From Oscillospiraceae bacterium (GTDB taxonomy: Bacteria; Bacillota; Clostridia; UBA1212; UBA1255), in NCBI GenBank assembly GCA_015069165.1, contig SVJD01000020.1, forward strand, positions 1 through 36,979: a DNA stretch of 36,979 bases, in the 5' to 3' direction. The notes under the pieces are model-generated. The model was not told where the DNA came from. It ran no database searches and saw only the letters and a list, made by a program, of their open reading frames with translations. The translations under genes were made by a program, and so were the position numbers. Below are positions 1 through 36,979 of the stretch, piece after piece (the first letter of the stretch is position 1; each line of letters begins with the position of its first letter).

Positions 1-808
1 CGTGACCTGTATCGAAGTCTCTAATGTCATAGCACTGGCAAGTAGGACATACGAAAGTACAAGTTCCGCATGCAAGACATGCTTTATACAAATCTTGCCA
101 TTGCTCTGCATAGAATACATCGTTAAGCTTTGTTGTAAGATTTTCACCGCTGAAATATGAAAGATTAAGATCTTTAAGCGGAAGCTTTTCAAGTATTTCT
201 TTTATGGAAGCTTTTACTTCTTCTACTTTTGCATCGTCTGAATTATCTGCGCTCTCTAAAACGTTTGCGAGTGCTTTTGTGAGTTCTTCACCCTTTGCTG
301 TTTCAGCTTTCCAATAAAGCGTATCTCCTGCGAGCCATGTAGTAACATCGCCGCCTTGAGGATTAGCTGCATCTATTCCGAATGCACCGCAGAAGCAAGT
401 TTCTTCGGGTTCGTTACAAGCCAATGTAACAATAACGCCGTTTTCGCGTCTGTTTTTATAGAAAGTATCAACAGGCTCGCTCAAAAATACGTTATCGAGA
501 ACTTCAAAGCTCTTTGCATCACATGCACGTACACCGAAAATAACGAAAGGCTCTGACGGATCACGGTCTTCGATTATGTCGATGTTCTTATTTGAAACTT
601 TAAAGGAAATAAGATTTTCACTCTGAGGGAAAAACAATTCCTTTGCTGATTTTACTGTTTTAAGGCAGTCGATGTTAACATTGCTGACAGGTGTCCACTG
701 TTCAAAAAGGCACTGATTTGCGCTTTCAACAGGAACGTAAATGTTCTTTATTGCCGCAACTGCCGCATATAAATCAGGTAAACGGTCTTTAGCTATTTTA
801 TACATCAT
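1..808 (-). CDS. flxB: FlxB-like iron-sulfur subunit (partial, C-terminus outside window)
   Basis: The start codon (ATG, 808) overlaps the TGA of the upstream gene by 4 nt (ATGA), so the two are translationally coupled. About 269 codons are visible and the reading frame runs off the left edge. Near the edge is a ferredoxin-like cluster motif, CLACGTCTFVCPTCQCYDI, of the type found in sulfhydrogenase/AsrA-type beta subunits. The position, next after flxC in the order hdrBCA-flxDCBA, is the main reason for calling it FlxB; the family is an electron-transfer subunit of the FlxABCD-HdrABC NADH dehydrogenase/heterodisulfide reductase. The expected flxA (FAD/NAD-binding) would lie just outside the window. 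The cluster type and family are fairly secure; the B-versus-C name is inference. Confidence 0.7.
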   Translation of the reverse strand, partial: MMYKIAKDRLPDLYAAVAAIKNIYVPVESANQCLFEQWTPVSNVNIDCLKTVKSAKELFFPQSENLISFKVSNKNIDIIEDRDPSEPFVIFGVRACDAKSFEVLDNVFLSEPVDTFYKNRRENGVIVTLACNEPEETCFCGAFGIDAANPQGGDVTTWLAGDTLYWKAETAKGEELTKALANVLESADNSDDAKVEEVKASIKEILEKLPLKDLNLSYFSGENLTTKLNDVFYAEQWQDLYKACLACGTCTFVCPTCQCYDIRDFDTGH

Positions 809-1803
809 TTATTACCGCCTCTCTCATATATAACACTCGGCTCTGCATCTTGTTTTGTGTAAGATGTCAGAGGCATTCCCAACTCAATATCAGCGCCTGC
901 TTGGTAGTCGCCGTAAAGCTCGTTGATGTCTTTAATGAACTTACGGTTAAGTAAGTGGAGCGGGATGTTCTGAGGACAAACTCTTGTACATTCTCCGCAA
1001 TCAGTACATCTTCCTGCTACGTGGAAAGCTCTGATGATGTGGAAAAGATTTTCTTCGAAATCATCTGTATTTGCTTTGCTGTCTACACCTGATTTCGGGT
1101 TATCGAATACACATGTAAGACAAGAACAAGCAGGACATACGTTACGGCATGCATTACAACGAATACATCTTGAAAGCTCTCCTCTCCAGAAATCGAAACG
1201 CTCGTCGGGAGTCATGTGCTCCAAATTCTCGATGTATGCAAAGCGGTTGCCGAAATCATTGTTTGCAACTGCAGTTTCGGGCTCTTTATCTTCATTTGTA
1301 AGAGCATCATAAACTACGTGCTTTTTACCTTTACAATACATACATTTTTCGAAAAGTACTTCCTTTTTAGCACAAGTTTTCTCACCGTAAATAGTTTCGA
1401 ATACTACTTCTTCGCCTACGGATTTAACACCTGTTATACCTTTAATACCGAGCTGTGCAGCTTTTTGAACATCAATTTTTCCTTCGCAAGGAATTCCCAA
1501 AACGTATACGTTTTCACGGTTAATTCTGTTTTCCTTTAAAAGCTGATTAAAGCTGTATGTATCACAAGGCTTTAAAAGTGCAATAATTTTGCCTTCTTTT
1601 TTGGACTCAAGTATGAAATATTTGCTCTGGTTGGATGCGCAGAAATCATCATAAATCATATTGTCCAAAGTTTCCTTTGTGAAAACTGCAGGAGAAACAT
1701 CATAGTAAAACTCGCCGTTTTCCCATCCCATTACTCTGTCAGCTGTGCCGTCTTCCAATAAAGCTCGGCATTTTGATAAAATTTCTTCGCTTATTCTTTG
1801 CAT
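805..1803 (-). CDS. flxC: FlxC-like / FrhB-type 4Fe-4S electron-transfer subunit
   Basis: 332 residues, ATG at 1803 with GGAGG seven bases upstream, overlapping the end of flxD by 13 bp. The N-terminal two thirds resemble coenzyme F420 hydrogenase/sulfhydrogenase beta-type proteins. It carries a lone Cys pair (FEKCMYCKGKK, about residue 153) and then two ferredoxin motifs, CIRCNACRNVCPACSC (about 215) and CTDCGECTRVCPQNIP (about 270), so it should bind at least two 4Fe-4S clusters. It probably passes electrons between the flavin/NADH module and FlxD-HdrA in the cytoplasm. Gene order supports FlxC; hydrogenase beta subunit is the alternative name, but no hydrogenase large subunit is visible. 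Confidence 0.75.
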   Translation of the reverse strand: MQRISEEILSKCRALLEDGTADRVMGWENGEFYYDVSPAVFTKETLDNMIYDDFCASNQSKYFILESKKEGKIIALLKPCDTYSFNQLLKENRINRENVYVLGIPCEGKIDVQKAAQLGIKGITGVKSVGEEVVFETIYGEKTCAKKEVLFEKCMYCKGKKHVVYDALTNEDKEPETAVANNDFGNRFAYIENLEHMTPDERFDFWRGELSRCIRCNACRNVCPACSCLTCVFDNPKSGVDSKANTDDFEENLFHIIRAFHVAGRCTDCGECTRVCPQNIPLHLLNRKFIKDINELYGDYQAGADIELGMPLTSYTKQDAEPSVIYERGGNK

Positions 1804-2237
1804 CTCAAATCCTCCAATTTCTTATTAGGTCCTAAATTGTGGATAGTTTCTACAAATTCATTCATCGTTGCAGAGAACTTAGCTCCCTCTGCTGCGGAAA
1901 TCCACTCTACTCTTGTTCTTCCTTTTTCTATTCCCAAGTAGTCAAGCATACTGAAAAGAAGTGTCATTCTTCTTCTTGCGAAATAGTTTCCGGATGTGTA
2001 GTGGCAGTCTCCGGGGTGGCATCCGGCAATAATTACACCATCAGCACCTCTTTGGAATGCACGCAAAATAAACATCGGATTTACGCGGCATGAACAAGGA
2101 ACACGTATAACCTTTACATTTGCAGGGTATGAAAGTCTGCTTGAACCTGCAAGGTCAGCACCTGCATAACTGCACCAGTTACAGCAAAATGCAACGATTA
2201 AGGGTTTAAATTCTTTATCATTTTCTTTTATTTGCAT
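1791..2237 (-). CDS. flxD: MvhD/FlxD-type iron-sulfur adaptor of heterodisulfide reductase
   Basis: 148 residues, a normal length for MvhD. ATG at 2237 follows GGAGG by ten bases and overlaps the hdrA stop by 10 bp. Conserved cysteines stand in FCCNWCSYAGAD near the N-terminus, then RVPCSCRVNP and GCHPGDCHY, the pattern expected for the small iron-sulfur MvhD protein. In methanogens MvhD links hydrogenase to HdrA; in Flx-Hdr complexes the same protein links the NADH-oxidising Flx part to HdrA. Its place directly between hdrA and flxC fits that adaptor role. Confidence 0.9.
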   Translation of the reverse strand: MQIKENDKEFKPLIVAFCCNWCSYAGADLAGSSRLSYPANVKVIRVPCSCRVNPMFILRAFQRGADGVIIAGCHPGDCHYTSGNYFARRRMTLLFSMLDYLGIEKGRTRVEWISAAEGAKFSATMNEFVETIHNLGPNKKLEDLRCKE

Positions 2238-4213
2238 ATTGCGTCAACCTCCGCCATAATTTGTCTTGTTGTGAATCCTTTAAGATCCATTGCTCCGGAA
2301 GGACAAGTTACTGTACAAGCACCGCAGCCTTGACATACTGCTTCGTTAACTACTGCAATACGTCTTACTTCTCTCTTACCGTGGTCATTTACTTCTTTAT
2401 TTACATATTCAATTGCTCCGTAAGGACAAACATTAGCACACTGTGAGCATCCGTTACAAAGAAGCTCGTTAGAGTTTGCAACGCAAGGATTGCAAGAAAG
2501 TTTGTCTTTAGCAAGCAAACCGATAACTTTTGCAGCAGCAGCACTTGCCTGAGCAACTGTTTCCGGAACGTCCTTAGGTCCTTGACATACACCTGAAAGG
2601 AATACGCCTGCCGTGGGGCTCTCTACGGGACGAAGCTTTGCGTGTGCTTCTGTGAGGAAGTTATTTGTATCAATACTTGCCGTAAGCATTGTTGCTATAT
2701 TTTTCACACTGGGATCGGGCTCGATTGCTGTTGCAAGAACAACCAGATCTGCCTCGATTTTAACTTGCTCATTTGCAATAAGGTCAGAGCCTTGTACGAT
2801 AAGCTTGCCGTCTTTTTCAACGATTTTACCAACCATACCTTTGATGTAATCTACGCCGTATTCTTCAACTGCTCTTCTGTAGAATTCATCGAAATTTTTA
2901 CCGGGTGTTCTTACATCAATATAGAATACGTGTACTTTTGTATCGGGATACTTGTCACGAATCATCATTGCGTGTTTTGCAGTATACATACAGCAAATCT
3001 TTGAGCAATACGGTTTACCGCAACCTGAAACATCTCTTGAACCTACGCATTGTACAAATACAATTTCGTGCGGATGCTCATTATCAGAAGGACGAAGAAG
3101 CGTACCTTTTGTGGGGCCTGCAGCATTCATAAGACGCTCAAGTTCAAGTGATGTGATAACGTCTTTATTTTGCGCATAGCCGAACTCTTCAAAATTATCA
3201 AGATTTATAAGCTTGTAACCTGTTGCCGCAACGATTGCACCGTACTCTCTCTCAACTATTTCATCCTGTTGCTCAAAATCAATAGCTTTTGAAGGACAAA
3301 CAGTTGCACAAAGACCGCATTTTCCTGTTTTCATTTTTACACAGTAGTTCGTATCAATTACGGGAACGTTCGGAATAGCCTGTGCAAAAGGAATATAAAT
3401 CGCACCTCTGTTATTAAGTCCTTGGTTAAACTCGTTGGGAGCTTTCTTTGAGGGACATTTTTCTGTACAAACACCGCAACCTGTACAAAGGTCTGCTTTT
3501 ACGTGTCTTGCTTTCTTTCTTATTTTAACTTTGAAATTACCTACGAATCCGTTAACTGCTTCTACTTCACTGTAAGTAAACAAGTTAATTTTTTCATGAG
3601 CTGCAGCATCAACCATTTTAGGTGTCAAAATACAAGCCGCACAGTCAAGTGTCGGGAATGTTTTGTCGAGCTGAGCCATTTTACCGCCTATTGTAGGCGA
3701 TTTTTCTACTATATCAACTTCGTATCCTGCATCGGCAATATCAAGTGCAGTCTGAATACCTGCAATACCGCCGCCGATTACAAGTGCTCTTTTTGTAACA
3801 GCACTTTCTCCTGCAGTCAAAGGTGTGTTAAGGAGAAGTTTAGCAATTGCTGCTTTAGCCAATATAATTGCTTTCTCCGTACCTTCGTCTTTATCCTTAT
3901 GTATCCATGAACACTGCTCACGAATATTGGCAATTTCTACCATATAAGGGTTAAGACCTGCTGCTTGAGCTGTTTTACGGAATGTGGCTTCATGCATACG
4001 AGGTGAGCATGAACATACTACTATTCCCGTAAGTCCGTACTCTTTTATAGCCTGTCTGATTTTGAGCTGTCCTGCCTCCGAACACATATACTGATAGTCC
4101 GTAGAATAAACAACTCCCGGCTCACTTGCTACTTCTTGTGCCACTCTTTCTACATCTACGGTGCCGGCAATGTTACTACCGCACCAACAAACAAATACTC
4201 CGATTTTTTGCAA
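2228..4213 (-). CDS. hdrA: Heterodisulfide reductase subunit A-like flavoprotein (HdrA)
   Basis: About 661 residues. The likely start is TTG at 4213, with GGAAGTGA six bases upstream and the product beginning MQKIGVFVCWCGSNIAG; an in-frame TTG at 4228 would add five residues. The FAD-binding motif GGGIAGIQTALDIADAG lies near residue 150 and is followed by the HdrA-typical PTLDCAACILTPKM. Ferredoxin motifs follow: CTGCGVCTEKCP (about 245), CGLCATVCPSKAIDF (about 300) and two at the C-terminus (CNGCSQCANVCPYGAIEY and CQGCGACTVTCPSGAM). HdrA is the flavin-based bifurcating core that splits electrons between ferredoxin and HdrBC. It is single length, not the fused or doubled form, and no selenocysteine position is apparent. 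Confidence 0.95.
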   Translation of the reverse strand: MQKIGVFVCWCGSNIAGTVDVERVAQEVASEPGVVYSTDYQYMCSEAGQLKIRQAIKEYGLTGIVVCSCSPRMHEATFRKTAQAAGLNPYMVEIANIREQCSWIHKDKDEGTEKAIILAKAAIAKLLLNTPLTAGESAVTKRALVIGGGIAGIQTALDIADAGYEVDIVEKSPTIGGKMAQLDKTFPTLDCAACILTPKMVDAAAHEKINLFTYSEVEAVNGFVGNFKVKIRKKARHVKADLCTGCGVCTEKCPSKKAPNEFNQGLNNRGAIYIPFAQAIPNVPVIDTNYCVKMKTGKCGLCATVCPSKAIDFEQQDEIVEREYGAIVAATGYKLINLDNFEEFGYAQNKDVITSLELERLMNAAGPTKGTLLRPSDNEHPHEIVFVQCVGSRDVSGCGKPYCSKICCMYTAKHAMMIRDKYPDTKVHVFYIDVRTPGKNFDEFYRRAVEEYGVDYIKGMVGKIVEKDGKLIVQGSDLIANEQVKIEADLVVLATAIEPDPSVKNIATMLTASIDTNNFLTEAHAKLRPVESPTAGVFLSGVCQGPKDVPETVAQASAAAAKVIGLLAKDKLSCNPCVANSNELLCNGCSQCANVCPYGAIEYVNKEVNDHGKREVRRIAVVNEAVCQGCGACTVTCPSGAMDLKGFTTRQIMAEVDAICK

Positions 4214-4238
4214 TTTATTCACTTCCAATCTTTATCGG

Positions 4239-4631
4239 TTACTTACTGTATTTTCTGAATGCACTTACGATTGCCTGTTGCGGCATATTTTCGTCCAACT
4301 TTTCAGGCACTGCATTCGCTTTGAGATGGTTCTCACCCTGCTGTCTGACTACGCAAACACGTACTGCTTCGATAAGCTTTGCAGGTTCAACGCTTCTGGG
4401 ACATCTTTCTATGCAAGCGAAGCAAGAAAGACAAGTCCAAATTGATTTTGAATCCATCAATTTTTTAATTTGTCCCTTTTCTACCATAGAAACGAATTGA
4501 TGAGGATGATATTCCATATCTTCGTATGAGGGACATGTTCCGGAGCACTTACCGCATTTCATACATTTTTTTGTATTAACACCGCTTATTCTTACAATAC
4601 GCTCCGCGAGTTCTTTTTCATTTACCGTCAC
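4239..4631 (-). CDS. hdrC: Heterodisulfide reductase subunit C-like ferredoxin (HdrC)
   Basis: 130 residues with a GTG start at 4631 behind a strong GGAGGG (six-base spacing). Two classical 4Fe-4S motifs are present: C23-x2-C26-x2-C29-x3-C33 (CMKCGKCSGTCP) and C67-x2-C70-x2-C73-x3-C77 (CLSCFACIERCP). HdrC carries electrons from HdrA to HdrB. It lies 12 bp after hdrB and 10-25 bp before hdrA, so expression must be linked. There is no membrane segment, so it is the soluble type and not the HdrE/D type. Confidence 0.93.
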   Translation of the reverse strand: MTVNEKELAERIVRISGVNTKKCMKCGKCSGTCPSYEDMEYHPHQFVSMVEKGQIKKLMDSKSIWTCLSCFACIERCPRSVEPAKLIEAVRVCVVRQQGENHLKANAVPEKLDENMPQQAIVSAFRKYSK

Positions 4632-4643
4632 AAATATCCCTCC

Positions 4644-5429
4644 TTATTTTAAGCCGAGTGCTTCGGCAAGTAATTCCGTGAAATAGCATATTGCGGGTTT
4701 GTTCTCGATAGTGCTGTTTGTTTCCAAATTATACAAACACAAAGGACATGCTGTAATAATTGTATCTGCACCTTTTGCCATAGCTTCTTCAAGAATCATA
4801 TTCGCACGCTTTTGAGGAATGGATTTATCTTCAAGTGCTACATAGCCGCCGCAACATTCATTACGGTATCCCGTAATAACAGGTTGTGCGCCTATAGCTT
4901 TAATGAAATCTTCAAGAATTGTAGGATTCTCGGGATTATCAAATTGCATAACCTTCGCAGGTCTGAGCAAGAGACATCCGTAATAAGCTGCTATTTTTCT
5001 GCCTTTCAAAGGATTTTTAACAGCTTCTTTGATTTTATCAAAGCCTACTGTATCTCTTAACATTTCGAGGTAGTGAACAACATTTGTTTCGCCTACATAA
5101 TCAGTATCGAGTTTAAGATAATTATTTACTTTCATCCGAATGTCATCGTTTGTAAGCATATCATCATTTACTCTTTTAATAACATGATGACAAGCTGAGC
5201 ACAAAGTAAGTAAATCCCTGCCTTCTTTTTTAGCACTGTCAAGTGCACGAACTGCTGACAATTTTGTAGCAATTTCATCAAGAGCAAGAGGATATACTGC
5301 GCCGCAGCACTGCCAATCTTCTATTTCTGCAAGAGTAACGCCAAGAGCTTCGGCTGAAACTCTGGCGTAACGATCTAAATCTTTTGCTTTAGTTTTTAAT
5401 GTGCATCCGGGATAATAACTGTAAGTCAT
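4644..5429 (-). CDS. hdrB: Heterodisulfide reductase subunit B-like catalytic subunit (HdrB)
   Basis: 261 residues, ATG at 5429 with AAAGGA upstream. Both CCG domains are complete: C9-x31-C41C42-x34-C77-x2-C80 and C152-x39-C192C193-x34-C228-x2-C231. These ligate the two non-cubane 4Fe-4S clusters that reduce a disulfide in methanogen HdrB, so the active site appears intact. The natural acceptor in a non-methanogen is unknown: in sulfate reducers a DsrC-like disulfide is proposed. Here the co-transcribed malate dehydrogenase and fumarase make a link to fumarate metabolism worth considering, since thiol:fumarate reductase TfrB is an HdrC-HdrB homologue. Confidence 0.94.
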   Translation of the reverse strand: MTYSYYPGCTLKTKAKDLDRYARVSAEALGVTLAEIEDWQCCGAVYPLALDEIATKLSAVRALDSAKKEGRDLLTLCSACHHVIKRVNDDMLTNDDIRMKVNNYLKLDTDYVGETNVVHYLEMLRDTVGFDKIKEAVKNPLKGRKIAAYYGCLLLRPAKVMQFDNPENPTILEDFIKAIGAQPVITGYRNECCGGYVALEDKSIPQKRANMILEEAMAKGADTIITACPLCLYNLETNSTIENKPAICYFTELLAEALGLK

Positions 5430-5457
5430 ATTTCTTAGTTCCTTTCAGTTTGTTTTT

Positions 5458-6822
5458 TTATACCATCTGCTCAGGCTTGAACACTTCGTCAAATTTCTCT
5501 GCTGTGAGGAAGCCCAGCTCTACGCATGCTTCTTTTAAAGAAATATTTTCTTTGTATGCTTTTTTAGCTGTCTTTGCTGCATTGTCATAACCGATATACG
5601 GATTCAATGCTGTTACAAGCATAAGTGAATTATAGAGGTTATGTTTCATTTTTTCTCTGTTAGCTTTAATGCCTGACACACAATTGTCGTTGAAAGAACG
5701 AATTCCGTCTGCCAAGAGGCGTACTGACTGGAGGAAATTGTAAATGAGTACCGGCATAAATACATTAAGTTCAAAGTTACCTTGTGAAGCTGCCATACCA
5801 ACTGCTACATCGTTTGCAATAACTTGAACTGCAACCATTGTCATTGACTCGCACTGTGTGGGGTTAACTTTACCGGGCATAATTGAACTTCCGGGCTCGT
5901 TTTCAGGAATGAAAATCTCTCCGAGACCGCATCTGGGGCCGCTTGCCAACCAACGAACGTCATTTGCAATCTTCATAAGGTCTGCTGCCAATGCTTTCAA
6001 AGCACCGTGTGCAAATACAAGCTCGTCTTTTGATGTAAGTGCATGGAATTTATTTGCAGCTGTTTCAAATTTCTTTCCGGTAAGTTCTGAAACAACTTTA
6101 GCTACCTCAGGTCCGAAAGCTTTGGGAGCATTAAGTCCTGTTCCTACTGCTGTACCGCCGAGTGCCAATTCTTTAAGTCCGGGAAGTGCTGCTTCGAGCA
6201 TTCCTTTTGCTTTTTCAATCATATTTCTCCAACCGCTGATTTCTTGTGAAAACTTAACAGGTGTTGCATCTTGGAGATGTGTACGGCCGCTCTTTACTAT
6301 GTCATCGTTCTCCGATTCAAGACGTTTAAGTGTCTCGATAAATGTATCCATTGCCGGGAAAAGCTTATCTTCGATACCGATTACAGCTGCAATGTGCATA
6401 GCTGTAGGGAATGTATCGTTTGAGCTCTGTGACATATTTATATGATCGTTGGGGTGAAGAAGCTTTTTGCCGCAAATTTCGTTTCCTCTGTTTGCAATAA
6501 CTTCATTGGCGTTCATGTTTGACTGTGTGCCGCTTCCTGTCTGCCATACAACCAACGGAAAATGGTCATTCAAGTTACCTGCGATTACTTCGTCACAAGC
6601 TTTACTGATGATGTCTTTCTTTTCTTCGTCCATTTTGCCGAGATTAAAGTTTGCAATTGCAGCTGCTTTTTTCAAAATACCGAATGCATGAGTAATCTCA
6701 CGAGGCATAATTTCGCCGCCGATTTTAAAGTTTTGGAAACTTCTTTGTGTCTGTGCTGCCCAATAACGATCTGCAGGTACCTGCATCTCGCCCATTGAAT
6801 CGCGTTCTATACGATATTCCAT
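5458..6822 (-). CDS. fumC: Fumarate hydratase, class II
   Basis: 454 residues, the usual length. It catalyses reversible hydration of fumarate to L-malate in the cytoplasm without iron-sulfur. The lyase-1 signature GSSIMPGKVNP is at residues 311-321, the conserved GRTHLQDATP at 179-188 and the substrate loop TGSGTQSNMNANEV starting near residue 95. ATG at 6822 follows GGAGG. It sits 23 bp after mdh and 28 bp before hdrB, all on one strand, so it is part of the mdh-fumC-hdr-flx operon. Aspartase is a close relative, but the motif set and the mdh neighbour favour fumarase. Confidence 0.95.
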   Translation of the reverse strand: MEYRIERDSMGEMQVPADRYWAAQTQRSFQNFKIGGEIMPREITHAFGILKKAAAIANFNLGKMDEEKKDIISKACDEVIAGNLNDHFPLVVWQTGSGTQSNMNANEVIANRGNEICGKKLLHPNDHINMSQSSNDTFPTAMHIAAVIGIEDKLFPAMDTFIETLKRLESENDDIVKSGRTHLQDATPVKFSQEISGWRNMIEKAKGMLEAALPGLKELALGGTAVGTGLNAPKAFGPEVAKVVSELTGKKFETAANKFHALTSKDELVFAHGALKALAADLMKIANDVRWLASGPRCGLGEIFIPENEPGSSIMPGKVNPTQCESMTMVAVQVIANDVAVGMAASQGNFELNVFMPVLIYNFLQSVRLLADGIRSFNDNCVSGIKANREKMKHNLYNSLMLVTALNPYIGYDNAAKTAKKAYKENISLKEACVELGFLTAEKFDEVFKPEQMV

Positions 6823-6845
6823 ATATTTACTTCCTCCGCTATATA

Positions 6846-7796
6846 TTAAAATTCAAGTTTGCTTATAAGATCTTTAAGAATATTTCCGCTCTTTTGCATA
6901 AGTTCGAGTTCGCTGTCTAAAAGTGTAGGTGTTACGCAGCCCTTTACTCCGTCAATGCCCAACACTACAAGGTGGCTTATGCACACATCGCTAAGACCGT
7001 ACTCACCGTGCATCATTGAAGAAACTGTCATTATGTAATCCTTGCCTGTGAAAAGTGACTCTACTATGCTGCATACCGAAACTGAAACAGCATAATATGT
7101 TGCGCTCTTATTTTTGATAATCTCGCCGCCTGAAGTTCTTACATAATCAATAACCTCGTCATAGTTAGGAGGTGTAATGTCATGTTTACCTGTATATTTT
7201 ATTCCTTTGCAGTAATCTTCAATACCGATAGCAGCAACTTTTGCCAAAGACCAAGGAATAAATGATGAATCTCCGTGCTCACCCATTACATAAGCGTGGA
7301 TATTTTTCTGGCATACTCCGAAATGGTCGGAAAGGTAATAACGCAAACGAGCTGTGTCGAGGATTGTTCCCGAACCGATAATTTTGTTCTCGGGCAACCC
7401 TGAATACTTCATAAATGCATATGTCATAATATCAACAGGATTACTTACTATAATATACAAAGCATCAGGAGCATGTTTTGCTATCTCCGGAGCAATTTGT
7501 TTCATTATATTAACGTTTGTTTGTGCCAAGTCAAGTCTTGTCTGGCCTGCTTTTCTCGGAAGTCCCGAAGAAATTACAACTACATCAGAATCCTTTGCAT
7601 CTTCATAAGTACCGGAATAGATTGTTACCGGGCAACAGAAAGGTGTTCCCTGCTGAATATCCATTGCCTCTCCTTCTGCTTTATCGTGGTTAATGTCGAT
7701 AAGTACGATTTCTGAAGCAATTCCTTTTACTGTCATAGTATACGCGATTGTAGAACCAACACTACCAGCTCCGATGATTGTTACCTTATTACTCAT
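6846..7796 (-). CDS. mdh: Malate dehydrogenase, LDH-like (NAD-dependent)
   Basis: Rossmann motif GAGSVGSTIA is at the N-terminus and the catalytic His lies in GEHGDSSF (about residue 174). In the substrate-discriminating loop the sequence is SSGLPRKAGQTRLDL: an Arg stands where lactate dehydrogenases have Gln, which indicates malate/oxaloacetate specificity even though the overall sequence is LDH-like. The start is placed at ATG 7796, six bases after AGAGG; the ATG at 7802 directly abuts that site. It is the first gene of the operon and is followed 23 bp later by fumarase, making the oxaloacetate-malate-fumarate half of the reductive TCA branch. Confidence 0.9.
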   Translation of the reverse strand: MSNKVTIIGAGSVGSTIAYTMTVKGIASEIVLIDINHDKAEGEAMDIQQGTPFCCPVTIYSGTYEDAKDSDVVVISSGLPRKAGQTRLDLAQTNVNIMKQIAPEIAKHAPDALYIIVSNPVDIMTYAFMKYSGLPENKIIGSGTILDTARLRYYLSDHFGVCQKNIHAYVMGEHGDSSFIPWSLAKVAAIGIEDYCKGIKYTGKHDITPPNYDEVIDYVRTSGGEIIKNKSATYYAVSVSVCSIVESLFTGKDYIMTVSSMMHGEYGLSDVCISHLVVLGIDGVKGCVTPTLLDSELELMQKSGNILKDLISKLEF

Positions 7797-7907
7797 ATGC
7801 ATCCTCTTTTCTAAAATATTTTTAATTCATCTTACAATTTTTCAATTGCAAACATTGTTTTTTTGTTTTTATATGCGGCATGAAAAAACATTTGCACACA
7901 CTTTGAT

Positions 7908-7936
7908 ATTATCACATATGCAAGCAAAAATGTCAA
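7908..7936 (-). promoter_or_regulatory. Sigma-A promoter of the mdh-fumC-hdr-flx operon
   Basis: On the minus strand TTGACA (7936-7931), a 17-base spacer and GATAAT (7913-7908) lie about 110 bases before the mdh start. No other convincing promoter was noticed in the short gaps further down the operon. I looked for a Rex-type palindrome (TTGTTAA-N4-TTAACAA) here and did not see one. Confidence 0.75.
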
Positions 7937-7985
7937 TTATAAGAACAAAAAAATGTCGTTATAAGGCGAACTGAATCAGAACTCT

Positions 7986-10316
7986 TTAAGTTGTCGGTGT
8001 TGCAGCTTCGCTTTCGCTATTTTCGGTATTTTCTTCGCTTTCCGTTTCTTCTTCAATCTCTGTAAATGCTAAATATTCATCAATTACTTGATTGATAACA
8101 TCTTCATCCACATCAGCAAAAGCAATATTGTTATCCTTTATATATTTTTCAACTTTATCTTCATAAGCATAATTCTTATATTCCGCTTTTACTTGCTCCT
8201 GAACGGTTTTTTCAGAAACATCTTCTCCTGCCGAAATTCCTTTTGACTCATAGTAATCAGTCAAACCTTCAATTATCACAAGTTCATATGATGATTCACA
8301 TTCTATAATTTCAACAGCACCTACCTCTGTTTGATTAAAAGCCCATTCAAAAACTTTGGAGTCTACCGCTGATTTTGTAGCTTTTGTTAAATCCGATAAA
8401 CCGTTTCCTGTATCTGTCGAATCTGAATATCCGCTAACCAGAGCATCTCCCGAATCTCCGTCTTTAATTTTTTCTTTAAGTTTTTGCATCAATTTTAATA
8501 TTTCTGCTTTTTTCTCTGACGAAACCTCATTACCTTCACTATCCAACAAAGATTTTGTTATTGTTCTGACTGAAACAACTCTGTATGCATCCGCATCTTT
8601 TTTGTAAAAATCAATTACAACACTATCTCCCGCCTCTATTTCTTCTATCACAGCTTCAGAATATTTGTTTACTAACATCTGGTCAATATAAACATTTTTA
8701 TAGTCGTTTACATTCATTCCCATAAGTTGCTTTACAAGGTCATCTCTTGTTGAGATTCCCGATGTCCCGCCGTAATATGCAAGAGTAGAATCAATTTGTG
8801 AATCCAATTCGGCAAGCATTTCCTCTACTTCTTCATCCGTATATCCTTTTTCTGCATCAATCGCCATTTCTTTTGTGGCAAAAAACTTAAGCATAAGATT
8901 CAATGCTTCGTCTTTTGCATATTCAATATAGCTCTTACCGTCTTTATATTCTTTATAGAATACCTTTTTAAGCTCTGCATAATATTCTTTTTCATCCTCT
9001 ATGCCTTCCAATTCAGAAAAATCATATCCGGACAAGCTCGTATTCATCGCCTGAGAAAAAAACTGGGAATAATAAGCTTTATATACGGGATTCTCCTTAT
9101 ATTTTGCTATTACTGTTGTATCTGCTGCTGCATCGGGCTCTGACGGTGCAGCAGTAGTTGTTGCAGTAGCTTCGGACTCCGAGTTTGTTGCCTCAGATTC
9201 CGAATCGGTTTCTTCGCCGATTATTGCCTTTTTAGCTAATTCTTGCGCATATTCTTTATTGTAATTTTTAATTTTATACTTATCATCGTCTTTGCAAGCT
9301 TCAATTTCCTCGTCAAGTTTACTGTTCACAGCCTCATCTATATATGCTGTTTGAACTCTGTCGCGGACAGTTTCATCTGTAGTATCGATTATCTTAGTAC
9401 ATATCATAATATGGTAACCGTACTCTGTTTCTACTATTTCGGCATTCTCCGTAACTTCTGTTTGTTTTACTCCCCAAGCCTCGAAAGCTTCCACAAAGCC
9501 TGCACCATCATACACCGTATAATAACCGTCATTGTTTGGATTACCCTCATCATCAACATCTCCGGTTTTTTTCATAATATCGTCAAAAGTAATTTCCCCT
9601 GCATTGTATTTATCAACAAGTTCTTTTGCTTCTGTATAAACTGCTTCTTTTTCCTCTTCGGTTGCATCTGTTTCAACATTGAGCAAAGAATGTCTTACCT
9701 GAACAGTTTTAAGTTCTGCATGCGCCTTGTAATACTCCAAAAGCTCTTCATCTGACAAAGTAACTGCTTCTTGAAGTTTTTGTTTGTATGTTTCTGTACA
9801 AGCAGACATGAAAAAGTAATTCAAAAGTTCCTCGTATGACATTCCGTATGCCGCTTGAACAAATTCTTCTTTATCACTTGTTCCAAAGGAAGAACCGTAA
9901 TAAGTTATCATTTGTTCGATGTAAGATTCTGCATTTTCTTTAAGTTCTTTTTGTTTTTCATCATCCGGCCAACCGTCTCTTTTTGAGAAAAGGCTTTGCT
10001 CAATCATAAACAAACGGCTCTCTTCCAATGCTTTTTCAAAAAGAGTGTCAAAATATGTCTTATCTCCGACTTTCTTTGCCACCATGGCATCATAAAGTTT
10101 TTTACCGTAAATATCTTTAAAGTCCTTTTCCCAATCGGCAGTCGAACTTTCCTGTGTCATAATATTAAAAAAGTTATTAATAAAAACTCCCTCGGGAATT
10201 TCCATTCCATCAACCTTGCCGATAATCTTCTCAGAAGAATTGTTGCATCCGAAAAATGCAACAGATACCATAATAAGCGCTAAAACCAGCGCAATAACCT
10301 TACTGTACTTTCTCAT
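7986..10316 (-). CDS. Exported PpiC/SurA-type foldase with internal duplication
   Basis: 776 residues from ATG 10316, chosen because TCCTCC (GGAGGA in the transcript) lies five bases before it. A hydrophobic N-terminal segment ends AFFGC followed by NNSSEK, which looks like a non-canonical lipobox, so a PrsA-like lipoprotein is likely. The first half has a SurA-like helical region followed by a parvulin domain (VQVRHSLLNV near the start, ETEYGYHIMI near the end, about residues 205-320). A Ser/Glu/Ala/Thr-rich linker (about 375-410) leads to a second helical-plus-parvulin-like half: ITYYGSSFGTSDKEEF in half one matches LAYYGGTSGISTRDDL in half two. The C-terminus is acidic. It probably assists folding of exported proteins. 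It follows rqcP and mazG in one unit. Ordinary PrsA proteins are about 300 residues, so the double length is unusual. Confidence 0.82.
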   Translation of the reverse strand: MRKYSKVIALVLALIMVSVAFFGCNNSSEKIIGKVDGMEIPEGVFINNFFNIMTQESSTADWEKDFKDIYGKKLYDAMVAKKVGDKTYFDTLFEKALEESRLFMIEQSLFSKRDGWPDDEKQKELKENAESYIEQMITYYGSSFGTSDKEEFVQAAYGMSYEELLNYFFMSACTETYKQKLQEAVTLSDEELLEYYKAHAELKTVQVRHSLLNVETDATEEEKEAVYTEAKELVDKYNAGEITFDDIMKKTGDVDDEGNPNNDGYYTVYDGAGFVEAFEAWGVKQTEVTENAEIVETEYGYHIMICTKIIDTTDETVRDRVQTAYIDEAVNSKLDEEIEACKDDDKYKIKNYNKEYAQELAKKAIIGEETDSESEATNSESEATATTTAAPSEPDAAADTTVIAKYKENPVYKAYYSQFFSQAMNTSLSGYDFSELEGIEDEKEYYAELKKVFYKEYKDGKSYIEYAKDEALNLMLKFFATKEMAIDAEKGYTDEEVEEMLAELDSQIDSTLAYYGGTSGISTRDDLVKQLMGMNVNDYKNVYIDQMLVNKYSEAVIEEIEAGDSVVIDFYKKDADAYRVVSVRTITKSLLDSEGNEVSSEKKAEILKLMQKLKEKIKDGDSGDALVSGYSDSTDTGNGLSDLTKATKSAVDSKVFEWAFNQTEVGAVEIIECESSYELVIIEGLTDYYESKGISAGEDVSEKTVQEQVKAEYKNYAYEDKVEKYIKDNNIAFADVDEDVINQVIDEYLAFTEIEEETESEENTENSESEAATPTT

Positions 10317-10330
10317 ACAATCCTCCGCAA

Positions 10331-10576
10331 TCAATCAGTAATTATTCTATACATATCCTTCGCGTCGTCTTTTCTTACCGTTTCGGCAACATTAAGGATT
10401 TCAAATTTCGTTTTTCCACCGGCAAAAGCAATTTCTACTATATCTCCGGGTTTTATAACAGCACTTGCCTTTGCTTGTCTGCCGTTAATAAAAACTCTGC
10501 CGCCGTCACAAGCTTCATTTGCAACGGTTCTGCGTTTAATAACTCTTGAAACTTTTAAAAACTTATCAATTCTCAT
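10331..10576 (-). CDS. rqcP: S4-domain RNA-binding protein, RqcP-like
   Basis: 81 residues from ATG 10576, supported by GGAG seven bases upstream; an ORF extension to 10594 has no ribosome site. An S4 fold starts at once (MRIDKFLKVSRVIKRRTVAN), followed by the FINGRQAKAS and IKPGDIVEI elements typical of the RqcP (YabO)/Hsp15 group. RqcP stabilises the 50S-peptidyl-tRNA complex during alanine tailing in ribosome-associated quality control. It overlaps the end of mazG by 11 bp; mazG-rqcP adjacency is common in Firmicutes and supports the call. Confidence 0.88.
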   Translation of the reverse strand: MRIDKFLKVSRVIKRRTVANEACDGGRVFINGRQAKASAVIKPGDIVEIAFAGGKTKFEILNVAETVRKDDAKDMYRIITD

Positions 10577-11240
10577 TTTCATTCTCCACAGCATTTATTA
10601 TTTTATCTGCATACTTTGAAAGTGCAACTTCAGCATCTATATCGGATTTATCCGCAACTTGACAAAGCGCATACAAAAGCTCTCCGATTTCTTCCTCTGT
10701 TGCATTTTCAAATTCCTCTCCCGACGGAATATTTTCGCTTTTTCCTGCTTTGCGTATCTTTTTTGCAACTTTCTGAGCTCTCATGAGAGCCGGAAAAACA
10801 GACGGTATATCTTCTAAATCTTGCTTTAAGGAAGAAAATCCCTTTTCCGTCAATTTTCTCGATTCCCAATTATCAAGTGCCTCGCTTGCGTTTTCAACCT
10901 CAACATTTCCGAAAACATGCGTATGTCTGAAAAGCATTTTTCTTGCACATCTGTCCGTAACATCTTCAAATTCAAATTTACCTTCTTCTTTTGCAAGAAT
11001 AGAATGAAAAATAACTTGTAAAAGCACATCGCCCAATTCCTCGCAAAGTTTCTCTGTGCTGTTCTTTTTTATTGCATCTACAGCCTCATAAGCTTCTTCT
11101 ATCATAGGCTTTATCAAAGTTTCATGAGTTTGAACTCTGTCCCAAGGGCAACCTTCGGGCGAACGCAAAAGCTCAATTATGTGATAAAGCTCTTGCAAAG
11201 AGTATTTTTCGTTCTTTTTTTTAGGTTCCATCTGTATCAT
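10566..11240 (-). CDS. mazG: Nucleoside triphosphate pyrophosphohydrolase MazG
   Basis: 224 residues from ATG 11240, which follows AGGTG by five bases; ORF extension to 11255 is less well supported. The N-terminal domain opens with LLRSPEGCPWDRVQTHETL and has the metal-binding EEAYE...EELGDVLLQ (EExxE...ExxD) of all-alpha NTP pyrophosphatases. The second, weaker MazG-like region (residues about 120-220) ends with EEIGELLYALCQVA. It hydrolyses (d)NTPs or (p)ppGpp-type nucleotides to monophosphates. It is first in an operon with rqcP and the PpiC-type foldase. Confidence 0.92.
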   Translation of the reverse strand: MIQMEPKKKNEKYSLQELYHIIELLRSPEGCPWDRVQTHETLIKPMIEEAYEAVDAIKKNSTEKLCEELGDVLLQVIFHSILAKEEGKFEFEDVTDRCARKMLFRHTHVFGNVEVENASEALDNWESRKLTEKGFSSLKQDLEDIPSVFPALMRAQKVAKKIRKAGKSENIPSGEEFENATEEEIGELLYALCQVADKSDIDAEVALSKYADKIINAVENENEN

Positions 11241-11275
11241 AAAAACACCTGTCATTCTTTTATTAATAAAATATG

Positions 11276-11305
11276 TTGCACAAAGCTACACCTTTTAATT
11301 ATAAT
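11276..11305 (+). promoter_or_regulatory. Plus-strand promoter for tadA, overlapping the mazG promoter
   Basis: TTGCAC (11276-11281), an 18-base spacer and TATAAT (11300-11305) face tadA. The -10 element occupies the same bases as the -10 of the minus-strand mazG promoter, within AATTATAATA. The leader to the chosen tadA start would be about 80 nt. Confidence 0.5.
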
Positions 11306-11326
11306 ATATTAAGTAGTTAAGAGCAA
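11298..11326 (-). promoter_or_regulatory. Promoter of mazG-rqcP-foldase operon
   Basis: On the minus strand TTGCTC (11326-11321), a 17-base spacer and a perfect TATAAT (11303-11298). The -35 is weak (three of six), the -10 is consensus. It shares its -10 bases with the opposing tadA promoter. Confidence 0.55.
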
Positions 11327-11390
11327 ATTTTTTATTCGTATTATTATAGTAAAGGTGTGTAAACAAACTGTGTCAGATGTGTGTAACTTT

Positions 11391-11819
11391 ATGGACAAAG
11401 CAATAGAATATGCCAAACTTTCCTCAAAAGAAAATCCGATTGATGTTCCCGTAGGATGCGTAATTGTAAAAGATGGTCAAATTATCTCTTACGGATTTAA
11501 TTCCCGGGAAAGTCAAAATATAATCACAGGTCATGCCGAAATAGAAGCTATTGAAAATGCAGAAAAACTTTTGGGAGATCGCAGGTTAAGCGGATGTAAA
11601 ATGTTCGTAACTTTAGAGCCTTGCCCCATGTGCGCAGGTGCTATTCGTGCCGCACAAATAGACGAGCTTTATTTCGGAGCCTACAATTTAAGGGACGGGG
11701 CCGCAGGTACGGTATACAATCTGTTATACCCTTATGTTAAAGTTTTCGGAGGAATAAAAAAGAGCGACTGTGAGCCGCTCTTGGAAAACTTCTTTAAAAA
11801 TTTAAGAAGTAACAAGTAA
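11391..11819 (+). CDS. tadA: tRNA-specific adenosine-34 deaminase TadA
   Basis: 142 residues from ATG 11391 (MDKAIEYAKLSS...), close to the family length of about 150. The zinc-deaminase motifs are HAEIEAI (HAE; Glu is the proton shuttle) and EPCPMCAGAI (PCxxC). The IPVPVGCV-like region before them is DVPVGCVIVKDG. TadA converts A34 to inosine in tRNA-Arg(ACG). The open frame continues upstream to GTG 11355 and GTG 11370, and no start has a strong ribosome site, so the start is the weak point. Its stop is two bases from the stop of the convergent gene, and its last 60 bases contain that neighbour's terminator. Confidence 0.9.
   Translation: MDKAIEYAKLSSKENPIDVPVGCVIVKDGQIISYGFNSRESQNIITGHAEIEAIENAEKLLGDRRLSGCKMFVTLEPCPMCAGAIRAAQIDELYFGAYNLRDGAAGTVYNLLYPYVKVFGGIKKSDCEPLLENFFKNLRSNK
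11756..11782 (-). terminator. Rho-independent terminator for the 11821 gene, inside tadA
   Basis: Read on the minus strand, AAGAGCG (11782-11776), a nine-base loop and CGCTCTT (11766-11760) are followed by a U-run. It lies about 40 bases after the minus-strand stop codon and wholly within the tadA coding sequence. Confidence 0.8.
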
Positions 11820-11820
11820 T

Positions 11821-13458
11821 TTATACAGGTTTGTCAAAAATTTCAATATCTGCCATATACCAAGTCCCGTTTCTGTTTACATACCAAATCCTGGTATTAG
11901 TCGGTATTTTTTGCTGAAAATCAGGTTTACCTCTCTGACCGAAAATCCAGTAATCGAAATACACTGCACAAGAGAAGCAATTTTCGCCATACACTTTCAA
12001 ATCGTACGCTTCTATATTCTCAAACTTCGTAGAATCATGGTCGGTGTACCAATATTGACGATACTCGCTCATATCTTTATACATCTGCGTGCCGCTGATT
12101 ATTCCTGACAAAAATGTACTCATAGAAATATCATTTGACATAAATCCTGCATATTTTTTCGCCCCGTTAACAGCAATTTCTTCAAAATAACTCTTTTGAG
12201 AATCTGCCACTGCAAAATCGGCAAAATATGTCATACTGCTTTCGTCATATTTAAGACTTACAGCATCCCCTTTGTAATTTTTCGCAGCTATATTAAGTTC
12301 GCCGGAAACAACTGCCACTTTATACGTATTCATTACCGGTGCAGTAAAATTCGCCGTCGGAATATTGCTTAATTCCGCAATCGGAATATCTTTCTCTGTC
12401 ACCCAGTTATCAGAGGCCGTTATTTCTTTACCGTTTACACTAACCGTATAATTTGAAGGAATTTTAAAAGTATACACTTTAAATCCTACATCAAAAGTTT
12501 GTGTTTGAGCATTATAAGTACACTCAATAAAATTCCCGGAATTATCTTTAACTTTTACTTCAGGTTTATTTACAAGCTGATTAACTTCATAAGTATTTAA
12601 AAGTGCAAGAGAAGATTTATCTTCGTCATTAAGCATATATTGTAAATATTGATTTTCTTCTGATTTTCCCGTGGTATATTTTTCTGTAAGAACATTACCG
12701 TTTACAGACACTTCAAAACCGGCCGGTGCATTTATGGTTACATTTAAGAGCTTTGCAACAATTTCATTATTGCTGTTATTCTCTACTTCAAGCAATTCGC
12801 CGGTGTCCGTCCTGACTTCGATATTTTCCGGAGCCGACAAAAGACCGCACACTTCGTAACGGAATATTTTTTTGCTTGCACCTATCACTCTTTCTGTTGC
12901 TTCCGGTTGGTCTTTTGCAAGTTCTTGTCTGAAAATTCCGTCTACTGCCTTGCCGTCAATATACGGAGTGGATGTTTCCGGTGCAAGTATAACAACATTA
13001 ACATCAGCAAAAGAAAAATCCGAAATACAGTCAAACTCATATAAACTAAACCCAAAAGTACTCGTTTCTTTTGCTTTTTTCAATGTAAGCCTGCATAAAT
13101 CCTCTCCGTCTGCTTTAACGGTAAATGCCGGACTTGCAAAACGGTCATAAGAAAATGCTTTTACATAAGTAATTTTTTTCCCTTCAATCGCATCTCTTAA
13201 TTTTGCTTCATATTCCTCTTTTGAAACAAAACCTGTCATTACAACATCGGTTTTGTTTAATATTTCAGAATATTCTTTGTTTTCAAAAAGAGTTATTATT
13301 CTGTCAACTTCAACAGTATTCTGGCTGCTTTCATAATCTGCAAGCCAAAAAGAGAATACAATCATTCCGACAATAAGCAAGCACAAAAACACGCCGATAG
13401 AGCAGAAATATATTTTCCAAAACTTGGAGTTTTTAATAAGTTCTTTTATTTTATTCAT
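11821..13458 (-). CDS. Membrane-anchored extracytoplasmic protein with NTF2-like tail (TcaA-like architecture)
   Basis: 545 residues, ATG at 13458 with GAGAGG six bases before it. A short cytoplasmic N-terminus is followed by one membrane helix (residues about 17-40), so most of the protein is outside the cell. The outer part begins with a helical/NTF2-like segment (about 45-165). It is followed by beta-rich modules with recurring VNG or IDG turns (PYIDGKAVDG, FEVSVNGNVLTEKY, YTVSVNGKEITASDNW). The C-terminal end (about 450-545, RQYWYTDHDSTKF ... NGTWYMADIEIF) looks NTF2-like. This order resembles the TcaA/YvbJ family of envelope proteins, but the N-terminal zinc ribbon is missing. I do not recognise a precise function. 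It is 17 bp downstream of the phosphodiester glycosidase gene and likely works with it at the envelope. Confidence 0.7.
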   Translation of the reverse strand: MNKIKELIKNSKFWKIYFCSIGVFLCLLIVGMIVFSFWLADYESSQNTVEVDRIITLFENKEYSEILNKTDVVMTGFVSKEEYEAKLRDAIEGKKITYVKAFSYDRFASPAFTVKADGEDLCRLTLKKAKETSTFGFSLYEFDCISDFSFADVNVVILAPETSTPYIDGKAVDGIFRQELAKDQPEATERVIGASKKIFRYEVCGLLSAPENIEVRTDTGELLEVENNSNNEIVAKLLNVTINAPAGFEVSVNGNVLTEKYTTGKSEENQYLQYMLNDEDKSSLALLNTYEVNQLVNKPEVKVKDNSGNFIECTYNAQTQTFDVGFKVYTFKIPSNYTVSVNGKEITASDNWVTEKDIPIAELSNIPTANFTAPVMNTYKVAVVSGELNIAAKNYKGDAVSLKYDESSMTYFADFAVADSQKSYFEEIAVNGAKKYAGFMSNDISMSTFLSGIISGTQMYKDMSEYRQYWYTDHDSTKFENIEAYDLKVYGENCFSCAVYFDYWIFGQRGKPDFQQKIPTNTRIWYVNRNGTWYMADIEIFDKPV

Positions 13459-13475
13459 AAATTACCTCTCACTCC

Positions 13476-14837
13476 TTAATTATTCTGCTCGTATTGAGTA
13501 TTTATTTGGTCTACTCTACTTACCAAGATAGATGTTGCCATTTTTCTGGGACCATACAATGACGCACACTGCGTTATAATTTGAGGGTTATTTTCCGTTT
13601 CGGAATTCTGCGCCATGTATGTAGACGAACCGCCGTCCAAATTGGCGGCATTTACAGCTCCGTAGTTCATCATTATTTCGATAAGATCCTCGTACGTTGC
13701 GCCCATACTTGAAGGTTGTCTGCCGTCTATTGTAAGAATGAGCATGGCTCCGTCAGCGCGCTGACCTATTGCCGTTCTCGGATTAAGTCCGGCCTCAGTA
13801 AAGCCGCCCACTTCACAAGCCTTTCCGTTCATTACAAGGAACGGACCGAAATTAAGCGCTTCCACAATACCCCTGTCAAGTGCTTCTTGTGCCGTCATCT
13901 TTCCCAAAACAAGAATACCTTGTTTATTTATACCGATGACTTCATATTGGCTGTTTTTATTGCCGTACATAAGCTTGCCTTTTGAAATAACTATGCCGTC
14001 AGAATTTTCTCTTCCCGTAGGAATACCGCCGTTACCTTTACCCGTATCGTAAAAACCTCCGCCGTTTACTCCGTAAAGTGCATTGTCATTTCTTACCATA
14101 TCTATAGTGGTAACACCTTCTCTATCACTACCGTAAGCAGCAGGTGTTCCGATGTAAACTCTCTTGGGATTCCTAACAATCAAAAGTTTGCCCTTATATG
14201 TTTTGCCTTCGATATTTATAAGTTGAACACTGTTCATGTCAACTTCTTCGTCAGAATCTCCTCCGTTTGATTCGTTTTCATTTCCCGGAAGTTGTATGAG
14301 CGTGGGGTCAGTTTCTCCGCCGCCATCCACTACCGCGTTATTCTCAATTATACTGTTTACGATGTCATCATCCATAAACCATGTAGCCAAAAATCCCGCC
14401 GCACTTGTTTCAGTGACCGTAAGTACAAATCTGTCTCTTGCAGATTCCGAGGGACCATAAATCAACAAATTAACAGCAACAACAATCAAAATAACAAGTC
14501 CAAGCAAAAACGACAACACTGAAATTCCTATATGTGCCAAAACAGTAGAAACACATATTTTTTTCACTTGTTTTTCAGCATTCTTGCGAACAGTCCTCGG
14601 CGCAGTATTTGAAGTTTTATTTCTGCTTTGTGCTACTCGCGGCGAGGAATATACCGTCTGTCTTCTCGTTACAGAATCGACTCTGTTAATATTTTGCGGT
14701 CTGCGTGTAACCGTTCTGCTTGAAGCCACAGATCGAGCGCTCCTTTGCTTTCTTATTTTCCACTTTTCTATATATGAGCAAAGCTTGTCAATAACTTCTT
14801 CGCTACCTTTTTTTGAATAATTAATCTTGTATTTCAT
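13476..14837 (-). CDS. Phosphodiester glycosidase (NAGPA-domain) exported protein
   Basis: 453 residues. The first 95 are basic and Ser/Arg/Thr-rich and presumably cytoplasmic, followed by a membrane helix at about 100-125. The extracellular C-terminal domain (about 205-445) has the NAGPA signatures YGVNGGGFYDTGKGNGG, GPFLVMNGKA, NPRTAIGQRADG and NAANLDGGSSTYM. This family removes phosphodiester-linked sugars from glycans and is often tied to exopolysaccharide or wall polymers in Firmicutes. The unusually long Arg-rich N-terminus is not part of the domain. A consensus promoter lies upstream and the gene probably forms a two-gene operon with the following TcaA-like protein. Substrate is unknown. 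Confidence 0.85.
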   Translation of the reverse strand: MKYKINYSKKGSEEVIDKLCSYIEKWKIRKQRSARSVASSRTVTRRPQNINRVDSVTRRQTVYSSPRVAQSRNKTSNTAPRTVRKNAEKQVKKICVSTVLAHIGISVLSFLLGLVILIVVAVNLLIYGPSESARDRFVLTVTETSAAGFLATWFMDDDIVNSIIENNAVVDGGGETDPTLIQLPGNENESNGGDSDEEVDMNSVQLINIEGKTYKGKLLIVRNPKRVYIGTPAAYGSDREGVTTIDMVRNDNALYGVNGGGFYDTGKGNGGIPTGRENSDGIVISKGKLMYGNKNSQYEVIGINKQGILVLGKMTAQEALDRGIVEALNFGPFLVMNGKACEVGGFTEAGLNPRTAIGQRADGAMLILTIDGRQPSSMGATYEDLIEIMMNYGAVNAANLDGGSSTYMAQNSETENNPQIITQCASLYGPRKMATSILVSRVDQINTQYEQNN

Positions 14838-14880
14838 ACAATCAAAAGCCCTCTTTTATAGATACAATTTTGCATTTTCT

Positions 14881-14909
14881 ACTATACTCTCCGCATCGTA
14901 TTTCGTCAA
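14881..14909 (-). promoter_or_regulatory. Promoter of the glycosidase/TcaA-like operon
   Basis: On the minus strand TTGACG (14909-14904), a 17-base spacer and TATAGT (14886-14881), about 45 bases before the ATG. Just upstream (14921-14940) is an imperfect inverted repeat, TACCGTC-A6-GACCGTA, that could be an operator. Confidence 0.7.
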
Positions 14910-14991
14910 GTTATCATGTACGGTCTTTTTTGACGGTATCAAGCTATTCTTGTGATTTTAAAAAATTTTTGCACACTTTGTTTTAAAAAAA

Positions 14992-15250
14992 CACTTTTGA
15001 GCAGTGCTTTTTGTCTAGTTTTTCTTTTTGGGACAAAAGCTCCAATTAGCGGCGCACCACTTTTTGCCTCGTTTTTCTTTTCGGGACAAAAGCCCCAATT
15101 AGCGGCGCACCACTTTTTGTCTCGTTTTTCTTTTCGGGACAAAAGCCCCAATCAGCAGCGCACCACTTTTTGTCTCGTTTTGCATTCAGGACGGAAAATC
15201 AACTCGCATAGTTAAAACCTTTTGTCTATTTTTCAAATTTCGACAAAAAG
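14992..15250. repeat. Tandem 53-bp hairpin repeats in the intergenic gap
   Basis: The gap between 14838 and 15276 holds no gene but contains about 3.5 copies of a 53-bp unit. The GGGACAAAAG core recurs at 15031, 15084 and 15137, exactly 53 bases apart, and a decayed copy follows at about 15189. Each unit contains a stem formed by CTTTTTGTCTCG and CGGGACAAAAG around a T-rich loop, then the spacer CCCCAATTAGCGGCGCACCA. A further, diverged stem (CTTTTTGTC/GACAAAAGG, about 15222-15250) lies just after the sortase stop and could end the fibre operon. A 70-codon minus-strand frame across the repeats is a by-product of the periodicity. Confidence 0.9.
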
Positions 15251-15276
15251 TTATTATGTGCTTGAAATACCAAAAT

Positions 15277-15927
15277 TTATTTTGCACTATCTATACGGTC
15301 GCAGAAAACCGTCACACGAGTAGCGCCTCCCGGTGTACAAGTATACAACACCAAGTCATACCCGCTGTTTTGAACAGAATCCACAGCATTTGGATTTAGC
15401 GTATCCAGGCGTTTTAAAATGTATCGATTTTCCAAACCTTCCATATCCGTAAATACGATCTCTGCGCCTTCTTTTAACGATGATAACCTACCAAAATGTG
15501 AGTTATAGTTATGTGCGGCAATTACCAAATCGTCTGTTCCTGTTGAACCGAATTGACGGCAAGGAGCAACTTTCAATCGGCTATAATCCCATTCAGCCAT
15601 AACCGGCAATTCTAAATCCAAATCGGGTACAGAAAGATAACCGATGTATCCATATCCGTCAATTACCACCACAGGCATTTCAGTCGGAATAACTTCCTGC
15701 GGCTCAGAAGTAGCTGTTTCCTCTGTTTTTGTTTCCTCATCAATATCAGTTGGCTTTGCCGTAGGAGTTCTTTCCTCTGCAATAGCGGATTGAATCTTAT
15801 CCATCAGCAACTCGGTTTGCTGACCTGCGCGGCGATCTTCATATTCGTTGTAAAGGAAAAGGAGCAGTGCTGACAAAAACAGCACTACCCCTATGGTTAC
15901 TAAAATAATGCCGATTTTTTTAGGCAT
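15277..15927 (-). CDS. Sortase of the fibre operon
   Basis: 216 residues, ATG 15927 with AAAGGAG upstream, overlapping the substrate gene by 8 bp. An N-terminal membrane helix (about 5-27) is followed by a Thr/Glu-rich stalk and the sortase barrel (about 90-216). The catalytic triad is visible: His139 in VIAAHNYNSHFG, Cys197 in LYTCTPGG and Arg204 in ATRVTVFCDR. It cleaves sorting signals and links surface proteins to peptidoglycan. The immediate upstream partner ends in LIQTG, so the two are very likely enzyme and substrate. The class was not settled: class D/E-like is plausible from the length and single N-terminal helix. Confidence 0.88.
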   Translation of the reverse strand: MPKKIGIILVTIGVVLFLSALLLFLYNEYEDRRAGQQTELLMDKIQSAIAEERTPTAKPTDIDEETKTEETATSEPQEVIPTEMPVVVIDGYGYIGYLSVPDLDLELPVMAEWDYSRLKVAPCRQFGSTGTDDLVIAAHNYNSHFGRLSSLKEGAEIVFTDMEGLENRYILKRLDTLNPNAVDSVQNSGYDLVLYTCTPGGATRVTVFCDRIDSAK

Positions 15928-17158
15928 TTTTATTCTCCTTTTTCTTGCGCATCATCATCATAATAATACCGAATAAAATCATCAGCACACCCAAACTACC
16001 GAGTACCATAATCGGCCAATTAAGCTGACCTGTTTGAATAAGGGTTGCTGTATTTGTAATTGTTACCACATCACCATTTGCGCGGTAAGAAGGCGTATAG
16101 CCTTTCGGAATACCGGTTTCCAAAACGCTCCAGTCACCGTTTCCGTCTAAACCTTCCCATGAATAAGTCCAATTATTCCACTCGCCCAAAGTAACCTTTT
16201 CCACAGCCTTATCGCCGTTATAAAGAGTCACACTCACAAACTCAGGGCGCAGACCGCTCTTGTCATTTTCGTCAGACCAAGTCTTTTTTACTGTCAAATC
16301 TTTCGGCTCCGGTTCCGGAATCGGTTCGTAGTCCATATGGTTTGTAACAAACACCCTGTTATCTTCTGTCTTGTAGGTAACTTCATATCCGTTAGGAATC
16401 TCCTCCTCTACAGACCATTGATAACGATCATCCAAATCATCCCAAGTATACGTCCACTGGTTACTCTCGTTTAGTTCAACATCTTCAAATTGCTCACCAT
16501 CACGGAGCAGATGAACTGTTACACTGTCCGGTCTTTCCGGGTAACCATTGTCTTCCCAAATCTTATGAACAGTAAGCTTTTCAAACTCAATGCATTCAGC
16601 TAAAAACACCCAGTCAACTTCACCTACTCGATTCGCATACTCATTACCAAGCTCAATAGGCACATCAAGTTCAACTTTAAGATTCAAACTTTCGCCCTTG
16701 ATCAAAGTTCCCAATAATACATTGTTTACCAAAGCACCGGCTTCATCGGGAGAAGCATCGTAAATAAGTTCTTCTCCGTTATATATGCGCATAGTCAACT
16801 GTGAGAGAAAATCCTGCATGGTAGCTACCGTTTCTACACTCTGACCGGCTACGCCGTCAGACAAAGGGTTTTCGTTTTCATCGTGAACAACTGCTCTCAT
16901 GTACAGCTTGATGTAATCACAATCGCTTGCTTCATTTTTAATTTGAATTTCCTCAGTCAACTTGTCACCGGGCATAATACCCTTAAAGTTGTCAAATAAG
17001 TCGCTGGCAGTATATTGGCTGCCGGGTTTGAATTCGAATCCTTCCTGTGCGCCCTTGAATACGATGACGGAATCTTCCGCCAAAACGGTTACACCAAGAT
17101 TTAAAAGCATCCCCAACACCAGGAGGAGAGAATATAATCTTCTAAACATTCTTTTCAT
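15920..17158 (-). CDS. LPXTG-type surface protein: TasA-like N-terminus plus two Cna-B repeats
   Basis: 412 residues with a signal peptide (cut near VLAEDS, residue 28), ATG 17158 behind GAGGAGG. Residues about 30-195 look like the TasA/camelysin beta-sandwich: GIMPGDKLTEEIQIKNEASD mirrors the PG...V.NTG core of the TasA-like neighbours. Two Cna-B domains follow (about 195-275 and 287-370; VHKIWEDNGYPERPDSVTVH and VKKTWSDENDKSGLRPEFVS). The C-terminus is a sorting signal, LIQTGQLNWP (from residue 373), a hydrophobic span and the tail RKKKENKNA. Position two of the motif is Ile instead of Pro. It is probably the covalent wall anchor of the fibre, processed by the sortase encoded next to it. 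Confidence 0.85.
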   Translation of the reverse strand: MKRMFRRLYSLLLVLGMLLNLGVTVLAEDSVIVFKGAQEGFEFKPGSQYTASDLFDNFKGIMPGDKLTEEIQIKNEASDCDYIKLYMRAVVHDENENPLSDGVAGQSVETVATMQDFLSQLTMRIYNGEELIYDASPDEAGALVNNVLLGTLIKGESLNLKVELDVPIELGNEYANRVGEVDWVFLAECIEFEKLTVHKIWEDNGYPERPDSVTVHLLRDGEQFEDVELNESNQWTYTWDDLDDRYQWSVEEEIPNGYEVTYKTEDNRVFVTNHMDYEPIPEPEPKDLTVKKTWSDENDKSGLRPEFVSVTLYNGDKAVEKVTLGEWNNWTYSWEGLDGNGDWSVLETGIPKGYTPSYRANGDVVTITNTATLIQTGQLNWPIMVLGSLGVLMILFGIIMMMMRKKKENKNA

Positions 17159-17170
17159 TTAAAAACCTCC

Positions 17171-17788
17171 TCACTCAGCTTTCTGAACAAGCTTGCCCTC
17201 ATCAATATGAAGTCCGCTGCTCGGTTCCCATTCTTCTGAAAACATACTGTCCGGTTTGCTCTGGAGACCGGAACCAATTATCTCCACATTCAAATAGTAG
17301 CCCTCCGGAGCATTTGCAACATAACTACATTCATTAATCAATATGCCTGTATTGCAATTATTTACATCTTCTTGTATTGATTTAACCGGCATATACCAGT
17401 AATAAAACCCGTCTTCACCTTTAAGCCAACCGTTTTCGTCAGCAACATTTATGTTTATCGCGTAATCTGTTCCTGCAACAGGAGCCTGACCATAGACATT
17501 TCCGTCAGCATCCTGCCATGTCACGATTACAGCCGCACGAATCCATGCAGTAGTGTCACCGGTATTCTTGATGGATACATTTTTCTTTGTGTTTCCATCC
17601 AAAGTTTCTTCAACCTCGGTTGTTACCTCACTGGGATTAAATAGATTACTAATCGGACCTTCACTAACTATAATGAAAGATACGGTTCCGACAACTGTTA
17701 CTGTAAAAAGTAAAATCAGTAATACATATAATGCTGTAAATTTTCTCACTTTTCCGGGAGATACTCTATGATTTTTTACTCGATTCAT
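17171..17788 (-). CDS. TasA/camelysin-like protein with variant signal region
   Basis: 205 residues, ATG 17788 with GGGGG upstream. The N-terminus is basic and then hydrophobic (about 20-45) and ends VGTVSFIIVSEGPISNLF. It lines up with the GTLAYFT...-type SipW signals of its neighbours, but lacks the usual Ala-Tyr-Phe cleavage context, so it may stay anchored or be cut elsewhere. The mature part has the family core KKNVSIKNTGDTTAWIRAAV and a DGFYYWYMPVK motif comparable to EWWYYNVPV in the 21053 gene. It lies 19 bp after the adhesin and 12 bp before the LIQTG protein. A minor subunit or adaptor is likely; function is inferred from context. Confidence 0.7.
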   Translation of the reverse strand: MNRVKNHRVSPGKVRKFTALYVLLILLFTVTVVGTVSFIIVSEGPISNLFNPSEVTTEVEETLDGNTKKNVSIKNTGDTTAWIRAAVIVTWQDADGNVYGQAPVAGTDYAININVADENGWLKGEDGFYYWYMPVKSIQEDVNNCNTGILINECSYVANAPEGYYLNVEIIGSGLQSKPDSMFSEEWEPSSGLHIDEGKLVQKAE

Positions 17789-17807
17789 TTTCTATCGTGC
17801 CCCCTTC

Positions 17808-20800
17808 TTAGTTGATTACTTCGTCTGTACCGTTACGCTTTTTGATTTCACCGGGAACAAACCAGTTTTCAGCATAGCAATCACCGGAGAGCCAGGAACC
17901 ATCAGTACGACTATTTGCATAAGCCACACTTGCTTGCGCGTTCTGCGGAATATTAACATCTTTATCAGATCCGTCAACCGGATCATATCGCCAAGCCCAA
18001 TCCGTATTTTCTTCAACAGTATACGAGCCTACCGGCAATCTGCAAACAGTAACAGAGTCATTGCCGCAAATCACAACATTCATCCTTACAATTTCGTTTT
18101 CACCAATCTTACCGACTATGGTATATATAGTACTCTGCTGTTCATCGCTGTCATGATCTATATCTTCTATACCGGTCTTGGTAATAGTCAAATTAAATCT
18201 CTGTTGATTTTTTACAATAATACTATTGGCACCAATATCCCCGACTGTCCATGTATAGTTAATATCAAATGCGTTCGGTGTATCTGACGTAGTACAATTT
18301 ACAGCTGTAAACATCGGGGCATCAAAACTACCATTCTGCGTATCCGGATTTGCTTCTTTCAACGTAAAAGTCATATTAACAGGAACTCTCGGAATCATTA
18401 CTGATTCGTCGTGACCTAATTGGAAGCTTCCGTTGTTTGTCAAAGAAACCGCGCCGCCTGATTTATCAGTTGCAGAAATTGCATTTTCCCCTGTTTCCAT
18501 AATCTGTTTAGTGAAATTAAGGTAAAAATCAAACTTCTTGTTAGGTTCTATCAATCCCTGAGTCCCATTAACCACCTGCTTTTCAATTGTCAAGGGCTGT
18601 GTTTTTATATAGTTGACAAACGCAAATTCAATACTCAAATTCGATTGAATAACCTCTGTGTCTGTTTTATCACCATATTCATATTGAGTTGCCGTTCCTC
18701 TGTTCACCGAAACTGTACTTTGCGTATAAATATAGTCATCATTCGGAGTCAATTCAACAATATAAACATTTGTAAAACGAGGAATGTCAACGAATCGGGC
18801 CATCCATCCGCTTTTCAATTCAAACTGACCATTTCCATCCGTATACTGCATTTCCGCAGGAGCACCATCACCTGTCAGTGTATATGGCGCATTTTTATAT
18901 ACGCTAAAATCAGTCGCATCACCATTGTCGTCTGTATCCGGAGCTGTGAAAATAACAAAATCATACATAACATCAGGTGTAACAGATAACTCTTCGCCTT
19001 CATGATTTACTAAGTCTTTGCTTACACTAACACTGTTTGAAGGAATTACAGGCAGATTAAAGTTCAAATAACAGTTAGAAACACCACTGTGTCTTTCCAA
19101 ATAGAAAACCTTAATGTTATGCATCTGATCCCCTTGTAAATTTTGCAAAACGGAACTGGTTTCTCTTAAAGCCTCTCCGTTATCCCATTTGTATGTTTGA
19201 TAATAGCCACCGTGAGCAGCATCCAACTGTGTATATCTGTTAATATAAAGAGCGCCTGTAGTTAAGTTAAAGCTACCTGAGATATGAGTGTGACCACCGC
19301 CGATATCCAAAACCAGCTTATCATCAATAAATACCCAAAGGTCGTCATCACCGGTAAAGTTAAAAATCATATCCTGTCCGTTAAGCTTTTTATCAGCAGG
19401 AAGATAGAAATCACAAGCAAGCTGGAGTCCAAAATGCATATTAACAGTACTGCTGGGACTTGTAGTTTCGGTATGATCAATAGAAGTAGAATATTGGGCT
19501 TGCATTAGCTTAAAGCCTGAATTCAACTTATTTACCCACTCTTGCTGGCTGATAGGTGTGTAATCGGGATTTGTATATGAGTTATTAATATCCACAAACG
19601 GATAAAAACCTGCATTACCTTGTTGTTTTCCTTCAACATCGCTAATTGCCGTATCTGACGGTGCAAGCGACTGTTTATATAGCTCAATCGTCTTATTTTG
19701 TACGTTATACTGTGCATGATTTAACGAAGAGTTATAAGTATAATAGCCCGTGTTTTCATTATAAATAAATTGAAAATTCACATCCTCATAAACAGTTTTT
19801 CCGCTTACCGGATTTGTTGAGAACAAATCAACATTATGACTTTGTGACATAACAGGCAGACCATTTACCAATTCCGGTTTTACAATACCCATCAAAGCAG
19901 TGTCTCCACCTGAGTTAACACCTTTATTCGAAGTCTCTGTAGGCGGGGCATTCCATCCAAAGTTTGTCAATCCACCTTTTGCATTTACACCCTGCGCCGT
20001 ACCATGAAAGGCAAAATAATTACCGCCTAAACTTTCATAATAACTGTTGAATGCATAGCCATCATAATCATAAAGAGTTATTGGTAAGCTCTTTATGGAA
20101 TAACCCTCCGGCAGATTATCTATCAACAAGTCAGATTGTTCGTCCGCACCATCCTTTTCAGCATAAGTTGCAACGGAACACAACGTTACGTTTACAGTCG
20201 CATTTGTACTATTAACTTTATAACTGAACTTTACAGACTTTCCCTCTGTTCCTTCCTTAAGGACAGCAAAGTTAGAGTATTCCGTGGACGTACCATTTCC
20301 GGGACGTGACATTCCCCAAAACCAATACCATATATCAGTACCTGTATTCCCGGGTCTGCTACTCCAACTACCATTACTACCTGCAAATCTAATGGCCATA
20401 CCGGGAGAAGCATATATAATGATGTCCACAGTCCCGGAACCTGTAGGATTAGCAATATTTTGGCTATTAGATTTGAAAGTGCTTCCTACGAAATTTTGAA
20501 AAGTATTACTTCCGGGATCAGTAACGTTTGTTATTACTCTGGTTTCGGTAGCTTTAAGCGGCACATTTGTAATATTACTGCCAAGCACATAGTTGTAAAT
20601 CACGGGGTCCTTAACCGTAATTTCGACTATCTTACCATCGTTAAATAAAATGGTAAGGGTATGTTCAGAACCGAAAGGTCCCGGAGCTTTGAGTTCCCAG
20701 TCAGAGTCAATTTTTGTTATCGTCAATATGTCGGGAGTGCTGAAATCCACGCTTACAACATCACTGATGTCATACGAAATACTAAGTTCTCTTAAAATAT

Positions 20801-21035
20801 CAGACAGACGTGCAACACTGTTACCTTTCACATTAAAACTCTGCTCATTGTAGGTATATATAACAAAGTAACACAACTCATCAGCGGCATTTTCTTCAAT
20901 GTTTTCAGTTTGCAAAGAGCCAAGCGAAGCGGTAACATCGCCTGCGCTGTTTGTAGCAGCCAAAGAAGTGAGAAAACTGTTTATAATTATCAAGTAAACG
21001 AGCATCAGAGCTGTTAATTGTTTAATCTTTTTCAT
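17808..21035 (-). CDS. Large fibro-slime-domain adhesin
   Basis: 1075 residues, ATG 21035 behind AAGGAG, with a conventional signal peptide (cut near SLAATN, residue 27). Residues about 540-665 form a fibro-slime/PA14-like domain: NFTGDDDLWVFIDDKLVLDI, then GGGHTHISGSFNL and NIKVFYLERHSG. The N-terminal 530 residues are beta-rich with NNS/NTS-rich patches; the C-terminal part (about 670-1050) appears to be repeated Cna-B or DUF7601-like modules (SVSKDLVNHEGEEL, TIEKQVVNGTQGLIEPNKKF, NLTITKTGIEDIDHDSD). There is no LPXTG or membrane anchor at the end, so it must be held by other fibre components or released. It probably forms the adhesive element of the structure. Confidence 0.85.
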   Translation of the reverse strand: MKKIKQLTALMLVYLIIINSFLTSLAATNSAGDVTASLGSLQTENIEENAADELCYFVIYTYNEQSFNVKGNSVARLSDILRELSISYDISDVVSVDFSTPDILTITKIDSDWELKAPGPFGSEHTLTILFNDGKIVEITVKDPVIYNYVLGSNITNVPLKATETRVITNVTDPGSNTFQNFVGSTFKSNSQNIANPTGSGTVDIIIYASPGMAIRFAGSNGSWSSRPGNTGTDIWYWFWGMSRPGNGTSTEYSNFAVLKEGTEGKSVKFSYKVNSTNATVNVTLCSVATYAEKDGADEQSDLLIDNLPEGYSIKSLPITLYDYDGYAFNSYYESLGGNYFAFHGTAQGVNAKGGLTNFGWNAPPTETSNKGVNSGGDTALMGIVKPELVNGLPVMSQSHNVDLFSTNPVSGKTVYEDVNFQFIYNENTGYYTYNSSLNHAQYNVQNKTIELYKQSLAPSDTAISDVEGKQQGNAGFYPFVDINNSYTNPDYTPISQQEWVNKLNSGFKLMQAQYSTSIDHTETTSPSSTVNMHFGLQLACDFYLPADKKLNGQDMIFNFTGDDDLWVFIDDKLVLDIGGGHTHISGSFNLTTGALYINRYTQLDAAHGGYYQTYKWDNGEALRETSSVLQNLQGDQMHNIKVFYLERHSGVSNCYLNFNLPVIPSNSVSVSKDLVNHEGEELSVTPDVMYDFVIFTAPDTDDNGDATDFSVYKNAPYTLTGDGAPAEMQYTDGNGQFELKSGWMARFVDIPRFTNVYIVELTPNDDYIYTQSTVSVNRGTATQYEYGDKTDTEVIQSNLSIEFAFVNYIKTQPLTIEKQVVNGTQGLIEPNKKFDFYLNFTKQIMETGENAISATDKSGGAVSLTNNGSFQLGHDESVMIPRVPVNMTFTLKEANPDTQNGSFDAPMFTAVNCTTSDTPNAFDINYTWTVGDIGANSIIVKNQQRFNLTITKTGIEDIDHDSDEQQSTIYTIVGKIGENEIVRMNVVICGNDSVTVCRLPVGSYTVEENTDWAWRYDPVDGSDKDVNIPQNAQASVAYANSRTDGSWLSGDCYAENWFVPGEIKKRNGTDEVIN

Positions 21036-21052
21036 TCTGTTTTTCTCCTTCC

Positions 21053-21640
21053 TTATTCAACAGGCCAACCGGCAGCTTCCATAACATTACTGCCATTGTT
21101 AGCAGTCTGGACACCTTGAGCTTTCACTGTAATCTCAACGGTGCAGTTTTGATATTCATTGGTAATATTCGAGCCGTCAAAAACGACTTCTGTAAAGAAC
21201 GCTTCTGTCGAAGCACCCACTTCAACAGGAACGTTGTAATACCACCATTCACCGTCATCGTCTTTTCGAAGCCAACTCTCATCATTCATAGTCAGAGTAA
21301 CAATGCTTGTTAAAGTTTCCGGAGACAGCTCCATAATACCGCCATCAGCTCCGGTTACAACGACTTCAAATTTCGCACGGATATATGCTTCTGCCTCTAT
21401 ATTTTTCACTGTTGCGATTTTACTTACAGTCGCCCCCGGCATCACCGCGATAGGATTATCCTTTGGATAAGGAACAAGTCCGTTCTCTGTCTCTTGCCAT
21501 TCCTCAATCTGAATGTCCACAGCATTTGTCGTAATCACATTATGAACCTCATCTTCGGAGGTAAAGTAAGCCAATGTTCCTGAAGCAATAATAGATACAC
21601 ACATAACTACTGCTGCCAGGAGTAAAATTTTCCTTTTCAT
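21053..21640 (-). CDS. TasA/camelysin-like fibre protein with SipW-type signal
   Basis: 195 residues, ATG 21640 with GAGGAG upstream. The signal sequence ends ASGTLAYFTSEDEVHNVITT, the SipW-dependent signature (GTLAYFxxxD). The mature chain contains the fold's conserved strand IAVMPGATVSKIATVKNIEA and YIRAKFEVVV. In Bacillus such proteins form matrix fibres or cell-surface camelysin. It is preceded by the hairpin-filled 162-bp gap and is 17 bp before the adhesin gene, so it is probably made together with the adhesin and less than the gene before the hairpins. Confidence 0.85.
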   Translation of the reverse strand: MKRKILLLAAVVMCVSIIASGTLAYFTSEDEVHNVITTNAVDIQIEEWQETENGLVPYPKDNPIAVMPGATVSKIATVKNIEAEAYIRAKFEVVVTGADGGIMELSPETLTSIVTLTMNDESWLRKDDDGEWWYYNVPVEVGASTEAFFTEVVFDGSNITNEYQNCTVEITVKAQGVQTANNGSNVMEAAGWPVE

Positions 21641-21696
21641 ATATCTACTCCTCTCGATCTTCTGCTTATATCGAAAAAGATGTTTTTATGGTTTAT

Positions 21697-21775
21697 TATG
21701 GCATTCGCCATATGAGAACATCCGAAGAATTATACTTCGGGTACTCTCATACGGCTCAATCCCCTGAGGGGATTG
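21697..21775. other. Three consecutive RNA hairpins between two fibre genes
   Basis: Stem 1: TATGGC/GCCATA around ATTC (21697-21712). Stem 2: TATGAGA...CCGAAG paired with CTTCGG...TCTCATA (21711-21751). Stem 3: CAATCCCC/GGGGATTG around TGA (21757-21775). None has a U-run in the direction of the operon, so they look like mRNA processing or 3'-end stabilising structures and not simple terminators. They directly follow the 246-residue TasA-like gene, pointing to differential expression across this gap. Confidence 0.75.
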
Positions 21776-21802
21776 AACCATATATTTTTAATTATGACTA
21801 AA

Positions 21803-22543
21803 TTAGTCTTTGTTAACAAAAGTCTGGTCGTGAGCAACTTCATCCCAATCTACTGTAGCTGTATATGCAGCATCAGCAGGATCACCAAAAGCTGTATTCA
21901 ATGCTTCATAAGCGTCAGCAAAACCTGCAGCTTGTGTACCTTCTGCTGCAACATAGATGTACCAATTGTCGCCCAAAGCAGCTTTGAGTGCTGTAATATC
22001 TTCGTTTGTAGTTTCAGCATCCATCCAAACTTTGCTGATAGCATCTTCTGTATCAGCATCAGTTGCCAAAGCTTTAGTGTAAGTTACAACATAAACATTG
22101 TACTCTACATTGTCAATTGTAGTTTTGTATGTGTTGCTCTTAGTTGTGTAATCATCGTCGTCAGCCGCATCAGACCAATCCCACTTAGCTTCTTCAGCAT
22201 TAGCAAAGTCGAAATGCAAAACACCATCAGCCGCATCAAAGCTACTTGTTTCTTCCAAAATAGAAGGAATGGCAATGTGTACACGAACGTAAGCATCCTC
22301 AGAACCTGTGTTTGTTACATAGATTTCCTTTTCAATAGAGTCAACAGTTTCATCAACTGCAGGAATGAGTTCTTCAGAACCGGTATTTGCACCAAAGTCT
22401 TCCCACAAGTCAATCTCTACATTGCCTGTTGTAAAAGTATTTGTCTGAGCATCTGTGTCAGAGAAGTAAGCCAATGTGCCGCCAATAATTGCAGTAACAG
22501 CCAAAGCTAATACTACGCAGAGAGATAAAATTTTCTTTTTCAT
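21803..22543 (-). CDS. TasA-like fibre protein with SipW-type signal, candidate major subunit
   Basis: 246 residues, ATG 22543 with AAAGGA upstream. The signal ends IGGTLAYFSDTDAQTNTFTT, the most canonical SipW/TasA signal in the operon. The mature protein has the core SIEKEIYVTNTGSEDAYVRV, is strongly acidic and Ala/Asp/Thr-rich, and lacks Cys, like an abundant structural protein. It is about the length of Bacillus TasA (261). Hairpins flank the cistron on both sides (22582-22619 and 21697-21775), which would favour a stable, abundant message. The major-subunit role is inference. Confidence 0.87.
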   Translation of the reverse strand: MKKKILSLCVVLALAVTAIIGGTLAYFSDTDAQTNTFTTGNVEIDLWEDFGANTGSEELIPAVDETVDSIEKEIYVTNTGSEDAYVRVHIAIPSILEETSSFDAADGVLHFDFANAEEAKWDWSDAADDDDYTTKSNTYKTTIDNVEYNVYVVTYTKALATDADTEDAISKVWMDAETTNEDITALKAALGDNWYIYVAAEGTQAAGFADAYEALNTAFGDPADAAYTATVDWDEVAHDQTFVNKD

Positions 22544-22581
22544 AATTTTAATTCCTTTCTTTTTATGAAATTTTTTTATTT

Positions 22582-22619
22582 TTGTTAAGTTATATAAGAC
22601 GGTGTCTTTTACCTAACAA
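22582..22619. other. Intercistronic hairpin before the 246-residue fibre gene
   Basis: TTGTTAAG (22582-22589) pairs with CCTAACAA (22612-22619) and an inner AAGAC/GTCTT stem closes on a three-base loop. There is no U-run on the minus strand. It sits in the 88-bp gap between two TasA-like genes. Confidence 0.6.
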
Positions 22620-22631
22620 CAAAATCAATTA

Positions 22632-23321
22632 TTACCCAAGAGCTCCTGCTCTTGCCCATGCCTCAACATTTGTAAACTCAGTAGTTGCATTCTTATAAAG
22701 CTGAACTGCATAAGCCTTGAAGGTCAAGGTAGGTTTTTGCGTGCTGATAGCAGCCATCATATCTTCTGTTACAGAAGGCTTAACGCAAACCTGATCAGCA
22801 TCCCAGCTAATCTTATAATCATCGCCTGTATCAGCAGTTCCCATATCATCAGTATATTCGCCGGCGCCGAGTATGCCGAACTCCTTAGTTGTATCGTCTT
22901 TTCTTACTATGCGGCCGATAACGGTCACACCATTACTTTCCGGTACAACTACTTCCCAACCGGTTGTAATTGCATAAGCAATATAGTCATCAAGTGCAGG
23001 CGAAGTACTCTCGGTAATCTTGACGAACAGCCAACAACCTTCGCTTCCCTCTTCAACTTTTACCGTAGGGTTTTTCTCAATTGTGCAACCCGGAACCATC
23101 TGTGCAGTTTGGCCATCCGGCAATGTCTCACTAAGTGTAATGTCTATGTCAGATTCTGTAAAAGTATTCACCACTTCTCCGGCATCAGCAGTCAACCAAG
23201 CTATTGTACCACCGATTGCGCTACCAATAATCAAAACACACGTCAGAACCAATACCAAAGACTTGCTGCCAAATGTCCTGCGGCTGCTACGGTCATTACG
23301 TTCGTATCTGTCCTTATTCAT
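22632..23321 (-). CDS. TasA/camelysin-like protein with SipW-type signal
   Basis: 229 residues, ATG 23321 behind GGAAGGGGG. The N-terminus is longer and highly charged (MNKDRYERNDRSSRRTFG) before the hydrophobic stretch, which ends IGGTIAWLTADAGEVVNTFT, a SipW-type signal with Trp in place of Tyr. The mature part contains ITLSETLPDGQ, MVPGCTIEKNPTVKVEEGSE and a C-terminal VTEDMMAAISTQKPTLTFKA strand. It carries three Cys (in PGCTI, EGCWLF and QVCVKP), unlike the 246-residue protein, so a disulfide is possible. Probably a minor subunit or assembly factor. Confidence 0.82.
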   Translation of the reverse strand: MNKDRYERNDRSSRRTFGSKSLVLVLTCVLIIGSAIGGTIAWLTADAGEVVNTFTESDIDITLSETLPDGQTAQMVPGCTIEKNPTVKVEEGSEGCWLFVKITESTSPALDDYIAYAITTGWEVVVPESNGVTVIGRIVRKDDTTKEFGILGAGEYTDDMGTADTGDDYKISWDADQVCVKPSVTEDMMAAISTQKPTLTFKAYAVQLYKNATTEFTNVEAWARAGALG

Positions 23322-23362
23322 GTCTTGTTCCCCCTTCCATTTTTATTTTTTTATATTTCCGC

Positions 23363-23377
23363 AAGTGCACAGCACTT
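23363..23377. other. Short intercistronic hairpin
   Basis: AAGTGC (23363-23368), loop ACA, GCACTT (23372-23377), in the 73-bp gap between two TasA-like genes. It is not followed by a U-run on the minus strand. Confidence 0.5.
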
Positions 23378-23394
23378 ACAAAAAAACGATTTAA

Positions 23395-24081
23395 TTAATT
23401 TTCACCGAAAGCTGACCATGCCAAATCAGCAGTATCAAAGCCATCAGCCTGAATGGCATGAGCGTTGACAACGATCTTTACATTTGACAAATATGTCAAA
23501 TTATTATTATCGACTTCTCCGGGAATTGTTATAGTTTCAAATAAATCGTCCAATACTGTTGCATTGTCAGATTTAGCTACAATATCTTTATAACGGAATT
23601 CGTAATAACCATCCAGACCATTTTCAGATTCTGTGTAACCTTCATACAACCATGTAGCAGAATCCCAATTGCCGCAGAGTGATTGGAATAAGAAAGTCTT
23701 ATTTCCATCATCCGAATAGTACGCACTGCCCTCGCTGTAAGGCAAAGCAAGTTTTAACTGATCAATTCGTTCAACCTTAACTATCATACGAACATATGCA
23801 GCTTCACTGCCTGCATCAACTGTCACTGTAGGATCTTTGTAATAGGTGTGACCCGGAATCAATTTATACGCATTACCTTTAACTCGCGTATCATGCCCAT
23901 TTTTGTAAGTACCGTCAAGATTTACTTCTGCCTCATCTAAAGACAGTCCCACAGCACCGACTGTGAATGTATTCGTAACAACATCCCTGTCAGTCAAATA
24001 GGCAAATGTGCCAACAACAGATACCGCTACCAACAGTACCGCACACATCGACAAGAGTAATGCATTTCTTTTTTTCATCAT
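23395..24081 (-). CDS. TasA/camelysin-like protein with SipW-type signal
   Basis: 228 residues, ATG 24081 with GGAGG eight bases upstream (a second ATG follows at once). The signal ends VVGTFAYLTDRDVVTNTFTV, and the mature part continues with VGLSLDEAEV, LIPGHTYYKDPTVTVDAGSE and AAYVRMIVKV, the same layout as the other family members. It is the first substrate gene after sipW (35-bp gap). The C-terminal half (YEGYTESENGLDGYYEFRYK) differs from its paralogues, so the paralogues are diverged and not recent copies. Confidence 0.85.
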   Translation of the reverse strand: MMKKRNALLLSMCAVLLVAVSVVGTFAYLTDRDVVTNTFTVGAVGLSLDEAEVNLDGTYKNGHDTRVKGNAYKLIPGHTYYKDPTVTVDAGSEAAYVRMIVKVERIDQLKLALPYSEGSAYYSDDGNKTFLFQSLCGNWDSATWLYEGYTESENGLDGYYEFRYKDIVAKSDNATVLDDLFETITIPGEVDNNNLTYLSNVKIVVNAHAIQADGFDTADLAWSAFGEN

Positions 24082-24116
24082 TTTAATTTCCTCCTCAATA
24101 AATTTATATCGGAAGC

Positions 24117-24659
24117 CTACTCGGCTTTCTCATCATTTTCATCTTGTTTCGTTTTTTCTTCCTTGCCAAACAAATCAGGCAGAAAAACTAACAAAAGCAA
24201 GACTGCTCCGGCAGAAATCGCAATGTACATACCGGGCGGATTTTGAATATAATTAGCAACATAACCCAACTTCGGAATTTCGAAGACAGGTGTGCCGATT
24301 ACATTTTTATAATGTACAAGAGAACCATCCTCGGTTTTATTTGCATCACCTTTTGTTTTAAAGCGAATAACACCGGAATCATTCTCATCAGGAACAATTT
24401 CCACAACGCGATGGGTTGCAACAGTATCCTCATCCATCATAAAAGTTATTACATCACCCTTTTTCAATTCAAAAGGGTCGACATCCTTTACATAAATCAA
24501 AGACCCAACGCTGTAGTTTGGCTCCATACTACCGGACAATACGCTAAAAACCTGCAATCCGACAACTCTTGCTCCTACCAACAGGAGCACCAAAACAACA
24601 ACAATTGCCACAAGCACAGTAGTTACTAAATTCCAAATTTTCTTAACAGTTTTGCTCAT
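24117..24659 (-). CDS. sipW: Signal peptidase I, SipW (archaeal/ER) type
   Basis: 180 residues with two membrane helices (about 13-36 and 150-172), the usual SipW topology. The catalytic Ser44 is in VLSGSMEPNYSVGSLIYV. The usual bacterial Lys is replaced by His83 in DTVATHRVVEI, which defines the ER/SipW type, and the KGDANKTEDG element (Asp105) follows. It should process the GTLAYF-type precursors encoded downstream in the same operon. It is the first gene after a consensus promoter, so the protease is made with its clients. Confidence 0.93.
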   Translation of the reverse strand: MSKTVKKIWNLVTTVLVAIVVVLVLLLVGARVVGLQVFSVLSGSMEPNYSVGSLIYVKDVDPFELKKGDVITFMMDEDTVATHRVVEIVPDENDSGVIRFKTKGDANKTEDGSLVHYKNVIGTPVFEIPKLGYVANYIQNPPGMYIAISAGAVLLLLVFLPDLFGKEEKTKQDENDEKAE

Positions 24660-24731
24660 GACATCTTCAAGCCTTCTCTCTTTTCAGGAAAAGGACCTCC
24701 CCCCGACTCTCATTTTTAAATTTATGTGCAT

Positions 24732-24760
24732 ATTATAACAATTTGCATAAATATGGTCAA
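24732..24760 (-). promoter_or_regulatory. Sigma-A promoter of the surface-fibre operon
   Basis: On the minus strand TTGACC (24760-24755), a 17-base spacer and a perfect TATAAT (24737-24732). The leader to sipW is about 65 nt and contains a GGGGGGAGG tract near 24695-24704. No other convincing promoter was seen within the following 9.4 kb. Confidence 0.85.
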
Positions 24761-24774
24761 GTTTTTTTTGTTTT

Positions 24775-26421
24775 TTATTTACCCTCAGCAATCCTCCGAA
24801 ATTCGCTTATAAACATACTTTCTTCTCTTTTATTTTCAGGATATAAAACATACAAATACCTTTTTGCTCTTGTAAGACTTACATAAAAAAGCCTTCTTTC
24901 TTCCTCCAGTGCTTTTCCGTGAGTTGCTTTTCTACCCGGAAATTCCCCTGCAACAACATCTGCTATAAATACCGCATCATATTCAAGACCTTTTGAAGAA
25001 TGTACTGTCGAAAAGTTAATATTGCACTCTTTTTCGTTGACGTTTCTTTTATTGTCAATCTTATCCAACATTGTCACTAATTCCTCCACACTGTCCGCTT
25101 TCTTACATATATAAACTATAAACTCCGACACAATCTGCCTGTAATACTCATTTTTTCGTGTTTCTCTGCAATAATTTTCTAAATCTTTATCCAAACCGGC
25201 TTCTTTTAACATCCTAAGCATTTTATAAGGGCTCGGCACAAACACGGAATTCCTTTCTTTTTTTCTCATTTTTGAAATTACAACATTCAAAAAATCTATT
25301 TCGCAAGTCTTAAAAAACTCTCCTTGTGATACAAACTCCTTTTCGTTGCAAACAAGCACTGTTCTCGGCAGTAATCCGGATATATTATTCCTGTAAAGTA
25401 CCCCTATTTTAATATTGTTATCTTCCTCAATAAGTTTATTTGCTTCCTTAAATATATATTCCCCCTGCTCGACTGAATTTTTTAAACATATTATTCCGGG
25501 TTTTGCGCCCATTTCCGTTTCACTGTATAAATTTTTTTCAAAACGCTCTTTATTTTGCGCTATAAATCTGCACGAACAGTCTACAATGTTTTTTACAGAC
25601 CTGTAATTTCTTTCCAAATAATACACTTTGCAATCCGGAAACTTTTCCTTAAACGCAAACAAACATTCAGGCGCCGCACCTCTAAATCCATATATACTTT
25701 GATCATCATCCGCAACAACAAAAATATTACCGTTTGCGGCAATTATTTCCATAATTTCAAATTGCTCTTTCGTCAAATCCTGAGCCTCGTCTACTTGTAC
25801 ATATTCAAATCTCGTAATAAATTTCTCTTTAATATTTAGTTTTATTTGTTCTTTTGACTCCAATATTTCTCTTGCAAACAAAATCATATCATCAAAATCA
25901 ATCAAAGCCTGTTCTTTCTTATAACTTCGATACCGCTGCATAATCTTTCTGAAATTTTTAATTTCAAGCATAGTATCATCGCTTGCACTTTGTCCGCAAA
26001 GCAACTCAATAATGCCGCTTTCAGGGATATACCCATTTATTTCCTTGTAAATCTCCGTAATTATCGACTTTTTATAATTACTCGCCCCTTCTATCCTTTT
26101 ATATTCAACTCCCGCAATTTTTTCGTATTCTCTTATTATTTCATTGCAAAAACTGTGCACCGTTTTGAACATGGGAATATTCCGTCCATACAACTCCGAA
26201 TGTTCTTGTGCTTTTTTGTATCTGTTCTCCATTTCTCGTCCTGCCGCATTCGTAAATGTTACGCACAATATTTTTTCAGGTTTCTGAATTTTTCTTGCAA
26301 GGCGCACCGTTCTTTCTGTAAGTACCGTGGTTTTTCCGCTTCCCGGACCTGCCAAAGTAAGTGCCGCACCGTTAGTGTGCATAGCAATCTCCAGTTGTGT
26401 GTTATCTAATTTATAACTCAT
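24775..26421 (-). CDS. UvrD/Rep-family superfamily 1 helicase, compact form
   Basis: 548 residues from ATG 26421, chosen because GGGGG lies just upstream; the open frame to 26583 runs through the promoter and leader terminator. The SF1 motifs are Walker A GPGSGKTTV, motif Ia CVTFTNAAGREM, motif II VDEAQDLTKEQ, motif III DDQSIYGFRGA, motif IV LERNYRS, motif V VHSSKGLEYDAVFI and motif VI RRLFYVSLTRAKRYLYVLY. It should be an ATP-driven 3'-5' DNA helicase. It is clearly shorter than PcrA/UvrD (about 730), with reduced 2B and C-terminal parts, so it is a separate small paralogue. No nuclease domain is visible. Confidence 0.88.
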   Translation of the reverse strand: MSYKLDNTQLEIAMHTNGAALTLAGPGSGKTTVLTERTVRLARKIQKPEKILCVTFTNAAGREMENRYKKAQEHSELYGRNIPMFKTVHSFCNEIIREYEKIAGVEYKRIEGASNYKKSIITEIYKEINGYIPESGIIELLCGQSASDDTMLEIKNFRKIMQRYRSYKKEQALIDFDDMILFAREILESKEQIKLNIKEKFITRFEYVQVDEAQDLTKEQFEIMEIIAANGNIFVVADDDQSIYGFRGAAPECLFAFKEKFPDCKVYYLERNYRSVKNIVDCSCRFIAQNKERFEKNLYSETEMGAKPGIICLKNSVEQGEYIFKEANKLIEEDNNIKIGVLYRNNISGLLPRTVLVCNEKEFVSQGEFFKTCEIDFLNVVISKMRKKERNSVFVPSPYKMLRMLKEAGLDKDLENYCRETRKNEYYRQIVSEFIVYICKKADSVEELVTMLDKIDNKRNVNEKECNINFSTVHSSKGLEYDAVFIADVVAGEFPGRKATHGKALEEERRLFYVSLTRAKRYLYVLYPENKREESMFISEFRRIAEGK

Positions 26422-26432
26422 AAATCCCCCAT

Positions 26433-26472
26433 AAAAAAGCCCATATTCCTTAAACTTACAAAGAATACGGGC
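26433..26472 (-). terminator. Leader terminator/attenuator before the helicase gene
   Basis: On the minus strand GCCCGTATTCTT (26472-26461), a ten-base loop and AGGAATATGGGC (26450-26439) end in U6 (26438-26433). The ribosome site follows immediately (26430-26426) and the ATG is at 26421. As the only promoter lies upstream of it, the hairpin must be read through for the helicase to be made. Confidence 0.85.
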
Positions 26473-26508
26473 TGCAAAATCACTAATATAAATTATTTTA
26501 TGCCATGA

Positions 26509-26537
26509 ATTATATATCCGCCGCACCCCTAAGTCAA
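26509..26537 (-). promoter_or_regulatory. Helicase promoter
   Basis: On the minus strand TTGACT (26537-26532), a GC-rich 17-base spacer and a perfect TATAAT (26514-26509). Transcription would start near 26502 and reach the leader terminator within about 70 nt. Confidence 0.85.
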
Positions 26538-26552
26538 CACACAAATATTTTT

Positions 26553-26580
26553 TTGCAAACAAAAAAATGTGTGATATACT
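26553..26580 (+). promoter_or_regulatory. Promoter of the DacF-like gene
   Basis: TTGCAA (26553-26558), a 16-base spacer and TATACT (26575-26580), back to back with the helicase promoter; the two -35 elements are 15 bases apart. Confidence 0.65.
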
Positions 26581-26614
26581 CATACCGTAAATTAACGATT
26601 AAAGGACTGTTTCA

Positions 26615-27886
26615 ATGAAAAAATTTTCATCTGTACTTTTAGCATATTTTTTAATTTTATCAGCATGTTTTCCCGTCACTGTTTCTGCTGAAGAAACACC
26701 TGCTGTTTCATATATGATATACGAATGTGACACAGACCAAACACTTGAAAGACAAAATACAGAGGTCGCTGCCGATTGTTCTTTACTTGCAAGACTCATG
26801 ACTTGTCTGCTTGTTTACGAAAACCCTGCTGTTTCCGTTACCGATTACGTCACCCCAACAGAAGACAGTATTTCTCTGTCAGAACGCTATACTCTTTTAG
26901 CCTCCAATCACTATATGGTGGATCACTTATTAAAAGCTGTTATTTTATGTAATGCAGACAACGCAGCTCGTGTTCTTGCCGAAAAAGTAAATCCTAACAA
27001 GGAATATTTCGTTTCACTTATGAATCTTAAAGCTGCGGAACTCGGTATGAAAAACACATATTTTACAAATCCGGACGGCAGTTTTGACGAACTTCAGCGC
27101 ACAACAGTAAGTGATATGGCATTATTCTGGTCTTATGCCATGTCAAATGTGCAATTTCGTAATGCCGCGTCCAATCCCGCTTCGCATATTTGGGGCGGTA
27201 CTGCCGTACTTAACGAATGCAAACTCGTTTCAAGCGACACTTTTTTAAATGCCGCATCTGTGGCAGGTGCCTCGTGTGTGTACAATGCTCAAGAAAACTT
27301 ATCTACTACAATGTTTTATTTCGTGAGCGAAAAAACGGACAACACTCCTGCGGTAAAATTAATACTTATAATGAGCGGTTTTCCTGACGAAACTGCATAT
27401 GAATCAGGCAAAAATTACATTGATAATATTTTCCTTAACTATAAGAAAACTCCTCTTGTAAAAAAGTCAGACACCGTAATCACAACGCAAGTGGGAAAGA
27501 GCGAGCTCGCTATCAATGCAAATGAGACATACTATTGTATGATCCCTTCTGATTTGACCGATTTTGTAGAAAATATAAGTTATAATATTACGGAGCCCAA
27601 TGCAGTTGCTTCCGTTCCCGGAAAAGCGGTAACATTGGAAGATCTCTCCGCACCTATTGACAAAGGTGCTGTAATCGGAACAATAAACTACATTTTAAAA
27701 GACGGCAGTGTACATTCGGTAGAAATCGTTGCAGGCAACAGTGTACATTCCGACTATAAAGCCATCAATTTGTTTTACAAGGCAATACAAGAAAACACCG
27801 ATATCTTTATTTTGATATCGGTGCTCGTAATAATTGAAATTCTTTTACTTTTATGCTTTATTATCAGCAAGTTAAGAAAACAATAA
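26615..27886 (+). CDS. DacF-like (peptidase S11 fold) protein, catalytic motifs lost
   Basis: 423 residues, ATG 26615 after AAAGGA. A signal peptide (cut near VSAEET) is followed by the D-Ala-D-Ala carboxypeptidase fold (about 28-265): LMNLKAAELGMKNTYFTNPD and TTVSDMALFWSYAMSNVQFR match the family well. The active site does not. The SxxK position reads Leu57-Leu-Ala-Arg60 before LMTCLLVYEN, with Ser56 one residue out of register. The SxN motif reads Asn113-Ala-Asp115 (LCNADNAARVLAE), and no KTG is found where expected (DTFLNAASVAGAS). A beta-rich C-terminal domain (about 285-385) and a final membrane helix remain, so the protein is probably exported, anchored and non-catalytic: a pseudoenzyme, perhaps binding peptidoglycan. 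Confidence 0.85.
   Translation: MKKFSSVLLAYFLILSACFPVTVSAEETPAVSYMIYECDTDQTLERQNTEVAADCSLLARLMTCLLVYENPAVSVTDYVTPTEDSISLSERYTLLASNHYMVDHLLKAVILCNADNAARVLAEKVNPNKEYFVSLMNLKAAELGMKNTYFTNPDGSFDELQRTTVSDMALFWSYAMSNVQFRNAASNPASHIWGGTAVLNECKLVSSDTFLNAASVAGASCVYNAQENLSTTMFYFVSEKTDNTPAVKLILIMSGFPDETAYESGKNYIDNIFLNYKKTPLVKKSDTVITTQVGKSELAINANETYYCMIPSDLTDFVENISYNITEPNAVASVPGKAVTLEDLSAPIDKGAVIGTINYILKDGSVHSVEIVAGNSVHSDYKAINLFYKAIQENTDIFILISVLVIIEILLLLCFIISKLRKQ
27791..27823 (-). terminator. Terminator of fba, inside the DacF-like gene
   Basis: A perfect ten-base stem, CACCGATATC (27796-27805) and GATATCGGTG (27814-27823), with an eight-base loop. On the minus strand it is followed by UUUUC. It lies 76 bases after the fba stop codon, within the coding end of the convergent gene. 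Confidence 0.8.
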
Positions 27887-27898
27887 TTATTTTTTAAA

Positions 27899-28834
27899 TT
27901 AAGCTTTACCGTTACATCCGAGAACGTTAACGAGTTTATGTTTAACAAGTGCTTTGATGTTAGCTCTTGCGGGTTTAAGATATTGTCTGGGGTCGAAGTC
28001 AGAAGGAGCTTCAGCAAAGTGCTCTCTGATTGCTGCTGTCATAGCAAGACGAAGGTCAGAGTCAATGTTAATCTTACATACTGCCATTGAAGCTGCTTTT
28101 CTGAGCATATCTTCAGGAATACCGATAGCATCAGGCATTTTTCCGCCAAATTTGTTAATTGTTTCAACATACTCAGGGATAACTGATGAAGCACCGTGAA
28201 GAACGATCGGGAATCCGGGGAGTTTCTTCTCAACTTCTTCAAGAATATCGAATCTGAGTTGAGGTTTTTGACCGGGTTTGAATTTGTAAGCACCATGGCT
28301 TGTACCGATAGCGATTGCCAAAGAGTCAACGCCTGTTCTTGAAACGAACTCTTCAACTTCTTCGGGTCTTGTGTAAGAAGCATCCTCTGCAGAAACATTG
28401 ACTGCATCTTCGATACCTGCAAGACGTCCGAGCTCACCCTCTACTGTAACGCCTCTTTCATGTGCGTACTCAACAACTTTCTTTGTAAGAGCGATATTAT
28501 CTTCGAATGAGTGATGTGAACCGTCGATCATAACCGATGTGAAACCACCGTCAATACATGATTTACAAAGTTCGAATGAATCACCGTGATCCAAGTGGAG
28601 GCAGATAGGAAGATCTGTTTCGATGAGAGCTGCTTCAACCAACTTAATAAGATATGTGTGGTTAGCATACTTTCTTGCACCTGCAGAAACTTGAAGAATA
28701 AGCGGAGCATTTTCTTCTTTTGCTGCTTCTGTGATTCCTTGAATAATTTCCATGTTGTTTACGTTAAAAGCACCGATAGCATATCCGCCTTTATACGCTT
28801 TTTCAAACATTTCCTTTGATGTTACCAATGGCAT
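27899..28834 (-). CDS. fba: Fructose-bisphosphate aldolase, class II
   Basis: 311 residues, ATG 28834 with AAGGAG upstream. The zinc aldolase motifs are present: catalytic Asp82 and zinc His83 in LHLDHGDSFE, VEGELG (about 132), the GTSHGAYK zinc-site loop (about 178) and PIVLHGASS (about 210), with the phosphate loop NIDSDLR near 265. It cleaves fructose-1,6-bisphosphate to DHAP and glyceraldehyde-3-phosphate in glycolysis or the reverse in gluconeogenesis. It appears monocistronic, between its own promoter and a terminator. Tagatose-bisphosphate aldolase is a close relative but no tagatose genes are near. Confidence 0.93.
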   Translation of the reverse strand: MPLVTSKEMFEKAYKGGYAIGAFNVNNMEIIQGITEAAKEENAPLILQVSAGARKYANHTYLIKLVEAALIETDLPICLHLDHGDSFELCKSCIDGGFTSVMIDGSHHSFEDNIALTKKVVEYAHERGVTVEGELGRLAGIEDAVNVSAEDASYTRPEEVEEFVSRTGVDSLAIAIGTSHGAYKFKPGQKPQLRFDILEEVEKKLPGFPIVLHGASSVIPEYVETINKFGGKMPDAIGIPEDMLRKAASMAVCKINIDSDLRLAMTAAIREHFAEAPSDFDPRQYLKPARANIKALVKHKLVNVLGCNGKA

Positions 28835-28905
28835 GAATGAACAACTCCTTTTTCTACTAAAATTTTCATGAATATATTTATATTATTACTATAAATATCC
28901 ATATT

Positions 28906-28933
28906 ATTATACAGCTACGGAATCAAAATGCAA
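28906..28933 (-). promoter_or_regulatory. fba promoter
   Basis: On the minus strand TTGCAT (28933-28928), a 16-base spacer and TATAAT (28911-28906), about 70 bases before the start codon. The region between here and the pot promoter is otherwise AT-rich with no gene. Confidence 0.65.
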
Positions 28934-29004
28934 GCTTTTAATGCTTTTTTTCTTTGCAAATCAAAAAAAATATGCTGATTTTCATAAATTACTCTAAATA
29001 CATA

Positions 29005-29032
29005 TTGACAGCCATATATTTTTTGCTATAAT
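29005..29032 (+). promoter_or_regulatory. Promoter of regulator-potABCD operon
   Basis: A consensus TTGACA (29005-29010), a 16-base spacer and a perfect TATAAT (29027-29032), about 85 bases before the regulator start. Confidence 0.85.
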
Positions 29033-29043
29033 TGCTCTCGCAA

Positions 29044-29060
29044 GTTTAGTTAATCTAAAC
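29044..29060. promoter_or_regulatory. Palindromic operator candidate
   Basis: GTTTAG-TTAAT-CTAAAC, a perfect six-base palindrome about 12 bases after the -10, around the expected transcription start. A further half site (AGTTTAC) follows near 29065. This is the right place for autorepression by the XRE-cupin protein encoded next. Confidence 0.5.
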
Positions 29061-29117
29061 GAAAAGTTTACTTTTAGCAACCTGTAATCAAACAATTCTA
29101 TCCGGGAGGTGCCGAAA

Positions 29118-29666
29118 ATGTCAGGTTTTGCCATTGGTGCAAAAATACGCGAATTACGTATCAAAAACGGTTTAACGCAAGAAGAACTTGCCAACCGTTG
29201 CGAGCTTTCAAAAGGCTTTATTTCTCAAATAGAAAGTGAACAAACTTCCCCTTCCATTGCCACTTTAGTGGATTTATTGGAATGTCTCGGCACCAATTTA
29301 AAAGACTTTTTCAATGACAAAATCGAAGAAAAAATAGTTTTTACCAAAGACGATTATTTCACAAGTGAAGACGAAAGTCTTGGTAAAAGTATCAAATGGA
29401 TAGTTCCGAATGCTCAAAAAAACGAAATGGAACCCATTTTGGTAACTCTTTCCGGCAGCGGAATGTCTGACCAACACGATCCTCACGAAGGCGAGGAATT
29501 CGGTTACATATTGGAAGGCTCCGTTTTACTTCACTTGGGAGATTCCGTACATAAAGTAAAAAAAGGCGAAAGCTTTTATTTTGAGCCTAAAAGAGTTCAT
29601 TTCATCGAAAATACAAACGAACGTCCGGCAAAATTGTTGTGGATTTCCACACCGCCGAGCTTTTAA
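29118..29666 (+). CDS. XRE-family HTH regulator with cupin domain (likely polyamine regulator)
   Basis: 182 residues from ATG 29118, placed six bases after GGGAGGTG; the GTG at 29109 overlaps that site and is not used here. The helix-turn-helix is at about 6-62 (IRELRIKNGLTQEELANRCE, then LSKGFISQIESEQTSPS) and a cupin barrel at about 105-178 (QHDPHEGEEFGYILEGSV, with KKGESFYFEPKRVHFIEN). HTH-cupin proteins of this type (PuuR-like) sense small metabolites. It is followed 33 bp later by potABCD and probably controls it, responding to polyamine. Ligand specificity is inference from neighbours. Confidence 0.87.
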   Translation: MSGFAIGAKIRELRIKNGLTQEELANRCELSKGFISQIESEQTSPSIATLVDLLECLGTNLKDFFNDKIEEKIVFTKDDYFTSEDESLGKSIKWIVPNAQKNEMEPILVTLSGSGMSDQHDPHEGEEFGYILEGSVLLHLGDSVHKVKKGESFYFEPKRVHFIENTNERPAKLLWISTPPSF

Positions 29667-29699
29667 TATTTTATAAAACTGTCTATAAAGGAGAAAGAA

Positions 29700-31178
29700 A
29701 TGTCACACCATATAATTGATTTATTTAACATTACAAAAAGCTACGGCGACACAGAAGTTATAAAAGACTTAACATTATACATCCGCAAAAACGAGTTTAT
29801 CACTTTACTCGGCCCCAGCGGTTGCGGTAAAACTACCACTTTGAGAATCATAAGCGGTTTCGAAAAGCCCGATTCCGGCCGTGTTTTGTTTGACGGAGTA
29901 GATATAACAGACGTTCCGCCGCACAAAAGAAAAGTAAATACTGTTTTCCAAAAGTATTCCCTTTTCCCGCACATGAACATATATGAAAACATAGCATTCG
30001 GTCTCAGAATCAAAAAAATGCCCGAGGCAGAAATCCGCGAAAAAGTACGTAACGTACTGGAACTCGTGGAGCTTAGCGGTTTCCAAAAGAGAATGCCGGA
30101 GTCTTTAAGCGGCGGTCAGCAACAAAGAATCGCCATCGCAAGAGCTATCGTAAACGAACCTGAGGTACTTCTTCTCGACGAGCCTTTGGGTGCTCTTGAT
30201 TTAAAACTCCGTAAAGAAATGCAGGTGGAGCTTAAATCTCTCCAACAAAAAACCGGTATCACATTTATATATGTAACTCACGACCAAGAAGAAGCACTTA
30301 CCATGTCTGACACCATCGTTGTAATGAACAACGGTGTAATTCAGCAAATCGGCGGCCCTACAGATATATATAACGAGCCTAAAAACGCTTTTGTAGCACA
30401 GTTTATCGGAGAAAGCAATTTGCTTTCAGGTGTAATGATCAAAGACTGCCTTTGTGAATTTTCAGGCCGTCAATTTGAATGTGTAGACAAAGGTTTTGAT
30501 AAAGAAGAAGATGTTGATATAGTTATCCGCCCCGAGGATATTAAAATTGTCGCTCCCAAGGACGGAATGCTTGAAGGTACTGTTGTAAGTGCGCTGTTTA
30601 AAGGTGTTCACTACGAAATGATAGTAGAAGCTTCTGACGGGTTTAAATGGAAAGTCCACAGCACACAAATAACACCTCCCGGCACCAAAGTAGGATTAAA
30701 TATCGCACCTTTTGATATTCAGATAATGAGAATTCCTTTTAATACTTTGACAGGTTGGATTCTTCCCGACAACAAAGTTGATATAGGAAATACAGTTCTT
30801 GATTATGCTTTGGCTGCAGGTAACCGCGCGGCTACTGATTTCGAATACGAGGAAACAGTAAACGTATACGTACTTCCCCAACATATCGAAGTTATAAAGA
30901 AAAATGTAAACGTTGCAAATGCAAAGTGCAAAACACCCATCGAAGCTTCTGTTCAAGCAGATGAGGATATGCCCAATGTTTTCGAAGGCGAAGTAGAAAC
31001 ATTTAAATACAAAGGCGACGACTTTGAGATTCAAGTAAAATGCGGCGACATCACACTTTTGGTGCACACATACACAAAGGTTGCTGTTGGGGAGAAGATA
31101 AAACTGTATATTCCTGCAGATAAAATCAAAATCAAAAAGAGAGAGGAGATCAGCGAAATTGTCGAAGAAAATCAATAA
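29700..31178 (+). CDS. potA: Spermidine/putrescine ABC importer ATPase PotA, extended C-terminus
   Basis: 492 residues, ATG 29700 after AAAGGAG. The ABC motifs are Walker [10 protein letters not shown] (38-46), Q-loop near FQKYSLFP, signature LSGGQQQR (136-143), Walker B LLLDEP (157-162) and the H-loop VTHDQEEA (His194). PotA is usually about 370 residues. Here a TOBE-like domain at about 290-345 ([20 protein letters not shown]) is followed by a linker and what looks like a second TOBE-like unit at about 427-480 ([20 protein letters not shown]). It powers uptake by PotBC. The potB start lies inside its last seven codons. Confidence 0.93.
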
Positions 31179-32016
31179 TGCATTAAAATGTATTCCCGTA
31201 TATTTATGGCTGATTATTTTTACGGTTGTTCCGCTGCTTATGGTCTTCTTTTATGCGATTTTTGAAGTTACGGAAAGCGGCGGCATACGTTTTTCTTTGG
31301 AGTACTTAAAAGACGCCATTTCAAATCCGCAATACTTGGATGCAATGTTGCGTTCTTTAGAATATGCCTTTTTCAGCACTCTCGTATGTCTTATTTTGGG
31401 TTATCCCCTTGCTTTTATACTTTCTAACATGGAAGAACGCAAGCGCAATTTCGTTTCCGTATTGTTTTTGCTTCCCATGTGGATGAACTTTCTTATAAGA
31501 ACATACGCCTTGTCCTCACTTATAAACGAGCAAGGAGTCGTTACAAAATTCCTTCAATGGTTAGGACTTCTTGAAGGAAGCATAACAGGTACTGAAGCTG
31601 CCATCATAATAGGTATGGTATATAACTTCCTGCCCTTTATGATTCTTCCCGTTTATACTTCAATGTTAAAAATCGACAACAGAATCGTAGAGGCCGCAAG
31701 AGATTTAGGTGCAGACTCTTTTACTGTATTCCAAAAGATCGTACTTCCTCTTACTGTACCGGGAATAATTTCCGGCATAACAATGGTTTTTGTTCCGTGC
31801 ATTACAACATTCGTAATTCCTCAACTTCTTAACAACAAAGTATGGACAATAGGAAGCTTGATAGAATTCCAAATCAACGGCAACGCGAACGGTTCCGGCG
31901 GAGTAAATAACACAGCGGCAGCAATATCATTCTTTTTGATGATAATAGTGTTTATATGTATGTCTATATTCAGTAAATTTGACAGCGACGGTGCTGAGAA
32001 CGGAGGTTTGATGTGA
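31159..32016 (+). CDS. potB: Spermidine/putrescine ABC importer permease PotB
   Basis: 285 residues with six predicted membrane helices and the EAA loop [20 protein letters not shown] that contacts PotA. The start must be TTG at 31159: it gives the expected N-terminus ([13 protein letters not shown]), has GGAG upstream, overlaps potA by 20 bp, and no in-frame ATG occurs before the first membrane helix. The stop overlaps the potC start. Together with PotC it forms the membrane channel. Confidence 0.92.
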
Positions 32017-32786
32017 TTAAGTTTTTAAAACGTTTTTATCTCGGAATTATATTACTTTTTCTCTATGCTCCTATTCTCGTAATGATTCTCTTTTCTTTCA
32101 ACAAAGGAGATACGCGTGCTGATTTTACAGGACTTTCTTTCCAATGGTATACTAAAATGTTCCAAAACAGCACACTTATGGAAGCCCTTATAAATACTCT
32201 GGTAGTTGCCTTGTGTGCTTCTGTTATCGCAACAATTTTAGGAACATATATAGCTTTTGTAATAGCAAAAATGTCACCGGCAAACAAAAGCATATCTATG
32301 AAGCTTTTAAACATACCAATGCTTAATGCAGAAATCGTAACAGGTGTTTCTCTTATGTTCTTCTTTGTTTTCATTTCTGTTTCATTGGGATTTACAACGC
32401 TTCTTATAGCACATATCATTTTTGATGTGCCTTATGTGGTATTATCGGTTCTTCCCAGAATCCGTCAAGCAAACAAGAGTGTGTACGAAGCAGCATTGGA
32501 CTTAGGAGCAACACCTGCATTGGCATTCCGTAAAGTATTATTACCGGAAATTATGCCGGGAATTTTATCAGGTGCTTTGCTTGCGTTCACAATGTCATTT
32601 GACGATTTTATAATCAGTTATTACACATCCGGTCCCGGTTTTGTAACGCTTTCCGTGTATATTAACACAATGACAAAGCGTGCAATTCCGCTTACCATAA
32701 ATGCACTTTCAACATTTATATTTATTTTGGTATTTATATTATTACTTGTAACTAATTTAAAAGGCAAAAAAGCAACAGATAAATAG
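32013..32786 (+). CDS. potC: Spermidine/putrescine ABC importer permease PotC
   Basis: 257 residues, GTG start at 32013 overlapping the potB stop by four bases (GTGA), with GGAGG six bases upstream. Six membrane helices; the EAA loop is YEAALDLGATPALAFRKVLL. The FDDFIISYYTSGPGF segment is typical for PotC. It pairs with PotB. Confidence 0.92.
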   Translation: MIKFLKRFYLGIILLFLYAPILVMILFSFNKGDTRADFTGLSFQWYTKMFQNSTLMEALINTLVVALCASVIATILGTYIAFVIAKMSPANKSISMKLLNIPMLNAEIVTGVSLMFFFVFISVSLGFTTLLIAHIIFDVPYVVLSVLPRIRQANKSVYEAALDLGATPALAFRKVLLPEIMPGILSGALLAFTMSFDDFIISYYTSGPGFVTLSVYINTMTKRAIPLTINALSTFIFILVFILLLVTNLKGKKATDK

Positions 32787-32797
32787 GAGGTTTCGAT

Positions 32798-34003
32798 ATG
32801 CGAAAAAGTTCATTAACAACACGTATTTTTACACTTGCGGCAGCAGTAATGCTTCTGCTTTCTTGTGTACCTATCCCTGCAAGCGCTGCAAAAACAGAGC
32901 TTTACATTTTCAACTGCGGTGATTACATTGCTGAAACAACTATTGAAAAATTCGAAAAAGCTTACCCCGAGTATGAGGTAATTTACGAAGTTTTCGATAC
33001 AAATGAAGCTATGTATCAAAAGCTTGTAAGCAGTAACATTCCTTACGATGTGCTTATTCCGTCCGATTATATGATAGAGCGTCTTATCAAAGAAAACCGT
33101 CTTAAAGAAATCGACATGAGCAAGCTTGAAAATTACAAATTTATCGGCGATGCATACAAAAACACAAACTACGATCCCGAGAACAAGTATTCCGTACCTT
33201 ATATGTGGGGTACACTCGGTATTCTTTACAATACAGAAAAAGTAAAAGAACCCGTTGACAGTTGGTCAGTGCTTTGGGATGAGAAATATTCCGGCGAAAT
33301 TTTAATGCTCGATTCTATGAGAGATTCTATGGCAGTTGCTCTCAAGAAGCTCGGATATGACCTTAACACAACAAACAAAGACGAAATTGATGCTGCTGCT
33401 CAAGCTCTCGTTGACCAAAAACCTTTGGTTGCTGAATACGGCGTTGATATTCTTAAAGACAAAATGATTCAGGGTTCATATTCATTTACGGTTGCTTATT
33501 CAGGCGATGCGCTTTATATGCAAAATCAAAATGCGGAGCTTAACGGCGGTAAATCCGTTCTTGAATATGTAATACCGAAAGAAGGCAGTAACTTCTGGAT
33601 TGATGCTATGTGTATTCCGACAACAAGTAAAAACACAGAGGGCGCAATGAAATTCATTGACTTTATGTGTTCCACGGAAATTGCTTATGATAATGTTGAA
33701 TATATCGAATATTCAACACCTCATACAGAAGCTTTAAATGAATTGGGAGAAGAATATATCAACAATAACATTTATAATCCTTCTGCCGAAATACTGAGTA
33801 ATTGTACGAGTTTTTCATACCTTGAGCCTGATATTCAAGAGGCTTACAACAAAGCTTGGGAATCTGTTCGTCTTGCTTCAAAAGACGGCGGAAACTCCGG
33901 TACAACTTGGATAATATTCGGAATTGTGGGTGCTGTTGCAGTTATTGCTGTTGTAGCTTTTGTTCTTTACAAGAAAAAAATGAACAAAATTAAATACGAA
34001 TAA
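32798..34003 (+). CDS. potD: Polyamine-binding protein PotD with C-terminal membrane anchor
   Basis: 401 residues, ATG 32798 after AGGAGG. The N-terminal signal is followed by ASAAKTELYIFNCGDYI, the start of the periplasmic-binding fold; YDVLIPSDYMIERL and SVPYMWGTLGILYNTEKV (hinge and ligand strands) and VAYSGDALYM are typical of PotD. In Gram-positives PotD is usually a lipoprotein; here the lipobox would be the poor LLSC, and the C-terminus carries a Gly-rich linker, a membrane helix (about 367-390) and a basic tail (LYKKKMNKIKYE). It is therefore probably membrane-held at its C-terminus. It is last in the operon, before a strong terminator. Confidence 0.92.
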   Translation: MRKSSLTTRIFTLAAAVMLLLSCVPIPASAAKTELYIFNCGDYIAETTIEKFEKAYPEYEVIYEVFDTNEAMYQKLVSSNIPYDVLIPSDYMIERLIKENRLKEIDMSKLENYKFIGDAYKNTNYDPENKYSVPYMWGTLGILYNTEKVKEPVDSWSVLWDEKYSGEILMLDSMRDSMAVALKKLGYDLNTTNKDEIDAAAQALVDQKPLVAEYGVDILKDKMIQGSYSFTVAYSGDALYMQNQNAELNGGKSVLEYVIPKEGSNFWIDAMCIPTTSKNTEGAMKFIDFMCSTEIAYDNVEYIEYSTPHTEALNELGEEYINNNIYNPSAEILSNCTSFSYLEPDIQEAYNKAWESVRLASKDGGNSGTTWIIFGIVGAVAVIAVVAFVLYKKKMNKIKYE

Positions 34004-34015
34004 ATTTTATATACG

Positions 34016-34052
34016 AAAAAGAGTCTCGGTTATCCCGAGGCTCTCTTTTTTT
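34016..34052. terminator. Bidirectional terminator of potD and the Cys-rich gene
   Basis: GAGTCTCGG (34021-34029) pairs with CCGAGGCTC (34035-34043). U-runs follow on both strands (T7 at 34046-34052; A5 at 34016-34020), so it serves the pot operon and the minus-strand small gene. Confidence 0.9.
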
Positions 34053-34086
34053 GCTCTTTCACAGAGCTTTTGTGAGCTTTAAGCTC

Positions 34087-34227
34087 TTAGCAACCGCATC
34101 CGTTGTTAGAAGGGCAACCGCAATCACAACCGCATCCGTCGTCGCTGAGAACAGCGAGGACAGCAACGATAAGGATGATCCACCAAAGACAATCTTGGTT
34201 TATAAAATCAAAGCAACCGCATTTCAT
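34087..34227 (-). CDS. 46-residue Cys-rich single-pass membrane peptide
   Basis: ATG 34227 with GGAGG nine bases upstream and a TAA at 34087-34089. The product begins MKCGCFDFINQDCLWW, has one hydrophobic helix (about residues 14-28, IILIVAVLAVL) and ends in Cys-Gly-rich text DDGCGCDCGCPSNNGCGC. Nine of 46 residues are Cys. It has its own ribosome site and shares a terminator with potD, so it is likely a real gene although very short. I do not recognise a function. The paired Cys-Gly motifs could bind metal or form disulfides. A transcript start was not identified; the region upstream holds the structured leader described for lplA. Confidence 0.7.
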   Translation of the reverse strand: MKCGCFDFINQDCLWWIILIVAVLAVLSDDGCGCDCGCPSNNGCGC

Positions 34228-34276
34228 TTTTCGTTTCCTCCGAATCACTCGTTACAATTACATACTATGCTCTGAA

Positions 34277-34338
34277 TTTTACTGGTGTTACCTTTCATAG
34301 TAAAATTTCCCAAAGATATTTCTTGCCATATCTTTGGG
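34277..34338. promoter_or_regulatory. Structured leader upstream of lplA
   Basis: Two stems lie in tandem. The first is TTTTACT/AGTAAAA (34277-34283, 34299-34305), enclosing a small GGT-GTT-ACC stem. The second is a perfect eleven-base CCCAAAGATAT/ATATCTTTGGG (34309-34319, 34328-34338). There is no long U-run after the second stem, so it is not a plain terminator. It is 48 bases before the lplA ATG and may regulate lplA, or the small minus-strand gene when read the other way. Confidence 0.5.
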
Positions 34339-34385
34339 GTTGATGTATGATTTTGTTTGTAAATTTTAAACAGGTGGCGTTTTAT

Positions 34386-35381
34386 ATGGATAGCATAAAT
34401 TTGCAAATTATTACTTCAAACTCTTTTGACCCTTGGTTTAATCTGGCGTTTGAGGAATATTTATACAACACTATCCCCGATAACACAGTAATACTTTATT
34501 TGTGGCAGAATAAAAACACAGTTGTAATCGGCAAATCGCAAAATGCCTGGAAAGAGTGCCGAATCGCGGCATTGGAAGCCGATAACGGCAAACTTGCCCG
34601 CCGTCCCTCCGGAGGCGGAGCAGTTTATCACGATTTAGGCAATATGTGTTATACATTTATTGCTTCTTCCGGTTTATATGACTTGGAGCGACAGCTTAAA
34701 GTCATTCTTGAAGCCGTAAAAGCTCACAATATTGAAGCAAAATTTACCGGCCGCAATGATATCGTAACTTCCGAGGGCAGAAAGTTTTCCGGAAACGCTT
34801 TCAGATTTTCCGGTGGAAAAGGCCTCATGCACGGCACTTTGTTACTTGATACCGATTCTGAAAAAATGGCACGCTACTTACAAGTTTCGCCCGCCAAAAT
34901 GAAAGCAAAGGGCGTAAATTCCGTCCGTTCCCGCGTTATTAACCTTATAGAACTCAATAAGGAAATTACTCCCAATTCCGTCAAAACGGCCTTAAAGGAC
35001 GCTTTTCGCGCAGAATACGGCAGTTTAACTATTGAGTTTGATTGCAACGAAGAAACAGCACCTTATGAGGTCGCCGAATTATATGAAAAATACGCCTCTT
35101 GGCAATGGCGTATGGGCGAAACTCCCCAATTTGATATGTACTACGAAACTAAATTCCCTTGGGGCTGCTTCGAGCTTGCTTTTTCTGCCGAAAAAGGTTT
35201 TATAGACACATTAGAAATTTTCACTGACTCAATGGATGCCGATTTGGCAGAGAAAATAAAAAACAGCCTTGCAGGATGCAGGCTGTCTTATGACGAAATT
35301 TGTTCAAAACTCTCTGACGCCCTTTCTGATACTCCCAATGTAGCAGAGGATTTATGTTTGTGGCTCAAAGAAATTTTGTAA
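34386..35381 (+). CDS. lplA: Lipoate-protein ligase A
   Basis: 331 residues from ATG 34386, nine bases after AGGTGG; the ORF extension to 34347 is AT-rich and lacks a ribosome site. The LplA motifs are VVIGKSQNAWKECR (about 50), RRPSGGGAVYHDLGNMCYTF (about 75) and FTGRNDIV ... KFSGNAFRF ... MHGTLLLD (about 120-160). The C-terminal accessory domain (about 245-331) is present. It attaches free lipoate via lipoyl-AMP to lipoyl domains or GcvH. Its last 120 bases carry the terminator of the convergent SEC-C gene. Confidence 0.93.
   Translation: MDSINLQIITSNSFDPWFNLAFEEYLYNTIPDNTVILYLWQNKNTVVIGKSQNAWKECRIAALEADNGKLARRPSGGGAVYHDLGNMCYTFIASSGLYDLERQLKVILEAVKAHNIEAKFTGRNDIVTSEGRKFSGNAFRFSGGKGLMHGTLLLDTDSEKMARYLQVSPAKMKAKGVNSVRSRVINLIELNKEITPNSVKTALKDAFRAEYGSLTIEFDCNEETAPYEVAELYEKYASWQWRMGETPQFDMYYETKFPWGCFELAFSAEKGFIDTLEIFTDSMDADLAEKIKNSLAGCRLSYDEICSKLSDALSDTPNVAEDLCLWLKEIL
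35258..35286 (-). terminator. Terminator of SEC-C gene, inside lplA
   Basis: ACAGCC (35263-35268) pairs with GGCTGT (35281-35286) and an inner TGCA/TGCA closes on GGA. On the minus strand U6-A-U4 follows. It lies about 108 bases past the minus-strand stop codon within lplA. Confidence 0.85.
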
Positions 35382-35393
35382 AATCTTTAATTT

Positions 35394-35885
35394 TTAATCC
35401 ATACAACAGTTTTTATACTTCTTTCCGCTTCCGCATGGGCAGGGGTCGTTTCTGCCTACTTTGCGGCTTACTGCTTGGCAAGATTGTCTGTATTCTTTTA
35501 ACAAAACAGCTTTTTCTTCGTCGCTGAGAATACCGTCCCATTCAGGCAATGTGTAAAGCCACTCAGCTTTTGCCTTGTGCATATTTTTATAAAGCTCTTT
35601 CCATACGATTTTAAGCTCAACATCGCTGTCTGCTTCAAGTGAATCAATATCAATTTGACTTTCAAGAGATGTGTTGATGCCATCTGTGAACGCACCAAAC
35701 TCGTCTGCTGTCAAACCTAATTTTACTGCAAGTTCAGAAGCTTTTCCGGAAAGCACTTGCATTTTCTCTCCTAATATTGTCGCATAAGCATCTTTTTCTT
35801 TCATATAATATTCTTCAAGTATATTCTGCGCCATTGCAGGAGCTGCTTTTTGAATACTGTCTTCCCAATTTTTATAAAGGCCCAT
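35394..35885 (-). CDS. SEC-C zinc-motif protein
   Basis: 163 residues, ATG 35885 with AGGAGG nearby. The main part is helical (about 1-135); the C-terminus is the SEC-C zinc motif [18 protein letters not shown], as at the end of SecA, where it binds SecB or ribosomes. Stand-alone proteins of this kind are common in Firmicutes without a settled function. It is 16 bp after the methyltransferase gene and probably co-transcribed. Confidence 0.85.
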
Positions 35886-35901
35886 TTTTATCCTCCTAAA
35901 A

Positions 35902-36687
35902 TTATTTTTTTCTTCTTACTTCATACATCATAAGCGCTGCCGCTACAGATGCATTAAGGGATTCAACGCCCTTTTCCATACTGATAGTAACAAGGCTGTC
36001 GCACTGTTTTAACATTCCGTTGGACAATCCGTTAGCCTCATTTCCCAAAACAATAGCAGTCTTACCGCCAAACTCCGTGTCAAACAGATTTTTGCCGCCC
36101 CTTGGATGTGCCGCGTAAAGACGAAAACCTTTGTGCTTTATTTCATCGGAAATATTCAAGAAATCTCCTTTGCACTGTATTATTTTCGTTTTAAAAAGAC
36201 ATCCGACAGTAGAACGCACTACTTTGGGGTTATAAACGTCCACACAACCGTCAGAGGCTATTATTCCGCCAAACCCTGCCGCTGCTGCCGTTCTGATTAC
36301 TGTTCCCATATTTCCGGGGTCTCTTACATCCTCTAACAACAATATCGCGTTTTCCTCGTTTAAAAGTGCCTGTAAATCGTATTTTTTTACTTTACACAGT
36401 GCAGATATGCCTTGAGGTGTTTTTGTTTCGGAAATATGCTGAAACATTGCATCCGACAAAACGGTTACAGGCAATTTCCAAGATTTAACTATTGAGTAAT
36501 CTTTTGATTTGGTAAAGCTTAAAGATACTATAATTTGCGTTGCAACCTTTTCTTCAAAACTCTCAAAAACAGAGCGTTTTCCCTCCGTTAAATAGCAACC
36601 GCTCTTTTGGCGTACATTTTTATCGGAAAGTGACACAAGAAATTTTACGATATCGTTATTTTTTGATGTTATAATCTCATTTGCCAT
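35902..36687 (-). CDS. TrmH/SpoU-family RNA 2'-O-methyltransferase
   Basis: 261 residues from ATG 36687; a TTG at 36699 could add four residues. An N-terminal substrate-binding domain (about 1-100) precedes the SPOUT domain with motif 1 [17 protein letters not shown], motif 2 LGNEANGLS and motif 3 [17 protein letters not shown]. It methylates ribose 2'-OH in rRNA (RlmB-like) using SAM. The upstream neighbour is rplT, a frequent arrangement in Clostridia, though a terminator separates them. The exact target nucleotide cannot be told. Confidence 0.9.
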
Positions 36688-36705
36688 AATTTTCTGCAAT
36701 TGTCT

Positions 36706-36744
36706 AAAAAAATCCCGAAGTCCGGATGCTCCGAACCGCGGGAT
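36706..36744 (-). terminator. rplT terminator
   Basis: ATCCCG/CGGGAT (36712-36717, 36739-36744) with an inner GTCCGGA/TCCGAAC stem (one mismatch) and loop TGC. On the minus strand a U-run follows (36712-36706). Read-through would supply the methyltransferase gene just beyond. Confidence 0.85.
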
Positions 36745-36764
36745 AATAAGTCCTGTAAAATGAC

Positions 36765-36979
36765 TTAAGCTTTAACTGTCTCTACGAGTTTAGTGAAAGC
36801 TGCGCTGTCATTAACTGCCATATCAGCAAGGATTTTTCTATCAAGCTCGATACCTTTAACTTTAAGGCCGTGCATAAATGTACTGTATGACATACCGTTC
36901 ATTCTTGCTGCTGCATTGATTCTTGCAATCCAGAGTTTTCTGAAGTTTCTCTTGTTAGCACGTCTGTCTCTGTAAGCGT
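36765..36979 (-). CDS. rplT: 50S ribosomal protein L20 (partial, N-terminus outside window)
   Basis: The last 70 residues of L20, beginning [20 protein letters not shown] and ending at TAA 36765-36767. The conserved [20 protein letters not shown] and [13 protein letters not shown] segments are present. L20 binds 23S rRNA and is essential early in 50S assembly. The infC-rpmI part of the operon should lie to the right. Confidence 0.96.

Follow-up and report, generated by a model that had tools for sequence, protein, structure and literature searches.

A nine-gene operon lies in the window, which is the whole stretch of 36,979 nucleotides analysed here from an Oscillospiraceae bacterium of the gut. 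We read it as encoding a pilus held together by donor strands, with its base covalently anchored and an adhesin at its tip, and we give this reading a probability of roughly 0.64. The first-pass annotation had proposed that TasA-like fibres are tethered to the peptidoglycan and carry a large adhesin; this is supported by the co-occurrence of the genes in other genomes and by a TasA-fold domain in the LIQTG protein that has no donor strand. All nine genes are located on the minus strand in the order sipW, TasA-like 1 to 4, adhesin, TasA-like 5, LIQTG protein and sortase.

Operon organization and the TasA-like subunits

The nine genes, their positions and the single strand given in the first-pass annotation were borne out by the open reading frames and by Pfam and NCBIfam matches. 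The junctions between the genes, which range from an 8-base overlap to a 162-base gap, had been described as short or overlapping, a wording that is a little generous. The promoter claimed ahead of sipW was also recovered, as the top promoter-like match in the region, and it reads from 24760 to 24732, upstream of the SipW gene (Table 1). The gene set is more than a chance arrangement, because the same set was found again in many genomes, and the first-pass proposal passes its own co-occurrence check; part of this recurrence comes from a DNA pattern scan, some of whose listed matches are due to chance. Searches against viral contigs and plasmids gave no matches. A class C-like pilus operon is present separately elsewhere in the genome.

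Table 1. Positions in the window of the operon features
Feature	Position	Strand	Basis or remark
Promoter-like site TTGACC-17-TATAAT, TG before -10 (extended -10)	24732..24760	-	ranks first of 41 matches to the consensus in this region; consensus only
SipW-type signal peptidase	24117..24659	-	TIGR02228, 104.8 bits (cut-off 51.85); NF046067, E 3.9e-33, below cut-off
TasA-like 1, SipW signal GTFAYLT, donor strand YLTDRDVVTNTF	23395..24081	-	PF12389 and TIGR04088 over cut-off
TasA-like 2, signal GTIAWLT(A), donor strand WLTADAGEVVNTF	22632..23321	-	similarity to relatives; no Pfam match
TasA-like 3, signal GGTLAYFS, donor strand YFSDTDAQTNTF	21803..22543	-	PF12389 and TIGR04088 over cut-off
TasA-like 4, signal GTLAYFT, donor strand YFTSEDEVHNVI	21053..21640	-	TIGR04088 over cut-off; PF12389 just below
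Fibro-slime adhesin, 1075 aa, classical signal peptide	17808..21035	-	TIGR02148 over cut-off; DUF7601/DUF5979 stalk domains
Terminal stalk domain and tail of adhesin ("TipDock", profile A7)	17856..18074	-	E 1.4e-27; own sequence is one profile row; shared by relatives
Putative C-terminal donor-strand mimic of adhesin, WLSGDCYAENWF	17859..17894	-	tail scoring, shuffling, motif
TasA-like 5 (BsaA-like variant), directly ahead of anchor gene in such operons	17171..17788	-	TIGR04090, E 9.2e-5, below cut-off
Wall-anchor protein, 412 aa: AnchorN, two Cna_B, LIQTG sorting signal	15920..17158	-	Pfam, sequence
AnchorN, TasA-fold domain without donor strand, proposed acceptor-only base	16583..17077	-	AlphaFold, Foldseek, VIA
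LIQTG motif, then transmembrane stretch and RKKK tail	16028..16042	-	sequence
Sortase, 216 aa, single N-terminal transmembrane stretch, conserved His, Cys, Arg	15277..15927	-	PF04203 over cut-off
13-pair hairpin, then T-rich stretch, within sortase gene	15860..15892	-	far more stable than synonymous alternatives

The operon SipW scored 114.6 against the cut-off of 190 for the Bacillus SipW equivalog (NF046067). The model of the SipW-type signal, TIGR04088 (cut-off 19 bits), was exceeded by TasA-like 1, 3 and 4, and the camelysin/Peptidase_M73 model PF12389 (cut-off 22.5) by TasA-like 1 and 3; TasA-like 4 reached 20.1 for PF12389, and TasA-like 2 and 5 gave no match to it. TasA-like 2 and 5, which are below the cut-offs of both models, cluster with the other subunits when profiles built here are used. 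In terms of whole-protein families, the cut-offs of TIGR04090 (BsaA; best score 41.4 versus 60 bits) and NF046066 (TasA; 18.9 versus 450) were missed, and the TasA-like proteins are therefore relatives rather than orthologues. The best score for the TapA equivalog TIGR04087 was 14.2 versus 80 bits (TasA-like 4), with no match for the anchor protein, and a PDB sequence search with TasA-like 3 did not find TasA. The donor strand was defined as a 12-13 residue [YFW][LF]...N.[FIV] segment with the spacing of TasA. TasA-like 1 to 4 fit this definition, and of the 146 TasA-like N-termini that were located, 130 had the N at position 10 or 11. Sorting signals were absent from the TasA-like subunits of the operon.

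The wall-anchor protein and its sortase

The anchor protein has an ordinary signal peptide, and its first domain, AnchorN, was modeled by AlphaFold with a pLDDT of 92 and a pTM of 0.85. Foldseek placed TasA (5of2) at the top with a probability of 1.00, as the sole match below 1e-3, and the leading VIA matches were 7ueg, 5of2, 8aur and 5of1 (Z 7.6-8.0). The next VIA row had a Z of 5.9, and the rows after the leaders were mostly donor-strand pilins (FimG, FimA, PapA; Z <6). By fold comparison, the best PDB matches of AnchorN are TasA and archaeal donor-strand pili; fold comparison alone identified TasA, as PDB sequence searches with AnchorN did not find it. For the AnchorN half of a natural fusion of a TasA-like domain with AnchorN, VIA was led by TasA structures (5of1, 8aur and 5of2; Z 9.7-9.9), and the aligned part of TasA begins at residues 35-43, either where the donor strand (28-38) ends or beyond it. 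VIA found TasA with the two-domain fusion model, for which Foldseek gave no TasA among the top 50. The median donor score over the first 75 aa was 23.8 for the TasA-like proteins versus -4.3 for the anchors, and the N-terminus of AnchorN is not donor-like either by this score or by where the structural match begins. On the predicted models, AnchorN is a TasA fold without a donor strand of its own.

Recurrence was determined in a sample of 391 genomes in which both AnchorN and TIGR04088 were scored. AnchorN was found in 23 genomes, TIGR04088 in 48, and both in 21, which is 21 of the 23 AnchorN-positive genomes (p=2e-19). Because AnchorN occurs in 21 of the 48 sampled class genomes with a TIGR04088 SipW substrate, the operon is not one isolated hybrid. 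A TasA-like gene was in the fetched stretch, or fused, at 78 of 85 AnchorN loci. Fusions of AnchorN to TasA-like domains were seen in several lineages. The operon is also present in a cultured commensal relative, Holdemania sp. Marseille-P2844, with subunits that show 59-80% identity.

These results bear on whether the operon simply makes free, secreted matrix fibers of the TasA/BsaA type, with the LIQTG protein being an ordinary Cna_B surface protein that has no physical link to them. Such a reading is in keeping with the lack of sorting signals in the subunits and with C. perfringens BsaA, which polymerizes alone and is located mostly in the medium, loss of SrtB having no effect (PMC7395162). 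It is nevertheless unlikely here, given that the LIQTG protein begins with a TasA-fold domain, AnchorN, which co-occurs with SipW substrates and is naturally fused to TasA-like domains.

The sorting signal of the operon is paired with a local sortase, and all six LIxTG anchors adjoin a sortase gene. An xxTG motif, a transmembrane stretch and K/R terminate 58 of 79 anchors; the C-terminal signal is missing from the other 21, ten of which are fusions with an internal PQTG signal, while others have only a membrane tail. No sortase was seen in one genome (G006) with two AnchorN genes. The operon sortase gene is intact, its His, Cys and Arg are also conserved in five related sortases, and, with respect to a class A relationship, its only PDB sequence matches were 4tqx and 2kw8 (E about 1e-5). 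Its top NCBIfam match is class C, but at 40.7 versus the cut-off of 160 (NF033745), and it has no C-terminal transmembrane stretch. A conventional pilus, in which the sortase covalently polymerizes the adhesin and the anchor, would agree with this class C match, distant as it is, and with the Cna_B/SpaA-like domains and the VWA and GBS104-like heads that are typical of sortase pili. We regard it as highly improbable, because a sorting signal is present in only one protein of the operon, because the sortase scores far below the class C cut-off and lacks a C-terminal transmembrane stretch, and because the genome already has its separate class C-like pilus operon.

The adhesin tail and the proposed order of assembly

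Past its last stalk domain, the adhesin ends with SWLSGDCYAENWF, which copies the TasA donor strand, and no sorting signal was found in the adhesin sequence. For these two reasons, attachment of the adhesin is probably noncovalent, and its C-terminus is probably plugged into the fiber tip. Of 88 large operon proteins, 30 had the donor-like tail motif, versus 0 of 127 other proteins (p=7e-14). The tail donor score was also above that of other proteins (p=6e-9, with further adhesins from other loci included in the control set), and the tail test was repeated with separate sets of operon and non-operon proteins. In the shuffling test, 16 of 40 candidates had p<0.05 compared to 7 of 85 controls, the remaining 24 candidates not reaching this level; the tail of the operon adhesin, taken alone, was modestly donor-like (p=0.03). 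The TipDock profile was matched to its end at 19 places in the 391 genomes, 16 of them beside TasA-like genes and the other three in genomes with a TasA-like operon elsewhere. The head regions of the tail-bearing adhesins vary, and include VWA, fibro-slime, B-repeats and one GBS104 tip-pilin Ig domain.

The tail may instead belong to the adhesin's own stalk domain as its last strand, or act as a signal to a different enzyme, with the adhesin being attached in some other way. It does come immediately after the final strand of a SpaA-like domain, and the context of a WSWRY-containing domain is shared. This possibility is doubtful, as the tail is past the usual domain end (F.N.R), shows the same 12-13 residue spacing as TasA donor strands, and is confined to TasA-like operons, where its position 2 (L or F) tends to follow the local donor type (p=0.001, uncorrected for kinship).

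In the proposed donor-strand pilus, the TasA-like subunits would be matured by SipW, and each would have a groove as well as a donor strand at its N-terminus. The adhesin would be exported by its ordinary signal peptide and would offer the first TasA-like subunit a C-terminal mimic for its groove. The complemented subunit would then free its own donor strand, as has been proposed for TasA from the fiber structure (PMC9674648), and the fiber would therefore grow behind the adhesin, which would stay at the tip. The final donor strand would fill the groove of AnchorN, and growth would stop because AnchorN cannot offer a donor strand in turn. The local sortase would cut LIQTG and join the anchor protein to the wall; the Cna_B domains would serve as a stalk. 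We infer the strand insertion, the order of assembly, the covalent linkage and the choice of subunit partners from these features.

The polarity of this scheme would be opposite to that of B. subtilis TapA, a donor-only partner of TasA located near the membrane (PMC10151520). If AnchorN had a role like that of TapA, it would nucleate the fiber at the wall, growth would be outward, and the adhesin would cap the end. TapA is the known partner of TasA, and the anchor gene adjoins TasA-like 5. However, TapA nucleates by donating its N-terminus, whereas AnchorN lacks a donor-like N-terminus and it is the adhesin tail that is donor-like, which makes nucleation by AnchorN rather unlikely.

Relation to known fibers and significance

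Like the B. subtilis tapA-sipW-tasA system, the operon has SipW-processed subunits of the camelysin fold with an N-terminal donor strand (PMC9674648, PMC10151520). TapA, however, donates its N-terminus, has a complete Ig fold and functions without sortase; in the operon, an acceptor-only TasA-fold protein has a sorting signal, and the adhesin C-terminus bears an extra donor strand. C. perfringens sipW-bsaABCRSD is similar in its SipW, its BsaA-family subunits and its nearby sortase gene, but the neighboring SrtB is dispensable for BsaA polymers and pellicles, and the polymers are mostly not, or not tightly, wall bound (PMC7395162). The B. cereus TasA-CalY-CapP system also has SipW substrates in heteropolymers with an accessory protein, but these TasA-type fibers are reported to be sortase-independent, with a disordered C-domain attaching to the wall (PMC13082335). 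Since the fibers of both species are reported to be sortase-independent, the operon system is a new variant.

Class C sortase pili (SpaA, GBS80/GBS104) share the VWA/GBS104-like tip heads, the Cna_B stalks, the sortase-attached base and the proposed tip-first order, but here the shaft would be held by donor strands instead of isopeptide bonds, and a sorting signal is absent from the tip. Chaperone-usher pili (Fim, Pap) likewise have a donor-strand shaft with specialized tip and terminal subunits; here there is no outer membrane, the tip adhesin would be donor-only and not an acceptor, and no chaperone or usher genes were found in the operon among the open reading frames or by Pfam and NCBIfam. 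By analogy, the operon would work like a chaperone-usher pilus without being one. Archaeal bundling pili and threads have a TasA-like donor-strand fold, with 7ueg among the top AnchorN matches, but no sortase wall anchor.

In the literature, we did not find such a pilus design described for Gram-positive bacteria. On balance, we lean toward a further kind of Gram-positive pilus, with a donor-strand TasA-like shaft, an interchangeable tip adhesin with a C-terminal donor, and an acceptor-only, sortase-linked TasA-fold base. Such pili would be widespread among the Bacillota and Actinomycetota of the gut and would also occur in Saccharibacteria.

Recent work on TasA-type fibers has emphasized their independence of sortase. 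In the proposed pilus, the three roles of starting, stopping and attaching the fiber to the cell map to three protein parts, the donor-only tip, the two-sided shaft and the acceptor-only base, which are separately deletable. If true, this would unite donor-strand fibers and sortase anchoring, and AnchorN and the TipDock tail would be two sequence markers for finding such pili in genomes. It would also provide a functional reading for many uncharacterized "SipW-dependent", "fibro-slime" and VWA proteins of gut bacteria.

The fibre operon and the first domain of its anchor protein

The window belongs to a draft genome of 1.94 Mb that is 88.7% complete. The first-pass annotation had proposed a nine-gene operon running from sipW to a sortase gene; checking the gene positions confirmed this set, all on the minus strand, and family scans bore out the identities of the products (signal peptidase, SipW-type signals, fibro-slime domain, Cna_B domains and sortase). 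The promoter placed ahead of the operon corresponds to a good consensus match to a sigma-70-like site upstream of sipW. The junctions, which had been called short or overlapping, include an 8-base overlap at one extreme and reach 162 bases at the other, which makes that description slightly generous. Upstream lies a gene for a UvrD-like helicase by family scan, with no obvious connection to the operon.

The first domain of the LIQTG anchor protein (AnchorN, approximately 165 residues) lies outside the two Cna_B domains and the sorting signal, and a Pfam scan of the protein gave no model covering it. With the AlphaFold model of the window's AnchorN (pLDDT 92, pTM 0.85), the top Foldseek match was TasA 5of2 (probability 1.00, E 9e-4). 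In VIA, 7ueg (an archaeal bundling pilus), 5of2, 8aur (a TasA fibre) and 5of1 led with Z values of 7.6-8.0 over 130-138 residues, a Z near 8 being weak evidence of fold by itself, and a step down separated these four from what were mostly donor-strand pilins. For a naturally occurring fusion protein encoded in a Lachnospiraceae genome, VIA gave three TasA entries at Z 9.7-9.9, all on the AnchorN half of the protein.

The donor strand of TasA, which is inserted into the groove of a neighbouring subunit, comprises residues 28-38 (PMC9674648), and the TasA range aligned to AnchorN begins at residue 35-43, at or past the end of this strand. Sequence scoring found donor-like segments at the N-termini of the TasA-like proteins and none in the anchors. 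Together these two observations argue that AnchorN, as judged from models and sequence, is best seen as a TasA subunit able to receive a strand and not to give one.

The adhesin tail and the proposed order of assembly

The adhesin, encoded between TasA-like 4 and 5, occupies the variable slot of the operon. In other genomes the heads in this slot are VWA domains, B-repeats, beta-helix-like repeats or unknown, and one slot protein has a GBS104 tip-pilin Ig domain barely above the cut-off. Common to the slot proteins are a terminal stalk domain that contains WSWRY and a tail, W[LF]xGx(4,5)Nx[FWY], whose spacing matches that of the donor strand in TasA. The tail segment is WLSGDCYAENWF in the window adhesin and YFSHTDVVENSF, WFYDDDRKDNHF and WLTHECLVTNTF in other slot proteins; donor strands of TasA-like proteins, for comparison, are YLTDRDVVTNTF and YFSDTDAQTNTF. 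On a donor position matrix derived solely from TasA-like N-termini, the tails scored higher than the remaining proteins encoded at these loci (Mann-Whitney p=6e-9), and 16 of 40 tails compared with 7 of 85 controls fell below 0.05 against their own shuffles (combined p=4e-12). Among the large proteins encoded in such operons 30/88 have the tail motif, against 0/127 others, a count that is partly descriptive because the motif was written after some tails had been seen. Whether tail position 2 is L or F tracks the donor type found at the locus (p=0.001, with no correction for kinship).

When a stalk-and-tail profile was searched against 391 genomes of the class, 19 matches extended as far as the tail; 16 of these have TasA-like genes next to them, and several fell in genomes without AnchorN matches. 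Four loci (L174 on G002:C91, L170, L173 and L176, one of them in the window's own genus) have TasA-like genes and a tail-bearing adhesin, with no AnchorN within the fetched stretch. In G010, G013 and G015 (L171, L172 and L175), giant tail-bearing adhesins are encoded apart from a fibre operon located elsewhere in the genome, and these may dock in trans.

A TasA subunit is thought to extend its own strand only after complementation, with TapA providing the first strand (PMC9674648, PMC10151520). Under this rule the adhesin, which would only donate, would come first and AnchorN, which would only accept, would come last, resulting in a pilus built from tip to base, the order that is likewise seen in sortase pili. 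Searches covering mainly open-access papers turned up neither TasA-type fibres anchored by a sortase nor an adhesin that carries a donor strand at its C-terminus. BsaA of C. perfringens does not need SrtB (PMC7395162), and the fibres of B. cereus are described as sortase-independent (PMC13082335).

Anchor motifs, paired sortases and fusions

In six anchors the motif is LI[QFD]TG with Q..WP after it, and each of the six has a sortase directly downstream; five of these sortases were called, and the sixth (Holdemania) is cut by the locus edge, with 34 residues readable. The paired sortases have His, Cys and Arg in common. A sortase also accompanies three LPKTG/MPKTG anchors, and anchors with PPQTG and similar motifs had no paired sortase at the sampled loci. 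One genus has a single ORF that physically links, in this order, a TasA-like domain, AnchorN, PQTG with a transmembrane stretch, and a second TasA-like domain, this one with a SipW signal; fusions of TasA-like domains to AnchorN are also present in Eggerthellaceae, Lachnospiraceae and others.

The hairpin in the window's sortase gene greatly exceeds synonymous codings in stability (z -6.3). No other signal of this kind in the operon is as strong, and the hairpin was found again in 5/6 paired sortases (z -4.3 to -6.9); it is perhaps an attenuator that holds the sortase low. Beside the class C-like pilus operon of the same genome is a relative of the window's sortase whose catalytic His, Cys and Arg have apparently been lost, which makes it a likely pseudo-sortase; its gene, too, has a stable hairpin.

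Coordinates of individual features
Feature	Record	Positions	Strand
13-pair hairpin and T-rich stretch within transmembrane codons of sortase gene	window	15860-15892	minus
Class C-like sortase pilus operon with LPETG pilin	L027 (G000:C4), window's genome	8073-12003	
AnchorN relative in unverified, unannotated 'Bacteriophage sp.' record, human faeces	L169 (MT835649.1)	8001-8420	

Distribution of AnchorN and possible movement between classes

Searches with the AnchorN profile or the window's own sequence gave matches in 10 of the 16 family genomes and, at class level, in 23 of 391. At the fetched loci, AnchorN genes share operons with genes for SipW and SipW-signal proteins. Their products usually have an ordinary signal peptide rather than a SipW-type one, and the C-terminus usually consists of xxTG, then a transmembrane stretch, then basic residues. 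The co-occurrence expected from the first-pass annotation was observed: the SipW-signal model matched 48 of the same 391 genomes, AnchorN 23 and both 21 (Fisher p=2e-19, this and the other p values being optimistic because loci share ancestry). The anchor is thus present in nearly half of the genomes with SipW-signal substrates, an underestimate because a sharper profile later recovered one more genome (G237) that has an LPKTG-bearing AnchorN protein together with a sortase. A sortase is also present in 22 of the 23 AnchorN genomes. One genome (G006; L018 and L019) has two AnchorN operons and no detectable sortase.

Holdemania sp. Marseille-P2844 (L124), which belongs to another class, has a nearly syntenic operon with the same gene order. 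Its subunits and anchor share 59-80% protein identity with those of the window, and the subunit genes are about 72-79% identical in DNA; its adhesin resembles the window's only over the last ~115 residues, the stalk and tail being kept and the head different. Four genomes that belong to the same genus as the window gave no AnchorN match in the family and class searches. The simplest reading of these sequences is that the operon may have been transferred between classes. The AnchorN relative in the phage-labelled record could be bacterial DNA or cargo.

A DNA pattern scan, biased toward one AnchorN subtype, gave named relatives among the matches listed in Clostridia, Erysipelotrichaceae, Coriobacteriia, Eggerthellaceae and Saccharibacteria. 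Those in Saccharibacteria are in draft genomes where AnchorN occurs with TasA-like genes (L050, L064, L071 and L117, among the matches listed). Saccharibacteria have reduced genomes, and a fibre on such cells would be of interest.
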